A stretch of DNA of 64,000 nt from Herbaspirillum sp. ST 5-3 (GTDB lineage: Bacteria; Pseudomonadota; Gammaproteobacteria; Burkholderiales; Burkholderiaceae_D): NCBI RefSeq assembly GCF_004804275.1, contig NZ_STGI01000001.1, positions 186,001 to 250,000 of the forward strand. The letters run 5' to 3'. Under the pieces are notes generated by a model, which worked only from the letters and a program-made list of their open reading frames with translations, searched no databases and had not been told where the DNA came from. Positions 1 through 64,000 of this stretch are shown one piece after another. Position numbers and translations under genes: made by a program. Each line of letters opens with the position of its first letter. The stretch's first letter is position 1.

Positions 1-389
1 GCGACCTCGCGATCATCGACAAGCGCCGTCCGAAGGCGAATGTTTCGGAAGTCATGCACATCATCGGCGAAGTCGAAGGCCGCAACTGCGTGATCATGGA
101 CGACATGGTTGATACCGCAGGCACGCTGACCAAGGCAGCCGAAGTCTTGAAAGAACGCGGCGCGAAGAAAGTCGTGGCCTACTGTACTCACCCGGTGCTG
201 TCCGGTCCGGCCATCGAGCGCATCATCACCTCGCCGCTGGATGAACTGGTCGTCACTGACACCATCCCGCTGACTGCCGCTGCAAAGGCCTGCACCAAGA
301 TTCGTCAATTGACCGCCGCCGGCCTGCTGGCCGAGACGTTCAAGCGCATCACCAAGGGCGATTCCGTCAGCTCGCTGTTCGTCGATTAA
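1..389 (+). CDS. prs: Ribose-phosphate pyrophosphokinase, C-terminal part
   Basis: The open frame enters from the left edge and ends with TAA at 387-389, so only the C-terminal ~128 residues are present. The translated end carries the PRPP-binding signature [13 protein letters not shown] (near positions 92-130) and the typical ending [12 protein letters not shown]. The enzyme makes PRPP from ribose 5-phosphate and ATP for nucleotide, His and Trp synthesis in the cytoplasm. A hairpin with a short T run follows the stop. The order prs-rplY-pth is a common betaproteobacterial arrangement. The start and the catalytic loop lie outside the window. Confidence 0.95.
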
Positions 390-395
390 GTTTTC

Positions 396-422
396 CCCGT
401 TGCTCTTCGAGGAACGGGTTTT
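396..422 (+). terminator. Probable rho-independent terminator after prs
   Basis: CCCGTT at 396-401 pairs with AACGGG at 413-418, an inner CTC-TTC-GAG extends the stem, and four T residues follow. It lies seven bases after the prs stop. The short T run makes it a weak or partial terminator. Confidence 0.55.
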
Positions 423-450
423 CAGGTCCCCTGGTCGCGGGGGATTCAAC

Positions 451-467
451 GCAAGGCTGCGCCTTGC
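451..467 (+). promoter_or_regulatory. Perfect inverted repeat in the rplY leader
   Basis: GCAAGGC (451-457), loop TGC, GCCTTGC (461-467): a 7-bp perfect stem ending 18 bases before the rplY ATG, just upstream of its GGAG at about 475-478. It has no T tract, so it is more likely a leader or translation-control hairpin than a terminator. Function is inferred from position only. Confidence 0.35.
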
Positions 468-485
468 ATACATTGGAGCTTAAAA

Positions 486-1097
486 ATGAAAGTTGTCGCA
501 TTCCCACGCAAAGAGCAGGGGTCCGGAGCGAGCCGCCGCCTGCGCAATGCGGGCCAAACCCCGGCCATCATCTATGGTGGCGCCGCTGCGCCGGTTACCG
601 TCGCACTGGACCACAATGCGCTGTACCACGCGCTGAAGAAAGAAGCCTTCCATTCGTCGATCCTCGACATGGAAATCGAAGGCAAGATCGAAAAGGTTCT
701 GCTGCGCGACGTTCAGATGCACGCGTACAAACAGCTGGTCCTGCACGCTGACTTCCAGCGCGTCGATGCAAGCCAGAAGATCCACGTGAAGGTGCCGCTG
801 CACTTCGTGAACGCGGACGTTGCACCGGCAGTGAAGCTGGGCGGCGCAATCGTCAGCCACGTGATGAACGAACTGGACATCACCTGCTTGCCGGGCGATC
901 TGCCGGAATTCGTCGAAGTCGACCTGTCGACGATCGAAGCCGGCGCGTCCCTGCACCTGTCCGACATCAAGTTGCCGAAGGGCGTGGTTGCCGTCGCGCA
1001 CGACAATCCGACCATCGCTACCGCGAGCGTTCCGGCCGGCCAGGTGTCCGCTGACGAAGCGGCAGCAGGCGAAGCAACTGAAGGCGAGAAGAAGTAA
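486..1097 (+). CDS. rplY: 50S ribosomal protein L25, long CTC form
   Basis: A 203-residue protein starting [23 protein letters not shown], the usual L25/TL5/CTC start. The N-terminal ~95 residues match the 5S-rRNA-binding L25 domain and the rest is the C-terminal beta domain found in the long form, which E. coli L25 (94 aa) lacks. The tail is Ala/Glu/Lys rich ([13 protein letters not shown]). It binds 5S rRNA in the large subunit and in some bacteria is linked to general stress. The ATG at 486 has GGAG a few bases upstream. A strong terminator follows at 1134-1157. Confidence 0.97.
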
Positions 1098-1133
1098 TTT
1101 GCCCGACATTGGCAGTCATGCCAAATCAGCAGA

Positions 1134-1157
1134 CCCCGCCCCTGTGGCGGGGTTTTT
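1134..1157 (+). terminator. Rho-independent terminator after rplY
   Basis: CCCCGCC (1134-1140), loop CCTGT, GGCGGGG (1146-1152), then TTTTT and a further T-rich stretch. A GC-rich 7-bp stem followed by T residues about 40 bases after the stop is a textbook intrinsic terminator, and it separates rplY from pth. Confidence 0.88.
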
Positions 1158-1191
1158 GTTTTTCGCGGCGCCTGTATCTGTTCTCAACAGA

Positions 1192-1222
1192 TTGGACGGC
1201 GCAACGCGACATCCGTGATAAT
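1192..1222 (+). promoter_or_regulatory. Candidate sigma-70 promoter for pth
   Basis: TTGGAC at 1192-1197 and GATAAT at 1217-1222 are separated by 19 bases, slightly longer than ideal, with pth starting 57 bases downstream. It lies after the rplY terminator, where a new promoter is expected. Assignment rests on consensus similarity only. Confidence 0.3.
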
Positions 1223-1278
1223 CATGGCTTTCGCCCGGGACTCATTTTCACGGGCATCGATACAGGACATGCAAACCC

Positions 1279-1857
1279 ATGCCCATTCGCCTCATCGTCG
1301 GCCTCGGCAATCCAGGCCCTGAATACGAACAAACGCGCCATAACGCGGGATTCTGGCTTGTCGACAACCTAGCCAGGAACCTGCTTCGTCGCGAAGCCCG
1401 CTTTAACGCACTGGCGGCAAAAACCGTCGTCGCCGGTCAGGAAGTCTGGCTGCTCGAGCCGCAAACTTACATGAACCGGTCCGGCCAGTCGGTCGGCGCA
1501 CTGGCACGCTTTTACAAGATCGTTCCCGATGAGATCCTGGTCGTGCACGACGAGCTTGACCTGCCTCCGGGTGCCGCAAAGATCAAGAAAGGCGGATCGT
1601 CCGGCGGGCACAACGGACTGAAAGACATTACGGCTGCGCTCGGCACGCAAGACTACTGGCGGCTGCGTATCGGGATCGGCCATCCGCGCAGCATGAATCT
1701 GCAGCAGGCGGTCGTTGACTTTGTCCTTCATCGCCCGCGCAAGGAGGAGCAGACGCTGATCAACGATGCCATCGAAAAGAGTCTGGATGTGATGCCGCTG
1801 CTCTGCGAGGGAAAGTTCGAGGCGGCGATGATGAAGCTGCATTCCACGGCAAAATGA
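1279..1857 (+). CDS. pth: Peptidyl-tRNA hydrolase
   Basis: A 192-residue protein of normal family length. It shows [19 protein letters not shown] near the N-terminus, with Asn11 and the catalytic His21, then [10 protein letters not shown] (Asn66), HDELDLPPG (Asp94) and [13 protein letters not shown] (Asn112), the recognised substrate-binding and catalytic residues of Pth. It cleaves peptidyl-tRNA released by stalled ribosomes in the cytoplasm. Its stop overlaps the next ATG (ATGA at 1854-1857), so the downstream patatin-like gene is probably translationally coupled to it. Pth next to L25 is a common pairing. Confidence 0.97.
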
Positions 1858-2954
1858 CCGGGCACGCCCTTTCGATCCACGCCGGTCCCAAGGCCCTCGC
1901 GCATATCCGCGAGCATGGCCTGCGGGCACGAGACATTACGATCGTGCCCGCAGCCGCGGGCGGACCGAAAGGCCTGATTTTCCAGAAAATGGATCAATGG
2001 ATGTTCGGCAGCTGGCTCCCGTCGGCCCCACGTGAGCGGACGTTGATCGGCGCGTCGATCGGCGCGTGGCGCATGGCAGCGGCCTGTCATGCCGATCCGG
2101 TGGACGCATTCGAGCGCCTGGGCGACTTGTATTGCGAACAGACTTACCCGCATCGTCCGACGGCGCGCTACGTGACCGAATCCTGCGAACGCTTTCTCGC
2201 CGAATTCATCGGAGGACGAGAAAAGCAAATCACCAGCCACCCGTACCATCGTCTGCAAATTCTCGCTTCGCGCGGCCGGCGACTGCTGAAGGCGCCACGA
2301 GGCAATATTTCACTGACCGCCGGTTTCGGTCTTGCCGTGATTGGCAATCTGGCCTCACGCTCGCAGCTGGCTAACCATCTGGCTCGCGTCGTTATCGGCG
2401 ACGAGCGCGACCCGGCGTTCTGGCTGAAGGCAAAATTCGACGCGTTCGACACGCAATTCGCGCCGCTGACGCCGGACAATCTGGCCGGTGCCCTGCTGGC
2501 GTCAGGCACGCTTCCGTTCACCATGGAGCCGGTGCGAGACATAGCCAAGGCGCCGCCAGGCACCTACTGGGACGGCGGGTTGATTGACTATCACCTTGCA
2601 CTGCCCTATTCCCGCGTCGCCGGCAATCCGGAAGGCGGCCTGGTCCTTTACCCGCATTTCAGCGATCAGATTGTGCCAGGCTGGCTCGACAAGTCGCTGC
2701 CCTGGCGCCGCGCCAACTTCGGCAGGAACAGCGATTGGCTCACCAACGTGGTGGTTGTTTCACCTTCTCAGACATTCCTGCAAACCTTGTCGCGCAGCAA
2801 ACTTCCTGATCGCAAGGATTTTCTGTACTACGGCGCCAACAATGCTTTCCGTATTCTCAACTGGAAGCTGGCAATCGGCGAAGGCGAGCGTTTGCGCGAC
2901 GAACTGGCCGAATTTGTCGCCAATCCGTCCCCCGACCGCGTACAAGCGATCTGA
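1854..2954 (+). CDS. Patatin-like phospholipase family protein
   Basis: A 366-residue protein with the patatin layout: an oxyanion-hole stretch AAAGGPKG (residues 34-40), the nucleophile elbow GASIG with Ser68, and the Asp motif DGG with Asp240, forming the Ser-Asp dyad. No signal peptide or membrane segment is evident, so it is probably cytoplasmic or peripheral. The family includes lipid acyl hydrolases; the substrate is unknown. The start overlaps the pth stop by four bases. No operon logic with pth is obvious beyond shared transcription. Confidence 0.85.
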
Positions 2955-3014
2955 TCCCACCCCGCGGTACGGTAAAATAGCGGGTTAATCCAAACATTTA
3001 GCGAAGCACACATC

Positions 3015-4106
3015 ATGAGTCTCAAATGCGGCATCGTCGGCCTGCCTAACGTCGGCAAATCCACCCTGTTCAACGCGCTGACCAAAGCCGGCATCGCTGC
3101 GGAAAACTACCCCTTCTGCACCATCGAACCGAACGTGGGCATCGTCGAAGTGCCCGACCCACGGCTGGCTGCGCTGTCGGAGGTCGTGAAACCGGAACGC
3201 GTGGTGCCCGCCGTCGTGGAATTCGTCGACATCGCCGGGCTGGTTGCCGGCGCCTCCAAGGGCGAAGGCCTGGGAAACCAGTTCCTTGCCCATATCCGCG
3301 AAACCGATGCGATCGTCAACGTGGTGCGCTGCTTTGAAGACGCGAATGTCGTGCACGTCGCCGGCAAGGTCAGCCCGCTCGACGACATCGCCGTGATCCA
3401 GACCGAACTGGCACTGGCCGACATGGGCACCGTCGAAAAGGCCCTGCAGCGCGAAAGCAAGAAAGCCAAGGCCGGCGACAAGGAAGCAATCAAGCTGGTT
3501 GCCTTGCTCGAGCGTATCCTGCCCCAACTGAACGATGCCAAACCGGTGCGCGCGATGGGTCTGGACGCGGAAGAAATGGCATTGATCAAGTCCCTTTGCC
3601 TGATCACCGCCAAGCCTGCGATGTACGTCGGCAATGTCGCAGAAACCGGCTTCCACAATAATCCGCTGCTTGACCAGCTCGCAGCCTATGCGAACGAGCA
3701 GAACGCGCCAATGGTCGCCATTTGCGCCGCAATCGAAGCTGAAATCGCCGACCTTGATGAAGAAGACAAGGGTGCCTTCCTGGCAGACATGGGCATGGAA
3801 GAGCCGGGCCTGAATCGCCTGATTCGCGCCGCGTTCAAACTGCTCGGACTGCAGACCTACTTCACCGCCGGCGTCAAGGAAGTCCGTGCATGGACCATCC
3901 ATGTCGGCGATACCGCACCGCAGGCGGCCGGCGTGATTCATACCGATTTTGAACGCGGGTTCATCCGCGCGCAGACCATTTCCTACGAAGACTTCATCAC
4001 CTACAAGGGCGAACAGGGCGCGAAGGAAGCGGGCAAGATGCGCGCCGAAGGCAAGGAGTACATCGTCAAGGACGGTGATGTACTGAACTTCCTGTTCAAC
4101 GTCTAA
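3015..4106 (+). CDS. ychF: Redox-responsive ATPase YchF (Obg family)
   Basis: A 363-residue protein with P-loop GLPNVGKST at the N-terminus, [12 protein letters not shown] (switch region), [20 protein letters not shown] (G3) and the C-terminal TGS-like domain ending [19 protein letters not shown]. The G4 position reads NVAE rather than NKxD, which in this family goes with ATP rather than GTP preference. YchF binds ribosomes and negatively affects oxidative-stress responses. A -10-like TAAAAT lies at 2973-2978 in the short gap after the patatin gene. Confidence 0.97.
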
Positions 4107-4128
4107 TTGATCTTTCTCCATTTCCAGC

Positions 4129-4983
4129 ATGGCTATCCTGACCGAACTGAACCTGTATCCGATCAAATCCTGCGCAGGCGTCGCATTGCGCGAGGCAACG
4201 CTGACCTCCGCTGGTTTGATGAGTGAGCATATCTACGATCGTGAATGGATGGTGATGGACGCGCATGGCGAGTTCATGACGCAACGCAATCACCCGAGGA
4301 TGGCCTTGATTACGCCGCGCATCAAGACCGACACGCTGGAACTGCGCGCTCCTGGCATGCTGCGGCTGGAAATCCCGCTCGGCCTGCCCGATCCCGAGGA
4401 TGAAAAGACCATCGACGTCACGGTCTGGGATGACCATGTCACCGCGTACGACTGTGACGAAACGACCGCCGCATGGTTTTCCAATTTTCTTGGAACAAGC
4501 TGCAGACTGGTTCGCTTCCATGCGAACGCCAAGCGCTTCGCCAGTACCAAATGGACCGATGGCGTCGAGGCGCCAACGCTGTTTTCGGACGGATTTCCCA
4601 TGCTTGTGATATCCGAAGCGTCGCTCGCGGATCTGAACGGCAAACTCCTGGCGCAAGGGCGTGCAGCCTTGCCGATGAATCGCTTCCGTCCGAGTATCGT
4701 GGTCAGCGATATAGCGGCATTCGAAGAAGATTACGCGGAGTCATTCAGCATTGGCGAGGCGAAGCTGAAGCCGGTCAAGCCCTGCCCGCGCTGCCCGATC
4801 CCGTCGATTGACCAGTCCACAGGCGAATTCGGCCCGGACCCGCTGGACATCTTGCGAGGCTACCGCGCCAACGCCAGGATTGATGGCGGAATCGCGTTCG
4901 GCATGAATACCATTCTGCTGGAAGGCGAAGGACAAGTGCTGCGCGTCGGGCAGGAAGTGAAAGTCACTCTCGCCTTCGAATAA
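4129..4983 (+). CDS. MOSC domain protein, YcbX-like
   Basis: A 284-residue protein. The N-terminal ~115 residues match the MOSC N-terminal beta-barrel domain (LYPIKSCAGVALREA near the start). The C-terminal half carries the MOSC core, with FSDGFPMLVIS, RFRPSIVV and PCPRCPIPSIDQ; the Cys pair near residues 221-225 includes the expected molybdenum or sulfur-carrier Cys. YcbX-type proteins use molybdenum cofactor to reduce N-hydroxylated compounds. It begins 22 bases after ychF in the same direction, so co-transcription is likely. The precise substrate is unknown. Confidence 0.88.
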   Translation: MAILTELNLYPIKSCAGVALREATLTSAGLMSEHIYDREWMVMDAHGEFMTQRNHPRMALITPRIKTDTLELRAPGMLRLEIPLGLPDPEDEKTIDVTVWDDHVTAYDCDETTAAWFSNFLGTSCRLVRFHANAKRFASTKWTDGVEAPTLFSDGFPMLVISEASLADLNGKLLAQGRAALPMNRFRPSIVVSDIAAFEEDYAESFSIGEAKLKPVKPCPRCPIPSIDQSTGEFGPDPLDILRGYRANARIDGGIAFGMNTILLEGEGQVLRVGQEVKVTLAFE

Positions 4984-5112
4984 GGCTTGTGGGTTCGCAG
5001 TATTGCAGTCGAGGATCTCGCACGGTAGTATTTGTTCAACTATCGTCCCGCGCCAGCGACGTATCGGCCATCGGGATGTCCATGCCGGTAACCATACCCT
5101 GGAGCCATGCCG

Positions 5113-6207
5113 ATGTCGCAAGAACTGTTGGCAGAGAATCTGCGCCTGCGCAAGCAGTTGTCGCAACTGCTTGCGCAGGCGCAGCAAAATCAGCAGATCC
5201 TGCAACGCCATCAGACTTTCGACCTTCAATTCATCGGTGCCGGCAGCTTCCTCGAACTGATCGACACGATCTTTCACTCGTTCGCCAGGTCGGCTTCGCT
5301 CGATACGCTTACGCTGTCCTTGCTCGACCCCGAATATGCCATTCGCCGCATCCTGGTCGAGCTGAATGTTCACCTGTCGGAAATGCCGCAATTGCTCTTC
5401 CTGCAGGATGAGTCCGAGTTCGGAGAACTGTCCACTCAATTGAGCAGACCGGTCCTTGGCAGCTATTCCGAGCAATTGCACGGCCATGTGTTCCCGGAAC
5501 CGCTTTCCCCACCGGCCAGCGTTGCCATCGTGCCGCTCATTCGACGTGGCGCACTGATCGGCTGCATCGGGCTTGGCAGCAACGACGCGACGCGCTTTGC
5601 GTCGCACATGAGCACGGATTTTCTTGAGCACATGGCAGCGATCCTCGCGATCTGCCTCGAAAACGTGATCAACACCGAACGGCTCAAGCACATCGGTCTG
5701 ACCGATACGCTCACCGGCGTGAATAACAGACGTTATGTCGAACGCCGTCTGGTCGAAGAAATCGGGCGCAGCCAGCGCCATGGATATCCGCTGTCGTGCA
5801 TGTATGTCGACATCGATCACTTCAAGCAGATCAATGACAGCATCGGCCATCAGGCCGGCGATGAAGTGCTGCGTGATGTGGCTGCACGCATCAAGGCGGA
5901 GTTGCGCCTCTCGGACGCATTGGGTCGATTCGGAGGAGAGGAATTTGTCGTGCTGCTGATCGATGCGCAGCGCGATGACGCCGTCAGCGTCGCGGAGCGC
6001 ATTCGAAGAAGTGTCGCGGAACAGCCGATGATACTCGGCAGCGGCGAACAGATCGATGTCACCGTCTCGATCGGCGTCGCGTCACTTGCAACGCCCAAAG
6101 ACCATGAATCGGTGGAGAAAACCGCGCAGAAATTCCTGGCGCGCGCCGACCAGGCGCTTTACCAGGCAAAGAAGAGCGGCAGGAATCGCGTCGTCAGCGA
6201 AAGCTGA
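5113..6207 (+). CDS. Diguanylate cyclase with N-terminal GAF-like (DUF484-type) domain
   Basis: About 364 residues. The N-terminus is a short coiled coil rich in Leu/Gln (ENLRLRKQLSQLLAQAQQNQQIL), followed by a GAF-like domain resembling DUF484 (moderate confidence). The C-terminal half is a GGDEF domain with DTLTGVNNRR, YVDIDHFKQIND and the active-site motif GGEEF. RLSD five residues before GGEEF is an intact inhibitory I-site. It should make c-di-GMP from GTP, with product inhibition. No membrane segment is seen. ATG 5113 sits 8 bases after GGAG; an ATG at 5107 lies only two bases after it. Confidence 0.92.
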   Translation: MSQELLAENLRLRKQLSQLLAQAQQNQQILQRHQTFDLQFIGAGSFLELIDTIFHSFARSASLDTLTLSLLDPEYAIRRILVELNVHLSEMPQLLFLQDESEFGELSTQLSRPVLGSYSEQLHGHVFPEPLSPPASVAIVPLIRRGALIGCIGLGSNDATRFASHMSTDFLEHMAAILAICLENVINTERLKHIGLTDTLTGVNNRRYVERRLVEEIGRSQRHGYPLSCMYVDIDHFKQINDSIGHQAGDEVLRDVAARIKAELRLSDALGRFGGEEFVVLLIDAQRDDAVSVAERIRRSVAEQPMILGSGEQIDVTVSIGVASLATPKDHESVEKTAQKFLARADQALYQAKKSGRNRVVSES

Positions 6208-6208
6208 C

Positions 6209-6508
<300 letters not shown>

Positions 6509-6997
6509 TTACTGATCGCCCGCCGCGATCTTGTCCTTCAGCCATTTCTCGACCGAAGGGAATACAAATTTGGAAACATCGCCGCCCAGTGTGGCGATCT
6601 CCCGTACGATAGTACCGGAAATAAACTGGTATTGATCGGACGGAGTGAGAAACAGTGTTTCAACATCAGGCAGCAAATAACGATTCATGCCCGCCATCTG
6701 GAACTCGTACTCAAAGTCCGACACTGCGCGCAAGCCGCGGACAATCACGCGCGCGTCATGTGCGCGGACGAAATCCTTCAGCAGGCCGGAAAAACTCTCC
6801 ACCTGCACATTCGGATAGTGTCCAAGCACCTCGTTGGCGATCAGCAAACGCTCTTCCAGCGAGAAGAACGGCCTCTTGTTCTTGCTGTCGGCGACGCCGA
6901 CGACCAATTTATCGAACAAGCCCGATGCACGGCGGACCAAATCCTCATGACCGCGGGTGAGTGGATCGAACGTTCCTGGGTAAACTGCTGTGACCAT
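6509..6997 (-). CDS. coaD: Phosphopantetheine adenylyltransferase
   Basis: A 162-residue protein, normal for the family. [12 protein letters not shown] at the N-terminus holds the (T/H)xGH nucleotidyltransferase motif (Thr14, His17), and [10 protein letters not shown] near the C-terminus is the second signature. It transfers AMP to 4'-phosphopantetheine, the penultimate step of coenzyme A synthesis. The ATG at 6997 (MVTAVYPG) has GGGAG six bases upstream; a longer in-frame start at 7024 is less likely. rsmD lies 42 bases upstream, an arrangement seen in many proteobacteria. Confidence 0.96.
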
Positions 6998-7039
6998 CGT
7001 GGCTCCCTGACCAATGGTGAACAAATTCCGGAACGGGCA

Positions 7040-7699
7040 TTATGCCTCAAAATCAGTCGAGATTTTGCGCTGCAACAGATGATAAAACACCATTCCGGCC
7101 TTGTCGGCCCGAATTACTTCCCAGCCTTCGAGCCACGCCTGCGGCTTTTCCGGGTCAAGCGGCATCTCCGCTTCAGCATATACCAAGCCGCCAGGTGCCA
7201 GCAGACGCACACACAAGGGCAGCATTTTTGACAACCAGTCGAGGTGGTACGGCGGATCGAGAAAGATGATGTGAAAACGCATGCCGTCATCTCCGGCACT
7301 GGCCGCCAGCCGCGTCGCCACCGATAACGCGTCGCCGCGAAGAATGCGCACTTGTTCAGCATTCAGTTTATCCCGGTTCGCCTCCAATTGCCGGATCGCG
7401 CCGGCATTGTCCTCCACCAGAACGATCCTTGCCGCACCTCTGCTTGCCGCCTCAAAACCGAGCGCGCCGGTTCCAGCAAACAGATCGAGGCAGTGGACAT
7501 CTTGCCAATTACCGTCGAGCAAATGATTCAGCCAGTTGAACACCGTTTCCCGCACGCGGTCGGGGGTCGGGCGCAGTCCCTCAGCCTCCAGCACGCGGAG
7601 CGGAGTGCGCTTCCATTGGCCACCGATAATCCGGACCTGGCGCGCGGGGCGTCCCGGACGCGCCGACGACCCGGCCTTTGATTGACGCATCTTTTGCAT
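7040..7699 (-). CDS. rsmD: 16S rRNA (guanine(966)-N(2))-methyltransferase
   Basis: A 219-residue protein with RIIGGQWKRTPL and GLRPTPDRVRETVFNWL, the SAM-binding LDLFAGTGALGFEAASRGA, and the N6/N2-methylase active-site motif DPPY (in FLDPPYHLDWL). The basic N-terminus (RQSKAGSSARPGRPARQ) may be an unstructured RNA-binding tail, and an internal Met at residue 4 is an alternative start. It methylates G966 of 16S rRNA. It starts 3 bases after the M16 peptidase stop, so it is probably in one transcript with both peptidase genes. Confidence 0.95.
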   Translation of the reverse strand: MQKMRQSKAGSSARPGRPARQVRIIGGQWKRTPLRVLEAEGLRPTPDRVRETVFNWLNHLLDGNWQDVHCLDLFAGTGALGFEAASRGAARIVLVEDNAGAIRQLEANRDKLNAEQVRILRGDALSVATRLAASAGDDGMRFHIIFLDPPYHLDWLSKMLPLCVRLLAPGGLVYAEAEMPLDPEKPQAWLEGWEVIRADKAGMVFYHLLQRKISTDFEA

Positions 7700-7702
7700 G
7701 GA

Positions 7703-9028
7703 CTACTTCGCGACGCCGACCACCACGGTCGACATCTTGTCGAGCGCGATCTTGCGCTGGAAGGCTGCCTTGATATCGTCGATCGTGACTTTTCCAACCT
7801 TGTCGGTCCAGGTGTCGAGATAGTCGAGCGGAAGCTTGTAAAAACCGATCGCGGCGATGTTGTCGAGAATCTTCTTGTTGTTATCGATGCGCAGTGCGAA
7901 GCCGCCGATGAGGTTGTCCTTGGCCGCCTGCAATTCCTGTGACGTCGGTCCATCGCGAAGGAAGGCAGCAATCGTATCGCGCACTACCTTGAGCGCCTCG
8001 TCGGCCTGTCCCTTTTGCGTTTGCAGGCCCGCCTCGAACGGCCCCGGTTGTGCCAGCGGATTGAAATAGCTATACACGCTGTAGGACAAGCCGCGCTTTT
8101 CGCGCACTTCACGCGTCAGCCGCGAAACGAAACCACCGCCGCCAAGCGTGTAATTGCCGACCATGAGCGGAAAGTAATCCACGTCGCCGCGCGCAATCGC
8201 GGGCATGCCGGTGAAGATGTGCGCTTGCGATGCGGGATGCGGAATCCGTTCTTCCCTGGCGGGCGCGATTTGTACCGGCGGCAAGGCTGGCAGAGGGGCG
8301 CCTTGCGGCAGGCGTACCGTCAACTGCTGCGCGAGCTTGTCGGCTTCGGCGCGCGTGACGTCGCCGATCATTGCAATCACGGCTTGATTGGCGACATAGT
8401 GCGTCGTATGGAATGCCACCAGATCATCGCGGGTAATCGCCTCGACCGACTCGACCGTTTCATGCTCCGCATACGGATGGGTGCCATACAGCAGCTTCCA
8501 GAATGCCTTGCTGGCGATCGACTCCGGCTTGGTTTCGTCTTCCTTGATCGAAGCAATCATGCGCGCCTTGTCGCGCGCCAAAAAGTTCTCCGGAAAACTC
8601 GGGTGCGCAAGAACGCGTGCCAGCAACGCGACTGCCGCATCCCTCTCGGCGGCACTCGACAGCATACGCAAGCTGGCACCGGCGCGATCCGAGCCAGCAC
8701 CTCCTCCGCGCTGGGCAGCGATATCCGCGAAGGCATCCGAGATCTGCGCTTCGGTCATCGCCGGTTCCGCCACTGGCGTGGACGCCTCATGCACACCGCG
8801 CGCCAGCATCGCATTGGTCAGTGCCGCCATGCCGGACTTGCCCTGCGGGTCGCGGCGCGAGCCGGCGTCGAATTCAACGCTCACGTCCAGGATCGGAATC
8901 GAATGATTTTCGACGAACAGGACCTTGGCCCCATTAGCGAGCGTCCATGACTGGATGTGCAGCGCTGCGTGCGCGGGCGCAACCCCGATCAGGGTCCATG
9001 CAAAGATAAAAAGAATTCGCTTCATCAT
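7703..9028 (-). CDS. M16 peptidase-like protein lacking the zinc site
   Basis: A 441-residue protein with a signal peptide (MMKRILFIFAWTLIGVAPAHA). It has the overall M16/insulinase two-domain fold, including GYSVYSYF-like and RGLSYSVYSYF segments. Where active members have HxxEH this one reads GMAALTNAMLARG, so it should not bind zinc. Such proteins usually pair with a catalytic M16 subunit, here the gene 11 bases upstream, to form a heterodimeric periplasmic protease, like the alpha/beta mitochondrial processing peptidase. The partnership is inferred from context. Confidence 0.88.
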   Translation of the reverse strand: MMKRILFIFAWTLIGVAPAHAALHIQSWTLANGAKVLFVENHSIPILDVSVEFDAGSRRDPQGKSGMAALTNAMLARGVHEASTPVAEPAMTEAQISDAFADIAAQRGGGAGSDRAGASLRMLSSAAERDAAVALLARVLAHPSFPENFLARDKARMIASIKEDETKPESIASKAFWKLLYGTHPYAEHETVESVEAITRDDLVAFHTTHYVANQAVIAMIGDVTRAEADKLAQQLTVRLPQGAPLPALPPVQIAPAREERIPHPASQAHIFTGMPAIARGDVDYFPLMVGNYTLGGGGFVSRLTREVREKRGLSYSVYSYFNPLAQPGPFEAGLQTQKGQADEALKVVRDTIAAFLRDGPTSQELQAAKDNLIGGFALRIDNNKKILDNIAAIGFYKLPLDYLDTWTDKVGKVTIDDIKAAFQRKIALDKMSTVVVGVAK

Positions 9029-9039
9029 GATCGTCTCAT

Positions 9040-10410
9040 TTAGTGCCGCAAACCTTTAGGCGGTGCCGACGGTTTTTTCTCGGACAGGGGCAATGGAATC
9101 AGGGTGGCTACAGTCAGTGCATCGTCGCCGAAATATTTCCGCGCCACCGCCTGCACCTGCTCGGCAGTGACTTCCTTCAGCTTCTCGATGATACGGTCGA
9201 TCTTTGTGTGCGAAATGCCCGCCATTTCCATCGTCCCGATTTCCATCGCCTGCCCGAAAATCGAATCGCGTTTGTAGATCTGGCCTGCGATCAGCTGCGC
9301 TTTGACGCGCTTGAGCTCGTCTTCGGAAACCCCTTCCTTCGCGATGCGTTCCACTTCTGCGCGCAGCAGCTTTTCGAGTTGTTCAGTGCTTGTGCCGTTG
9401 GCCGGCGTGCCGTCCAGCAGGAACAATACCGGTCCGCGTCCGATGTTCGAATAGCCCGCGCCCACCGAATTGGCAACCTTGTCGGTTCGCACCAGCTTCG
9501 CATTCAGCCGCGCGTTGTCGTAGCCGTCGAGGATGGCCGACAGAACGTCGAGGGCGTGCGATTCATTGTCCTTTTCAACGTCCTTCAAGCGTGGCACCTT
9601 GAACGCCAGTACGACATAGGGATTTTCTGCCGGCGCCTTGACCGTCACCCGCCTGATGCCATGCTGTTCCGGCTCGTCCTGCGGCTTGGTGACAGGCACG
9701 TCCTTGCGCGGGATCTTGCCGTAATACTTTTCCGCCAGCGCGTACACGCGTTTGGGATCGACGTCGCCGGCCACCACCATGACGGCATTGTTTGGCGCAT
9801 ACCAGCGTTCGTACCAGGACTTTGCATCCTTGACGGTCATGCTCTGCAAGTCGCTCATCCAGCCCGCAACCGGATGATGGTACGGATGCGCTTCAAATGC
9901 GGCAGCGTTCAATGCCTCGTAGACCGAAGGTATCGGCTGGTCCTCGGTGCGCCAGCGGCGCTCTTCCATCACAACGCGGATTTCCCGCGAAAATTCGTCC
10001 TTGTCGAAAACCAGGTTGGCCATGCGGTCGGCTTCCAGCGCCATGACCTTCTCCAGCTTGGACTTCTCGACCTGCTGGAAATAAGCGGTGTAATCCTTGC
10101 TGGTGAACGCATTCTCTCGTCCACCCAAGGCGGCGACGCGCTTGCTGAACTCACCCGGCCCAAGTGCCTTGGTGCCTTTGAACATCATGTGCTCCAGCGC
10201 GTGGGCGACACCAGTAGTGCCGTTGGTCTCATCCATCGCGCCGGTCTTGTACCAGACCATCTGGACGGCGGTCGGGGCGCGATGATCCTCCTTGACGATA
10301 ACTTTCATGCCGTTCTTCAACATGAATTCCCTTGCAAGTTCAGCATGTGCGGCAGCAGGCAGGGAGCTCATCAGCCATGCCGACAGCAATACAGCGATCC
10401 GGAATTTCAT
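9040..10410 (-). CDS. M16 family zinc metallopeptidase, catalytic subunit
   Basis: A 456-residue protein. ATG at 10410 follows GGAGATT and gives a clean signal peptide (MKFRIAVLLSAWLMSSLPAAAHA); the frame is open further upstream but without a signal. The inverted zinc motif HALEH is at residues 70-74, and the third ligand Glu is expected in the ENAFTSKDYTAYFQQ-to-EADRM stretch that follows. The protein should act in the periplasm on small peptides or misfolded proteins. It is the first gene of the M16-M16-rsmD transcript and is divergent from ftsY. Confidence 0.92.
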   Translation of the reverse strand: MKFRIAVLLSAWLMSSLPAAAHAELAREFMLKNGMKVIVKEDHRAPTAVQMVWYKTGAMDETNGTTGVAHALEHMMFKGTKALGPGEFSKRVAALGGRENAFTSKDYTAYFQQVEKSKLEKVMALEADRMANLVFDKDEFSREIRVVMEERRWRTEDQPIPSVYEALNAAAFEAHPYHHPVAGWMSDLQSMTVKDAKSWYERWYAPNNAVMVVAGDVDPKRVYALAEKYYGKIPRKDVPVTKPQDEPEQHGIRRVTVKAPAENPYVVLAFKVPRLKDVEKDNESHALDVLSAILDGYDNARLNAKLVRTDKVANSVGAGYSNIGRGPVLFLLDGTPANGTSTEQLEKLLRAEVERIAKEGVSEDELKRVKAQLIAGQIYKRDSIFGQAMEIGTMEMAGISHTKIDRIIEKLKEVTAEQVQAVARKYFGDDALTVATLIPLPLSEKKPSAPPKGLRH

Positions 10411-10445
10411 AATCTCCGCTCTGATAAAATAGTGGACTTGTTTGG

Positions 10446-10463
10446 TGCGAAAGCGTTTTCGCA
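10446..10463. promoter_or_regulatory. Inverted repeat between M16 gene and ftsY
   Basis: TGCGAAA (10446-10452), GCGT, TTTCGCA (10457-10463): perfect 7-bp arms in the 138-bp divergent promoter region. It could be an operator or a leader hairpin. Nothing else supports a function. Confidence 0.25.
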
Positions 10464-10471
10464 TGCACGCC

Positions 10472-10499
10472 TTGCAAAATGAGGTTCCGATTGTATCTT
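10472..10499 (+). promoter_or_regulatory. Candidate promoter for ftsY-ftsE-ftsX
   Basis: TTGCAA (10472-10477), 16 bases, TATCTT (10494-10499), with ftsY starting 50 bases downstream. Fair sigma-70 similarity in the expected place; not otherwise supported. Confidence 0.33.
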
Positions 10500-10548
10500 C
10501 TTTCTGCGACGCCCAAGCGTCCCGGACTGCCTTTCTGCTCAGCTCCCC

Positions 10549-11745
10549 ATGTTTAGTTTCTTCAAGAAAAAACCGAAAGACACGCCTGCGGCTCCGCAAG
10601 AGGCCGCGCCACAGCCGAGCGCACAGGAGGCTCCGGTAGCACCGGTAATCGAGCCTTCCGCGCCGCCCCCTGCGGAACAGAAGCAGTCCTGGCTAAACCT
10701 GTTCAAGAAGGAATCGCCGACGATTCCGGCTCCGCCCGTCACGCCTGAACCACTTCCAGCTCCACCGACTGCCGCTGAACCCTTGGCGACGCCGGTGGTG
10801 GAACCCGAAGGAGAAATCGTTCCGCCGCCTCCGCCGCCAGCGGAACAAAAGCGCTCCTGGATGCAGCGCCTGAAGGCCGGTTTGTCCAAGACGTCGTCGA
10901 ACCTGACGACGCTGTTCGTCGGCGCGAAGATTGACGACGACCTCTACGAAGAGCTCGAGTCCGCGCTGCTGGTGTCGGACGCCGGCGTGGAAGCAACCCA
11001 GTTCATCCTCGATGCATTGAAAAAGAAGGTCAAGGCCGAGAAGCTGACCGAAGCCGAGCAAGTCAAAGCCGCCCTGCGCACCGTGCTGCTCGAGATACTG
11101 AGCCCGTTGCAAAAACCCTTCGTCCTCGGACGCCATCAACCGTTGGTGATGATGATTGCCGGCGTCAATGGCGCCGGCAAGACGACGACCATCGGCAAGC
11201 TCGCCAAGCATCTGCAAGCCCACCATCAATCCGTGCTGCTTGCCGCAGGCGATACCTTTCGCGCGGCTGCACGTGAGCAGTTGACAATCTGGGGGGAGCG
11301 CAACAATGTCACCGTCATTGCGCAGGAATCCGGTGATCCGGCCGCGGTCGCCTTCGACGCCGTGCAATCGGCGAAAGCACGCAACCTGAACGTCGTGATG
11401 GTCGATACGGCCGGTCGGCTACCGACGCAGTTGCACTTGATGGAAGAGCTGAAAAAAGTGAAGCGCGTCATTGGCAAAGGCATGGAAGGCGCGCCGCATG
11501 AAATCCTGCTGGTCATCGACGGCAACACCGGTCAGAATGCGCTCGCGCAGGTAAAAGCCTTCGACGATGCTTTACAATTGACAGGCATTGTCGTGACAAA
11601 ACTCGATGGCACGGCAAAGGGCGGCGTACTCGCAGCCATTGCGAAGACGCGACCGGTGCCGGTGTACTTCATTGGCGTGGGTGAGAAGATTGAAGACCTG
11701 CAGCCGTTCAATGCAGAGGAATTCGTCGATGCCCTACTGAGCTGA
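10549..11745 (+). CDS. ftsY: Signal recognition particle receptor FtsY
   Basis: A 398-residue protein. The first ~100 residues are a low-complexity Pro/Ala/Glu linker that twice repeats an E-Q-K-x-S-W motif (EQKQSWLNLF, EQKRSWMQRL). The NG domain follows: GVNGAGKTTTIGKLAKH (P-loop), DTFRAAAREQL, VDTAGRLPTQ (G3), TKLDGTAKGG (G4/G5). FtsY is the membrane-associated GTPase that receives SRP-ribosome complexes for co-translational insertion. It is followed one base later by ftsE, giving the classical ftsYEX operon. Confidence 0.97.
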   Translation: MFSFFKKKPKDTPAAPQEAAPQPSAQEAPVAPVIEPSAPPPAEQKQSWLNLFKKESPTIPAPPVTPEPLPAPPTAAEPLATPVVEPEGEIVPPPPPPAEQKRSWMQRLKAGLSKTSSNLTTLFVGAKIDDDLYEELESALLVSDAGVEATQFILDALKKKVKAEKLTEAEQVKAALRTVLLEILSPLQKPFVLGRHQPLVMMIAGVNGAGKTTTIGKLAKHLQAHHQSVLLAAGDTFRAAAREQLTIWGERNNVTVIAQESGDPAAVAFDAVQSAKARNLNVVMVDTAGRLPTQLHLMEELKKVKRVIGKGMEGAPHEILLVIDGNTGQNALAQVKAFDDALQLTGIVVTKLDGTAKGGVLAAIAKTRPVPVYFIGVGEKIEDLQPFNAEEFVDALLS

Positions 11746-11746
11746 C

Positions 11747-12427
11747 ATGATCGAATTCCGTCACGTATCCAAGCAGTACACGCGCAATACCGCCGCGCTG
11801 ACCGACATTACGCTTTCAATCAACAAGGGCGAGCTGGTCTTTCTGTCCGGCCCCTCCGGCGCCGGGAAGTCGACCCTGCTGAAAATGATCGCGGTTATCG
11901 AGCGACCGAGTTCCGGCACCGTGTCGGTCAATGGCCAGGACGTCGGCCGCCTCAACGCCTCCGGCCTGCCCTACCTGCGCCGCAACCTCGGCCTGATCTT
12001 CCAGCAACAATGCTTGCTGAACGACCGCAGCGTCCTTTCCAACGTGATGCTGCCGCTGCTCGTTGCAGGCAGCACGAAAGCAGATGCCGAAAAACGTGCG
12101 CGCGCCGCGCTCGACAAAGTCGGTTTGCTCGACAAGGGGGCGTTCGACCCGCTCGCGCTTTCCGGCGGCGAGCAGCAGCGGGTTGCAATCGCACGCGCCA
12201 TCGTCAACCGTCCGCAGATCATCCTTGCCGACGAGCCGACCGCCAATCTCGACCGCGCAAGCGCCAATAAGGTGATGGACGCACTCAAGGCATTTCATGA
12301 CGTCGGCGTCACCTGCCTGATTTCGACGCACGACGAAGCCATTCTCGGCGACGCGCAGCGCATCGTCTATCTGCAGCAAGGGCGTCTTGTCGATGCGGAA
12401 CTCGCTATGAACGAAGGGGCCGCATGA
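11747..12427 (+). CDS. ftsE: Cell division ATP-binding protein FtsE
   Basis: A 226-residue ABC ATPase with Walker A GPSGAGKST, Q-loop region GLIFQQQCLL, signature LSGGEQQRVAIARAIV, Walker B IILADEPTANLD and switch His in STHDE. It starts one base after ftsY and overlaps ftsX by ATGA. With FtsX it forms a divisome complex that activates periplasmic peptidoglycan amidases rather than transporting a solute. Confidence 0.95.
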   Translation: MIEFRHVSKQYTRNTAALTDITLSINKGELVFLSGPSGAGKSTLLKMIAVIERPSSGTVSVNGQDVGRLNASGLPYLRRNLGLIFQQQCLLNDRSVLSNVMLPLLVAGSTKADAEKRARAALDKVGLLDKGAFDPLALSGGEQQRVAIARAIVNRPQIILADEPTANLDRASANKVMDALKAFHDVGVTCLISTHDEAILGDAQRIVYLQQGRLVDAELAMNEGAA

Positions 12428-13350
12428 TGAACTGGCTGAGATTGCATGCTTTTGCCTTCGCCGATGCGTTCAAGCACCTCGTCCGGACGCCCGGCAGCTT
12501 CGCGCTGAACGTGCTGGTGGTCAGCATCGCGCTGGCGCTTCCATTCGCTGGGTTCACCGTACTCGAAAACGTTCGCCCGGTATCGGAGCAACTCGCCGTC
12601 GAGCCGGAAATCAGCGTCTTCATGGCGATGGAGACCCCACGTGAGCGAGCGACCGCACTCGGGCCGCAGATCCGCAATATCGTGCTGGAGTCCGGAAACA
12701 AGGCCAGACTCGAATTCATCCCGCGTGAAAAGGCGTTATCCTTGCTCAAGGACAAGAGCGGCTTATCCGACGCAATCACGGCCTTGGGCGAGAATCCGCT
12801 CCCGGATGGCTATGTCCTGAAACTCGCCGGGGTTCAAAGCGCCCGCGATGCCGCTCGCGTCGAAGGCCTGGCGGTGCAATTGAAAGCGTTGCCCGGGGTC
12901 GAATACGTCCAGATCGATTCGGCGTGGGTGAAGCGTCTCGCCGCCCTGATGCAAGTCTTTCGCCTCGCGTTGCTGTTTCTTGCATCGACCCTTGGCGTAG
13001 TTGTGGTGGCCGTCGTGTTTAATACCATTCGCCTGCAAGTCATGACGCAGCGCGAGGAAATCGCCGTGTGCCGGTTGTTCGGCGCCACCGACGGCTTTAT
13101 CTGCCGCCCGTTTTACTATACCGGCGCGCTGCTCGGGCTGGTGGCTGGCGGGGGCGCGCTCGGACTGGTTGCGCTGGCACTCCCGCCTTTTAACAATGCC
13201 TTGGCCGAATTTGCCCGCCTCTACGCGTCCGAATTCCGGCTGTCGCCTTTAAGCCCGGTGACGTCCATTGCCCTGTTGACAGCCAGCGCAGGTCTCGGCT
13301 TGGTCGGAGCCTTGCTTTCAGTCAAAAGACACTTGGCCCGCATGAATTGA
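12424..13350 (+). CDS. ftsX: Cell division permease-like protein FtsX
   Basis: A 308-residue membrane protein: one hydrophobic segment near residues 25-47, a periplasmic domain of ~120 residues, and three more hydrophobic segments in the C-terminal half (near LALLFLASTLGVVVVAVVFN, ALLGLVAGGGALGLVALAL and SIALLTASAGLGLVGALL). This is the FtsX topology. It shares the ATGA overlap with ftsE. The partner amidase activator is not in the window. A 220-bp regulatory gap separates it from rpoH. Confidence 0.93.
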   Translation: MMNWLRLHAFAFADAFKHLVRTPGSFALNVLVVSIALALPFAGFTVLENVRPVSEQLAVEPEISVFMAMETPRERATALGPQIRNIVLESGNKARLEFIPREKALSLLKDKSGLSDAITALGENPLPDGYVLKLAGVQSARDAARVEGLAVQLKALPGVEYVQIDSAWVKRLAALMQVFRLALLFLASTLGVVVVAVVFNTIRLQVMTQREEIAVCRLFGATDGFICRPFYYTGALLGLVAGGGALGLVALALPPFNNALAEFARLYASEFRLSPLSPVTSIALLTASAGLGLVGALLSVKRHLARMN

Positions 13351-13430
13351 CGCCGCCGAATAAGTTTCGAACACCGCTTTGAGCCTTCGCAACTTTTTGC
13401 GCTTCCATTACTCTAAGCTAGGAATTACCA

Positions 13431-13450
13431 ATTAATTTCCATAAATTAAT
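13431..13450. repeat. Perfect AT-rich palindrome upstream of rpoH
   Basis: ATTAATTT (13431-13438), CCAT, AAATTAAT (13443-13450): 8-bp perfect arms in an unusually AT-rich patch of this GC-rich window, 120 bases before rpoH. It might be a second regulator site, a DNA-bending element or a weak ftsX terminator, though it has no T tract and no GC. Confidence 0.35.
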
Positions 13451-13484
13451 AGATACTTCCTATAAGGCCAGTTGAAATAGCTGA

Positions 13485-13511
13485 TTAGCACTCAAGGCAA
13501 TAGAGTGCTAA
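13485..13511. promoter_or_regulatory. CIRCE element (HrcA operator) upstream of rpoH
   Basis: TTAGCACTC (13485-13493), nine-base spacer, GAGTGCTAA (13503-13511). This matches the CIRCE consensus TTAGCACTC-N9-GAGTGCTAA at every arm position. CIRCE is bound by the heat-shock repressor HrcA. It lies 60-86 bases before the rpoH start, in the expected promoter/leader zone, so HrcA probably controls this sigma-32 gene. No hrcA gene is in the window. Confidence 0.93.
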
Positions 13512-13570
13512 TATATTTCTGTAAGCGGATTTGATTCCAATCGGTCTCAGCTAGGAGGCAAGGAGAAAGA

Positions 13571-14461
<891 letters not shown>

Positions 14462-14479
14462 GCCGGTGATTGCCGATAA

Positions 14480-14507
14480 AAAAGGCGCTCAATGTTGAGC
14501 GCCTTTT
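14480..14507. terminator. Bidirectional terminator between rpoH and the SCO-like gene
   Basis: AAAAGGCGCTCAA (14480-14492), TG, TTGAGCGCCTTTT (14495-14507): a 13-bp perfect stem with A residues before and T residues after. It sits between the convergent stops of rpoH and the SCO gene and can terminate both. Confidence 0.93.
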
Positions 14508-14530
14508 TCTTTTTCCGGCAACGAAACAAC

Positions 14531-15160
14531 TCAGGACAGCAGCAGTTTCAAATCATGCACGATAGGCTCCGGCCCTTGTCCATGCCGGATGAACAGACGG
14601 ATCCGCCCCTGGGGGTCGAATACATAGCTTCCGGCCGTATGGTCCATCGTGTAACTACCCGGCTCCTTGCCCGGCACCTTTTGATAAAACACCCGGAATT
14701 CCTTCGCGACCTTTTCGGTCGATGCCTTGTCCCCGACCAAGCCGAGGAAGCGCGGATCGAAAGCGGGAACATATTTCGCCAGTAATTCCGGCGTATCACG
14801 TTCCGGATCGACAGTAATGAACAAGACCTGCACCTTGTCTGCAAGCGGCCCGAGTTGCTGCATGACGTTCGCCATTTCCGACATGGTTGTCGGGCAGACG
14901 TCCGGGCATTGCGTGTAGCCGAAGAATACGACCACTGCCTTGCCCTTGAAATCCGCAAGAGTACGCATCTTCCCCGTATAGTCCGGCAGCGCAAAATCCT
15001 TTGCGTAGTCGAGCCCGGTTACATCAGTGTTTTTGAACACCGTTTTCGCTGGCGACAGAATCATCGGCGTACCCTCACCCGGCCTGTCACAAGCGGCGAG
15101 CGACAATACAGCAAGGACAAAGGCGACGGATGAAACGCGGACTGCAGATAGAAAACGCAT
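14531..15160 (-). CDS. SCO1/SenC family copper chaperone lipoprotein
   Basis: A 209-residue protein with a lipoprotein signal (lipobox LAAC, Cys about residue 24). The thioredoxin fold carries the copper ligands CPDVC (in YTQCPDVCPTTMSE) and the conserved His in DHTAGSYVFDP. SCO proteins deliver copper to, and keep reduced, the CuA site of cytochrome oxidase subunit II. It is the last gene of the long minus-strand oxidase locus and starts 3 bases after cyoE, so it is co-transcribed with it. Confidence 0.95.
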   Translation of the reverse strand: MRFLSAVRVSSVAFVLAVLSLAACDRPGEGTPMILSPAKTVFKNTDVTGLDYAKDFALPDYTGKMRTLADFKGKAVVVFFGYTQCPDVCPTTMSEMANVMQQLGPLADKVQVLFITVDPERDTPELLAKYVPAFDPRFLGLVGDKASTEKVAKEFRVFYQKVPGKEPGSYTMDHTAGSYVFDPQGRIRLFIRHGQGPEPIVHDLKLLLS

Positions 15161-15163
15161 GAT

Positions 15164-16048
15164 TCAGAATAGGAGGTAGTGATCGACAAGCAGTGCGGCA
15201 AACAGCAGCGACAGATAGACGATCGAGTAAGCAAAAGTCTTGCGCGCGACGAGATCCGTGTAATGCCGGTAGATCTGCCATGCATGCCAGAGAAAAACCG
15301 CACCGAGCAGCGCGGCGCTCGCCAGATAGATCAGACCGCTCATATGCACGGCATACGGCAGCATTGTGGTGGCGACCAGTGCGATAGTGTAGAGCCAGAT
15401 ATGGAATTGGGTGAACTGCAAGCCGTGGGTCACCGGCAGCATCGGCAGTCCCGATTTAGCGTAGTCATCGCGACGATAGAGCGCAAGTGCCCAGAAATGC
15501 GGAGGCGTCCAGACGAAAATGATCAAAACCAGGATCCATGCCTGCATCGGAACGTCATTTGCAATGGCTGCCCAGCCCAGAGCGGGCGGCATCGCGCCGG
15601 ACAGGCCGCCGATCACGATATTCTGTGGCGTCGCCGGCTTGAGGAGCATCGTATAGATCACCGCATAACCGACAAAGGTGGCAAAGGTCAGCCACATGGT
15701 GAGCGGATTGACGAAGTTGAACAGCACCCACATGCCGATACCGCCGATCACGCCGGAAAATACCAAGGTCTGCGCGGCGCTGATTTCGCCGCGCGCGATC
15801 GGGCGGCGCGCAGTGCGCGCCATGCGGGAATCGATTTCTCGCTCGACCAGGCAATTGACTGCAAATGCCGCACCGGCAAGCAGCCAGATACCGATAGTGC
15901 CCGCGACGACGATTCGCCAGTCGGGAAGATCGGGTGTTGCCAGGAACATGCCAATCACTGCGCAGAATACGGCGAGCTGCGTCACGCGCGGCTTGGTCAG
16001 CGCCCAGTACTGCGCGATGCGGTTTGGTTGGACAGTCAGAGTGTTCAC
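15164..16048 (-). CDS. cyoE: Protoheme IX farnesyltransferase (heme O synthase)
   Basis: A 294-residue UbiA-superfamily membrane protein with many hydrophobic segments. The prenyl-diphosphate/magnesium motif reads [19 protein letters not shown], and a second loop has [18 protein letters not shown]. It adds a farnesyl group to heme b, making heme O for conversion by CtaA. The start is GTG with GAGGAG upstream. It lies between ctaA (9 bases away) and the SCO gene. Confidence 0.96.
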
Positions 16049-16057
16049 AATCGCTCC

Positions 16058-17170
16058 TCAGGCGGCCGAAAACCGCGTTGCAGCTCGATCTGAAGCGGCT
16101 TGCGCCGGGATTCGAGCCTGGAAGTTTAACATGGTCAGCATCAGAGCCAGGAACGCGGCGCCACCGTTATGCACGACCGCCAACGCCAGAGGCCAGTTCA
16201 GGAAAATCGTGGACATGCCGGTAGCGAATTGCACCAGCACCGCAATCAACAGCCAGCGTCCGGTCTTCTGCAAACCATCGATCTTCATGGCTCTTGTCGC
16301 CAGCCACGCAAGGTAGACCACGACAAGGAAGGCGAAAGCACGATGCGTCCAATGGATCGCCGTCAAGGCAGGGAAAGGCAGGAATTCACCGGTGCTGGTC
16401 TTGCCCAGGTCCCGCCACAATGCAAACCCGTTGTTAAAATCCATCTCCGGCAATAGCGTGCCCTGGCACAGAGGGAAGTCTGCACATGCCAACGCAGCAT
16501 AATTGGTGCTCACCCAACCACCAAGCGCGATCTGCACGACCAGCAGCACCATCGCCAGGGCTGCCGGGGTACGCAGGTTCAACGCCGCCTCCGAAACCGG
16601 GGACCGCTCGTTCTGACGCGTGCCCAGCCATGACAGGAGCGCCAGCAACATCATGCCGAGTAGCAGATGCGTGGTCACGATGACCGGTTGCAATTTCATG
16701 GTGACGGTCCACGCGCCAAACGCACCTTGCAGGCAAACGAATCCAAGCAGGCCAGTCGGCAACCAAGGCGAAAATCGCGTGTCCTGGCGTTTCGACTTCA
16801 GCCACATGCGCCAGGCGATGACCATGGCCGAAACGATCAACACACCGACACCCATTGCAACATAGCGATGAATCATCTCGATCCATGCCTTCATCGCGGT
16901 CACCGGCCCAGTCGGCATGGCCGCTTCGGCCGCACTGATGCTCGCGTGCGCCTGGAATGGGTTGGCGTGGCCATAACACCCCGGCCAATCGGGGCAGCCG
17001 AGGCCGGAGTCTGTCAGACGGGTGAAAGCGCCGAACATGATGAGATCGAAGGTGAGAAACGCCGTCACCCAAACCAGTTTCCGGTATTTGTTGCTATCGC
17101 TGGAAACCCAGACGATAGTCAGCGGCAACAGCGCCGCCAGCATACCCATGACCGCAAGTTGTATCAGCAT
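16058..17170 (-). CDS. ctaA: Heme A synthase (COX15/CtaA)
   Basis: A 370-residue membrane protein with about eight hydrophobic segments. Conserved His-containing motifs are visible, including GAFTRLTDSGLGCPDWPGCYG, EMIHRYVAMGVG, VTTHLLLGM and IHWTHRAFAF, the heme ligand positions of COX15-type synthases. It oxidises the heme O methyl group to make heme A. It lies directly between cyoE and a SCO-like thioredoxin-fold gene. Confidence 0.95.
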   Translation of the reverse strand: MLIQLAVMGMLAALLPLTIVWVSSDSNKYRKLVWVTAFLTFDLIMFGAFTRLTDSGLGCPDWPGCYGHANPFQAHASISAAEAAMPTGPVTAMKAWIEMIHRYVAMGVGVLIVSAMVIAWRMWLKSKRQDTRFSPWLPTGLLGFVCLQGAFGAWTVTMKLQPVIVTTHLLLGMMLLALLSWLGTRQNERSPVSEAALNLRTPAALAMVLLVVQIALGGWVSTNYAALACADFPLCQGTLLPEMDFNNGFALWRDLGKTSTGEFLPFPALTAIHWTHRAFAFLVVVYLAWLATRAMKIDGLQKTGRWLLIAVLVQFATGMSTIFLNWPLALAVVHNGGAAFLALMLTMLNFQARIPAQAASDRAATRFSAA

Positions 17171-17176
17171 AAGGTC

Positions 17177-17767
17177 TTATCCTATGCGGGATGCCTTGAG
17201 CAGCCTCGCGAGGTCTTTCTTGATCTTGTTGGGATCAGCGTCCTTGGGAAACCGCATCATCAGATTTCCCAGCGGATCTATCATATAGATATGGTCCGCA
17301 GGCGTTGTGCCAGACTCGGCCGGCAGCCACGATTTTAACGCCTCCGACTTGACCCGCAGCATGTGGGTGCCGTCGTACTCGCGAATGAGCAGCGTTTCGA
17401 GCGGTTTTTCGTCGGTGATCAGCCAGAGGCGCTCGACGCGATCCATGTCCTTGCCCTGCGCCAGGCGCAGTTGGCGCATGTCATAGAGTTTCTTCTGGCA
17501 GGACGCATCGCATTCCGAATCCGCAACCTGCAGCATTAACCATTTACCCTTGTAGGCGTCCAGCCCAGCCGGTTTGCCGTCGAGCGTGCTTGCTCCGAGC
17601 GCAGGAACCGGGTGGGCACGCGGATCGATCAGCGTTCCATAGTTGGTGCGTCCTTGCGGCTTGATAACGTAATAGGTCAAATAGGATGCAATCAGCGGCG
17701 CTACACACACTGCAATGATCGCAAAAAGCTTCCAGCGTCCCGCGTTTTGTTGCTTATTCTCTTCCAC
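17177..17767 (-). CDS. SCO-like thioredoxin-fold membrane protein of the oxidase cluster
   Basis: A 196-residue protein: a single N-terminal membrane anchor (LFAIIAVCVAPLIASYLTYYVI) then a thioredoxin-like domain. It has a CxxxC pair (CDASC) and DHIYMIDPLGNLMMRF where SCO proteins have the copper His and the IDPQG stretch, so it looks like a divergent SCO paralogue. Its role is probably in oxidase assembly, inferred from its place between SURF1 (14-base overlap) and ctaA. The start is GTG. A protein of this kind is often called only a transmembrane protein. Confidence 0.8.
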   Translation of the reverse strand: MEENKQQNAGRWKLFAIIAVCVAPLIASYLTYYVIKPQGRTNYGTLIDPRAHPVPALGASTLDGKPAGLDAYKGKWLMLQVADSECDASCQKKLYDMRQLRLAQGKDMDRVERLWLITDEKPLETLLIREYDGTHMLRVKSEALKSWLPAESGTTPADHIYMIDPLGNLMMRFPKDADPNKIKKDLARLLKASRIG

Positions 17768-18467
17768 GTCGAAATCCCGTCACGACAAAAAATATGAGCG
17801 CCATGGCCGCCAATGCATACCACTGAAATGCGTATCCGCGGTGCTTTTCCACGCCGAGCGAAGGCCGTGGCCAGTCGCGAATCAATCCGTCCCCAGTATC
17901 AGTCACTTGCTCGATGATAAATGCTTGCAACGCTAATCCGGAAGCTTGCGCGTACTCCGGAATACTCACGTTCTGAATGATCGCGTTCGGATGAAGCCGC
18001 TCGGGAGTACCGAGCTGGAGCACATGGCCGGGGTTGCGCACTGCGATGCCCTGCAATTCCACCATTCCGACGGGCGTTGCTATCGGCGGCAGTTTAGCCC
18101 GATCGGACGGATTGCGCTTGACCCAGCCGCGCGCAACCAGGACGTGCATTCCCGAGCCGGCGATTCTCAAGGGAGTCAGGACGTAAAACCCGGCTGCGCC
18201 CTCATAAGGCCGGTTGTCCAAGTAAACGGTCCAATCGCGCAGGAACTCCCCTTTTACGACAAGCCTGCGGTACTCCAGCTCTTCGGGATTCAATGGCACA
18301 GTACCGATGGAAACCGGCGGTGCCGCGCCGCGCTCAAGCAGCCTTGCCTCGATCGCTTCCTTTTCCTGCGCACGCCGGGTCTGCCACTGCCCCAACGCAA
18401 TACCAAGCGCGGCGGCAAGAACGGCGGCGACGAATGGAATCCAGCGGAAGCGGAATTTGATTGGCAT
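17754..18467 (-). CDS. SURF1 family cytochrome oxidase assembly protein
   Basis: A 237-residue protein with the SURF1 layout: an N-terminal membrane helix ending GQWQTRRAQEKE, a periplasmic domain with YRRLVVKGEF, YLDNRPYEGAAGFYVLTPL and VLVARGWVKRN, then a C-terminal helix (YALAAMALIFFVVTGF). SURF1 helps insert heme A into subunit I. It is divergent from the small DUF2909 gene and overlaps the next gene by 14 bases. Confidence 0.93.
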   Translation of the reverse strand: MPIKFRFRWIPFVAAVLAAALGIALGQWQTRRAQEKEAIEARLLERGAAPPVSIGTVPLNPEELEYRRLVVKGEFLRDWTVYLDNRPYEGAAGFYVLTPLRIAGSGMHVLVARGWVKRNPSDRAKLPPIATPVGMVELQGIAVRNPGHVLQLGTPERLHPNAIIQNVSIPEYAQASGLALQAFIIEQVTDTGDGLIRDWPRPSLGVEKHRGYAFQWYALAAMALIFFVVTGFRRGRE

Positions 18468-18538
18468 TACAATATCTCTTTACTCATTCCCGCCAATTGT
18501 CACTGGCGATCGCATCCTGTTCCCTGCCCCGTGCCCTC

Positions 18539-18739
18539 ATGAAAATCCTTGTCGCCATTGCCTTCATTCTGATCCTCGCCAGTCTCGGCTCCGCCCTCGT
18601 CTTCCTGATGCGCGACAAAGGCAAGAGCAATCGCACGGTGCAGGCGCTTGCGTTTCGCGTTGGCTTCTCTATTGCGCTGTTTGTCCTGATACTTATCGCT
18701 TACAGCCAAGGCTGGATCCAGCCGACCGGAATTCGATAA
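18539..18739 (+). CDS. Twin-transmembrane small protein (DUF2909-like)
   Basis: A 66-residue protein, MKILVAIAFILILASLGSALVFLMRDKGKSNRT and on, with two hydrophobic helices joined by a charged loop (MRDKGKSNRT). Small twin-helix proteins of this type are regularly found beside ctaE and SURF1 in betaproteobacteria; the function is unknown, possibly oxidase assembly. It is the only plus-strand gene inside the oxidase locus. ATG 18539 is preferred over an upstream in-frame ATG at 18461, which overlaps the SURF1 start. A bidirectional terminator follows. Confidence 0.82.
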   Translation: MKILVAIAFILILASLGSALVFLMRDKGKSNRTVQALAFRVGFSIALFVLILIAYSQGWIQPTGIR

Positions 18740-18759
18740 CATATCGGTAACACATCAGT

Positions 18760-18789
18760 AAAAAAGCCGCACCGAAGTGCGGCTTTTTT
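18760..18789. terminator. Bidirectional terminator between the DUF2909 gene and ctaE
   Basis: AAAAAAGCCGCAC (18760-18772), CGAA loop, GTGCGGCTTTTTT (18777-18789). A 13-bp perfect stem with a run of A before and T after serves both the plus-strand DUF2909 gene and the minus-strand ctaE transcript. Confidence 0.92.
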
Positions 18790-18806
18790 ATGCCTTCGGT
18801 TCCGGC

Positions 18807-19667
18807 TTACAACCAGTAGACGACAACGTACAGACCGAGCCACACCACGTCAACGAAGTGCCAATACCAGGCAGCGCCTTCGAATGCAAAGTGGTGATCA
18901 GGCGTAAAGTGGCCTTTCATCAGGCGAACCAGCACCACCGCCAGCATGATGGCGCCCATCGTCACGTGGAAACCGTGAAAACCGGTCAGCATGAAGAACG
19001 TGGAGCCGTAAATGCCGGAGGTAAGCTTGAGGTTCAGCTCATGATAGGCATGCATGTATTCGTAGGCCTGCAAGCTCATGAACACGGCACCGAGCACGAT
19101 CGTCGCAAACAGCCAGAATGCGGTCTTGCCGCGCTCGCCGGCTCGCAGTGCGTGATGCGCGATGGTCAGCGTGACACCCGAAGTCAGCAGCAATGCGGTA
19201 TTAATCGTCGGAATCGGGAACGGACCCATCTTGCTGAAGGGCTCGACGGTGCCACCCGGAGTATTTCCCCATTGCGCAGTGAAATCGGGCCACAGAATCT
19301 TGTGATCGATATCGGCAAGCCAAGGCATGGTGATGCTTCGCGCGTAAAACAGCGCGCCGAAGAAGCTGGCGAAGAACATCACTTCAGAGAAGATGAACCA
19401 GCTCATGCTCCAGCGATAGGAAACGTCGATGCGGTTACTGTACAAGCCTCCTTCGGATTCCTTGATCGCATCGCCGAACCAGTTGTACAGCACCACGATC
19501 AGGGCCAGGATGCCGGCGATATTTGCATAGGGTCCCCAGCCGTAGCCGTTCACCCATGCCGATGCGCCGAGCATCGTCAATAGCAGTGATGCTCCTGCCA
19601 GCACCGGCCATCTGGACGGTCCGGGTACGAAGTAATAAGGCGCATTACCGTGCTGATGAGCATTCAT
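18807..19667 (-). CDS. ctaE: Cytochrome c oxidase subunit III
   Basis: A 286-residue membrane protein with seven expected hydrophobic segments and subunit III hallmarks: WFIFSEVMFFASFFGALFYARS, LLLTSGVTLTIAHHALRAG and the C-terminal GFHGFHVTMGAIMLAVVLVR ... WHFVDVVWLGLYVVVYWL. ATG 19667 (MNAHQHGN) is chosen because GGGAG lies six bases before it; two other in-frame ATGs lie within 20 bases upstream. It is the last structural gene of the ctaC-D-G-E transcript and is followed by a strong terminator. Confidence 0.97.
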   Translation of the reverse strand: MNAHQHGNAPYYFVPGPSRWPVLAGASLLLTMLGASAWVNGYGWGPYANIAGILALIVVLYNWFGDAIKESEGGLYSNRIDVSYRWSMSWFIFSEVMFFASFFGALFYARSITMPWLADIDHKILWPDFTAQWGNTPGGTVEPFSKMGPFPIPTINTALLLTSGVTLTIAHHALRAGERGKTAFWLFATIVLGAVFMSLQAYEYMHAYHELNLKLTSGIYGSTFFMLTGFHGFHVTMGAIMLAVVLVRLMKGHFTPDHHFAFEGAAWYWHFVDVVWLGLYVVVYWL

Positions 19668-19696
19668 CTCCATCTCCCAATACAAATTTTAAATAG

Positions 19697-19912
19697 TTAC
19701 TTTCCGACGACGCTTTTCACGATCAATATCAGCGTCGCGACAAAAATAATGGCACCAAGCAGCCCGGCAATGATCACATGCACGGGGTTGAGCTGCTGAG
19801 CATCCTTCTCATAATCGCTTTTCTTCCTGATACCGAAAAACGACCAGAACACCGCCTTCATCGTCTTGCCGAAAGATGCATTGCGCTGCTTTGTCTTTTC
19901 CAAGTCATCCAT
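19697..19912 (-). CDS. DUF2970 small membrane protein
   Basis: A 71-residue protein MDDLEKTKQRNASFGKTMKAV..., with a charged N-terminus, an FWSFFGIRKKSDYEKD segment and one C-terminal helix (VIIAGLLGAIIFVATLILIV). This matches DUF2970, a family found almost always between ctaG and ctaE. It is presumed to be an oxidase accessory protein; no activity is known. The frame is open upstream into ctaG, but ATG 19912 gives the family start. Confidence 0.85.
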   Translation of the reverse strand: MDDLEKTKQRNASFGKTMKAVFWSFFGIRKKSDYEKDAQQLNPVHVIIAGLLGAIIFVATLILIVKSVVGK

Positions 19913-19928
19913 CGGGCTACCCACCGCT

Positions 19929-20492
19929 TCAGATTGCTTTCTTTCCGGACCCGCCCACTTCAAAGAAGGTGTAGGACAAGGTAATCGTCTTGACATCCTT
20001 CGGCAGCGCCGGATCGATATAAAACACCACCGGCATCTGCTTTGCCTGATTCGGCGCAAGCGTCTGCTGCTGGAAGCAGAAACATTCCACCTTCTTGAAG
20101 TGGGCTGCCGCCTGCTGCGGTGCGTAACTCGGAATCGCCTGTGCGTCGATGCTGCGCGCCTGCGTGTTCACGACTTCATACACAACCTGCGCCATTTCGC
20201 CGGGATGTACCTGCATGCTCGCAATCGTCGGACGGAAGCGCCATGGACCTTGCGCATTTGCATCGAACTCGACCGTAATGGTTCGGGTCTTGTCGATTTG
20301 CGTATTTCCCTGCGCTGATGCGTCTTTTTGTGTAACGACGTTGACGCCGGTAATCTCGCAAATCTTCTTGTAAAGCGGAACAAGCGCGTAGCCGAAGCCG
20401 AACATCAGGATGGCAATAACCACAAGCTTGCCAAGCATTTGCGAATTCAGCTTGCCGGTCCGGCCCGTGGCCGCTTGTTCTCGCGGGTCCAT
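19929..20492 (-). CDS. ctaG: Cytochrome c oxidase assembly protein CtaG (Cox11)
   Basis: A 187-residue protein with one N-terminal membrane helix (LGKLVVIAILMFGFGYALVPLYKKICEITG) and a periplasmic immunoglobulin-like domain carrying the copper-binding CFCF motif (KKVECFCFQQQ). It delivers copper to the CuB centre of subunit I. It begins one base after the stop of the 35-residue assembly ORF. Confidence 0.96.
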   Translation of the reverse strand: MDPREQAATGRTGKLNSQMLGKLVVIAILMFGFGYALVPLYKKICEITGVNVVTQKDASAQGNTQIDKTRTITVEFDANAQGPWRFRPTIASMQVHPGEMAQVVYEVVNTQARSIDAQAIPSYAPQQAAAHFKKVECFCFQQQTLAPNQAKQMPVVFYIDPALPKDVKTITLSYTFFEVGGSGKKAI

Positions 20493-20493
20493 T

Positions 20494-20601
20494 TCAACTC
20501 AGCCAGATACGCTTGATGAACACGCCGACAAAAAACATCAGGGCGATCGACGCCAGAATCAACGCGGTCCTAACGTTATTCGGTTTTCTTGGATCAGACA
20601 T
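20494..20601 (-). CDS. Cytochrome oxidase small assembly protein (35 aa)
   Basis: A short reading frame translating to MSDPRKPNNVRTALILASIA followed by LMFFVGVFIKRIWLS and a stop. It has a basic N-terminus, one membrane helix and a basic end. AAAGG lies four bases before ATG. It sits in the 144-base gap between ctaD and ctaG and ends one base before ctaG. Tiny proteins of just this kind in just this place are annotated in many Burkholderiales as an oxidase assembly protein; the biochemical role is not established. Confidence 0.82.
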   Translation of the reverse strand: MSDPRKPNNVRTALILASIALMFFVGVFIKRIWLS

Positions 20602-20636
20602 ACAACCTTTAAAGGCGGGCATACGCCCGCCATTGT

Positions 20637-22232
20637 TTATTTCACAGTCGGCGGCACTTCAAAGGTATGGAACGGTGCCGGGCTCGGCACGGTCCACTCC
20701 AGCCCTTCTGCGCCATCCCACGGCTTGTCGGCTGCTTTTTGGCCACCCTTGATCGACGGCAGCACTACCGCAAACAGGAAGTACACCTGCATCAGGCCGA
20801 AACCGAAGGCGCCAATCGACGCAATCATGTTGAAATCCGTGAACTGTGCCGGATAGTCGGCGTAGCGACGCGGCATACCGGCCAATCCCAGGAAGTGCAT
20901 TGGGAAGAAGGTGATATTGAAGGTAATGATCGAACCCCAGAAGTGGAACTTGCCACGGCCTTCGTTGTACATGTGGCCGGTCCATTTCGGACCCCAGTAG
21001 TAAAAGCCGGCAAACAGCGCGAACAGGGAGCCCGCCACCAGCACGTAGTGGAAGTGCGCCACGACGTAATAAGTGTCCTGCATCTGGATATCGATCGGTG
21101 CAACGGCCAGGATCAGGCCGGAGAAGCCGCCGATCGTGAACACGAAGATGAAGCCGACCGCGAACAGCATCGGGGTTTCAAACGTCATCGCACCTTTCCA
21201 CATGGTAGCGATCCAGTTGAACACCTTCACGCCGGTCGGCACGGAAATCAGCATCGTTGCATACATGAAGAACAACTGACCGGTCACCGGCATGCCGGTG
21301 GTAAACATATGGTGCGCCCAGACGATGAACGACAGGATCGCGATCGATGCGGTTGCATACACCATCGAGGCGTAGCCGAACAATTGCTTGCGCGCGAAGG
21401 CCGGAATGATCTGCGAAATGATGCCGAACGCAGGCAGAATCATGATGTACACCTCGGGGTGGCCGAAGAACCAGAAAATATGCTGGTACATCACCGGGTC
21501 GCCGCCACCGGCAGCATTGAAGAACGAGGTGCCGAAATGGCGATCAGTCAGTGTCATCGTGATCGCGCCAGCCAGCACCGGCATGACAGCGATCAACAGG
21601 TAGGCGGTTATCAGCCAGGTCCAGCAGAACATCGGCATCTTCATCAGCGTCATGCCGGGCGCGCGCATGTTGAGGATGGTGGTGATGATGTTGATCGAGC
21701 CCATGATCGACGAAGCGCCCATGATGTGCACCGCGAAGATCGCCATGTCCATGCCGACGCCCATTTGCGTCGACAGCGGCGCATACAAGGTCCAGCCTGC
21801 AGCCGTGGCACCGCCCGGCACCAGGAAGGAAGTCGCCAGCAGAATGGCGGCAGGCGGCAGCAGCCAGAATGAGAAGTTGTTCATGCGTGCAAACGCCATG
21901 TCGGATGCGCCGATCTGCAGCGGGATCATCCAGTTTGCGAAGCCGACGAAGGCGGGCATGATGGCGCCGAACACCATGATCAGGCCGTGCATGGTGGTAA
22001 GCTGGTTGAAGAATTCCGGCTTCACCAATTGCAGGCCGGGCTGGAACAGCTCGGCACGAATCATCAATGCCAGTACGCCACCGGACAGCAGCATGATGAA
22101 AGAGAACCACAGGTAAAGCGTACCGATGTCCTTGTGGTTGGTTGCGAACAACCAGCGCTGCCAGCCGTGTGGATGGTCGTGCGCGTGGTCGTGAGAGTGA
22201 TCGTGTGCGTGATCAACTACAGTGGTGCTCAT
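20637..22232 (-). CDS. ctaD: Cytochrome c oxidase subunit I
   Basis: A 531-residue heme-copper oxidase catalytic subunit. It shows HGLIMVFGAIMPAFVGFANW (heme ligand region), WFFGHPEVYIMILPAFGIISQ (CuB His and crosslinked Tyr), TGMPVTGQLFFMYATM and VAHFHYVLVAGSLF (heme ligand His pair). The HPEVY motif marks an aa3-type oxidase. The N-terminus before the first helix is unusual: eight His at alternate positions 8-22. A ribosome site TAGGAG precedes ATG. It lies 18 bases after ctaC. Confidence 0.97.
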   Translation of the reverse strand: MSTTVVDHAHDHSHDHAHDHPHGWQRWLFATNHKDIGTLYLWFSFIMLLSGGVLALMIRAELFQPGLQLVKPEFFNQLTTMHGLIMVFGAIMPAFVGFANWMIPLQIGASDMAFARMNNFSFWLLPPAAILLATSFLVPGGATAAGWTLYAPLSTQMGVGMDMAIFAVHIMGASSIMGSINIITTILNMRAPGMTLMKMPMFCWTWLITAYLLIAVMPVLAGAITMTLTDRHFGTSFFNAAGGGDPVMYQHIFWFFGHPEVYIMILPAFGIISQIIPAFARKQLFGYASMVYATASIAILSFIVWAHHMFTTGMPVTGQLFFMYATMLISVPTGVKVFNWIATMWKGAMTFETPMLFAVGFIFVFTIGGFSGLILAVAPIDIQMQDTYYVVAHFHYVLVAGSLFALFAGFYYWGPKWTGHMYNEGRGKFHFWGSIITFNITFFPMHFLGLAGMPRRYADYPAQFTDFNMIASIGAFGFGLMQVYFLFAVVLPSIKGGQKAADKPWDGAEGLEWTVPSPAPFHTFEVPPTVK

Positions 22233-22250
22233 GTCAATCTCCTAATTCAA

Positions 22251-23411
22251 TTACTTGCGCGCAGCCAGCACTTCAGCCGGTTGAACAATGTTTTCCTGAG
22301 CCTTGTTGGACCAATTATTCCGCGTGAAGGTCACGACGGCGGCGATGTCGGTATCCGACAGCACGCCTTTCCATGGCGGCATTGCACCCTTGCCATTCAT
22401 GACGCGATCAATTTGTACAGCCTTCGGCCCATTCACAACTGCCGAGCCGTCAAGCGCGGGGAAGGAGCCGGGAACACCCTTGCCGTTCGGCTGGTGACAA
22501 GCAACACAATTGGCGGCATATACCTTCTCGCCCCGCTCCTTTAGCTCCGCGACGGTCCAGGTCTTGTTCGGATCGTCGGCCTTGGCCGCCATTTCCTTTT
22601 TCTTGCCATCGACCCACTTCTTGTAGTCTTCGTCGCTGAGAACATTGACCACGATCGGCATGAATGCATGTTCCTTGCCGCACAATTCGGCGCACTGACC
22701 GCGATAGACGCCAGTCTTTTCGGCGCGGAACCAGGTGTCGCGCACGAAACCCGGAATTGCATCCTGCTTGACGCCGAATGCAGGGATCATCCATGCATGG
22801 ATCACGTCATTGGCGGTCAGCACCAGTCGAACTTTCTTGTTGACCGGCACAACAACCGGATTGTCGACTTCGATCAGATAGTTGTCGTTTTTTACCTTGG
22901 TCGGATCGACGACTTGTTCGCGCGGCGTGGAAAGTGCAGACAGGAAGGAAATGCCTTCGCCCTCACCCTTCAGGTAGTCATAACCCCATTTCCATTGCAT
23001 GCCGGTCACTTTGATCGTGAGGTCGGCGTTGGAAGTGTCTTTCATCGCAACGACCGTCTTGGTCGCGGGCAAGGCCATGCCGATGACGATCAGGAACGGT
23101 ACGACAGTCCATGCAATTTCGACGGCAGTGCTTTCGTGGAAGGTCGCAGGCCGGTGCCCGACGGAGCGGCGGTGCTTGATGATGGAGTAGAACATCACGC
23201 CAAACACGGCGACAAAGATCACCAGGCAGATGATCAGCATCAGGTTGTGCAGGGAGTAGATTTCCTCGGCAATCCGGGTCACCGGCGGCTGGAAGGTCAT
23301 TTCGCGGACAGCAGGGCCGCCGGGACTGTCTACCACCGCCCATGACGGCATGCCGGCCGCCAGAAGCGATACACCGAGCATCAAGGATTGAAGGCGCTGC
23401 GCAAGTTTCAT
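22251..23411 (-). CDS. ctaC: Cytochrome c oxidase subunit II with fused cytochrome c domain
   Basis: A 386-residue protein: signal peptide (ending near MPSWA), two membrane helices, the cupredoxin domain with the CuA motif CAELCGKEHAFM, and a C-terminal c-type cytochrome with CVACH and an axial Met in GAMPPWKG. Subunit II accepts electrons from cytochrome c; the attached heme domain makes it a caa3-like subunit. ATG 23411 overlaps the stop of a preceding 109-codon frame (ATGA). Confidence 0.96.
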   Translation of the reverse strand: MKLAQRLQSLMLGVSLLAAGMPSWAVVDSPGGPAVREMTFQPPVTRIAEEIYSLHNLMLIICLVIFVAVFGVMFYSIIKHRRSVGHRPATFHESTAVEIAWTVVPFLIVIGMALPATKTVVAMKDTSNADLTIKVTGMQWKWGYDYLKGEGEGISFLSALSTPREQVVDPTKVKNDNYLIEVDNPVVVPVNKKVRLVLTANDVIHAWMIPAFGVKQDAIPGFVRDTWFRAEKTGVYRGQCAELCGKEHAFMPIVVNVLSDEDYKKWVDGKKKEMAAKADDPNKTWTVAELKERGEKVYAANCVACHQPNGKGVPGSFPALDGSAVVNGPKAVQIDRVMNGKGAMPPWKGVLSDTDIAAVVTFTRNNWSNKAQENIVQPAEVLAARK

Positions 23412-23737
23412 AGTTTCCTCAAAAGCCTAAAATTGGAATTCTGTTCAATTCGTCGACGCCAGCGCTCTGCACCTCCGCGCAAGTTCGCGTCTTTTTCATT
23501 CTGATCGGGCTCGAGGGTGATCAACTCAAGAGCCGCTGCACGCGATCCGCCACCTGCCCGGTAAGGAACGGGGGCGAGCCGCCTGACTTTTTCTTGCGTG
23601 CATCGATATACCGTTGCCCGTCGCTGCACGATGCCCGCGGCGAAATCCAAGTGCACCAATGCTTCCCCCTCTTGAAACAGGACAGGAAACCGGCGACCAG
23701 CAAGGAGATCGTGCGTCACAGCAATACGCGTCAACAC
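23408..23737 (-). CDS. Uncertain 109-residue ORF coupled to ctaC
   Basis: A frame from GTG (23737) to a TGA that overlaps the ctaC ATG by four bases, the same overlap seen between coupled genes elsewhere in the window. The product is Arg-rich (VTHDLLAGRRFPVLF ... ERWRRRIEQNSNFRLLRKL), has no signal peptide or membrane helix, and is not recognised. The start has no good ribosome site. It may be a real leader gene or a chance frame within a long ctaC leader. Confidence 0.3.
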   Translation of the reverse strand: MLTRIAVTHDLLAGRRFPVLFQEGEALVHLDFAAGIVQRRATVYRCTQEKVRRLAPVPYRAGGGSRAAALELITLEPDQNEKDANLRGGAERWRRRIEQNSNFRLLRKL

Positions 23738-23845
23738 TTTCTGGCGCGACTATGAACAATGACGCCGTACAAATCATTCCTGCTTGACGAAAATCAGTAC
23801 CTATTCGTCATGCAAAAAAGAGTAGCGCCCGTTGTAAGCTGGGGA

Positions 23846-23875
23846 AGTATATGCCGGAACAGACATGCTTATCAA
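23846..23875 (-). promoter_or_regulatory. Candidate promoter for the cytochrome oxidase operon
   Basis: On the minus strand, TTGATA (23875-23870), 18 bases, TATACT (23851-23846). Each box has five of six consensus bases. It is about 435 bases upstream of ctaC, in the otherwise gene-poor stretch 23412-23907, which holds only the doubtful 109-codon frame. Confidence 0.42.
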
Positions 23876-23907
23876 GCACAGAAATTTCTGAGCGACAATG
23901 ATCCAGA

Positions 23908-24852
23908 TCATTTTTTTCGCAAATCGAAGCGAATAATTGCTTCGCCGCTCGCGGTTTTTGTCGGAGCGGGCCGAAATGCGTGGCCGTAAATGATTTCGAA
24001 GGTAAGCGGAAGCTTGTTGTCGGCGCGTCGGTTTTTCTGCAGCGCTGCGGTGACCGCAGACCATGCCTGGCGTCCCAAGAGGCCGCGTTTTCGGGTAATG
24101 AGAGGATTGCCGCCCCAGGCGCGCACGTCTGATATGAGCCTGTCGACGGAATCATAGGTGACGGTAATGGTTTCCATGTCCATCACCGGTGTTGAAAATC
24201 CGACATCGACCAGCATGTCGCCGAAATCATGCATGTCGACAAACGTGAGCGCATGCCCATCCTGGTCGACGGATGCAAAAGCGGTTCGCAGTTCCTTGAA
24301 GGTATCCGGACCAAAGCAGGAGAACATCAGCAAGCCGTCGACGCGCAATACCCGCCGCCATTCGGCAAAGACGCGATCCGGGTGGGGATGCCAGTGCAGC
24401 GCGAGGTTGGACCAAAGCAGGTCGATCGCGTTGTTTTGGAAAGGCAATTGCGCAAAATCGCCACAGATCAAACCGCCCGACACGTCCAGACCGGAGGCGA
24501 TCTTGCCCGGAAGCCATTTGCTCAGCAAACGGTTCATGGATGATCTGGCGGCACGCTGGCGGTCGCGCGCGAGCCCCAGTAGCGACTGCGAAGCGTCGAC
24601 CCCGAGGACCTGTGCTTCAGCATACTGCTCCTGAAGCATCGGCATGTCACTCCCGTCGCCGCAACCGAGATCGGCCACACGCTCGGGCTTGATTTTGATG
24701 AGCGTCAGCCGCTCATGCATACGCCGGGCTATTTCGCGACGCAGGAATTCGGACTCGGCAATGCGGGCCGGCGCGGCGAACAATTTGCGCACACGTTGAA
24801 TATCGATCGGGCTGCTTGAACTGCTGTCTTTGGAATCGGAAATGGAAGACAC
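23908..24852 (-). CDS. SAM-dependent methyltransferase, BioC/NDUFAF5-like
   Basis: About 314 residues. The SAM motif I reads VADLGCGDGSD, followed by VLGVDASQSLL, GDFAQLPFQNNAIDLLWSNLALHWHPHPDRVFAEWRRVLRVDGLLMFSCFGPDTFKEL, in short segments typical of BioC-type carboxyl methyltransferases. It may make malonyl-ACP methyl ester for biotin synthesis, or be another class I methyltransferase. The only in-frame ATG (24927) would overlap the divergent ComF start, so a GTG at 24852 is preferred. The position after the long ctaC leader gives no functional clue. Confidence 0.8.
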   Translation of the reverse strand: MSSISDSKDSSSSSPIDIQRVRKLFAAPARIAESEFLRREIARRMHERLTLIKIKPERVADLGCGDGSDMPMLQEQYAEAQVLGVDASQSLLGLARDRQRAARSSMNRLLSKWLPGKIASGLDVSGGLICGDFAQLPFQNNAIDLLWSNLALHWHPHPDRVFAEWRRVLRVDGLLMFSCFGPDTFKELRTAFASVDQDGHALTFVDMHDFGDMLVDVGFSTPVMDMETITVTYDSVDRLISDVRAWGGNPLITRKRGLLGRQAWSAVTAALQKNRRADNKLPLTFEIIYGHAFRPAPTKTASGEAIIRFDLRKK

Positions 24853-24918
24853 GAGAAAATCCAGCCATGTCAATGAGATAATGGATGCAGTGTACACGCT
24901 TGAAGAGTTGCTTGCTCC

Positions 24919-25656
24919 ATGTTCCAAGGTTTGCTTAGCCGGTCACGACAGTGGTGGGATCGCCTGCCTGCCGCGCTGCCCTGTTCCTGCACATTATGCG
25001 GAAGCGACAGCACTGCGGCGTTATGCGACGCATGCCGTGCCCGGTTCTTCGGCCAGCGCAAGCACCGCTGCACACGTTGCGCGATGCCGCTGGAAGACAA
25101 GTCATCCAAAGAGTGCGGCGACTGCCTGAAGCATGCGCCGGCGTTCGATGCGACAATCGTCGCATCCGATTATGCGCCACCGGCGGACCAGCTTGTGCTG
25201 GCGTTGAAGTTCGGAAATCGACTGGAGCTTGCCGGTTTATTCGCCGGAATGCTGCATGATGCGCTGATGAACGCCCCGTCTTTGGAGGTGCCGCAGCGAC
25301 TGATTGCGACGCCACTTGGACCGCAGCGGCTGGTGGAACGGGGCTTTAATCAGGCCCTGGAGATTGCCAAACCCTTGTCGCGCAAGGCCGGACTTGTACT
25401 GGATACAAAACTTGTACTGCGCCAGCGGGAAACGCAGGCGCAAGCCTTGCTGCATCCCGACGAGCGCCGGAAAAACATCCGGGGCGCCTTCGGCATCCGG
25501 CCTGAGGCGATCGATCGCTTGCGCGGGCTGCATGTCGGCATAGTCGATGACGTCATCACCACCGGCGAGACGCTGAACGAACTGGCGGCGACATTGAAGC
25601 GTTTTGGTGCGGCGCGCGTGACGAATCTCGTGTTCGCCCGCACCGTGCAAAAATAA
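24919..25656 (+). CDS. ComF family phosphoribosyltransferase-like protein
   Basis: A 245-residue protein. The N-terminal part has Cys pairs CTLCGSDST, CDAC, CTRC and CGDC suggesting a zinc-binding domain. The C-terminal part is a type I phosphoribosyltransferase fold with the PRPP loop VGIVDDVITTGETL. ComF-like proteins are linked to natural transformation (ComFC) or, in E. coli GntX, to other roles. Divergent from the BioC-like methyltransferase gene, an arrangement often seen around bioC/comF. Confidence 0.88.
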   Translation: MFQGLLSRSRQWWDRLPAALPCSCTLCGSDSTAALCDACRARFFGQRKHRCTRCAMPLEDKSSKECGDCLKHAPAFDATIVASDYAPPADQLVLALKFGNRLELAGLFAGMLHDALMNAPSLEVPQRLIATPLGPQRLVERGFNQALEIAKPLSRKAGLVLDTKLVLRQRETQAQALLHPDERRKNIRGAFGIRPEAIDRLRGLHVGIVDDVITTGETLNELAATLKRFGAARVTNLVFARTVQK

Positions 25657-25669
25657 CAAGGAGAAGCTC

Positions 25670-26140
25670 TTGTTTCATGTAGTACTGGTTGAGCCTGAAA
25701 TTCCGCCGAACACGGGAAATGTGATTCGTCTGTGCGCCAACACCGGCGCGCAACTGCACCTGATCGAACCGCTCGGCTTTCCGCTGGATGACGCGAAAAT
25801 GCGACGCGCGGGACTGGATTACCATGAATATGCGAAGATGAAAGTTCATCACGACTGGGATGCATACATGGCCAGTGAAGCACCCGATCCGCAGCGCATG
25901 TTCGCGTTGACCACGCGCGGGTCAACGCCATTTGCATCGGTTGCGTTTCATCCGGGCGACGTGTTTGTGTTCGGCTCGGAGACCAAGGGCCTGGTGCCGG
26001 CGCTGCGCGAGTCGTTTCCGGCTTCCCAGAGAATCCGGCTGCCGATGCGGCCGAATAATCGCAGTCTGAATCTGTCGAATACCGTGGCCGTTGTTGTTTA
26101 TGAAGCTTGGCGGCAGAATGGTTTTGTCGGCGGCAGTTAA
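25670..26140 (+). CDS. trmL: tRNA (cytidine(34)-2'-O)-methyltransferase
   Basis: A 156-residue SPOUT methyltransferase: VVLVEPEIPPNTGNVIRLCANTG at the N-terminus, LDYHEYAKM, then the knot motifs FVFGSETKGLP-like (FGSETKGLVPAL), IRLPMRPNNRSLNLSNTVAVVVYEAWRQ. It methylates the wobble 2'-OH of tRNA-Leu. The start is TTG, seven bases after AAGGAG; the reading frame has no ATG in the right place. It starts 13 bases after comF. Confidence 0.95.
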   Translation: MFHVVLVEPEIPPNTGNVIRLCANTGAQLHLIEPLGFPLDDAKMRRAGLDYHEYAKMKVHHDWDAYMASEAPDPQRMFALTTRGSTPFASVAFHPGDVFVFGSETKGLVPALRESFPASQRIRLPMRPNNRSLNLSNTVAVVVYEAWRQNGFVGGS

Positions 26141-26169
26141 TCGTCTCAACAACTTGTCAAGGGAACACC

Positions 26170-26652
26170 ATGCAATTGCGCCACCTACTCCCCATTTCCA
26201 TCGCCGTGCTGGCTTGCAGTTTCGCCAACGCCCAGGAATACAAGCTCAAGGACCTGCGCATCGAAGATGTCTATGCGCGGGCAACCATGCCGAATCAGCC
26301 GTCCGCCGGGGCTTACCTCACCATTGAAAACCAGGGCAAGGAAGCGGACAAGCTGATTGCGGTCAGTTCGACAGTTGCGAAATCGACGCAAATCCACAAC
26401 ATGGCGATGGAAAACAACGTGATGAAGATGCGCGAGGTGCCGCATATCGAGCTGAAGCCTACGGAAAAACTGGTGATGAAGCCTGGTGGGGGCTATCACG
26501 TCATGCTGATCGGCTTGCACCAGCCGCTGAAGGCCGGCGACAAGTTTCCGTTGACCTTGACCTTCGAAAAGGCGGGAAAGACCGAGGTATCGGTACTGGT
26601 GAAGGACGTCACCGCGCCCGCCGGCGGCCACAACATGCCGCACGGTCATTGA
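26170..26652 (+). CDS. Periplasmic copper chaperone PCuAC
   Basis: A 160-residue protein with a signal peptide (MQLRHLLPISIAVLACSFANA). The copper motif H-x10-M-x21-H-x-M type is visible as a His near HNMAMENNVMKMREVPH and the downstream GGGYHVMLIGL. The C-terminus has extra His/Met residues (GGHNMPHGH), which may also bind copper. PCuAC proteins hand Cu(I) to the CuA site or to SCO. ATG 26170 is preceded by AAGGGA. It fits with the oxidase locus nearby, though it is in a separate transcript. Confidence 0.92.
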   Translation: MQLRHLLPISIAVLACSFANAQEYKLKDLRIEDVYARATMPNQPSAGAYLTIENQGKEADKLIAVSSTVAKSTQIHNMAMENNVMKMREVPHIELKPTEKLVMKPGGGYHVMLIGLHQPLKAGDKFPLTLTFEKAGKTEVSVLVKDVTAPAGGHNMPHGH

Positions 26653-26668
26653 GGTTCAGGTCACGCTT

Positions 26669-27676
26669 TCACGCTTTCACAAGACGCACCGTCGAGCGAA
26701 TCTCGCCGGTGTGCAATCCCTTCAAATTATGAATCTGCGGATGCGCCCAGGAAGCGAGTGGCGTCGCATCCGTGGATGACAGCAGGCCCAACTGCCGCAG
26801 CACGGATGTCGCGGCCGGATACAAGGCGCGAGCATTGCCGTCCGCAACCTTGATCGCAATTCCCAGACCGGCGGAGCGGACGCCGATTGCCTGCACCCCT
26901 TCCGCACCACCTTTCGCAACCCAATCGCCCGGCGCGCTCTGCATGAAGGCGAGATCGGCCCGGCCCTTGCCCGACACCAGCTCGGGATGCGCGGTCATTG
27001 CGGCAAACAGGTCGTCAAACTGCTGGCTGAATTCCGGATCTTTGCCTCCCTGCGCGAGACGCGCATAGGCCAGTGCTAGGCGTGACAGCGGCATCGCGTA
27101 GTTGGGTGCGGAGCATCCGTCGATGCCCATCGTGAGATCGGCCTGCGGCATGTCGGCCGCTTGCGCAACACACGCGCGTATCGAGGTTTGCAGTGGATGG
27201 GACGGGTCAAGGTAAGTGTCGAGCGGCTGACTGTGCTGAACGCAATAGGCGAGAAAACCCGCATGCTTGCCGCTGCAATTGTTGTGCAGCTGGCTGAAGG
27301 TTTGATCCGCCGTGGGTTGTCTGTTTTCGATGCTGTAGTGGATGGGCACATGGCAGCCGCAGCGCAAGTGGTGCTCATCGCAGCCGGCCCTCGACAGCAT
27401 CGTCGATACGGTATCGATGTGCATCGGCTCGCCAGAATGACTGGCGCACATCAGCGCGATCTCGCGGCTGCTGAAGCCGAACCTGGCAGGACCGCCGGCG
27501 CGCAGGAATGGCAAGGCCTGGAACGGTTTGAGCGTGGAGCGGGTAAAGGTCGGAAAATGCGGGTCGCCGGCGTAATACAGCAGCTTGCCGCTCAGGTCGA
27601 CAACCGCGACGGCGCCAGTGTGGATGGACTCAGGCTGCGCGCCGCGCGTGACTTCCGCCAACGGAGCGAAGTTCAT
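26669..27676 (-). CDS. L-asparaginase II, rhizobial type
   Basis: A 335-residue protein of the R. etli AnsA-like family, unrelated to the E. coli enzymes. Motifs are TFTRSTLKPFQALP (the Ser-x-x-Lys pair), ASHSGEPMH, the Cys-Ser-Gly-Lys-His-Ala-Gly segment and MGIDGCSAPNYAMPL, giving the Cys/Lys/His residues expected to bind zinc and catalyse. It would hydrolyse asparagine to aspartate and ammonia. No signal peptide, so cytoplasmic. It is four bases from the rfaE2 gene on the same strand. Confidence 0.9.
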   Translation of the reverse strand: MNFAPLAEVTRGAQPESIHTGAVAVVDLSGKLLYYAGDPHFPTFTRSTLKPFQALPFLRAGGPARFGFSSREIALMCASHSGEPMHIDTVSTMLSRAGCDEHHLRCGCHVPIHYSIENRQPTADQTFSQLHNNCSGKHAGFLAYCVQHSQPLDTYLDPSHPLQTSIRACVAQAADMPQADLTMGIDGCSAPNYAMPLSRLALAYARLAQGGKDPEFSQQFDDLFAAMTAHPELVSGKGRADLAFMQSAPGDWVAKGGAEGVQAIGVRSAGLGIAIKVADGNARALYPAATSVLRQLGLLSSTDATPLASWAHPQIHNLKGLHTGEIRSTVRLVKA

Positions 27677-27680
27677 CGCT

Positions 27681-28157
27681 TTACCCCTTTCGGACCTTCG
27701 ACAACAGATTAGTGGTCGAGCGGTCGTGCTTGAAATCGATCGCTACGGCGCGCCCGCCGTATGCAGTAACGGCACGCCCTTCCGGTATGGCGGTCATGTC
27801 GTAGTCGCCGCCTTTCACGTAGATGTCGGGCTGTGCTTCCTGCACGACTTCCAGCGCAGTGTCTTCATCGAACGGCACCACCATGCTGACAGCTTCCAGC
27901 GCCGCGAGAATCGCCATCCGGTCGTCGCAGGTGTTGATCGGGCGGTCATCCCCCTTGCCGAGCCGCTTCACCGATGCATCGGTATTGACTGCGACCACAA
28001 GCGAAGCGCCAAGTTCGCGTGCCTGCGCGAGATAGGTGACGTGGCCCCGATGCAGGATGTCGAATACGCCATTGGTCAGCACCACGGGTTTTGGAAGCCG
28101 GGCGATGCGTTCCTTGAGATCGGCGCGGGGACAGATTTTCTTTTCGAAATTGGACAT
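27681..28157 (-). CDS. rfaE2: D-glycero-beta-D-manno-heptose 1-phosphate adenylyltransferase
   Basis: A 158-residue protein with the nucleotidyltransferase motif VLTNGVFDILHRGHVTYL and AVNTDASVKRLGKGDDRPIN, the adenylyltransferase half of HldE. In this organism it is a separate gene rather than fused to the kinase. It makes ADP-heptose for the lipopolysaccharide inner core. The kinase partner is not in the window. A terminator for the upstream gene lies just before its start. Confidence 0.94.
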   Translation of the reverse strand: MSNFEKKICPRADLKERIARLPKPVVLTNGVFDILHRGHVTYLAQARELGASLVVAVNTDASVKRLGKGDDRPINTCDDRMAILAALEAVSMVVPFDEDTALEVVQEAQPDIYVKGGDYDMTAIPEGRAVTAYGGRAVAIDFKHDRSTTNLLSKVRKG

Positions 28158-28166
28158 GATGAAAGT

Positions 28167-28196
28167 AAAAGGGCCGCCAGCGTTTGCTGGCGGCCC
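28167..28196 (-). terminator. Terminator of the ferritin-like gene
   Basis: GGGCCGCCAGC (28171-28181), four-base loop, GCTGGCGGCCC (28186-28196): an 11-bp perfect GC-rich stem, followed on the minus strand by TTTT (28170-28167). It ends the transcript of the gene at 28229-29086 a few bases before rfaE2. Confidence 0.9.
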
Positions 28197-28228
28197 TAAG
28201 CTTACATGAGTCGGAAGGAGATTGGCGA

Positions 28229-29086
28229 TCAGGCTGCCGGCTTCAGAGAACTCTGGCCGAGGCGCGCGGTGACTTCCTTGCGATAGCGATTGAGGTCCTG
28301 CACCGATTCAAAGGTGCGCTCCATCAGCAGCGACATGTTGTGCAGGATGCGGTCGACCACTTTCTTTTCCCAGTCGCCGTCGAACTTGATCTGGCCGTCG
28401 AGCCAGCGCTCCAGCCAGTTCGGATCCGGAAGACGGCTTTGCACGGTATCATTCGGAAACAATGCCTGGTTGACATGCAAGTTGGTCGGATGCAGCGGCT
28501 TTTCGGTGCGGCGCGCCGATGCCATCAGGACACCGATCTTGGTGAAGGCGGCACGTGCACTGTCGCCGACCTCGTTGAGCGCTTTTTTCATGTAGCGCAG
28601 GTAAGCGCCGCCGTGGCGTGCCTCATCCTGGCTGATAATCTTGTAGATGGCTTTGATGACCGGCTCGGTATGCCAGTCGGATGCGCAGCGGTACCAATGG
28701 TTGAGGCGGATTTCGCCGCAGAAGTGAAGCATCAGGGTTTCCAGCGGCGGCGCGGGATCGAATTCGAAGCGCACGTTGTGCAGTTCCGCTTCGGTCGGCA
28801 CCAGTTCGGGGCGGAAGCGACGCAGGTATTCCATCAGGACCAGCGAATGCTTTTGCTCTTCGAAAAACCAGACGGACATGAAGGCGGAAAAATCGCTGTC
28901 GCCGCGGTTGTCACGCAAGAACATCTCGGTGGCAGGTAATGCGGACCACTCGGTAATGGCATTCATCCGTATTGTCTGCGCCTGCTCGTCTGTGAGCTTT
29001 GATCCGTCAAACTGGTCCCAGGGAATGTCTTTTTCCATGTTCCAACGGACCTGTTCGAGCGATTTGAATAGTTCTGGGTACAGCAT
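28229..29086 (-). CDS. Diiron ferritin-like domain protein
   Basis: A 285-residue helical protein with carboxylate-bridged diiron motifs: Glu46/Glu54 on one helix, FFEEQKH (E77-x-x-H80), CGEIRLNHW and DEARHGG (E-x-x-H). This is the spacing of acyl-ACP desaturase and related oxygen-activating diiron proteins. The substrate is unknown; PGAP-like names would be ferritin-like or acyl-ACP desaturase-like. It has no transit sequence or membrane helix. Monocistronic with its own terminator and divergent from an MFS gene. Confidence 0.82.
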   Translation of the reverse strand: MLYPELFKSLEQVRWNMEKDIPWDQFDGSKLTDEQAQTIRMNAITEWSALPATEMFLRDNRGDSDFSAFMSVWFFEEQKHSLVLMEYLRRFRPELVPTEAELHNVRFEFDPAPPLETLMLHFCGEIRLNHWYRCASDWHTEPVIKAIYKIISQDEARHGGAYLRYMKKALNEVGDSARAAFTKIGVLMASARRTEKPLHPTNLHVNQALFPNDTVQSRLPDPNWLERWLDGQIKFDGDWEKKVVDRILHNMSLLMERTFESVQDLNRYRKEVTARLGQSSLKPAA

Positions 29087-29219
29087 TACGCACCTTCAAA
29101 ATTGAGTTAAGTGTTTGATTCTACCAAGAAAAGCGTTTGATCCGGAATCTCGGCTCCGGATTCAGGTTTGTATGTAGTGCACCGATGCAACAAAATTTGT
29201 TCAACAAGCGCGGATTTCT

Positions 29220-30425
29220 ATGACCACCTCTCTCGAACAAACACCCCACATCCCCCGTACAGTTTGGGTGTTGGGCTTTGTCAGCCTGTTGATGGATATT
29301 TCGTCAGAAATCATCCATAGTCTGCTGCCGGTATTTATGACCGTGGTTTTGGGTACAAGTGCGACCACGGTTGGTGTGATCGAAGGCATCGCGGAAGCGA
29401 CGGCATTGATCACAAAGGTGTTTTCCGGCGTCATCAGCGATTATGTCGGCAAGCGTAAATGGCTCGCGGTAATCGGCTATGGCCTGGGCGGCGCGACCAA
29501 ACCCTTGTTCGCTCTGGCAACCGGCGCCGGCTGGGTATTGAGCGCGCGCTTTCTGGATCGCATCGGCAAAGGCATACGCGGCGCGCCTCGCGATGCCTTG
29601 ATCGCCGATGTGACGCCCCAGGAAGTGCGCGGAGCCGCATTCGGCTTGCGCCAGTCGCTCGATACAGTGGGTGCTTTCGTCGGGCCACTGCTGGCAATGG
29701 GTTTGATGCTGTTATGGGCCAACGATTTTCGTGCCGTTTTCTGGGTGGCGGTCATTCCCGGCATGTTGGCCGTGCTGCTGCTCGCATTCGGGGTACGCGA
29801 GCCTGCAAGAGCACGGCCGCCGGGAAAGGTCGCCTTTCCTGTATCGCGGGCAGCCTTGAAATTGCTGCCGAACACGTACTGGTGGGTGGTAGCCGCGGGC
29901 GCGGCACTGACGCTTGCGCGCTTCTCGGAAGCATTCCTGGTATTGCGCGCGCAACAAGGCGGCCTGGCATTGGCGCTGGTGCCGCTGGTGCTGGTATTGA
30001 TGAATGTCGTGTACGCCGTTGGCGCGTATCCCTTGGGAATACTGGCGGACAAGATGAGCCACCATACCTTGCTGACAGTGGGAATCGTGCCACTGATCGT
30101 TGCCGATATGCTGCTCGCCTATGACGGCGGCCTGGCGTGGATCGGGGCGGGCCTGGTGTTCTGGGGACTGCATATGGCGGCAACGCAAGGCCTGCTCGCG
30201 GCGATGATCGCTGACACCGCGCCGCCCGAACTGCGGGGTACGGCATATGGCTTGTTCAATCTTGGCAGCGGGGTGGCGATGCTGCTGGCGAGCGTATTGG
30301 CGGGATTGCTGTGGGACGGGCTGGGGCCGGCTGCGACCTTCGAGGCCGGCGGCGTGTTCGCGACCGCTGCGCTGGTGCTGTTGCTGTTGCTGCTGCGTTG
30401 GCCGAAGCAGGATGCCGTCAGTTGA
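29220..30425 (+). CDS. MFS transporter
   Basis: A 401-residue protein with about twelve hydrophobic segments. The MFS motif A loop is seen as GVISDYVGKRKW between helices 2 and 3, plus RFLDRIGKGIRGAPRDALIAD and LRGTAYGLFNLGSG. The substrate is not evident. Start ATG 29220 has little ribosome-site similarity. It is 55 bases upstream of a second, different MFS gene on the same strand, so the pair may be co-transcribed. Confidence 0.88.
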   Translation: MTTSLEQTPHIPRTVWVLGFVSLLMDISSEIIHSLLPVFMTVVLGTSATTVGVIEGIAEATALITKVFSGVISDYVGKRKWLAVIGYGLGGATKPLFALATGAGWVLSARFLDRIGKGIRGAPRDALIADVTPQEVRGAAFGLRQSLDTVGAFVGPLLAMGLMLLWANDFRAVFWVAVIPGMLAVLLLAFGVREPARARPPGKVAFPVSRAALKLLPNTYWWVVAAGAALTLARFSEAFLVLRAQQGGLALALVPLVLVLMNVVYAVGAYPLGILADKMSHHTLLTVGIVPLIVADMLLAYDGGLAWIGAGLVFWGLHMAATQGLLAAMIADTAPPELRGTAYGLFNLGSGVAMLLASVLAGLLWDGLGPAATFEAGGVFATAALVLLLLLLRWPKQDAVS

Positions 30426-30480
30426 AGTATTCTTCACCGACAAAATAACCACGGTCCAAGCGCCACCGCGTGGCAAGCCC

Positions 30481-31734
30481 ATGAATCCACCCGCCCCTGC
30501 GCAATCCTCCTTCACGCCGGTCAAGAACGAACGCCTGTTCCTGCTGGCGCTCGCCGGCATTCAGTTCACGCACATTCTCGATTTCATGATCATGATGCCG
30601 CTCGGGCCGCAATTGATCCGGGTACTGCATCTGAGCACGCAGGAATTCGGATTGTTGCTGTCGTCGTACACCTTCACGGCCGCGGCCTCCGGCCTGCTGG
30701 CGGCAACCTACGTGGATCGCTTTGACCGTCGCAAGCTGATGCTCACGCTATATGTCTTGTTCATGTTGGCGACCCTCTCTTGCGGATTGGCCCCCAATTA
30801 CGCCGCCCTGCTCGTGGCGCGCGCGCTGGCAGGTGCTTTCGGCGGCATCATGAGCGGCATGACGCAGACCATGGTGGCGGACGTGGTGCCGTTCGAGCGG
30901 CGCGGGCAGGCGATGGGAACGATCATGGCGGCGTTCTCGCTCTCGACGGTGGCCGGCGTGCCGCTCGGCCTGTTTTTAGCGGAACATATTCCCGCGCTGG
31001 GCTGGCGCGCTCCCTTCTTCTTTATCGTGGTGCTGTGCGCGATGTTCCTTTTCATCGCATATCGCCTGCTGCCGCCGCTGACGGCACATCTGGAGCGCGA
31101 GCGGGAAGGCAACGTGTTCCAGCAGATTTACGCGGTTGCGAAGAATCCCGAGCACCTGAAGGCTTATCTGTTCGTCTCGCTCCTGATGATGACGGGCTTC
31201 ACCGTGATTCCGTATATCGCGCTGTACTACACCGCGAATGTCGGCATGACGGAGAGTTTCATTACGGTCATTTATCTGGTCGGCGGCGCGGCCACCTTTT
31301 TCACGTCGCGTCTGATCGGGCGAATGGCTGACCGACATGGCAAGCTGCGTACCTTCCATTGGGTGGCGGCCGCCGCCTTTGTCCCCTTGCTGGTGACGAC
31401 GCATCTTGTACCGGTGCCGTGGTGGGTGGTGCTGACGAACTCGACCGTGTTCTTCATTCTGGTGCCGGGTCGCGTCGTGCCGGGCATGGCAATGGTGACC
31501 GCAGTCGCCGCGCCGCAAGTGCGCGGCACTTTCATGAGCCTCGGATCATCAGTGCAGATGCTTTCTTCCGGGCTGGCCTCGCTCGTGGCCGGGTTGATCA
31601 TCAGCCGCAATGCGCAAGGCCAGGTCGAGCATTACAACATTGTCGGCTACATTGCGGTGGTGTGCGGCATCGCGAGCCTGTGGGTGGCAAGCCATCTGAA
31701 AGTGGCGCCTGCATCGGCGCCGCCGCAACGATAA
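30481..31734 (+). CDS. MFS transporter, drug/sugar-efflux type
   Basis: A 417-residue protein with about twelve helices and MFS motif A as YVDRFDRRKLML, then RALAGAFGGIMSGMTQTMVADVVPFERRGQAMG. It resembles AraJ/Bcr-type efflux carriers more than the preceding MFS protein. The frame is open upstream to 30247, but the upstream part is the antisense-like tail of the previous gene; ATG 30481 gives the usual short cytoplasmic N-terminus. Substrate unknown. Confidence 0.88.
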   Translation: MNPPAPAQSSFTPVKNERLFLLALAGIQFTHILDFMIMMPLGPQLIRVLHLSTQEFGLLLSSYTFTAAASGLLAATYVDRFDRRKLMLTLYVLFMLATLSCGLAPNYAALLVARALAGAFGGIMSGMTQTMVADVVPFERRGQAMGTIMAAFSLSTVAGVPLGLFLAEHIPALGWRAPFFFIVVLCAMFLFIAYRLLPPLTAHLEREREGNVFQQIYAVAKNPEHLKAYLFVSLLMMTGFTVIPYIALYYTANVGMTESFITVIYLVGGAATFFTSRLIGRMADRHGKLRTFHWVAAAAFVPLLVTTHLVPVPWWVVLTNSTVFFILVPGRVVPGMAMVTAVAAPQVRGTFMSLGSSVQMLSSGLASLVAGLIISRNAQGQVEHYNIVGYIAVVCGIASLWVASHLKVAPASAPPQR

Positions 31735-31754
31735 ATCGACTTGCGAACGCCGGC

Positions 31755-32444
31755 TTACCTTGATGTCTTGCGCTTGCGTGCCGTACCGGTCGTGGTCGAA
31801 GGGCTTGTTGCGCCGGCGGTTTTTGCTTTCGGTTTCGCTTTCGCCTTTTCGGTGGTTGCGGCGACAGGAGCGGGTACTTCGGCCGTCATTGCATTACCTA
31901 CTGCTTGTTTGAACTGATCCTGCAACATGTTCCACCAGGCAGCTGCATTGACCAGCGGTGCGGTCAGTGCGGCGGCATCGTTTTCATCCTTGCTGGTCGG
32001 CTCCGGAGCGCCATGCAGTTTTTCCGTTCCATGTTCAGCGCCACCGCCGTTGCTGCCATTGGTCTGGGGTTGCGCGGCGGCCGGTTGCGCATGCGGCTGC
32101 GTGGCGGAAGCCATGCTCGCGGTGAAGCTGTCACCCATCGATTTCAGCGTCGACAGCGTGGCCGCCTGGACTTCCAGCGCCTGTATCGTGTTGCGCAGCA
32201 TGCTCATGTTGAGATTCAGCCAGGATTCAACCGCCTTCAGGTCGGTGATCTTCTTCTGGATTTCTTCGACGGACAAGCTTGGCATGACCATGCCCGGGAT
32301 ATTCATGCCCGGCATGCCCGGAATGTTCATGTTGGCCATGTTCATGCCCGGGACGCCCATGCTGCCCCACAGGTTCTTGACGAAATCAATCGTGTCCGTC
32401 ATCGCTCCCATTCCCGGGATGTTGGGCATTGTCGGCTTCACCAT
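31755..32444 (-). CDS. phaM: PhaM-like polyhydroxyalkanoate granule protein
   Basis: A 229-residue protein. The N-terminus has repeated Met/Gly/Pro/Asn motifs (MPNIPGMG, VPGMNM, NIPGMPGMN, IPGMVMPS). A helical core follows (LSVEEIQKKITDLKAVESWLNLNMSMLRNTIQALEVQ), then a linker and a Lys/Ala/Thr-rich basic tail (EKAKAKPKAKTAG). This is the PhaM layout: PHA-synthase-binding and granule-binding N-terminus with a DNA-binding tail. PhaM ties PHB granules to the nucleoid. It has GGAGAG before ATG and no obvious operon partner. Name based on layout, so moderately sure. Confidence 0.75.
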   Translation of the reverse strand: MVKPTMPNIPGMGAMTDTIDFVKNLWGSMGVPGMNMANMNIPGMPGMNIPGMVMPSLSVEEIQKKITDLKAVESWLNLNMSMLRNTIQALEVQAATLSTLKSMGDSFTASMASATQPHAQPAAAQPQTNGSNGGGAEHGTEKLHGAPEPTSKDENDAAALTAPLVNAAAWWNMLQDQFKQAVGNAMTAEVPAPVAATTEKAKAKPKAKTAGATSPSTTTGTARKRKTSR

Positions 32445-32650
32445 GATTTCTCTCCAAGTCTCGAAATATCGCTGAGAGTAGCAGATTAGGTGGAGTGGTC
32501 AAAATGATATAGGTTCCGTCTTGCGCTCCCACAAAAATGCGCCCGCTCGAGACTGTATTGTTGAAGCTGCCGCGCAAGGCCGATGCATTGCCCTGAAGCA
32601 ACTATTTCATCCCTCTGCAATCGGCCGCCAGAGGTTGTTACACTAGCAGA

Positions 32651-33760
32651 ATGGCTTTCATTCGTTCCCCCATGACAGAACCGCAATCCGCCGACGTCCG
32701 ATCCAGGCGCTGGGTTGTCATTCTGCTTGCATCGCTGCTGCTGCATCTGTTGGCGTTCAATTGGGCAAATGGCCACATCGGCATGCCGTCCTGGCGCGAC
32801 GAGACTCAAACCGTGATCACGACGGCGCTGCTGACCGAGCCGAAGAAGATCATTGCCCCGCCGTCACCGGGGATCGTCAAACCGAAACCGAAGCCGAAGC
32901 GCCGTCACCGCACCGCACCGCCACCGGTCCAGGATGCGCAGTCCGTGCCGGCGCCGGTCGTATCCGAGCCGGCGGACATTCAGCCAGACGCGGCAAGCGA
33001 AACCGTGGCGGCCGACACGCCGCAGACGCCGCCTCCCGAGGCGAGTGCCGAACCGGCTCCGCCCGCAAACGAAACGCAGGCAGCCGCGCCCTACAAGGTC
33101 GACCCGCCGCCGTCCGCCGAACTGACCTATGACGTGTTCGCGCTGCGTGACGAGCAGAAGTGGTATGGCAGCGGCGCATTCCGCTGGGAGTCGACAGGCG
33201 GAAACTATCGCGTGACGGGCGAAGCCAGCATCTCGCTCATTTTCAAGATCACGGTGCTGAACTTCACCAGCGAAGGTACGATCAACGATACCGGCATCGC
33301 GCCAGTGCTGTACAGCGAGAAGCCGTGGCGCAAGTCCTTGACCAGCACCCATTTCCAGCATGAACAGCGCAAGATCAGTTTTTCCGCATCCGAGGCCGTC
33401 TACCCATACAAGGGCGGCGAACAGGACCGCGCCAGCGTCATATGGCAACTGGCCAGCATCGGGCGCGGCGATCCCGGCCAGTTCCAGCCCGGCGCGGAGA
33501 TGGACGTGGTAGTCGCGGGCGCGCGCGACGCGGATACCTGGCGCATCCAGGTGATCGGCGAAGAGGAAATCGAGACGCCTTACGGCAAGCTCGCCGCCTG
33601 GCACGTCGTGCGCGCGCCGCGTCCGGAATCGCACGACCAGAAAATCGATATCTGGCTGGCATCGCACCGGGAATGGTATCCGGTCAAGGTACGCTACACC
33701 TATGCCAGCGGCGACTTCCTTGACATGGCCTTGTCATCCCTCACGCCCCTGGCACACTGA
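32651..33760 (+). CDS. DUF3108 protein with proline-rich linker
   Basis: A 369-residue protein: a single N-terminal membrane helix (VVILLASLLLHLLAFNWA), a Pro/Ala/Glu-rich periplasmic linker of ~100 residues (KPKPKPKRRHRTAPPP and on) as in TonB-like proteins, then a DUF3108 domain (WYGSGAFRWESTGGNYRVTGEAS to YTYASGDFLDMAL). The role is unknown. It is followed 24 bases later by a second DUF3108 protein. An internal ATG at 32672 is an alternative start. Confidence 0.85.
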   Translation: MAFIRSPMTEPQSADVRSRRWVVILLASLLLHLLAFNWANGHIGMPSWRDETQTVITTALLTEPKKIIAPPSPGIVKPKPKPKRRHRTAPPPVQDAQSVPAPVVSEPADIQPDAASETVAADTPQTPPPEASAEPAPPANETQAAAPYKVDPPPSAELTYDVFALRDEQKWYGSGAFRWESTGGNYRVTGEASISLIFKITVLNFTSEGTINDTGIAPVLYSEKPWRKSLTSTHFQHEQRKISFSASEAVYPYKGGEQDRASVIWQLASIGRGDPGQFQPGAEMDVVVAGARDADTWRIQVIGEEEIETPYGKLAAWHVVRAPRPESHDQKIDIWLASHREWYPVKVRYTYASGDFLDMALSSLTPLAH

Positions 33761-33784
33761 AACCGATTTTTACCTGAAAGATTC

Positions 33785-34537
33785 ATGAAGCTTCCTCTCT
33801 TGCACAAGGCCCTGGCCACGATTCTCGCTCTTGGCATTTCCGTTCCGCTACTGGCGGCCGGCCATGCGGTCAAATACCACGTCAACATCCCTCCATCCGT
33901 GGACTTGAGCTACAAGATCATGTCGCGGCAAAAAGGCTTTCCGGTGGAAGGCGAGGCGGTCGTCAAATGGGAGGCTGCGGACAAGAAATTTTCTGTTGCG
34001 AATGAGGCGCGCGCCATGCTGGTCGGGAAAATTCTCGATGCGCGCAGCGAAGGCGTCATCGACGACTACGGCCTGGCGCCGACCAGCTTTACGGAGAAAC
34101 GCTTTCGCAAGGGCGCGACCACCACCTCGTTCGACCGCAGCGCCGGCGTGATTCGCTTTTCCGGTTCCGAGGAGACTTACCCGCTCAGTGGCGGCGAGCA
34201 GGACCGCAGCAGCGCGGTCTGGCAACTGATCGCCATCGCGCGCGCCGCGCACGGAAAATTCAAGCCGGGATCGGAGTGGACCTTTTCCGTGGCAGGAAGG
34301 AGCGAGGCGCATGCATGGACCTTCAAGGTCTTGAAGCAGGAAAAGATCGAGACCGCGCTCGGCACGCTCAACACGCTGCACGTGACGCGCGTGCAGGAGC
34401 CCGATTCCGGCGACCAGCAACTGGACATCTGGCTGGCGCCGCAGCAGGAATGGTATCCGGCGCGCATTCGCTATACCGAAAGCGATGGCGACTACATCGA
34501 ACAGACGCTGGAGAACGTCAGCAAGAAGTCCTCCTGA
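33785..34537 (+). CDS. DUF3108 periplasmic protein
   Basis: A 250-residue protein with a signal peptide ([28 protein letters not shown]) and a DUF3108 domain that aligns along its length with that of the preceding gene (shared [34 protein letters not shown] and [16 protein letters not shown] patterns). It looks like a tandem duplicate without the TonB-like linker. Function unknown. Confidence 0.85.
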
Positions 34538-34546
34538 CACAACGGA

Positions 34547-34575
34547 TTCCCACCCTCGCGCGCGCAGGCTACAAT
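34547..34575 (+). promoter_or_regulatory. Candidate promoter for queC
   Basis: TTCCCA (34547-34552), 17 bases, TACAAT (34570-34575), about 50 bases before queC. The -10 box is good, the -35 box poor. Only consensus and position support it. Confidence 0.28.
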
Positions 34576-34625
34576 CCCTTGTCTCCCGGCATGGATGTGC
34601 CGCAACCTTGATATCCGGTATTCAC

Positions 34626-35327
34626 ATGACTTTTTCCAACGGTGCACTGGTGCTGTTCAGCGGCGGCCAGGACTCCACCACCTGCCTGGCATGGGCGCTG
34701 GCCCGCTATGGGCGCGTGGAAACCATCGGCTTCGACTACGGCCAGCGGCACGCGATCGAGCTGACCGTCCGCCCTACCCTGCTGCAAAAGATGCGCGCCC
34801 TCGCGCCGGACTGGAATGCCAGGCTGGGCGAAGATCACATGATCGACCTGTCCCTGCTGTCGACCATTTCCGATACGGCGCTCACGCGTGACGTGGAAAT
34901 AGCGATGCAGGACAACGGATTGCCGAATACCTTCGTGCCTGGACGTAACCTGCTGTTCATGACGGTCGCGGCCACCGTGGCCTACCGGCGCGGCCTGGAT
35001 GTGCTGGTCGGCGGCATGTGCGAAACCGATTTCTCCGGCTATCCGGATTGCCGCGACGATACGATGAAAGCCTTGCAGGTTGCGCTCAACCTCGGCATGG
35101 CGACCCGCCTCAAGGTCGAGACACCGCTGATGTGGATCGACAAGGCGTCCACCTGGCGTCTCGCGCAGGATCTGGGCGGACAGGCGCTGGTCGACCTGAT
35201 CCGCAGTGACACGCATACCTGCTACCTTGGCGAGCGCGGCGCGCTGCATGACTGGGGTTATGGCTGCGGCAGCTGCCCGGCGTGCGAGTTGCGCGCACGC
35301 GGTTATCGTCAATTCGTCGGGAACTAG
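34626..35327 (+). CDS. queC: 7-cyano-7-deazaguanine synthase
   Basis: A 233-residue protein: P-loop [11 protein letters not shown] at residues 11-20 and the C-terminal zinc motif [14 protein letters not shown], with [11 protein letters not shown] between. QueC converts 7-carboxy-7-deazaguanine to preQ0 for queuosine in tRNA. The upstream open frame (to 34485) lies in the 3' end of the DUF3108 gene, so ATG 34626 is used. The other que genes are not in the window. Confidence 0.96.
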
Positions 35328-35335
35328 GGGAAACA

Positions 35336-35782
35336 ATGTCCGTCCATTGCGCACCCGAGACTTACCAGCTTTTGCTCAAGCTTGATTTGTTTCGCGGCCT
35401 GGAGCAAGCGGAACTCGCGCGACTGCTCGAGCAGGCCGAACTGGTCGAATGCCGCGCCGGCGAGTATCCGATTCGCGAAGGCGAACAGGATCGCCACCTG
35501 TTTGTTCTGCTGTCGGGCAAGGCCGGCATCTACAAGCGCTCGTTCGGCGTGCAGAAACTGTTGCAGGAACTTGGTCCGGGCGAGTGTTTCGGCGAAATGT
35601 CCCTGATCGAGTGCCGCAGCCGTTCCGCATCGGTCAAGGCGATCAATCATTGCCGCGTGCTGCGGCTGGACGGCGACAACATCGCTGCGCTGCCCGACAT
35701 TTCGTCCAAGCTGTTTCGCAACATCGCGGTGCTGCTGTCGCAACGGCTGCGGCATGCCAACGAGATCATGACGCTGGGCTAG
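35336..35782 (+). CDS. Cyclic-nucleotide-binding domain protein
   Basis: A 148-residue protein that is a single cyclic-nucleotide-binding domain. The phosphate-binding cassette reads GECFGEMSLIECRSRSASVKA, with the Glu and Arg that contact cyclic phosphate, so ligand binding is plausible. No DNA-binding helix-turn-helix follows. It starts eight bases after the queC stop with AGGGGAAACA before ATG. Downstream is a calcineurin-like phosphoesterase and a Ser/Thr kinase-UspA fusion, suggesting a signalling unit. An earlier in-frame start (35282) lies inside queC. Confidence 0.88.
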   Translation: MSVHCAPETYQLLLKLDLFRGLEQAELARLLEQAELVECRAGEYPIREGEQDRHLFVLLSGKAGIYKRSFGVQKLLQELGPGECFGEMSLIECRSRSASVKAINHCRVLRLDGDNIAALPDISSKLFRNIAVLLSQRLRHANEIMTLG

Positions 35783-35868
35783 TGTAAGCAAACTCAAAGA
35801 ATCGAGGAGTACGATGCAGGTATCGGCAAGCCCGCTTGCAAAATAGACATCTCTTTCTGAAGAATTCC

Positions 35869-36612
35869 ATGCTGATCGCCGTACTCACCGACATCCACGC
35901 CAATCGCGAAGCCCTGGCCGCCTGCCTTGCCCATGCGGAGGAGCGCAAGGCACAACGCTACGCCTTCCTCGGCGACCTGGTCGGCTATGGTGCCGATCCG
36001 GGCTGGGTAGTCGACACCGTGATGGACTATGTCGAGCGCGGCGCCTTCGCAGTGCTCGGCAACCATGACGTTGCGGTCACGCAGGCGCCGAGCAAGCACA
36101 TGAATCCGCAGGCGCGCGAGGTGGTCGAATGGACGCGGGCGCAACTCAACGAGAAGCAATTGAAATTTCTCGAATGGCTGCCCCTGACGCATGAATGGAA
36201 CAACTGCCTGTTCGTGCATGCGACCGCCGCCGAGCCGCGCAGCTGGGAATACGTGGCCGGCACGCTGGAAGCGATCAAGAGCATGTACGCGACGCGCTGC
36301 CGCATCACCTTTTGCGGCCACGTGCATGAACCCGCCTTGTACAACCTGTCGCCGACCGGCAAGGTCTCGTCCTTCGTCCCGACTGGCGACAGCAGCATTC
36401 CGCTCGGGACGCAGCGCCGCTGGCTGGTCATTCCCGGTTCGGTCGGACAGCCGCGCGATGGCAATCCGGCCGCATGCTACGCCTTGTTCGACGACGTCAC
36501 GCATGAACTGATCTACTTCCGCGTTCCTTACGATTACGAAACCACGGCCGCCAAGATTCGCGAGGCGGGACTACCGCAAAGCGTCGGCAACCGGCTTGAG
36601 CACGGACGTTAG
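35869..36612 (+). CDS. Calcineurin-like metallophosphoesterase (YfcE/MPP type)
   Basis: A 247-residue protein with the five metal motifs of the superfamily: DIHAN, GDLVGYG, GNHD, VHATA and GHVH (CGHVHEP). No signal peptide. The substrate may be a phosphoprotein, nucleotide or cyclic nucleotide. It lies 87 bases after the cyclic-nucleotide-binding gene and two bases before the kinase gene, so a phosphatase/kinase pair is possible. A TTG at 35836 in the same frame is less likely than ATG 35869. Confidence 0.9.
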   Translation: MLIAVLTDIHANREALAACLAHAEERKAQRYAFLGDLVGYGADPGWVVDTVMDYVERGAFAVLGNHDVAVTQAPSKHMNPQAREVVEWTRAQLNEKQLKFLEWLPLTHEWNNCLFVHATAAEPRSWEYVAGTLEAIKSMYATRCRITFCGHVHEPALYNLSPTGKVSSFVPTGDSSIPLGTQRRWLVIPGSVGQPRDGNPAACYALFDDVTHELIYFRVPYDYETTAAKIREAGLPQSVGNRLEHGR

Positions 36613-36614
36613 CC

Positions 36615-38048
36615 ATGAGTCATAACCGTCTGGAAGCGGGGATGGTGATTGACGATTTCCGTCTGGAAGAAAGGCTTCACAAGGGCGGCATGGCCACGCT
36701 CTGGCGCGTGGTGCGCGTCGATGCCGACCAGGACGCACCGCCCGAACCACTGCTGATGAAGATCCCCATCCTCGGCGATCACAACGATCCGGCTGCGATC
36801 GTCGGTTTCGAAGTCGAGCAGATGATCATGCCCAAGCTCAAGGGCATCCACGTACCGCGCTATGTTTCCGCCGGCGACTTCACCGGTCAGCCCTACATCG
36901 TGATGGAACTGATCTCGGGAAAATCGCTGCGCTCGCGCTTCGACGAGGCGCCTTTGCCGATCGAGGAAGTGGTGGACATCGGCATCAAGGTGGCCTCTGC
37001 CCTGCACGACTTGCATCGGCAAAACGTGATCCATCTCGACATCAAGCCGAGCAACATCATGTTCCGCGAGACCGGCGAAGCGATCCTCATCGATTACGGT
37101 CTGTCGCGCCATGACAAGCTGCCCGATTTGCTGGCCGAGGAATTCCGCCTGCCGATGGGCACCGGCCCCTACATTTCGCCGGAACAGGTGCTGCATATCC
37201 GCAACGATCCGCGCAGCGATTTGTTCGCGCTCGGCGTGCTGATGTATCACCTTGCGACCGGCGAGCGGCCGCACGGCAATCCGACCTCGGTGTCCGGTTT
37301 GCGCCGCCGTCTGTATCGCGATGCGACGCCGCCGCACGCGCTCAACGACAAGATTCCCCTGTGGTTGCAGGAAATCATATTGCGCTGTCTGGAAGTCGAT
37401 CCGGCCGCACGTCATGACACTGCCGCGCAACTTGCCTTTGACCTGCAGAACCCCGAGCAGGTACAACTCACCGAGCGGGCCTACAAACAGGCGCGTGACG
37501 GTTTCCTGACGGTGACGCGCCGCTGGTTCCATGCAATCGGCATGGAGCCGATGCCGCAACAATCCGCCTCGCAGCAACTCATGCGCGCGCCGATCATCAT
37601 GGTGGCGATCGACCTCAATTACAATTCGGAAGCGCTGGCCGATGCGTTGCGCCTCGCAGCGCGCCGCGTATTGCAGACCGAACCGGGCGCGCGACTCGCG
37701 TGCGTGACGGTGCAGAAAACCAATCGCATCGGCATGGACGAATTCGTCGACAAGCAAGGGCGCAATCTCCATGTGAAGCATCTGGTGGGACTGAAACACT
37801 GGGCGCGCCCGCTTGCCATCCCGCACGACAAGATTACCTTCCACGTACTCGAGGCGCCCGATCCTGCAGCCGCGCTCGTCGATTACGCCAAGATCAATGA
37901 CGTCGATCACATCGTGATCGGTTCACGCGGCAGCTCGGCGTTGCGCCGCTACCTCGGCAGCGTGTCATCGCAAGTCGTTGCGCAAGCGGATTGCACGGTG
38001 ACCGTGGTCAAGAGCGCCGGCAGCAGCGCCAACGCGCCCGGCGCCTGA
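36615..38048 (+). CDS. Serine/threonine protein kinase fused to UspA domain
   Basis: A 477-residue cytoplasmic protein. The kinase domain (about residues 12-270) has glycine-rich loop LHKGGMATLWRV, catalytic Lys in LLMKIP, HLDIKPSNIMF with Asp142, DYG (Asp160; usual DFG) and GTGPYISPEQ, so it should be active. A UspA domain (about 325-470) follows, with VAIDLNYNSEAL, IVIGSRGSSALRRYLGSVSSQV (ATP-binding G-rich) and VTVVK. The fusion links phospho-signalling to universal stress protein. It is cotranscribed with the phosphoesterase. The last 84 bases overlap the convergent DUF72 gene. Confidence 0.92.
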   Translation: MSHNRLEAGMVIDDFRLEERLHKGGMATLWRVVRVDADQDAPPEPLLMKIPILGDHNDPAAIVGFEVEQMIMPKLKGIHVPRYVSAGDFTGQPYIVMELISGKSLRSRFDEAPLPIEEVVDIGIKVASALHDLHRQNVIHLDIKPSNIMFRETGEAILIDYGLSRHDKLPDLLAEEFRLPMGTGPYISPEQVLHIRNDPRSDLFALGVLMYHLATGERPHGNPTSVSGLRRRLYRDATPPHALNDKIPLWLQEIILRCLEVDPAARHDTAAQLAFDLQNPEQVQLTERAYKQARDGFLTVTRRWFHAIGMEPMPQQSASQQLMRAPIIMVAIDLNYNSEALADALRLAARRVLQTEPGARLACVTVQKTNRIGMDEFVDKQGRNLHVKHLVGLKHWARPLAIPHDKITFHVLEAPDPAAALVDYAKINDVDHIVIGSRGSSALRRYLGSVSSQVVAQADCTVTVVKSAGSSANAPGA

Positions 38049-38834
38049 GGCCAGAGCGCGACGCAAGCGACCGAGCAAGGCCAATGCGTTTGGTACAGCC
38101 GCGCCGCTGGCGGTATTGTCGAAGACGCACCACACGGATTTGCCGGCCAGCGTATCGTGCTCGATACCATCCGCAATCCGATCCAGTTCTTCCTCGGAAT
38201 AGGCCGAATGATAGACATGCGGTGAACCATGCAGCCGGAGGTAGATCGTGCGTGCGGCGTGCGCGCATTCCGGCGGTGGAGCGACCGGCGGGTCGGCAGT
38301 CACATAGGCAATATCATGCCCGGCCAAGGTCGCGGCAGCCGCATCGGAAAACCAGGTCGCATGACGCGGCTCGCAGACGATCGATACCGGGGTCAACTCG
38401 CGCAAGGCATGGAAAAACCGCTCGGCCGTCGACGCATCGTATTGCAATCGGGGCGGGAGCTGTACCAGCAGACGGTCCAGCTTCTCGCCCAAGTGGCTCA
38501 CTTCACCGATGAACTTCCTCAACGCCGGCTCGACGTTTCGCAAGCTCAGTTCATGCGTGATTTCCTTCGGAATCTTTGCTGAAAAGCGAAACGCATCCGG
38601 CACGCTGTCGTGCCAGCGCGCATACGTCGCCGGACGGTGCGGACGGTAGAACGAAGTGTTGATCTCGACCGCAGGAAAGACGGCTGCATAGCGTTCCAGA
38701 TGACTGCCCTCTTTCGGAAAATATTCCTGCACCGCACTCGACAAGTTCCATCCCGCGCAGCCGATATACGGGCCGCCGGAAAGTTCACCCGCCCAGGGGA
38801 ACGCGCCGATTTCCGTCAAAACATCCCCATCCAT
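37965..38834 (-). CDS. DUF72 family protein
   Basis: A 289-residue protein with the DUF72 pattern: YIGCAGWNLSSAVQEYFPKEGSHLERYA, VEINTSFYRPHRPATYARWHDSVPDAFRFSAKIPKEITHE, and CEPRHATWF and NNTASGAAVPNA-like (DNTASGAAVPNALAL) parts. The family is a TIM-barrel-like fold of unknown function, often near DNA-repair genes. Start ATG 38834 with GGGGA seven bases upstream; the frame is open a further 110 codons. The last ~28 residues overlap the kinase-UspA gene on the other strand. Confidence 0.85.
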   Translation of the reverse strand: MDGDVLTEIGAFPWAGELSGGPYIGCAGWNLSSAVQEYFPKEGSHLERYAAVFPAVEINTSFYRPHRPATYARWHDSVPDAFRFSAKIPKEITHELSLRNVEPALRKFIGEVSHLGEKLDRLLVQLPPRLQYDASTAERFFHALRELTPVSIVCEPRHATWFSDAAAATLAGHDIAYVTADPPVAPPPECAHAARTIYLRLHGSPHVYHSAYSEEELDRIADGIEHDTLAGKSVWCVFDNTASGAAVPNALALLGRLRRALASGAGRVGAAAGALDHGHRAIRLRNDLR

Positions 38835-39212
38835 GTAACTGTCCCCATCGCGCGGTATGGCAAGGCGGTCGCATTGCGCAGCGCACCAATTTCCCTCTGC
38901 CCAATTGGCTGTTAGACATTGTGCAGTGCGAATTGATCCCGGACGAAGCGAGGTGCAGAATAGGCCTTCCGCGTCTTTCAGCACCACGATGCGGCTGACC
39001 GAATCACTGTATTCCGGGAGCGCATTGACCAAGAACGTCCACCACAATGAACATTTTTTCATCAGGAACTTCGCTGTTAACAAATCATCAAACCAGCGCT
39101 CTGACGAAGCCTTCACTGTTTCTCTGATTCCTCGGACCTTGACCGAATCGATTTCAGACTTCATCAGAGCTTACCGATTGATCCTTGACCAAGGTTCGAA
39201 CAGGAGTCTTGA
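38835..39212. other. Stretch without a recognisable gene
   Basis: 378 bases between the DUF72 start and the next gene. The minus strand is open in the DUF72 frame from 39164, giving 110 unrecognised residues (SERWFDDLLTAKFLMKKCSLWWTF and on), and the plus strand also has a frame with no known match. Base composition is more AT rich than the neighbours. It may be a decayed gene or a long 5' region. No hairpin terminator or tRNA was seen. Confidence 0.4.
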
Positions 39213-39548
39213 ATGAACGTGCAAAGTGAAGACATTCGGCAGCGGCTCGGTTTCATCGACCGCACCATTTATCACGCCATGCGTGCCTGCCACTCCGATA
39301 GCAGCGTGCCGGAAGAATTGAAAGATTATGTGCATCAGCTCGGCCAGCGTTCCAGCCAGGCGCAACGCGCGCTGAAATCGCGGGATGCACGTGGTGTGCG
39401 GCAGAGTGTCGACGATCTGGCGCGCATCAGCGACCAGGCGCAAAACAAGATCCATCCCGCGGACGGCATGAATTACGAACTGAAGAGCGCCGTCATCCTC
39501 ACGCATATCGAACTCTCGGCGCTGCGCTACCAGTTACTGGATGCCTGA
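39213..39548 (+). CDS. Conserved small helical protein, unknown function
   Basis: A 111-residue protein, mostly amphipathic helix (LGFIDRTIYHAMRACHSDSSVPEELKDYVHQLGQRSSQAQRALKSRD and on), without membrane helix or signal. Acidic and basic residues alternate as in a coiled coil. AGGAGT lies seven bases before ATG, a good ribosome site. Function not recognised. Its stop faces the nucleotidyltransferase gene, with a UUCG-looped hairpin between them. Confidence 0.75.
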   Translation: MNVQSEDIRQRLGFIDRTIYHAMRACHSDSSVPEELKDYVHQLGQRSSQAQRALKSRDARGVRQSVDDLARISDQAQNKIHPADGMNYELKSAVILTHIELSALRYQLLDA

Positions 39549-39577
39549 TGCCGGCTTTGATGCTCCGCAACGACACA

Positions 39578-39607
39578 GCGCGCCACGTGCTTCGGCACGG
39601 TGCGCGC
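39578..39607. terminator. GC-rich hairpin with UUCG tetraloop between convergent genes
   Basis: GCGCG plus CAC plus GTGC (39578-39590 with one bulge), TTCG loop at 39591-39594, GCAC plus GTG plus CGCGC (39595-39607). About 12 pairs, stable tetraloop, no T tract. It sits between the stops at 39548 and 39616 and may terminate or protect both transcripts. Confidence 0.5.
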
Positions 39608-39615
39608 GTACACTC

Positions 39616-40161
39616 TCACACATCGACTTTCAGCCCCGGCCAGATCCAGAGCCAGTTCTTCTTCGTCAGCCTTCGTGAGAACTCCGCCGGCTTGTAGTGT
39701 TTTCGGTTGGGGGTGACCTTTTTCGCGAACAGGCTGTCGAGGCCGAACGGGCTGATGATCTCGATCCGCCCACCCGCATCGAGCCTCGCGCCGATCGCTG
39801 TTTCCAGCTCGACCCAATACCTCATTGCGTCCATGGTGGACTTGTAAGGCTCGTCGCCGTTACGTGTATGCATACGTGCCTGATTGCGCACCGACCATGG
39901 CAGCTCCCTGTCGATTGCCGCAAGGCGCACCTCGATCTCGCGCTCGTGTTCCTTGCTCGCGCGTTCGGGGTCGAAGTAGATCAGATCGATATCGGTCAGC
40001 GGCGTCGGAATTTCGAAGCGGTGCAGCCTGTCCCAGGCGAGATTGCGCACGAAGCCTGCCGCAATGCACCAGTCGGGCAAGGCGAGCTCGCGTGCGATGC
40101 GCAACGCACGCATGCGCAGCGGATCAGAGGCGATCCATTCGCGAAGTATTTGCAGCTGCAT
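39616..40161 (-). CDS. Nucleotidyltransferase family protein (DUF925/NTP_transf_6)
   Basis: A 181-residue protein with the pol-beta-like motif LTDIDLIYFDPERASKEHE and the downstream RYWVELETAIGARLDAGGRIEIISPFGLDSLFAKKVTPN, matching the NTP_transf_6 family. The Asp pair DID is the expected metal site. Its substrate is unknown. It ends convergent with the small helical protein and starts just outside the terminator of the fused oxidoreductase gene. Confidence 0.83.
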   Translation of the reverse strand: MQLQILREWIASDPLRMRALRIARELALPDWCIAAGFVRNLAWDRLHRFEIPTPLTDIDLIYFDPERASKEHEREIEVRLAAIDRELPWSVRNQARMHTRNGDEPYKSTMDAMRYWVELETAIGARLDAGGRIEIISPFGLDSLFAKKVTPNRKHYKPAEFSRRLTKKNWLWIWPGLKVDV

Positions 40162-40179
40162 TTGCTTGTCCGGACTAAT

Positions 40180-40218
40180 AAAAAAACCGCCATCCCGCTT
40201 GGGTTCGGGATGGCGGTT
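40180..40218 (-). terminator. Terminator of the indolepyruvate oxidoreductase gene
   Basis: AACCGCCATCCC (40185-40196) pairs with GGGATGGCGGTT (40207-40218) across a 10-base loop, and the minus strand then runs into T residues (40186-40180). It lies 19 bases after the stop of the gene at 40237. Confidence 0.9.
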
Positions 40219-40236
40219 GTGCCTGGTTAAACCGGT

Positions 40237-43200
40237 TCAGGCAACCTGCTGGGAGGTCTTCACCGTTGCATTCGGTGCATTTGGCGCATCAAATGCGGTC
40301 AGCAACGCAGATTCCTTCTCCCTGGCTGCCTTCAGGTTCTTTTCCTTCACGTGACCGAAGCCGCGGATGTCTTCCGGAATGCTGGCGATCGCTGCAGCCT
40401 TTGTGATATTTCCTTCCGTCAGTTTCGGCAACAGCGCTTCAATTGTTTGCCGGTACTGCCCGATCAGCGCACGCTCCGTCTTGCGCTCCGCGGTATGGCC
40501 GAAAATATCGAATGGACCGCCACGCAGGAACTTGAATTTCGCGAGCACGCCGAAGGCTTTCATCATCCAGGGACCGAACTCCTGCTTGATGAGGTGCCCG
40601 TTCGCATCACGTTTCGCAAACAAGGGCGGCGCGAGATGGAACTTGAGCTTGTAGTCTCCTTCGAACATGCCCTCGATCTTGGCCTTGAACGCCATGTCGG
40701 CATGCAGGCGCGCGACTTCGTACTCGTCCTTGTAGGCCATCAGCTTGAACAGGTAGCGGGCGACGGCTTCGGTCAGGCGCAGGGGCTTCTGATCGACCAC
40801 CTTGCGTTCCGCGCCGCGCACCTTCTCGACGAAGTCGCGATACTGCCGTGCGTAAGCTGCATCCTGATACTTCGCCAGATAATCGACGCGCATGTCGATC
40901 ATCGCATCGAGCGAGGGCGCGCGCTTGAATTCGATCACTTGCGCGGCGGTATCGTTCATCTTCGCGAGACGTTCAACCGCAGCCCAGTCGTGCGCGGCAT
41001 TGCGGCCCCACACGAAGGCTTGCTTGTTGAATTCGACCGAGACGCCGTTCAGTTCGATCGCCTTCATCACCGCGGCTTCCGACAGCGGCACCCAGCCTTT
41101 CTGCCAGACATAGCCGAGCATGAACATGTTGGTTGCGATGTTGTCGCCCATCAGCGCGGTGGCAATCTTGCCCGCATCGATGAAGTCCGCGCGTCCGTCG
41201 CCGCAAGCCGTGCGGATATCGTTCTCCGCCGCCGCACCGGGATGTTTCCAGTCCGGATTCTTCACGAAGGCAGCCGTCGGCGTGCCGGTCGAATTGACGG
41301 CCGCGTAGGTACGCCCCTCGCCCATGCGCGACACGGCGTCACGGCTGGCGGTGACGATCAGGTCGCAGCCGATCACGAGATCGGCCGCGCCGGTGCCGAC
41401 GCGAGTCGAATGGATTTCATCCGGATGATCGGACAAGCGCACGTGCGACATCACCGGCCCACCCTTTTGTGCTAGGCCGCTCATGTCGAGCACGGAGCAA
41501 CCCTTGCCTTCGGCGTGCGCTGCCATTGCCAGGATCTGGCCGATGGTGATCACGCCCGTGCCGCCAACGCCCGTCACCAGGATGCCGAAGGGTTTTTCCG
41601 TGGTCGGCAGCGTGGGATAAGGCAGGTTGCTGCCTTGCAGTATCGGCAGCTTCTTCGCGCCCGCGTCATCGCTGACGGCGGCTTTCTTCGGTTTCCTGAG
41701 CTGGCCGCCTTCGACCGTGACGAAGCTCGGGCAGAAGCCCTTGACGCAGGAGAAGTCCTTGTTGCACGAGGATTGATTGATCTGGCGTTTGCGCCCGAAC
41801 TCGGTTTCCAGCGGCTCGACCGACAGGCAATTCGATTGCACGCTGCAATCGCCGCAACCCTCGCACACTGCTTCGTTGATCACGGTGCGCTTGGCCGGGT
41901 CCGGATACTCGTTGCGTTTGCGGCGGCGCCTCTTTTCGGAAGCGCAGGTCTGGTCGTAAATGATCGCCGACACGCCCTTCACCTCGCGCAATTCCTTCTG
42001 CACCGTGTCGAGCTCATCCCGATGGCGGATCGTCACGCCCGGCGCCCAGTTCACGCCTGCCGGATATTTGCCCGGATCGTCCGTCACCACCACGATCGGA
42101 TTCACGCCCTCGGCAGCGATCTGGCGCGAGATCATTGCCGGATCGAGCGGGCCGTCAAACTGCTGCCCGCCGGTCATGGCCACCGCATCGTTGTACAGAA
42201 TCTTGTAGGTCATGTTGACCTTGCCTGCGACAGCGGCGCGAATTGCCAGCAAGCCGGAATGGAAGTAAGTGCCGTCGCCCAGGTTGGCGAACACATGCTG
42301 CTCGTTGGTGAACGGCGCGTGGCCGACCCAGGTCACGCCCTCGGCGCCCATGTGCGTGAAGGTCGAGGTGCGACGGTCCATCCACAGCACCATGTAATGG
42401 CAACCGATGCCGGCCAGCGCGCGGCTGCCTTCGGGCACGTTGGTGGAGGTGTTGTGCGGGCAGCCTGAGCAGAAATGCGGAATGCGGTCCTTGTTCGGAT
42501 CAGGTTTGGCGCTGCCGACCTTGAGCACCGATTCCTTTGCTTCCAGATAGGCGATGCGTTCCTTGACGCGCTGCTCGATCGGCTGGCCGGCGAAGTATTT
42601 CGAAATGCGGGCCGCGATCGCGCGTGCGATCTGTGCCGGGTTCAGTTCATAGGTCGCCGGCAGCAGCCAGTTGCCGTGGCCTTCGCGGTGGTTGCCGCTC
42701 CACTCGCCGGTATCGTCGAACTTGCCGACCACGCGCGGACGCACGTCGTCGCGCCAGTTGTAGAGTTCTTCCTTCAGTTGGTATTCGAGGATCTGGCGCT
42801 TCTCTTCCACCACGATGATTTCTTCCAGGCCCTGCGCGAAGGCGCGCACGCCCTCGGCCTCCAGCGGCCAGGTCATGCCGATCTTGTACAGGCGGATACC
42901 GATGTCCCGGGCGACCGCTTCGTCGATGCCGAGGTCATACAGCGCCTGGCGCGTGTCGAGATAGGACTTGCCGGCGGTGATGATGCCGATGCGCGCGCGC
43001 GGGCTGTCCCAGATGATCTGGTTGAGCTTGTTGGCGCGGACATAGGCCAGCGCGGCATACCACTTGTAGTGGTTCATGCGCGCTTCCTGCTCCAGCACCG
43101 CGTCCGGATAGCGGATGTTGAGGCCGCCGGGCGGCAATTCGAAATCGGTCGGCAATGCGATCTGCACGCGATCCGGATCGAGTTCGACCGAAGCGCCGGA

Positions 43201-43851
43201 TTCCACCAGATCGGTGACGCATTTCATCGCCACCCACAAGCCGGTGTAGCGGCTGATGGCCCATCCGTGCAGGCCGTAGTCGAGATACTCCTGCACCGTG
43301 GACGGATACAGCACCGGAATCCCGCAGGCTTTCAGGATGTGTTCGCTCTGGTGCGCGGTGGTGGAAGATTTCGCCGCATGGTCGTCGCCGGCCAGCACCA
43401 GCACGCCGCCATTCTTGTCGGTGCCGGCCATGTTGGCGTGCTTGAACACGTCGCCGCAGCGGTCCACGCCGGGGCCCTTGCCGTACCACATCGAAAATAC
43501 GCCATCGTACTTCGCGCCCGGAAACAGGTTGACCTGCTGCGTCCCCCATACGGCGGTCGCGGCCAGGTCTTCGTTCATGCCGGGATGGAACTTGACATGA
43601 TGGGCTTCGAGATATTTCTTCGCCTTCATCGCGGTCATGTCGACATTGCCGAGCGGCGATCCGCGATAGCCGGTGATGTAACCGGCGGTATTCAATCCCG
43701 CCATGACGTCGCGCTGGCGTTGCAGCATTGGCAAGCGGATCAGGGCTTGCGTGCCGGTCATGAAAGCGCGGCCGCGCTCCAGCGTGAACTTGTCGTCGAG
43801 GGAAATGTTTTCCAGCAGCTGACGCTGCCCGGAATTCAAGGGTGCATTCAT
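40237..43851 (-). CDS. Indolepyruvate ferredoxin oxidoreductase, fused single-chain form
   Basis: A 1204-residue protein with all domains in one chain: N-terminal pyruvate-ferredoxin-oxidoreductase alpha-like part (YRGSPLGNVDMTAMKAKKY), a TPP-binding domain (HFCSGCPHNTSTNVPEGSRALAGIGCHYM, MTGGQQFDGPLDP), a Cys-rich part (CEGCGDCSVQSNC) and a C-terminal gamma-like domain (GVGGTGVITIGQ ... QKGGPVMSHVRL). It decarboxylates aryl-pyruvates to aryl-acetyl-CoA with ferredoxin. It starts with GGAGACCGA before ATG and lies near phhA and hpd, fitting aromatic amino acid breakdown. Confidence 0.92.
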   Translation of the reverse strand: MNAPLNSGQRQLLENISLDDKFTLERGRAFMTGTQALIRLPMLQRQRDVMAGLNTAGYITGYRGSPLGNVDMTAMKAKKYLEAHHVKFHPGMNEDLAATAVWGTQQVNLFPGAKYDGVFSMWYGKGPGVDRCGDVFKHANMAGTDKNGGVLVLAGDDHAAKSSTTAHQSEHILKACGIPVLYPSTVQEYLDYGLHGWAISRYTGLWVAMKCVTDLVESGASVELDPDRVQIALPTDFELPPGGLNIRYPDAVLEQEARMNHYKWYAALAYVRANKLNQIIWDSPRARIGIITAGKSYLDTRQALYDLGIDEAVARDIGIRLYKIGMTWPLEAEGVRAFAQGLEEIIVVEEKRQILEYQLKEELYNWRDDVRPRVVGKFDDTGEWSGNHREGHGNWLLPATYELNPAQIARAIAARISKYFAGQPIEQRVKERIAYLEAKESVLKVGSAKPDPNKDRIPHFCSGCPHNTSTNVPEGSRALAGIGCHYMVLWMDRRTSTFTHMGAEGVTWVGHAPFTNEQHVFANLGDGTYFHSGLLAIRAAVAGKVNMTYKILYNDAVAMTGGQQFDGPLDPAMISRQIAAEGVNPIVVVTDDPGKYPAGVNWAPGVTIRHRDELDTVQKELREVKGVSAIIYDQTCASEKRRRRKRNEYPDPAKRTVINEAVCEGCGDCSVQSNCLSVEPLETEFGRKRQINQSSCNKDFSCVKGFCPSFVTVEGGQLRKPKKAAVSDDAGAKKLPILQGSNLPYPTLPTTEKPFGILVTGVGGTGVITIGQILAMAAHAEGKGCSVLDMSGLAQKGGPVMSHVRLSDHPDEIHSTRVGTGAADLVIGCDLIVTASRDAVSRMGEGRTYAAVNSTGTPTAAFVKNPDWKHPGAAAENDIRTACGDGRADFIDAGKIATALMGDNIATNMFMLGYVWQKGWVPLSEAAVMKAIELNGVSVEFNKQAFVWGRNAAHDWAAVERLAKMNDTAAQVIEFKRAPSLDAMIDMRVDYLAKYQDAAYARQYRDFVEKVRGAERKVVDQKPLRLTEAVARYLFKLMAYKDEYEVARLHADMAFKAKIEGMFEGDYKLKFHLAPPLFAKRDANGHLIKQEFGPWMMKAFGVLAKFKFLRGGPFDIFGHTAERKTERALIGQYRQTIEALLPKLTEGNITKAAAIASIPEDIRGFGHVKEKNLKAAREKESALLTAFDAPNAPNATVKTSQQVA

Positions 43852-44084
43852 TCGGTCTCCAGGCCAAAAATTGTGTTCTTGGGTGCGATGGTTTCGCTGT
43901 CAAACTGACCCGCCTTGTGGGCTTGCCGTTTTATCGTTTTGACACGCGCACATTAGCACAGCAGCGCATGTCACTCAATGCACACTGCAACACCGGAGAG
44001 GTGTAACAAGGCGTAAATGCCTTGGTGAAATTGCAGCGGCGTACTTACAGTAAATCAGTCGGAAAAAGCGTTTCAGAGGGTAAC

Positions 44085-44378
44085 ATGCAATCCACTTTTC
44101 TGCTGATGGTCGGGGCAGCGGTATTCGGCGCCAGCATGGCAGTCGCCCAGTCGGCCACCGAGCCGGCTGCTCCACGCAAGCCGCACTTTCTCGCCAGGTT
44201 CGATGAACAGTTCAAGGCCGCGGACAAGGACGGCGACGGCGCGCTCTCCAGGACAGAGGCTGAAGCCGCAAACTGGGGCCGCCTCACCGACAATTTCGAT
44301 CGCCTCGATACCAACAAGGATGGCAAGGTGACGCGCGACGAAATCCGGGCGCTGGTGCGCCAGCGGGTGTCGAGCTGA
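44085..44378 (+). CDS. EF-hand domain protein, periplasmic
   Basis: A 97-residue protein with a signal peptide (MQSTFLLMVGAAVFGASMAVAQ) and two EF-hand loops: DKDGDGALSRTE and DTNKDGKVTRDE. Both keep the calcium ligand pattern, so Ca2+ binding is plausible. No further domain. ATG 44085 is preceded by GAGGG. The role is unknown; it sits between the oxidoreductase (divergent) and phhA (convergent), three bases from the phhA stop. Confidence 0.88.
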   Translation: MQSTFLLMVGAAVFGASMAVAQSATEPAAPRKPHFLARFDEQFKAADKDGDGALSRTEAEAANWGRLTDNFDRLDTNKDGKVTRDEIRALVRQRVSS

Positions 44379-44381
44379 GCA

Positions 44382-45263
44382 TCAGCGGTTCGGTGCAATA
44401 TTGATCTCGCCCGGCAACAGACTGTTCGCCGGCAAAGCTTCCTGCATCCTGATCCTTTCATAAATCGGCGCGAAGTCCGGCGCGGTCACATCGAACAGAT
44501 GCTGGTAATCGCGGATCACGAAATAGGTTTCCTGGTACGAATCGATCTTGTACAGCGTGCGCATCGTACGCTCCGCGTCCAGCGCAATGCGGCGCGGCTT
44601 CGGACTGGTCAGGCAATACTCGATCTCTCCGCCGGATGACAGGATGCCGGCGCCATACGCACGCAGGCCCTGCGGACTTTCAATCAGTCCGAACTCCACC
44701 GTGTACCAGTACAGGCGCGCCAGATACTTCAAGGCGTCACGCCGCAATGCTTTCAAGCCGCCCTTGCCGAACTGCTGCAGATGATCCGCAAAAATCGGAT
44801 TGAACAGGAGCGGCACATGCCCGAAGAAATCGTGGAAGATGTCCGGCTCGACGATGTAGTCGAACTCATGCGGTTCGCGCAGCCACACCGTCACCGGAAA
44901 GCGGCGCTCGGCGAGATGCTCGAAGAATGTCAGGTCGGGAATCAGGCCCGGCACCGCGACGAGCTGCCAGCCGGTCGCCTTGTGCAGCGCTTCGCTGGTG
45001 CGCTCCAGGCAGGGGATTTCCGCCGATGCGTCGAGCTTGCCGAGGCTGTCGATGAACAGCTCGCAGGCGCGCCCGGGCAGCAGATTTGCCTGGCGCTGAT
45101 ACAGCTTGCGCCACAGTGCTTGCTGCTCCGCCGTGTAGCCGCGGCTGTCCTGTCTGACCACGTACTGGGCGTCGCACCGGCTGTAGTCGCCACGCAGGCT
45201 GGCGCCATCCGACTTCTCTTCCAGGGTCTTGAAGAAATCCGCCTGGTCGACCGTGGTATTCAT
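44382..45263 (-). CDS. phhA: Phenylalanine 4-monooxygenase
   Basis: A 293-residue protein with the aromatic amino acid hydroxylase core: iron ligands in DIFHDFFGHVPLLFNP (His-x4-His) and Glu in WYTVEFGLIES. It uses tetrahydropterin and O2 to make tyrosine from phenylalanine. It is 10 bases after hpd, transcribed together with it. The pterin dehydratase (phhB) usually next to it was not found in the window. Confidence 0.96.
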   Translation of the reverse strand: MNTTVDQADFFKTLEEKSDGASLRGDYSRCDAQYVVRQDSRGYTAEQQALWRKLYQRQANLLPGRACELFIDSLGKLDASAEIPCLERTSEALHKATGWQLVAVPGLIPDLTFFEHLAERRFPVTVWLREPHEFDYIVEPDIFHDFFGHVPLLFNPIFADHLQQFGKGGLKALRRDALKYLARLYWYTVEFGLIESPQGLRAYGAGILSSGGEIEYCLTSPKPRRIALDAERTMRTLYKIDSYQETYFVIRDYQHLFDVTAPDFAPIYERIRMQEALPANSLLPGEINIAPNR

Positions 45264-45273
45264 GCTCTGCTCC

Positions 45274-46386
45274 TTAGGCGGAAACGCTGTCGCTCTTCAG
45301 CACGCCGCGGCGAATCTGATCGAGTTCGATCGACTCGAACAATGCGCGGAAATTGCCTTCGCCGAAGCCCTGGTCGCCCTTGCGCTGGATGATTTCGAAG
45401 AAGATCGGGCCGATGACGGTTTGCGTGAAGATCTGCAGCAGCAGCTCACGCCTTGTCGCATTGCTGTTGCCATCGATCAGGATGCGCAAGCGGCGCAAGT
45501 CGTCGACGCGCTCGCCGTGCGCCGGCAGGCGCTTGTCGACCAGGTCGTAATAGGTGTCGATGGTGTCCTGGAAAGCCACCTGCCGGGCCTTCATCGATTC
45601 CACCGTCGCGTAGATATCGTCGGTGCCGAGCGCGATGTGCTGGATGCCCTCGCCGTGGTAGAGGTCGAGATACTCGGCGATCTGCGATTTATCGTCGGAG
45701 GACTCGTTGATCGGAATGCGGATCTTGCCGCAGGGGGAAGTCATGGCTTTCGACTTCAGGCCGGTCAGCTTGCCCTCGATATCGAAATAGCGGATCTCGC
45801 GGAAGTTGAACAGGCGCTCGTAGAACTCCGCCCACTCCTTCATGCGTCCGCGATGCACGTTGTGGGTGAGATGATCGATATAGGTCAGGCCGTGGCCTAC
45901 CGGATTGGCAGCGGCGCCGGGAATGGCAACGAAATCGACGTCATAGATGCTGATATCGCCGATGGCTCCCGAAGCGCCTTCCTTGCCGCGCCAGCGATCG
46001 ACGAAGTAGATCAGCGAGTCGCCGATGCCCTTGATCGCGGGAATGTTCAGTTCCATCGGCCCGGTCTTGTTGTCGAAGCCCCAGGCGCCGAGCTCCAGCG
46101 CGCGCCGATAGGCATACGCGGCGTCCTTCACGCGAAACGCGATCGCGCAGATCGACGGCCCGTGCTGGCGGGCAAAGCGTTGCGCAAACGAATCCTTCTC
46201 GGCATTGATGATGAAGTTGATGTCGCCCTGGCGGTACAGCGTTACATCCTTGTGGCGATGGCGGGCGATGGCGGCAAATCCCATCTGTTCGAACAGCGCG
46301 CCGAGCGCTTTGGGATCAGGGGCGGCATATTCGATGAATTCGAAGCCATCGGTGCCCATGGGGTTGTCCCAGGGTTGGAATTCCAT
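45274..46386 (-). CDS. hpd: 4-hydroxyphenylpyruvate dioxygenase
   Basis: A 370-residue protein of the usual length. Iron ligands are seen as YIDHLTHNVH (His), GIQHIALGTDDIY (His) and the Glu in FFEIIQRKGDQGFGEGNFRALFESIE. It converts 4-hydroxyphenylpyruvate to homogentisate in tyrosine breakdown. ATG 46386 (MEFQPWDNP) has AAGGAG six bases upstream, better than the ATG 27 bases further up. It is divergent from an Lrp/AsnC regulator. Confidence 0.96.
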   Translation of the reverse strand: MEFQPWDNPMGTDGFEFIEYAAPDPKALGALFEQMGFAAIARHRHKDVTLYRQGDINFIINAEKDSFAQRFARQHGPSICAIAFRVKDAAYAYRRALELGAWGFDNKTGPMELNIPAIKGIGDSLIYFVDRWRGKEGASGAIGDISIYDVDFVAIPGAAANPVGHGLTYIDHLTHNVHRGRMKEWAEFYERLFNFREIRYFDIEGKLTGLKSKAMTSPCGKIRIPINESSDDKSQIAEYLDLYHGEGIQHIALGTDDIYATVESMKARQVAFQDTIDTYYDLVDKRLPAHGERVDDLRRLRILIDGNSNATRRELLLQIFTQTVIGPIFFEIIQRKGDQGFGEGNFRALFESIELDQIRRGVLKSDSVSA

Positions 46387-46481
46387 GCCTGTCTCCTTGT
46401 GTGATTTTGGCAAATATCTGCTTCAAGTATAGGCAAGGACAGGCGGCATAAAATTTTAAAATGTGGGCACGGATTCAGAAA

Positions 46482-46502
46482 ATTGGCAATAATATTGCCA
46501 AT
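46482..46502. promoter_or_regulatory. Near-perfect palindrome between hpd and the Lrp/AsnC gene
   Basis: ATTGGCAATA (46482-46491), one central A, TATTGCCAAT (46493-46502): perfect 10-bp arms, in the shared 138-bp promoter region. A partial second copy, TTTGGCAAAT, is at about 46406-46416. This is the size and place expected for the operator of the divergent regulator. Confidence 0.8.
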
Positions 46503-46524
46503 AATTTTTTGAAATTGGTGATCC

Positions 46525-47016
46525 ATGTCAAGAACAAACCTGGATAAGACGGACCTGAAGATTCTGTCGATTCTGCAGTCCGACGGCCGGCTGACCAACC
46601 AGGAAGTGGCGGACCGGGTCAGCCTTTCGCCTTCCCCTTGCCTGCGACGCATCAAGAATCTGGAGGAGTCGGGCGTGATTCGGCAGTATGTCGCCCTGCT
46701 TGATCCGGACAAGATCGGCCTCGGGCTGCTGGCCTATGTCAACGTACGCCTGGAAAAACACAGCGACACGCCGACCGGGAGTGTGCGCTCCCCGCGCGCC
46801 GACTTTGCTGCCTCGGTAGACAATTGGCCGGAAGTCGTCGCCTGCTACGCAATGACCGGTGAGATGGATTATTTACTGCGCGTGCACGTGGAAGACATGG
46901 AACACTTCTCGCGCTTCATGATGGAGACCCTGCTCAAGCATCCTGCCGTGCTGGATGTGAAGTCGAGCTTTGCGTTGCAAAAGATCAAGGACACAACAGC
47001 GCTGCCGCTGGTTTGA
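46525..47016 (+). CDS. Lrp/AsnC family transcriptional regulator
   Basis: A 163-residue protein: N-terminal helix-turn-helix (LDKTDLKILSILQSDGRLTNQEVADRVSLSPSPCLRRIKNLEESGVI) and a C-terminal RAM domain (YAMTGEMDYLLRVHVEDMEHFSRFM). Most such proteins sense an amino acid. Divergent from hpd-phhA, so control of Phe/Tyr catabolism is likely. ATG 46525 follows a weak ribosome site. It ends 73 bases before the convergent GNAT gene. Confidence 0.94.
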   Translation: MSRTNLDKTDLKILSILQSDGRLTNQEVADRVSLSPSPCLRRIKNLEESGVIRQYVALLDPDKIGLGLLAYVNVRLEKHSDTPTGSVRSPRADFAASVDNWPEVVACYAMTGEMDYLLRVHVEDMEHFSRFMMETLLKHPAVLDVKSSFALQKIKDTTALPLV

Positions 47017-47032
47017 TACGCGTCTTGATTTG

Positions 47033-47067
47033 CGGAAGGCACGGAGCTCTTGTTGTAGTGCCTTCCG
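47033..47067. terminator. Hairpin between the Lrp/AsnC and GNAT genes
   Basis: CGGAAGGCAC (47033-47042) pairs with GTGCCTTCCG (47058-47067) over a 15-base loop. It lies between convergent stops and has no T tract. It may be a weak bidirectional terminator. Confidence 0.4.
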
Positions 47068-47089
47068 TGCTTTCCGTGGACAAATCAAA

Positions 47090-47782
47090 TCACCCCTTCT
47101 TCATCCCCGGCAATTTCCTCAACAATTTCACGGCGGCCTTGGCGTTCGCTTTCATCGTGTAGTCGAAGGAGGCGAACTGCTCTTCCACCGCCTCGGCCAG
47201 CATGCTGCCGGGATTGGCCGGCGTGAGCTTCAGATAGGCATCCGCTTCGCCGTAGTCGCGATGAATTTCCATGCCCGCCTTGGCCGCGATATGGATCATG
47301 GTCTGGTTCGACGACAGGCAGTGCATGTAGAGCGTGTCCACATCCTCGTTGCGGCAGTGGATGGCGCCACGCTCGAACAGCTTGGAGCCGATCCCCATGC
47401 CGCGCGCCGTGGCCGAAACGGACACGCCGAATTCCGCGATGCGCGCTTTCAAGGTCGCTTCGCTCAGCGGCGGCAGCGCCTCACGCGGTGCAAAAGCCAG
47501 GTGTCCTACACCCACCAGCCGAAGATTGTCGTCGTACACGCCAAACACCGTATCGCGCGAGAAGTCGAGCATTTGCACATAACGTGTGATCAATTCATCC
47601 GGCAGCACCGTGCCGAAACGCAACAAGCGGTCGCTCTCGTCCAGCGCAAGAAAGTGCATCAACAGGCGGCGCCGATCGCGCTCGGAAAGCTCCTTGACGC
47701 GTATCGTCGGCTTGTCCGAACCGGACTGATCATCACTGTTCGGCGGAGGGGCGGTCAGGCCAGCCAAATCGGTCGTTTTCAT
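47090..47782 (-). CDS. GNAT family N-acetyltransferase
   Basis: About 230 residues. The GNAT core is seen as VGVGHLAFAPRE, EFGVSVSATARGMGIGSKLFERGAIHCRNEDVDTLYMHCLSSNQTMIHIAAKAGM, with the acetyl-CoA loop ARGMGIG. The N-terminal ~25 residues are disordered-looking. The substrate is unknown. ATG 47782 has AGGA nine bases upstream; an upstream in-frame start at 47830 is weaker. Confidence 0.87.
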   Translation of the reverse strand: MKTTDLAGLTAPPPNSDDQSGSDKPTIRVKELSERDRRRLLMHFLALDESDRLLRFGTVLPDELITRYVQMLDFSRDTVFGVYDDNLRLVGVGHLAFAPREALPPLSEATLKARIAEFGVSVSATARGMGIGSKLFERGAIHCRNEDVDTLYMHCLSSNQTMIHIAAKAGMEIHRDYGEADAYLKLTPANPGSMLAEAVEEQFASFDYTMKANAKAAVKLLRKLPGMKKG

Positions 47783-48003
47783 AGTGCAATCCTGATAACT
47801 GTAAACAATTTGTGCAGCGCACAATGTCATTCTAAGCGAAACGGAAAAATGATGGCATAAGCGCCTTCATTAATACGATTTGCTTGATACAACTCAACGT
47901 AGGATGTCATGTAATTGATCTTGCCTGTTACGTAAAACCCACAATTGCGGCGCTGTTGGCAAGATTCAACAATGACCTCCCGCCTTCTCTGAAAAAGGAT
48001 CTC

Positions 48004-49140
48004 ATGATGGCTGCTGCTCTGCGTAAATTGATCGCGTCCATGTTGTTTATCGGCACAGCGATTACGGCATCGGCCGAGACCGGTGTGACCGACTCCACCA
48101 TTCTCATCGGCCAGACGGTTGGCCTGACCGGCACAGTGGCCGCCCCGGTCAAGGAGCTGAATGAAGGCGCCAATGCCTACTTCAACCTCGTCAACAAGCA
48201 AGGCGGCGTGCATGGCCGGAAAATCGAGATGCGTATGCTGGACGACAAGTTTGATCCAGCGCTCACGCTCGCCAATGCGGAAACCCTGATCAAGAAGGAT
48301 CAGGTCTTCGCGCTGTTCGGCGGGCGCGGGACGCCGCACACCCAGGGCATCCTGCAGCTACTTGAGGCAAACAATGTGCCGCTGGTCGCGCCCAGCACCG
48401 GCGCCGCCGTCTTTCATGAACCTGTGCACCGCCTGCTGTTCAACATCCGCGCCAAGTACCAGGATGAAGTCATCCGCGCGGTCGAGCATTTCGACACCAT
48501 TGGCGTGAAGTCGATCAGCATCCTGCACGTGGACGACGCCTTCGGCCAGGACGGCCTGGCCGGCTTCAAGAAGGCCATGGAAGCACGCATGCTGACGCCG
48601 GTCGCCATCACCAAGTTCGCTCGCGTCAATCCGGATTACAAGGCGACGGCAACGGAAGTCATCAAGCCCAATCCCGGTGCGCTGATCATCGTCAGCTCCG
48701 CCAAGAACACGGTGGAAGTCATCAAAGCCATCCGCGCGCAAGGCGGCCATATGCTGATCATGACCATGTCGAACAATTCCTCGGACGCCTTCGTCAAGGA
48801 CCTCGGCGCGGCCGGCTATGGCGTGATCGTTTCGCAGATCACCCCCGCCCCGCATCTGCTGACGACGCCGCTCGGACAGGAATTCCACTCCGCCACAAAG
48901 AACACCAAGGTAACGATGTCCTATGCGGCGATGGAGGGCTTCGTCAACGCGAAGGTTTTTGTCGAAGGACTGCGCCGCGCCGGACGCAATCTGACGCGCG
49001 AAGGTTTCATTCATGCGATGGAATCGATGCAGCGGGTCGACTTCGGCGGCCTGATGGTGACCTACGGCCCGCATGACCATACCGGCAGCGAGTTCGTCGA
49101 GCTGACGATGATCGGCAAGGACGGCCGCTTCGTGCGCTGA
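48004..49140 (+). CDS. Branched-chain amino acid ABC transporter substrate-binding protein (LivJ-like)
   Basis: A 378-residue periplasmic binding protein: signal peptide (MMAAALRKLIASMLFIGTAITASA), then TILIGQTVGLTGTVAAPVKELNEGANAYFNLVN and FALFGGRGTPHTQGILQLLEANNVPLVAPSTGAAV, the Peripla_BP_6 pattern. No permease or ATPase gene is adjacent, so it is an orphan receptor or serves a distant transporter. AAGGA before ATG supports 48004 over the upstream TTG at 47884. The ligand is unknown. Confidence 0.9.
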   Translation: MMAAALRKLIASMLFIGTAITASAETGVTDSTILIGQTVGLTGTVAAPVKELNEGANAYFNLVNKQGGVHGRKIEMRMLDDKFDPALTLANAETLIKKDQVFALFGGRGTPHTQGILQLLEANNVPLVAPSTGAAVFHEPVHRLLFNIRAKYQDEVIRAVEHFDTIGVKSISILHVDDAFGQDGLAGFKKAMEARMLTPVAITKFARVNPDYKATATEVIKPNPGALIIVSSAKNTVEVIKAIRAQGGHMLIMTMSNNSSDAFVKDLGAAGYGVIVSQITPAPHLLTTPLGQEFHSATKNTKVTMSYAAMEGFVNAKVFVEGLRRAGRNLTREGFIHAMESMQRVDFGGLMVTYGPHDHTGSEFVELTMIGKDGRFVR

Positions 49141-49193
49141 GGCAGCCAGGGGTGTGCGCAATTCCGTCGCGCATGCGCAGCTTATGGGAATGG

Positions 49194-49221
49194 ATTTATA
49201 TCATCATTTGACGATATAAAT
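49194..49221. promoter_or_regulatory. Palindrome downstream of the TetR gene
   Basis: ATTTATATCATCA (49194-49206), TT, TGACGATATAAAT (49209-49221): 13-bp arms with one mismatch. It repeats the core of the perfect palindrome at 49983-50004. It lies between the convergent ends of the LivJ-like gene and the TetR gene. Confidence 0.75.
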
Positions 49222-49247
49222 TGATGACCGGAAGGCTTCCGCGTGCC

Positions 49248-49934
49248 TCATGCGGGCGGCAGGACTGCCTTCAGACCACCCAGAAATGAGCGCACGTGCA
49301 TGCCGACCACCGTCTCGGCATCGAGCGGATTGGCATCGCGATAGATATGGCGGCGGATGGCCAGATGCGACACCGCGCCGTGCAGGATCCAACCGATTTC
49401 CTGCATGTATGCCGGATCTTCCGGCGGGCGCAACTTCGCCTCGCGCGCGGCTTCTTCGACAATCATCTCCAATAGGTGCGTGACGATTCCCGCAATGTAA
49501 GTCGGCGCCATTCCCTCTTCGGACAGCGATGCATACAGGAAAAGGCGCAGCCAGCGTCGCGTCAGGATGCAGTCGTAATATTCCTTGTAAAACGCCATCA
49601 GGCGCTCCTCGATCGGCTTGCTGCGATCCCTGAGCTGGACGAACCAGATTGCCTTGATCGGTCCCGCGATCTCCGTCTCGTAAACTGCATTCAGCAAGGC
49701 TGCCTTGTTGGGAAACAAGCTGTACAGCAGCCGCTGCGACACGCCGCACGCGTCAGCCAGGGCACGCGTTTGCGCCGTGAGTCCGTACTCGGAAAAAAAT
49801 TCGTACGCCTTGGTCAGGATTTGTACACGGCGTTCTGCCTGCGGCATGCGTGCAGTCGGGCGCCGGCCCTTGCTTTTCGGGGCCACGGATTTTTTGTGCC
49901 GGCTTTCGGCCAGCAGGTCGGACTTTGCTTTCAT
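49248..49934 (-). CDS. TetR/AcrR family transcriptional regulator
   Basis: A 228-residue protein: a basic N-terminus (RHKKSVAPKSKGRRPTARMPQAERR), a TetR helix-turn-helix (ILTKAYEFFSEYGLTAQTRALADACGVSQRLLYSLFPNKAALLNAVYETEI) and a variable C-terminal ligand domain. It is divergent from the NIPSNAP-sdaA genes. Matching palindromes lie on both sides of the gene, one in the promoter region, so they are probably its operators and it probably represses its own promoter and the divergent pair. The ligand is unknown. Confidence 0.92.
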   Translation of the reverse strand: MKAKSDLLAESRHKKSVAPKSKGRRPTARMPQAERRVQILTKAYEFFSEYGLTAQTRALADACGVSQRLLYSLFPNKAALLNAVYETEIAGPIKAIWFVQLRDRSKPIEERLMAFYKEYYDCILTRRWLRLFLYASLSEEGMAPTYIAGIVTHLLEMIVEEAAREAKLRPPEDPAYMQEIGWILHGAVSHLAIRRHIYRDANPLDAETVVGMHVRSFLGGLKAVLPPA

Positions 49935-49982
49935 CGTTGTTTTTTGGCTTGGCGCACAGGCCCGCCCATGTTTGTGGCAAAA

Positions 49983-50004
49983 TATATCGTCAGTTGACGA
50001 TATA
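49983..50004. promoter_or_regulatory. Perfect palindrome in the TetR/NIPSNAP promoter region
   Basis: TATATCGTCA (49983-49992), GT, TGACGATATA (49995-50004): 10-bp perfect arms, 49 bases upstream of the TetR start and 69 bases upstream of the NIPSNAP start. This is a strong candidate operator. Confidence 0.85.
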
Positions 50005-50072
50005 AGAAATGGATCGAGGAGGTATTTTACCCAACTTCCTTGGTCGGGTATTCATTCAAAGGGAGAAAAAAA

Positions 50073-50384
50073 GTGATTCTCGAAATGCGCACCTATCAGG
50101 TGCAGGCAGGCAAGGCGCCTGAGTTCCTGAAAATCTATCAGGAAAACGGTCTCCACATCATCACGCGTTACGCCAAGCTGGTCGGCTGCTGGACCAAGGA
50201 ATCCGGCACGCTGAACTCGATTGTCTTTCTATGGGGTTATGACGATTTCGGCCATCGCAGCACCCAACGCTCGCTGTTGGCGGCCGATAAGGAATGGCAA
50301 GCGTTCGTGCCTTCGATTCTCCCGTACCTGGTCCATCAGGAAAGCGTTTTCCTGAATCCGGTCAGTTTCTCGCCGATCAAGTAA
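50073..50384 (+). CDS. NIPSNAP family protein
   Basis: A 103-residue protein with the NIPSNAP pattern ([26 protein letters not shown] ... [26 protein letters not shown]). GTG 50073 has GGGAG seven bases upstream; a TTG at 50040 is less likely. NIPSNAP proteins are small ferredoxin-like folds of unclear role. It ends 4 bases before sdaA and is likely cotranscribed and controlled by the divergent TetR protein. Confidence 0.9.
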
Positions 50385-50388
50385 TCCC

Positions 50389-51753
50389 ATGCCGGTCAGC
50401 GTCTTTGAAATCTTCAAAATCGGCATCGGGCCGTCGAGCTCGCATACCGTGGGCCCGATGTGCGCGGCCCGCCAGTTCGCGCAGGATCTGGAAGCCGGCG
50501 GCCTTCTCGGCCAGGTCGGCAGCGTGACTGTCGACCTTTATGGCTCCCTTGCGTTGACCGGCACCGGACATGGGACCGACCGCGCGATCCTGCTCGGCCT
50601 CGCCGGCAAAGCGCCGGACACCGTGGATGTCGACAGCATCGGCCCGACGCTGGCCGCGATCCGTCAATCGGGGACAATCTCGCTCCTCGGCAAGCACCTG
50701 ATTCCCTTCTCGGAAACGTCGCATCTCTTGTTCCACATGGGGCGCACGCTGCCGCAACATCCCAACGGAATGCGCTTTACCGCAAGCGATACGCATGGCC
50801 GACTGCTGCTGCAGCAACTCCTGTTTTCCATCGGCGGTGGCTTTGTCGTGAGTGCCGACGAGATCGGCAAGCCCGTACAGTCACCGGTCGCCTGGCCGCA
50901 CCCCTATCGTTCAGCGCAGGACATGCTGCGGATCGGGCGCGAACGGAACATGTCGATCGCAGCACTCGCTTTCGAAAACGAACAGGCACTGCGCAGCGAG
51001 CGTGACATCATCGTGGGAATCGACCGCATCCGGACCACAATGCGAGCATGCATCGAACGCGGCCTGAAACAGGAAGGCACTCTGCCCGGCGGGCTCAATG
51101 TTCGCCGCCGCGCACGCCACCTGCATGAACGCCTGCTCGAAAAAAAGAATGTGCAACCCTTGCAAGAGCTGGATTGGGTCAATGCGTTCGCCGTTGCGGT
51201 CAATGAAGAGAACGCCGCAGGCGGCCGGGTCGTCACCGCACCGACCAATGGCGCAGCCGGCATCATCCCCGCAGTCCTGCGCTTCTATGAACAGTTCTGC
51301 GACAACGCGTCGACACAGGGCATGCGCGACTTCCTCCTGACCGCCGCGGCGATCGGCTCGCTATACAAGGAAAACGCCTCGATCTCGGGTGCTGAAGTCG
51401 GATGTCAGGGCGAGGTCGGCGTCGCTGCCTCCATGGCTGCGGCAGGGCTGGCCGCCGCCCTCGGCGGCACCAACGAACAGATCGAGAACGCCGCCGAGAT
51501 CGGCATGGAACACAACCTCGGGCTCACCTGCGACCCGATCGGGGGCCTGGTGCAGATTCCCTGCATCGAGCGCAACGCGATGGGGGCAACCAAGGCCATC
51601 AATGCAGCGCGCCTGGCCCTCTGCGGCGATGGAACGCACCATGTATCACTGGACAAGGTGATCGAGACGATGCGGCAGACCGGCGCGGATATGCACAGCA
51701 AGTACAAGGAGACTTCGCTGGGCGGGCTGGCGGTGAGTGTGGTGGCTTGTTGA
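50389..51753 (+). CDS. sdaA: L-serine ammonia-lyase, iron-sulfur dependent
   Basis: A 454-residue single-chain enzyme: [19 protein letters not shown] at the N-terminus, then the C-terminal catalytic domain with cluster cysteines Cys339 (GCQGEVG), Cys381 (LTCDPIGG) and Cys392 ([10 protein letters not shown]). It deaminates L-serine to pyruvate with a [4Fe-4S] cluster. Four bases after NIPSNAP. A long imperfect palindrome lies around its 3' end. Confidence 0.96.
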
Positions 51754-51775
51754 CGGATGACGGTGAAGCGCTCGA

Positions 51776-51825
51776 CTCTTCGGCGATTCCGTACCCCACC
51801 AAGGGGCTACGGAATTACCGAAGAG
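51776..51825. terminator. Long imperfect palindrome between sdaA and xdhC
   Basis: Three arm pairs: CTCTTCGG (51776-51783) with CCGAAGAG (51818-51825), ATTCCGTA (51786-51793) with TACGGAAT (51808-51815), CCCC (51794-51797) with GGGG (51803-51806). About 20 base pairs, no T tract. It spans the convergent ends and overlaps the xdhC stop by 11 bases. Confidence 0.6.
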
Positions 51826-52834
51826 AGACACAGCCCGATTCCCCGATCGCCGCTGGCCCTTTCGCGTACGCGACCCGCAAATCCTCCGACAACACAATCC
51901 CGTTTTTCACCGCCGTCATCTCCGCAAGAATCGAGATCGCAATCTCCGCAGGCGTCTTGCTGCCAATATAAAGCCCAACCGGCCCTCGCAAGCGCGCAAT
52001 CTGCTCATCATCCAGATCAAACAGCTTAAGCCGCTCGCGTCGTTTGGCGTTGTTGGCGCGCGACCCAATCGCGCCGACATAAAAAGCATCGGACTTCAAG
52101 GCCTCCATGAGCGCCAGGTCATCAAGCTTCGGATCATGCGTCAACGCCACCACGGCGCTGCGGCGATCCAGCTTCATTTCGATCACAACATCATCCGGCA
52201 TGGCATGCCGCAATTCGACTCCCGGAACCTGCCAGCCATCGCGATATTCTTCGCGCGGATCGCACACCGTCACGGCGTAATCCATGCCAGCGGCAATCTG
52301 CGCGACAAAGCGCGATAACTGCCCTGCTCCAATGAGCACCAGGCGCCAGCGCGGCCCATGAATCGTCGTCAAGGCATGCTCCGATGCCTGCATGCTCATG
52401 CCGGCACCCGCCGGTCCCAACACGACCCGCCCTGTTGCGAGATCGAGGCGGCGTGCTACCAATTCGCGGCGGGAAAGCCGCTGCAGCAATTCATCAATGC
52501 GGCTGTCTCCGCACAAGGGTTCGATCGCCAGTTGTATCGTGCCGCCGCACGGCAGACCAAAGCGATGTGCCTCGTCCGCCGTGATCCCGTAGGTGATCAA
52601 CTCCGGACGCGCTCGGGTGATCCCCTCTTTGCGCACGCGCTCGATCAGATCGTCCTCGATACATCCGCCCGACACCGATCCGACCACGCGGCCATCCTCG
52701 CATATCGCGAGCATCGCGCCTTCCGGCCGCGGACTCGAGCCCCAGGTCTTGATGACGGTCACGAGTTCGCATTTGCGGCCTGCGTTGATCCATTCGTCGC
52801 AGGCTTTCAATACTTCGAGATCGATGCTGTCCAC
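51815..52834 (-). CDS. XdhC/CoxI family molybdenum enzyme maturation factor
   Basis: A 339-residue protein: N-terminal XdhC/CoxI domain with TWGSSPRPEGAM and SGGCIEDDLIERV, and a C-terminal Rossmann-type domain (LVLIGAGQLSRFVAQIAAGMDYAVTVCDPREE). XdhC-type proteins bind and sulfurate the molybdenum cofactor for insertion into xanthine-dehydrogenase-like enzymes. It ends the long minus-strand unit that includes the coxMSL-like genes, 15 bases after the M20 gene. GTG start with AAGGGG upstream. Confidence 0.92.
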   Translation of the reverse strand: MDSIDLEVLKACDEWINAGRKCELVTVIKTWGSSPRPEGAMLAICEDGRVVGSVSGGCIEDDLIERVRKEGITRARPELITYGITADEAHRFGLPCGGTIQLAIEPLCGDSRIDELLQRLSRRELVARRLDLATGRVVLGPAGAGMSMQASEHALTTIHGPRWRLVLIGAGQLSRFVAQIAAGMDYAVTVCDPREEYRDGWQVPGVELRHAMPDDVVIEMKLDRRSAVVALTHDPKLDDLALMEALKSDAFYVGAIGSRANNAKRRERLKLFDLDDEQIARLRGPVGLYIGSKTPAEIAISILAEMTAVKNGIVLSEDLRVAYAKGPAAIGESGCVSLR

Positions 52835-52849
52835 GGATGCCCCTTCGCT

Positions 52850-54043
52850 CTATGCGCGTGACAGATATTGCTCCACCAGGCGCACCCAGTAGGTCGCACC
52901 TATCGGCAGCAAGGCGTCGTTGAAATCGTAACTCGGGTTGTGCAGGTTGCACGGACCCAGTCCGTGCCCCACCGAGCGATGGTCGCCTTCGCCGTTGCCG
53001 ATGAAGACATAGCAGCCCGGCTTTTCCTGCAGCATGAAAGCGAAGTCTTCCGCCCCCATTGTCGGCTCGACCGCTGGATTGACATTCGCTTCGCCGACGA
53101 TCGATTTCATGACGTCGACCGCGATGGCGGTTTCCTTCGCATGATTGATGAGGGCCGGATAAAGGCGCTCGAACTTGAATTCGATCTCCGCCTCAAAGGC
53201 GGCGGCCGTATGTTCCGCCATGACCCGCATGCGGGTTTCAATCAGGTCCAGCACCTCCGGCCGGAAGGTGCGCACGGTCCCGATCAGGCGTGCTGTGTCG
53301 GGAATCACATTGGTCGCGCTGCCGGAATGGATTTGCGTCACCGACAACACGCCGGCGTCGAGCGGGCTCTTGTTGCGGCTGATGATGGTCTGCCAGCCCT
53401 GCGCGAGCTGCAAGGCAACCATGATCGGGTCTATGCCCTTGTGCGGTTGCGCGGCGTGCGCGCCCTTCCCCTTCACGATTACTTCGAACTCGTTCGATGA
53501 GGCCATCATCGGCCCCGGCGTGACGCCGAAAGTGCCGACCGCCTGCCCCGGCCAGTTGTGCATGCCGAACACCGCGTCCATCGGGCATTGCGCAAAGAGT
53601 CCGTCATCCATCATCCGTTTGGCGCCGGCGCCGACTTCCTCGGCCGGCTGAAAGATCAGGTAGACGGTACCGTCGAAATGCCGCTGGCGCGACAGATACT
53701 GCGCTGCGCCCAACAGCATCGCCGTATGGCCATCGTGACCGCAGGCGTGCATCCTTCCGTCGTGCCTGGAAGTATGGGCGAAGGTATTCGCTTCCTGCAT
53801 CGGCAGCGCATCCATGTCGGCGCGCAAACCGATCGCGCGCTGGCTGTTGCCGTTCCTGATGATGCCAACCACGCCGGTCTTGCCCATGCCCCGCACAATG
53901 GGGATGTTCCACTCGGTCAGTTTTCCGGCAACCAGATCGGCGGTTCGCTGCTCTTCGTAGCAGAGTTCGGGATGCGCATGAATGTCGCGCCGGATCTGTT
54001 GCAATTCGGGATGGAACTGGATGATCGGATCAATCAGGTTCAC
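52850..54043 (-). CDS. M20 family metallo-amidohydrolase
   Basis: A 397-residue protein of the hippurate-hydrolase/amidohydrolase group: HAHPELCYEE, GLRADMDALPMQE, MHACGHDGHTAMLLGAA, FQPAEEVGAGA with the metal-binding Asp/His/Glu residues of M20 peptidases. It should hydrolyse an N-acyl or amide compound; the true substrate is not evident. GTG start with GGAG upstream. It lies between the porin terminator and XdhC. Confidence 0.93.
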   Translation of the reverse strand: MNLIDPIIQFHPELQQIRRDIHAHPELCYEEQRTADLVAGKLTEWNIPIVRGMGKTGVVGIIRNGNSQRAIGLRADMDALPMQEANTFAHTSRHDGRMHACGHDGHTAMLLGAAQYLSRQRHFDGTVYLIFQPAEEVGAGAKRMMDDGLFAQCPMDAVFGMHNWPGQAVGTFGVTPGPMMASSNEFEVIVKGKGAHAAQPHKGIDPIMVALQLAQGWQTIISRNKSPLDAGVLSVTQIHSGSATNVIPDTARLIGTVRTFRPEVLDLIETRMRVMAEHTAAAFEAEIEFKFERLYPALINHAKETAIAVDVMKSIVGEANVNPAVEPTMGAEDFAFMLQEKPGCYVFIGNGEGDHRSVGHGLGPCNLHNPSYDFNDALLPIGATYWVRLVEQYLSRA

Positions 54044-54072
54044 GCGTTTCTCCGGAGAGTGGATAGTTGGCG

Positions 54073-54096
54073 AAAAAGGCGCGCGAGGCGCCTTTT
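54073..54096 (-). terminator. Terminator after the porin gene
   Basis: AAAAGGCGC (54074-54082), GCGAG, GCGCCTTTT (54088-54096): 9-bp stem, with T residues on the minus strand beyond. It lies between the porin and M20 genes and may give partial termination in the long unit. Confidence 0.85.
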
Positions 54097-54121
54097 CTCA
54101 GGTGATGACGTCGAGCGCAGG

Positions 54122-55123
54122 TCAGAAGAAATGACGCAGGCCGACGTTGACGCCACGATCGCCGATGCCGGTATCGGAGCCGTTGTTGACGGTGAATGTC
54201 GCGCCATTCTTGTTGCTGATGCGCGAATAAACCGTGTAGACATCGGTGCGCTTGGACAAGGCATAGAAGTAGCCGAGCGCGAACTGGTTGGCATCATGGT
54301 TGGCGGCGGTCCGGTCATCCTTGCGGATATAGGATGCGCGCACCGTGCTGGCGCCGAATGGCACCGTTGCGCCGATCAGGTAGTCGCGATTGTCTGTGGA
54401 ACCCTTGGCGGCCGGACCGTCGTTGTCGCTGTAGGCAAGGTGCAACTTGGCGACGCCGAAGTCATATGTGCCCGCGAGCATGGTGTTCCTTGTGCTGGCG
54501 ATGGTCGACGGATTGCCGTTGCGATTGTGGTAGGCAAGACGCACATTCACCGGACCAGCCACATAGCCGATGGAACTCCCCAGCTGGCGGCCGGCCGAGT
54601 TGTCGCCTGCGACTTCGCCAAGGCCATACAGGACGTCGGCGGTAAAGCCGTTGAAGGTCGGCGTGGTGTATTTGATGGCGTTATTGACGCGCACGCCATC
54701 CGGATCGATCAGGTTATGCGCCTGGCCGGAAAAACCGACATTGAACGGATCGGCCACTTGCGCGATCGCAAGGAAGCGCGGGCTGTACTGGCGTCCCAGC
54801 GTCAGTGCGCCCGAATTGCCCTTCAGGCCGACGAATGCCTGGCGTCCGTACATGAGTCCGCCCTGGCTCAGCGCACCAGTGTCGGCGGTGAAGCCGGACT
54901 CCAGCACGAAGTTTGCCGACATGCCGCCGCCGAGATCTTCGGTACCGCGAAAGCCGATGCGCGAACCAAACGGATTGGACAGCTTGGTGGCTGAGCCGGC
55001 CGCGCCGCCGCCCTGGAAGTCCAGTGCGAGATCCATGATGCCGTAGACAGCAACATTGGTCTGCGCCGAAGCGGCTCCAGCGAATGCACCCAGCACAGCA
55101 AGCGCAAGTAGCGATTTTTTCAT
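54122..55123 (-). CDS. Gram-negative porin
   Basis: A 333-residue outer-membrane protein: signal peptide (MKKSLLALAVLGAFAGAASAQ), beta-barrel pattern (NVAVYGIMDLALDFQGG ... GSRIGFRGTEDLGGGMSANFVLESGFTADTG ... GRQAFVGLKGNSGALTLGRQYSP) and the C-terminal Phe of porins (GLRHFF). ATG 55123 has AGGAGA before it. Probably the outer-membrane entry route for the substrate of this locus. Confidence 0.94.
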   Translation of the reverse strand: MKKSLLALAVLGAFAGAASAQTNVAVYGIMDLALDFQGGGAAGSATKLSNPFGSRIGFRGTEDLGGGMSANFVLESGFTADTGALSQGGLMYGRQAFVGLKGNSGALTLGRQYSPRFLAIAQVADPFNVGFSGQAHNLIDPDGVRVNNAIKYTTPTFNGFTADVLYGLGEVAGDNSAGRQLGSSIGYVAGPVNVRLAYHNRNGNPSTIASTRNTMLAGTYDFGVAKLHLAYSDNDGPAAKGSTDNRDYLIGATVPFGASTVRASYIRKDDRTAANHDANQFALGYFYALSKRTDVYTVYSRISNKNGATFTVNNGSDTGIGDRGVNVGLRHFF

Positions 55124-55223
55124 TAGTCTCTCCTGAGGAAGCAGTATTTTTGAGTATCGATTTGTTTGACGGTGACTTCGTGTTGCCTGCCGAACCGTCA
55201 GGTCGGCATTTGCTGCAAATCTC

Positions 55224-55871
55224 TTATCGCGCCAGTGCCACGAAATAACCGAAACCGAAGCCGATGGCGCACGTAAAGACGGCCATCCATGCGGGCACAG
55301 CGCTGTATATCGAAGGCGGAGCGGATGACGGAACCGATGCCATTGCCGTGGTTGCGGCGGCTGCGCTCGCCCGCGGCGCCGCTGCCGGCGCAAGTGGAGC
55401 CGACACGGCTTCCGCCGGCATGCCGGCGCCGTCGAAGTGACGGGCGAATGCCGTGAAGAAGTCGTCCGCGTTCTTCTTTGCAACGGTTTGCACGAGACGG
55501 CTGCCGACGCTTGCCAGCTTGCCGCCGATGTCCGCCTCCGCCACGTATTTCAGCGTCGTGGCGTCGCCATTGCCGGCCAGCGAAACGCGCGCAGTCATCT
55601 TCGCGAAGCCGGCCGCGCCGCCCTGCCCTTGACCGGTCAATGTGTAGCCATTCGGCGCATCAAGCTCGGACAACAGCACGCTGCCCCGGAAAGTTGCGGA
55701 GATCGGCCCGACCCTCGTGCCGACGATGGCGGCAAACTCCGTGTCAGAAACCTTGTCGAGCTGCTTGCAGCCGGCAATGCACGTCTGCAGCACGGCCGGA
55801 TCGTTCAACGCATCCCATACCTGCTGCTGCCTGGCCGGAATGCTGTATTCACCTGAAAAATCCATCGCCAT
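55224..55871 (-). CDS. coxG: CoxG-like carbon monoxide dehydrogenase subunit G (SRPBCC)
   Basis: A 215-residue protein: an SRPBCC/START-like domain (MDFSGEYSIPARQQQVWDALNDPAVLQTCIAGCKQLDKVSDTEFAA ... GFAKMTARVSL ... GKLASVGSRLVQTVAKKNADDFF), then an Ala/Pro-rich linker and one C-terminal helix (MAVFTCAIGFGFGYFVALA). CoxG anchors molybdenum hydroxylases to the membrane. It starts two bases after the dehydrogenase stop. Two in-frame ATGs, 55871 and 55865, are possible. Confidence 0.92.
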   Translation of the reverse strand: MAMDFSGEYSIPARQQQVWDALNDPAVLQTCIAGCKQLDKVSDTEFAAIVGTRVGPISATFRGSVLLSELDAPNGYTLTGQGQGGAAGFAKMTARVSLAGNGDATTLKYVAEADIGGKLASVGSRLVQTVAKKNADDFFTAFARHFDGAGMPAEAVSAPLAPAAAPRASAAAATTAMASVPSSAPPSIYSAVPAWMAVFTCAIGFGFGYFVALAR

Positions 55872-55873
55872 GC

Positions 55874-56752
55874 TTATTTCTCGTAGTGTTTGAAGAGCGC
55901 CTGCGTGCCGTTGCGGCCGTAACCTTGCGCTGCGAGTTGTTCGTAGAGTTTGCGGGCCAGCGAGACGCCCGGCAGATCGAGCTGCATGCAATGCGCCTCG
56001 GCCAGGGCGATGCCCAGATCCTTGATGAAATGCTCGATGAAGAAACCCGGCGCGAAGTCGCCCTTGATGATGCGAGTGCCAAGCACGTTCAGCTGGAAGC
56101 CGGAGGCCGCGCCGCCGCCGATGGACTTGAGCACAGTGTCGAGATCGAGGCCGGCGCGCTTGCCGTAGGCCAGCCCTTCGCACACGCCCATGATGGTCGA
56201 GGCAATCACGATCTGATTGCACATCTTGGTGTGCTGGCCGGCGCCGGCACCACCCTGCAGGACGATGCTCGTGCCCATGCGCTGCAGCACCGGCAATGCC
56301 TTTTCAAAGGCCGCAGGATCGCCGCCAACCATGATCGCCAGCTTAGCGTCGCGCGCGCCGACGTCCCCGCCGGATACGGGCGCATCGATGGCATAGCACT
56401 TCTTCTTGTCCGCTTCGGCTGCGATGCGCTCGGCCAATGCCGGACTGGAAGTCGTCATGTCGATCAGGACCGCACCCCGGTTGGCGCGTGCCACGATACC
56501 GTTTTCGCCCAGGTAGATCTCTTCGACGTCATGCGGAAATCCCACCATCGTGATCACGATGTCCGATGCCGCAGCGACGTCGCCGGGCGTATCGCACCAG
56601 GTGGCGCCCCTGACGACCAGCTCATCCGCCTTGTCGCGGGAGCGGTTGTAGACGTTGAGCCGGTAGCCCGCGTTCAAGATATGCCCCGCCATGCTGCGGC
56701 CCATGATGCCAAGGCCGATGAAGCCGATGCGGGTGCTCGTGTTTGCACTCAT
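55874..56752 (-). CDS. 3-hydroxyisobutyrate dehydrogenase-like NAD(P)-dependent oxidoreductase
   Basis: A 292-residue protein: Rossmann motif IGFIGLGIMGRSMAGHIL at the N-terminus, DAPVSGGDVGARDAKLAIMVGG and the catalytic Lys stretch GAGQHTKMCNQIVIAS. Family members include 3-hydroxyisobutyrate dehydrogenase and tartronate-semialdehyde (2-hydroxy-3-oxopropionate) reductase. It overlaps the CoxL-like gene by four bases and starts the CoxG gene, so it is part of the same pathway, acting on a beta-hydroxy acid or semialdehyde. Confidence 0.93.
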   Translation of the reverse strand: MSANTSTRIGFIGLGIMGRSMAGHILNAGYRLNVYNRSRDKADELVVRGATWCDTPGDVAAASDIVITMVGFPHDVEEIYLGENGIVARANRGAVLIDMTTSSPALAERIAAEADKKKCYAIDAPVSGGDVGARDAKLAIMVGGDPAAFEKALPVLQRMGTSIVLQGGAGAGQHTKMCNQIVIASTIMGVCEGLAYGKRAGLDLDTVLKSIGGGAASGFQLNVLGTRIIKGDFAPGFFIEHFIKDLGIALAEAHCMQLDLPGVSLARKLYEQLAAQGYGRNGTQALFKHYEK

Positions 56753-59104
56753 TTGTGATTCCTCTCCTGTTTGTCGCGCAGCAGTTCGCGCAGATACATC
56801 GGGGTAAGTGGCTGCCTGTCGACGACGACGCCAAAGGGTGCAAGCGCATCATTGACGGCATTGGTCAGCGCGCCGATCGCGCCCATCACGCCACCCTCGG
56901 CCATGCCTTTGATGCCGGCGGGCGTGGCGCGGCTCGGCGTGTGCATCGGCAGGATGTCGAAATGGGGAAGCTCATGCGCCGTGGCGACCAGATAATCGGC
57001 CAGCGTGCCGGACAGGTTCTGTCCACCTTCGTCGTAATGCACATGCTCGTAGAGCGCGCCGGACAAGCCCATGGCGATTGCGCCATGCTGTTGCCCCTCG
57101 ACGACGACGGGACTCAGCACGGTGCCGCAGTCTTCCGCAACCAGGTAGCGCATAAAGCGGATCGCACCTGTTGCGACATCCACCTCCACCTCGCACATAT
57201 GTGTCGAGTTGGAATATGTCATCGGCGGCGGATCGTAGGTCTTGTGGAACTCAAGGCCCGGACTCATTCCCTCAGGCAGTGCCAGGGGGTCGAGATAGGC
57301 CGTACGCGCAATGTCGGCAAGCGTCAGTCGGGTATCGCTCCATTCGCCGCCCTCGGCACGCTGAACACGGCCACCCGCCATCCGCAGCGAAGCGCTATCC
57401 GGGAGTTCGAGGAGCTTTGCGGCGATGGCAAGCACCTTGGCGCATGCCTCTTGCGCGCAGAGGTACAGCGTACCGCCGCCTGCGGTGCCGCCACGCGCGC
57501 CACGGCTGCCCATGCCGTAAGGAGCCACATCGGTATGGCCAAGATGCAGGTGTACCTGCTGCGGCGGAACGCCCAGACCTTCGGCGGCGGCCTGTGTCAA
57601 TGAAGTCTCGTAGCCCTGCCCGGTTGCGCCAAGCCCGACGGACACATTCACAGCCCCCGACGGTTCGATGCGCAACCATGCGGCCTCGTGGCCGGAACCG
57701 GCGATGCCGGCCGACTTGTAGAAACGCGAACCGTAGGTGGTGGATTCAACCACCGTGCACATGCCGAGGCCGAGGTAACGCCCCTCTGCCCGCGCGCGCT
57801 GCTGCCGGTCGCGAAATTCCTGGTAACCGATCTTTGCCAGAGCCGCTTCAAAGGTTTCGCGCGGCGTGATGTCTGCGAGCACCTCGCCAGTCGCCATCGT
57901 GTAGGGCAAGTCTTCCGGATGGAGCATGTTGATCCGGCGCACCTCCACCGGGTCGAGCCCGAGTTCACGCGCGATCGCATCCATCGTGCCATCCATTACC
58001 CAGCTGGTAATCGCCATGGGCGCGCGCATGGGGCCGTTGCCAACCTTGTTGGTCAACACCACCTTCACGTCGAACGTGTAGTCCTGCACCTTGTATGGCC
58101 CGGTCAGGATCATGGCCACCACACGCGCCAGATAGTTGCCGGGATAGAAGCTGTAGGCACCGAAGTCCTCAATGATTTCCAGCTCGAGGCCGAGCAAGCG
58201 GCCGTTGGCGTCGACGGCCGCCCGCGTACGGCAAAAATCTTCCCGCGATTGCGAGGATGCCAGCAGATTTTCCATCCGGTCCTCGCGCCAGCGCACCGGC
58301 CGCTTCATGTGGCGCGCAATAGCGGCAACGCTCAGTTCTTCGCGGTACAACGCGATCTTCTGGCCGAAGCCTCCGCCCACATCTGGCGAAATCACGGTGA
58401 CCTGCGATTCGGTCAGCCGCATGCGTGCTGCCAGCGTGGTGCGGTAAGGATGCGGCACCTGCGTGCCGACATGAAACGTGAGGTGCTGACGTCCCTCATC
58501 CCACACGGCGATGCAGCCGCGTGTCTCGATCGGCAGATGCGTCTGGCGGTGTTGCGAGAAGGTGCTTTCGATCACGCGAAAGGCTTCGCGCTTGCGGAAC
58601 TCGACATCGCCATGTTCCGAACGCTGGTGTGACAGCAGGTTTGACGGCAGGCTCTCATCAACTTTCGGCGAACCGGCGTCGAGCGCGCGCCACATGGTGG
58701 CGACCGCTTCGAGCACTTCGTATTCGACGACCACTTTTTCGATCGCGTCCTCCGCGAGATAGCGATCGGTCGCGATGATGCAGGCCACAGGATCGCCCTG
58801 GAAGCACACCTTGGCGACGGGCAGCGTATCCATTTCCACCGGCTGGAGGCCGTCTATCGGTGGCGCCATGCGCAACTTCGTTGTCCACTGCGCAAGGTCA
58901 TGACCGGTGAAAACCGCAAGGATGCCGGGCATCTCCAGTGCGGCCTCGACATTGACCGAGAGAATCCGTGCGTGCGCGTGCGGAGAGCGTACAAAACACG
59001 CGTGCAGCGCGCCCGGCACATCGATGTCGTCGATGTAGCGACCATGGCCGGTCAGCAGCCGCCGGTCCTCGCGGCGCGGCACATGCTTGCCGATGGACTG
59101 AAAA

Positions 59105-59130
<26 letters not shown>
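56749..59130 (-). CDS. Molybdenum hydroxylase large subunit, CoxL/xanthine-dehydrogenase family
   Basis: A 793-residue protein of the aldehyde-oxidase/xanthine-dehydrogenase large-subunit family: GRYIDDIDVPGALHACFVRSPHAHARI at the N-terminus, GQKIALYREELS, then GMGSRGARGGTAGG and the catalytic Glu region KGMAEGGVMGAIGALTNAV. No AYxCSFR motif of form I CO dehydrogenase is present; the equivalent loop reads GPMRAPMAITSW. Substrate unknown. Overlaps the small subunit gene and the dehydrogenase gene by a few bases. Confidence 0.92.
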
Positions 59131-59598
<468 letters not shown>

Positions 59599-59602
<4 letters not shown>

Positions 59603-60471
59603 GCTTGTCCTTCTGCGCGTCCAATGGCGCTCTCGATGGCGCGTTTGACCAGGGTCGCCGTGATCTCCCTGCGAAATTCGGCAGGAATGCGCGCATCGTC
59701 TTCCGGCGCGACGGCGCCACGCACGGCCTGGGCAAGCTCGCCGATCCACCCGGCATCGGCGACACGGCCCGAAAATAAGCGCGCGACCGCCTCGTACGCG
59801 ACCGGGACAGGCCCGGTCCCGGCGATGCCGACCCGCAGCCGCGCCGCGCGACCTGCCTGCAAGGCAACGGTGATGGCGACAGCGACAATGGCGAAGTCGC
59901 CGTGTCGCCGGTTGAACAATTGAAACGATGCGCCTTCATCCGGCGTCGCCGCAGGGAAGCGCACCGAGAGAATGATTTCATCCGGCTCCAGCGCGGTTGC
60001 CATGACCGACAAAAAGAATTCGGATGCGGGTATCGTGCGCTGTCCACGAATGCTGACGACCTTGATCTGCGCACCGAGGGTCACGGCGACCAGGGCGAGT
60101 TGCGCTGCCGGATCGGCATGGGCAAGGCTGCCGCCCAGCGTGCCGCGCTGGCGGATCGCGTAGTGTCCGATGGTTTGCGCAGCCTGCGCCAGCAAAGGGC
60201 AACGGCTCTTCACCACTGCCGATTCTTCAATCTGATGATGACGGGTGAGCGCACCGATTTCGAGTGCATCGCCGGCGTCGCGGATGTAAGCCAGCTCGGT
60301 GAGATCGTTCAAGTCGACCAGATCGGACGGCGTCGCAAGACGCATGTTCATCATCGGGCCGAGACTCTGCCCGCCCGCAATCACCTTGACATTCTCGCCG
60401 CTATGCGCGAGCTGTTCGAGCGCCTCTTCGAGCGAACTCGGACGGTGATAGGAAAAGGCTGCCGGCTTCAT
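59599..60471 (-). CDS. Molybdenum hydroxylase medium subunit (FAD binding)
   Basis: A 290-residue protein with the CoxM FAD-binding motifs AGGQSLGPMMNMRLA and TIGHYAIRQRGTLGGSLAHADP. It passes electrons from the iron-sulfur subunit through FAD to an acceptor. First of the three enzyme genes and 9 bases after the ABC ATPase gene, so uptake and oxidation genes run on one transcript. Confidence 0.94.
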
Positions 60472-60480
60472 TGCACGCCT

Positions 60481-61578
60481 TTACCAGACCAGGGTGTGGC
60501 CGCTCTGCTTGTCGAACAGATGCAGGCGATTCAGATTCAGTGCGAGACGAAGGTTCTCGCCGTCCTTGTGCTGGACTTCCTTGCCGACGCGGAAGAACAG
60601 CTTCACGCCTTCGGCTTCAAGCTCCAGGAACTGGTCGGAGCCGACCGGCAAGACGGAAATGATCTTGCCCTGCACGCACTCGCGCGCGCGCTGCTCGGCG
60701 TGGGCATCGACGTCCTCGGCGCGAATCCCCAGCACGACGGCGCGGCCGGAGTCGCCCGCTACTTTTTGCGCAATGTGCGGCGGCAGGATGATTTCAAGCT
60801 GGCCGCGCTTGAACAGCACGGCGTCGCCGGCCACCACGATATTCCCTTCGAGGAAATTGATGGGCGGGTTGCCGAGGAAGGATGCGACGAACATATTGCT
60901 CGGTCGCTCGTAGATGGCGTCCGGCGTGCCGATCTGCTGTACCACGCCACTGCGCATGACGACGATACGATCGGCGAGCGTCAATGCTTCGGCCTGGTCG
61001 TGCGTCACATACACGAACGTGGTCTGCATCGCCTGGTGCAATTGCTTGATCTCGGCGCGCATGGAAATACGCAATGCGGCATCGAGGTTCGACAACGGCT
61101 CGTCCATCAGGAATGCGAGCGGCTGGCGCACCATCGCGCGGCCGAGTGCGACGCGCTGGCGCTGACCGCCGGAAAGCTGGTCCGGGCGGCGTTCCAGTAG
61201 CGGTTCGATTTCAAGTCGGCGCGCGGCGTCGCGCACGCGCTGGTCGATCTCGTCGCTCGGATGCTTGCGCATGCGCAGGCCGAAAGCGATGTTCTCGTAC
61301 ACCGTCTTGTGCGGATACAGGGCGTAGCTCTGGAACACCATCGCCACGTCGCGCCTGTGCGGCGGGACGGTATTCATCACCTCATTGTCGAAGTACAGGT
61401 TGCCTTCGGTGACGTCCTCCAGCCCTGCGATCATGTTGAGCGTAGTCGATTTGCCGCAGCCCGACGGGCCGAGCAGGACGAGGAACTCCTTGTCGGCGAT
61501 GTCGAGGTTCAGGTTGTCGAGCGCGACGTAACCGTTCGGATAACGTTTCCCGACGTTTTCGAATTTAATGCGTGCCAC
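60481..61578 (-). CDS. ABC transporter ATP-binding protein, UgpC/MalK type
   Basis: A 365-residue ATPase: Walker A LGPSGCGKSTTLN, Q-loop VFQSYALYPHKTVYENIAFGL, signature LSGGQRQRVALGRAMV, Walker B LAFLMDEPLSNLDA, His in VTHDQAEA, and a C-terminal OB-like regulatory domain. It energises the two permeases next to it, a carbohydrate- or polyol-type importer by family. It lies 12 bases after the second permease. Confidence 0.94.
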   Translation of the reverse strand: MARIKFENVGKRYPNGYVALDNLNLDIADKEFLVLLGPSGCGKSTTLNMIAGLEDVTEGNLYFDNEVMNTVPPHRRDVAMVFQSYALYPHKTVYENIAFGLRMRKHPSDEIDQRVRDAARRLEIEPLLERRPDQLSGGQRQRVALGRAMVRQPLAFLMDEPLSNLDAALRISMRAEIKQLHQAMQTTFVYVTHDQAEALTLADRIVVMRSGVVQQIGTPDAIYERPSNMFVASFLGNPPINFLEGNIVVAGDAVLFKRGQLEIILPPHIAQKVAGDSGRAVVLGIRAEDVDAHAEQRARECVQGKIISVLPVGSDQFLELEAEGVKLFFRVGKEVQHKDGENLRLALNLNRLHLFDKQSGHTLVW

Positions 61579-61590
61579 TGGATTTTCTCC

Positions 61591-62499
61591 TTAGCCTTTT
61601 ACCGCGCCGGCAGTCAGGCCGGAGACGATGTAGCGTTCGAACATGATGGCGATGATCACCGGCGGAATGATCGCCAGCACGCCCGCTGCGTTGATGAATG
61701 AAAAACTGATCGTGAAGTCGGACGTGAACGACGCGACCACGATCGGCATGGTTTGCGAGGCCGGCGTTTGCGTAAACATCAGCGCCAGCAGGAATTCGTT
61801 CCAGCTCGTGAGGAAGGTGAACAACACGACCGCGACCAGCGAGGGCAGCGCGAGCGGAAGGAACACCAGCGTCAGCGTCTGGAATCGTGAACAGCCGTCC
61901 ACCCGCGCCGCCTTGTCGAGTTCATCCGGCAGCGACTCGAAGTAGCCGAGCAGGATGAAGATGCTGAAAGGAACCGTGATCGCGAGATAGGTGATGATGA
62001 GCGACAGCAGGTTATCCAGCAGGCCCAGCTTTTGCACGAACAGGAAGAACGGCACGACGAGTGCGATGTCCGGGATCACGCGCGTGGTGAGCATGAAGTA
62101 GATCGATGTCGATCGCCCGATGAAGCGGATCTTGGCCATCGCATACGCTGCCGGCACGCTGACCAGCAAGTTGAGAATGACGACGGCGATCGCCACGATG
62201 AAGCTGTTCCACATGGACGGGAGCAGGTTCTTCGCGGTGGACGGAATGAAGCCGCCGGTTGCCGTATCTCCTTCTTTGCGCGTCTCGTAGGTGACGACTT
62301 TTTCCTTGGCCTTGAAGATGGCGTTGAAGTTGTCCATCGTCGGCGCGTGCGGTACCCAGTGCGGCGGCACGGAGGTGATTTCCGCTTCGGACTGGAACGA
62401 GGACGAAACGAGCCAGCCGATCGGCGCCAGCACGTAGACGATGAACAGCACGGAGGCTATGAATAGCAGGGCGCGCCTGCCGAGGTGAGCGATATTCAT
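61591..62499 (-). CDS. ABC transporter permease, MalG/UgpE type
   Basis: A 302-residue membrane protein with about six helices and the EAA-loop DELDKAARVDGCSRFQTLTLVFLPLALP. The N-terminus is basic and lacks a signal. Pairs with the permease gene two bases upstream. Substrate unknown. Confidence 0.93.
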   Translation of the reverse strand: MNIAHLGRRALLFIASVLFIVYVLAPIGWLVSSSFQSEAEITSVPPHWVPHAPTMDNFNAIFKAKEKVVTYETRKEGDTATGGFIPSTAKNLLPSMWNSFIVAIAVVILNLLVSVPAAYAMAKIRFIGRSTSIYFMLTTRVIPDIALVVPFFLFVQKLGLLDNLLSLIITYLAITVPFSIFILLGYFESLPDELDKAARVDGCSRFQTLTLVFLPLALPSLVAVVLFTFLTSWNEFLLALMFTQTPASQTMPIVVASFTSDFTISFSFINAAGVLAIIPPVIIAIMFERYIVSGLTAGAVKG

Positions 62500-62501
62500 G
62501 T

Positions 62502-63419
62502 TCAGAGCTTCTTACCCATGCTGCGGATGATGAAAAAGGCCAGCACGAAGGTGACGATCGCCATGATGTAAGCGAGCGCCGCGCCGGTGCCGAATGCCAG
62601 CTTGCGGAAGGTCTCCACGTACACTTCCCATGCGACCACATGCGATGCGTCGGCCGGACCGCCTTCGGTCAGGATGAAGAACATGTCGAAGTGGCGAATT
62701 GCCATCATCGTTTCGTAAATCATGACCAGCAGGAAGCCGGGCTTGAGCGAAGGCAGCGTGATGTGAATGAAGCGTTGCCACACGTTGGCGCCGTCGACCT
62801 TGGCGGCGCTGTACAAGTCCGGCCGCACCGATTTCAAGGTGACCAGCAGGAGAATGGTGGCGAGCGGCACTTCCTTCCACACGAAGGCGTTTGTGATAAG
62901 CAGCAATGTCTTGTCGACATCGCCGAGCAGCACGATGTATTTCTGGATGAAGCCGAGTTGCAGCAGCAGTCCATTGAGCGCGCCGTAGCTGGAGTCGTAG
63001 ATCCATTTCCACATCAATCCGTTGGCCACATAGGGAATGGCCCAGGGGACCAGCAGGACGGCGGACAAGATGCGGCGGCCGCGGAATTCTTCGTTCAGCA
63101 GAATGGCCATCAGCATGGCGATGAGCATGATGCACGCGACCGATACCACGGTGAACGAGGTGGTGCGCCACACCGAGGTCCAGAACATCGGATCCTGGAA
63201 CAGGTGCACATAGTTGTCGAACCAGACGAAGGGCGCCCGGTGCGGGCGCGACAGCTTCAGGTCGAACAGGCTGATCCAGAACGAGTAAAGAATTGGAAAG
63301 ACGGCAACGACGCTCAGTACGAGCATCATCGGCGCGATGAAGATCATCGCGCTCTTCTGGTCGTATGCGCTCGATGGATAGCGAAAGGCGCTGCGCGGAC
63401 CACTGCTTTTGATTTTCAT
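62502..63419 (-). CDS. ABC transporter permease, MalF/UgpA type
   Basis: A 305-residue membrane protein with six helices and EAA-loop LYSAAKVDGANVWQRFIHITLPSLKPG. The first helix (IFIAPMMLVLSVVAVFPILYSFWIS) follows a polar N-terminus. It forms the transmembrane channel with the second permease. The gap to the binding-protein gene upstream holds a stable hairpin. Confidence 0.93.
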   Translation of the reverse strand: MKIKSSGPRSAFRYPSSAYDQKSAMIFIAPMMLVLSVVAVFPILYSFWISLFDLKLSRPHRAPFVWFDNYVHLFQDPMFWTSVWRTTSFTVVSVACIMLIAMLMAILLNEEFRGRRILSAVLLVPWAIPYVANGLMWKWIYDSSYGALNGLLLQLGFIQKYIVLLGDVDKTLLLITNAFVWKEVPLATILLLVTLKSVRPDLYSAAKVDGANVWQRFIHITLPSLKPGFLLVMIYETMMAIRHFDMFFILTEGGPADASHVVAWEVYVETFRKLAFGTGAALAYIMAIVTFVLAFFIIRSMGKKL

Positions 63420-63482
63420 CGGTTCGGTCTTTCAAGGAGTGGAACGATGCTGGGCATCGCTCCGTCTCGGCATGAGCAGGGC

Positions 63483-63513
63483 CAATCAGGGCGCCCAAGC
63501 GGCGCCCTGATTG
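63483..63513 (-). promoter_or_regulatory. Hairpin between the binding-protein and permease genes
   Basis: CAATCAGGGCGCC (63483-63495), CAAGC loop, GGCGCCCTGATTG (63501-63513): 13-bp perfect stem without a T tract. Such hairpins after a binding-protein gene usually stabilise its mRNA and let it be made in excess of the membrane parts. The rest of 63420-63546 has no gene. Confidence 0.8.
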
Positions 63514-63546
63514 CCTGCGGGGTTTACCCCTTGGGGAGGGTTCGTC

Positions 63547-64000
63547 TTAGCTCTGCTTCTTGAGCTGGTTCCAGGTCTGGGCGGACTTCTTCAGCGCGTC
63601 GGCAACTGAAGTCTTGCCGAGGACGGCCGACTGCCATGCCGTCCCGTTGACTTCGTCCCACTCGCCGAACCAGCGGGTCACAACGTCTTTCTTCTTGACC
63701 AGCTGCTGCTGCTTCTCGTACATCGCGATATCGGAGTACTTCTGGTATGAAGCGCGGATGTCGGGATCCTTGAAGAGTTCCTTGGCGCCGAAGCCGGAAC
63801 CGACATCGGTGAAGAGCATTTTCTGGAACTGGTACTTGCCGTCCGCCTTGCCGCCAAACCATTCGATCAGCTTCGCCGCATTCGCCGCGCGGGACTTGTC
63901 GGCAGCCGCCTGCGCAGTCATGCCATGGAAACGCATCCAGCCGACGGTGGCGTGCGAACCTTGCGGACCGGCAGGCATCATGGCCTGGTGGACGCGGCCG
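63547..64000 (-). CDS. ABC transporter substrate-binding protein, C-terminal part
   Basis: The frame runs off the right edge, so only ~150 C-terminal residues are present (GRVHQAMMPAGPQGSHATVGWMRFHGMTAQ ... LKKSAQTWNQLKKQS). The pattern of Trp/Phe/Gly-rich helices and position suggest the MalE/UgpB (family 1) solute-binding proteins. It binds the substrate in the periplasm and starts this transcript. The ligand cannot be guessed from this piece. Confidence 0.88.
   Translation of the reverse strand, partial: GRVHQAMMPAGPQGSHATVGWMRFHGMTAQAAADKSRAANAAKLIEWFGGKADGKYQFQKMLFTDVGSGFGAKELFKDPDIRASYQKYSDIAMYEKQQQLVKKKDVVTRWFGEWDEVNGTAWQSAVLGKTSVADALKKSAQTWNQLKKQS

Follow-up and report, generated by a model that had tools for sequence, protein, structure and literature searches.

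The repressor HrcA and its operator, CIRCE, control chaperone operons in Bacillus subtilis-type systems. According to the GroE titration model, GroEL becomes occupied on heat and HrcA consequently loses its activity. CIRCE has also been printed before rpoH, the gene for sigma-32, in Geobacter sulfurreducens (PMC545781, Table 8), where a perfect element directly before the gene was predicted by comparison; a study of beta-, gamma- and epsilon-proteobacteria by Permina and Gelfand (2003) is cited there. Promoters of the sigma-E type likewise lie before rpoH, as in E. coli (rpoHP3) and Bordetella bronchiseptica, and the promoter of B. bronchiseptica fam (rpoH) was transcribed by SigE in vitro (PMC3490749).

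The locus described here lies in a stretch of 64,000 nucleotides (the window) and shares features with each of these systems while differing from each. As in G. sulfurreducens, a perfect CIRCE stands directly before rpoH; unlike the situation proposed here, neither promoter hexamers within CIRCE nor a sigma-E-type promoter that overlaps the element or lies close by are described in the available part of PMC545781. The operator consensus and the repressor are the same as in B. subtilis-type chaperone control, and groES has a CIRCE here too, but the target at this locus is the sigma-32 gene, and the perfect CIRCEs of the 5.8-Mb assembly (42 contigs) number two, one before rpoH and one before groES. 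A candidate sigma-E-type promoter, one mismatch from the pattern, precedes rpoH here, as such promoters do in E. coli and B. bronchiseptica, and is placed 95 bp upstream of CIRCE. The words HrcA and CIRCE have 0 occurrences in the main text of PMC3490749. A limited search of the open-licence PMC literature found no report of an overlap between CIRCE and a sigma-E promoter before rpoH, and likewise none of a promoter built into the element or of a displaced sigma-E site. CIRCE before rpoH is already known; what this search did not find in print is the promoter/operator architecture proposed for this gene.

The Operator and Its Genomic Setting

The sequence-only reading had claimed a perfect CIRCE element in front of rpoH, and this description holds on both counts: 18/18 arm bases match the CIRCE consensus, and the downstream open reading frame is a genuine rpoH by the TIGR02392 model (Table 1). 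The full element, TTAGCACTCAAGGCAATAGAGTGCTAA, divides into arms and loop as TTAGCACTC-AAGGCAATA-GAGTGCTAA, ends 59 bases before the rpoH ATG and thus occupies the promoter/leader region of this heat-shock gene. It is the single match with three or fewer mismatches in the 64-kb window, where 100 dinucleotide-preserving shuffles gave a mean of 0.01, and a rough estimate from base composition puts the chance occurrence of a perfect CIRCE at about 5e-7 per 64 kb.

The gene itself is well separated from its paralogs, the second-best match of RpoH within its own genome scoring 117.2 bits and the self-match 643.6. Its closest named relatives among the matches listed, at 83–86% identity, come from a Burkholderiales MAG, Rugamonas aquatica, a Herbaspirillum frisingense MAG and a Janthinobacterium MAG, which suggests a betaproteobacterium of Oxalobacteraceae-like affinity. 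The gene order is ftsY-ftsE-ftsX-rpoH, with FtsE scoring 254.7 bits, under its cut-off of 264.85, and FtsY 341.9, over its cut-off of 260.7. Elsewhere in the genome there is a single hrcA (PF01628), whose product reaches 315.8 bits with TIGR00331 (cut-off 197.2), and RpoE is encoded as well (TIGR02939, 322.7 bits, cut-off 236.15), next to genes for proteins of the RseA/RseB type (RseA_N and MucB_RseB). The contig that bears hrcA has no CIRCE at three or fewer mismatches. A third CIRCE-like match in the genome (L003, three mismatches) was set aside as a chance match, no chaperone gene being recognised among the nearby open reading frames.

TABLE 1. Positions of the features at and around the rpoH operator, numbered from the first nucleotide of the window.
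Feature	Position	Strand	Basis or description
ftsX, gene upstream of rpoH	12424..13350	+	TIGR00439, 253.7 bits, slightly below cut-off of 255
Putative sigma-E-type promoter	13390..13416	+	CAACTT-N16-TCTAA; one mismatch (C for G in the -35); 95 bp upstream of CIRCE
ATAG-N7-CTAT dyad	13449..13463	.	Between the sigma-E-type block and CIRCE
Perfect CIRCE, candidate HrcA operator	13485..13511	.	TTAGCACTC-N9-GAGTGCTAA
Putative -35, TTAGCA	13485..13490	+	Inside the left CIRCE arm; suggested by left-arm drift to TTGGCA
Putative -10, TAATAT	13509..13514	+	End of the right arm plus TAT; suggested by TANNAT conservation
rpoH (sigma-32), 296 aa	13571..14461	+	TIGR02392, 414.8 bits, cut-off 323.1

Conservation of CIRCE and Its Association With HrcA

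The regions before rpoH were surveyed in 60 genomes of the order, CIRCE being sought within 400 bp of the gene on the strand set by alignment to RpoH. RpoH was found at an E-value of 1e-60 or better in 57 of these genomes (58 genes) and HrcA in 53 of the 60. In the HrcA-positive genomes, CIRCE precedes 51/51 rpoH genes at four or fewer mismatches and 49 at three or fewer, where the cut at four was chosen after an earlier count at three and the counts are not corrected for the tree; G009 and G026, both HrcA-positive, have an rpoH CIRCE with four mismatches. Where HrcA was not found, one of seven rpoH genes has a CIRCE at the same cut, and this exception, G052, is an assembly that is 84% complete and in 520 contigs. 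Shuffled upstream regions gave 2 matches in 1160 at four or fewer mismatches. The picture within the window's own family is tighter still, with RpoH in 58 of 60 genomes and CIRCE at two or fewer mismatches before 58 of the 58. An rpoH CIRCE is shared and conserved among related bacteria and is no oddity. The sequence-only reading had guessed at a known lineage trait, which proves right in substance given the 51 order genes and the Geobacter element, and the survey of related rpoH upstream regions that it had proposed finds the element conserved and tracking HrcA across the order.

CIRCE-like sites at three or fewer mismatches number two in 36 of the 60 order-sample genomes, three in 12, one in 4 and none in 8, counts that include chance matches; a reversed-pattern control gave 0 matches in most of these genomes and 18 in G019. 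One genome (G047) has two rpoH genes (L122 and L134), each with one CIRCE.

In a mixed set, 80 named RpoH relatives among the matches listed were considered, and 50 of the 80 have CIRCE at four or fewer mismatches. HrcA was searched in 47 of these 80 listed genomes, mainly of the gamma type. Among the matches listed, an rpoH CIRCE at three or fewer mismatches occurs in 14 of the 18 genomes with HrcA, two of the remaining four having GACTG-type arms, and in 3 of the 29 without HrcA, all three of them MAGs. Within the order, CIRCE and HrcA go together almost without exception, and outside it their association is looser. In the Lysobacterales-type genomes L070, L048 and L050, an operator variant, TTAGCAGTC-N9-GACTGCTAA, lies before rpoH, perfect in L070, with one mismatch in L048 and with three in L050; its arms look as if the specificity of HrcA had changed. 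Pseudoalteromonas luteoviolacea (L077) has a perfect rpoH CIRCE together with an HrcA match that is weak (46.6 bits) and over the Pfam cut-off.

These surveys bear on two alternatives to a working HrcA operator. The genome G034, in which the search found no HrcA, has an rpoH CIRCE (L113) that looks decayed, with five mismatches, and GGAACTT and TAAAAT are kept. The element in the window could, in the same way, be a relic, out of use by HrcA in this species, but the site here is perfect, HrcA scores far over its cut-off and every rpoH site of the family lies within two mismatches, which makes a relic very improbable. It would be more surprising still if some other regulator with a CIRCE-like operator controlled rpoH: nothing was found in favour of such a protein, the genome holds a single PF01628 protein, the identical perfect operator stands at groES and the rpoH site follows HrcA across the order.

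A Putative Promoter Within the Operator

When rpoH sites are aligned on CIRCE, AT is common at positions 28–29, immediately outside the element. Together with the end of the arm, this gives the hexamer TANNAT, which is found at 44 of 52 rpoH sites in the order, at 44 of 50 sites in named genomes (among the matches listed) and at 55 of 58 sites in the family, the order and family sets overlapping by three genomes. At groE sites of the order it occurs once in 33 (among the matches listed; Fisher p 9e-15 against 44/52). This comparison set began as 20 hand-picked groE sites (TANNAT in 0/20) and was enlarged to 33 among the matches listed, with L152 excluded because its groES start was not found.

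The arms of the element also differ between the two genes. At rpoH, the third base of the left arm changes from A to G, giving TTGGCA, in 22/52 order sites, 11/50 named sites (among the matches listed) and 14/58 family sites, and the mirrored change in the right arm occurs 0 times in all three sets. Among the groE matches listed, the left-arm change is seen in 0/33 and the right-arm change (TGCCAA) in 6/33. Examples of the latter are L256, L257, L253 and L247, where the drift is the reverse of that at rpoH. TTGGCA is closer than TTAGCA to TTGACA, the -35 consensus of sigma-70. Drift of this kind is one-sided, and a repressor alone would favour neither side, so that a promoter of the form TTRGCA/TANNAT at rpoH would explain the asymmetry.

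In the window, the two proposed hexamers are separated by a spacer of 18 bp, and in each of them 4 of the 6 positions agree with the sigma-70 consensus. A sigma-70 consensus scan around the site returned no promoter and no terminator, the hexamers lying below the scan threshold. The conservation pattern fits a promoter inside CIRCE whose hexamers are not near-consensus and which may nevertheless act like one; CIRCE seems to double as the core promoter of rpoH.

The groE sites present a different arrangement. A box that departs from CTTGAAA by no more than one mismatch is found at -45 to -20 in 29 of the 33 groE sites among the matches listed, which fits the sigma-32 promoter expected ahead of the groE operator, and GAACTT is found at 0 of the 33 listed. 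In this genome, the sequence CTTGAAA/CCCATATA lies directly before the groE CIRCE.

A simpler role for the element would be that of a downstream roadblock or leader element, in which transcription starts upstream, bound HrcA or an mRNA hairpin lowers rpoH output and TAATAT is no -10 at all. The predicted sigma-E start about 60 bp before CIRCE agrees with this arrangement, as do the 10-bp hairpin predicted for transcribed CIRCE and the failure of the scan to find a consensus sigma-70 promoter. A roadblock or hairpin, however, does not require that TANNAT be nearly absent at groE or that the arms drift on one side at rpoH and on the other at groE, and the fold of the rpoH leader is, apart from the CIRCE hairpin, unexceptional (z -1.46, with 18 of 200 shuffles equally stable); we regard this explanation as unlikely. 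No Rfam matches at gathering scores were found in positions 12300–15300. We infer HrcA binding, promoter use and regulation at rpoH, and judge, from the features of the sequence described above, that the element is probably a working HrcA operator covering the main rpoH promoter, with its two arms doubling as promoter hexamers.

Sigma-E-Type Promoters Near rpoH

In a wider set of rpoH regions, GGAACTTTT, which we take to be the -35 of sigma-E-type promoters, is found upstream of CIRCE. GAACTT (at most one mismatch) lies at -25 to -6 from CIRCE in 67 of 102 distinct contexts, and across these contexts it is followed by TCNNA at a spacing of N16 in 40 and of N17 in 16. The TC of TCNNA can derive from the CIRCE arm, and the null was accordingly built by swapping loops among the sequences; for N16 its 5000 trials averaged 28.5 and never exceeded 37, against 40 observed. 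The -10 shifts along with the -35, the N16 spacing being found in 32 of 36 cases with the -35 at -15, in 3 of 4 at -13 and in 5 of 5 at -11; where the -35 starts at -16, N16 occurs in 0 of 19, which are mostly N17. A sigma-E-type site (GAACTT-N15-17-TCNNA) overlaps CIRCE in 30 of the 42 order-sample families with CIRCE, and shuffled upstream DNA gives such an overlap in 1.2% per site.

Sites of this type are also found where HrcA is not. Among the matches listed, a sigma-E-type site lies no more than 300 bp from rpoH in 19 of 25 named genomes in which HrcA was not found, against 6.9% of shuffles; four of the 29 such genomes were excluded from this check, one (L028) for a contig end and three (L054, L060 and L086) because CIRCE is present. 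In the order, the site is found at one of six rpoH genes that are negative for both HrcA and CIRCE.

In the window, GAACTT adjoining CIRCE was not found, and the candidate sigma-E-type promoter is the upstream one of Table 1. Corresponding sites lie at -88 to -106 from CIRCE in 17 of 58 family members, all with N16. Four more members have one between -29 and -31, and another has one at -131, which brings the total to 22/58 against 6.2% of shuffles. In an alignment of 20 family members, chosen so that 15 carry the sigma-E-type block, this block, CIRCE and an ATAG-CTAT dyad stand out; the dyad, as ATAG-N7/8-CTAT, lies between -45 and -15 relative to CIRCE in 27 of the 58 members. The upstream block is absent, by the same criterion, in the two sampled congeners (G128 and G162), and upstream of the genome's own rpoE a GAACTT-N16-TCAAC is seen by eye that fails the TCNNA pattern. 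The congeners without the block and the rpoE upstream sequence that fails the pattern slightly lowered our confidence in the preferred explanation, that of an HrcA operator over the main rpoH promoter with a separate sigma-E-type promoter upstream.

Proposed Regulation of rpoH

If the operator and the promoter overlap as proposed, HrcA on CIRCE and RNA polymerase on the housekeeping-type promoter built from its arms would exclude each other. On heat, HrcA would become inactive, and rpoH and groESL would be derepressed together. Newly made sigma-32 would then act at the CTTGAAA/CCCATATA promoter before the groE CIRCE, which would complete a feed-forward loop with GroE as its feedback. Envelope stress would reach rpoH by a separate path, through the upstream sigma-E-type promoter, which lies outside the operator.

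A broader and more tentative proposal is that the rpoH promoter of beta- and many gamma-proteobacteria is an old three-input unit, composed of an HrcA operator, a housekeeping promoter formed from its arms and a sigma-E promoter with its -10 in the operator, such that HrcA would gate both the cytoplasmic and the envelope-stress input. Two descendant states could have come from it. Some lineages without HrcA would have kept the sigma-E promoter only, the state of E. coli P3, and the lineage of the window would have kept HrcA, with the sigma-E promoter lying some 80 bp farther upstream and free of direct occlusion. This proposal is possible, and we hold it for less probable than its converse because the sigma-E-type site is scarce at the order's HrcA- and CIRCE-negative rpoH genes and because the congeners lack the upstream block.

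If these readings are true, HrcA in this order would sit above sigma-32, with a role that extends beyond repression of the chaperonin. The wiring of the HrcA, sigma-32 and sigma-E responses could be read from the precise way in which promoter and operator overlap. This would provide a testable account of how the path from sigma-E to sigma-32 may be rewired, either when HrcA is lost or when the sigma-E promoter is displaced from the operator.
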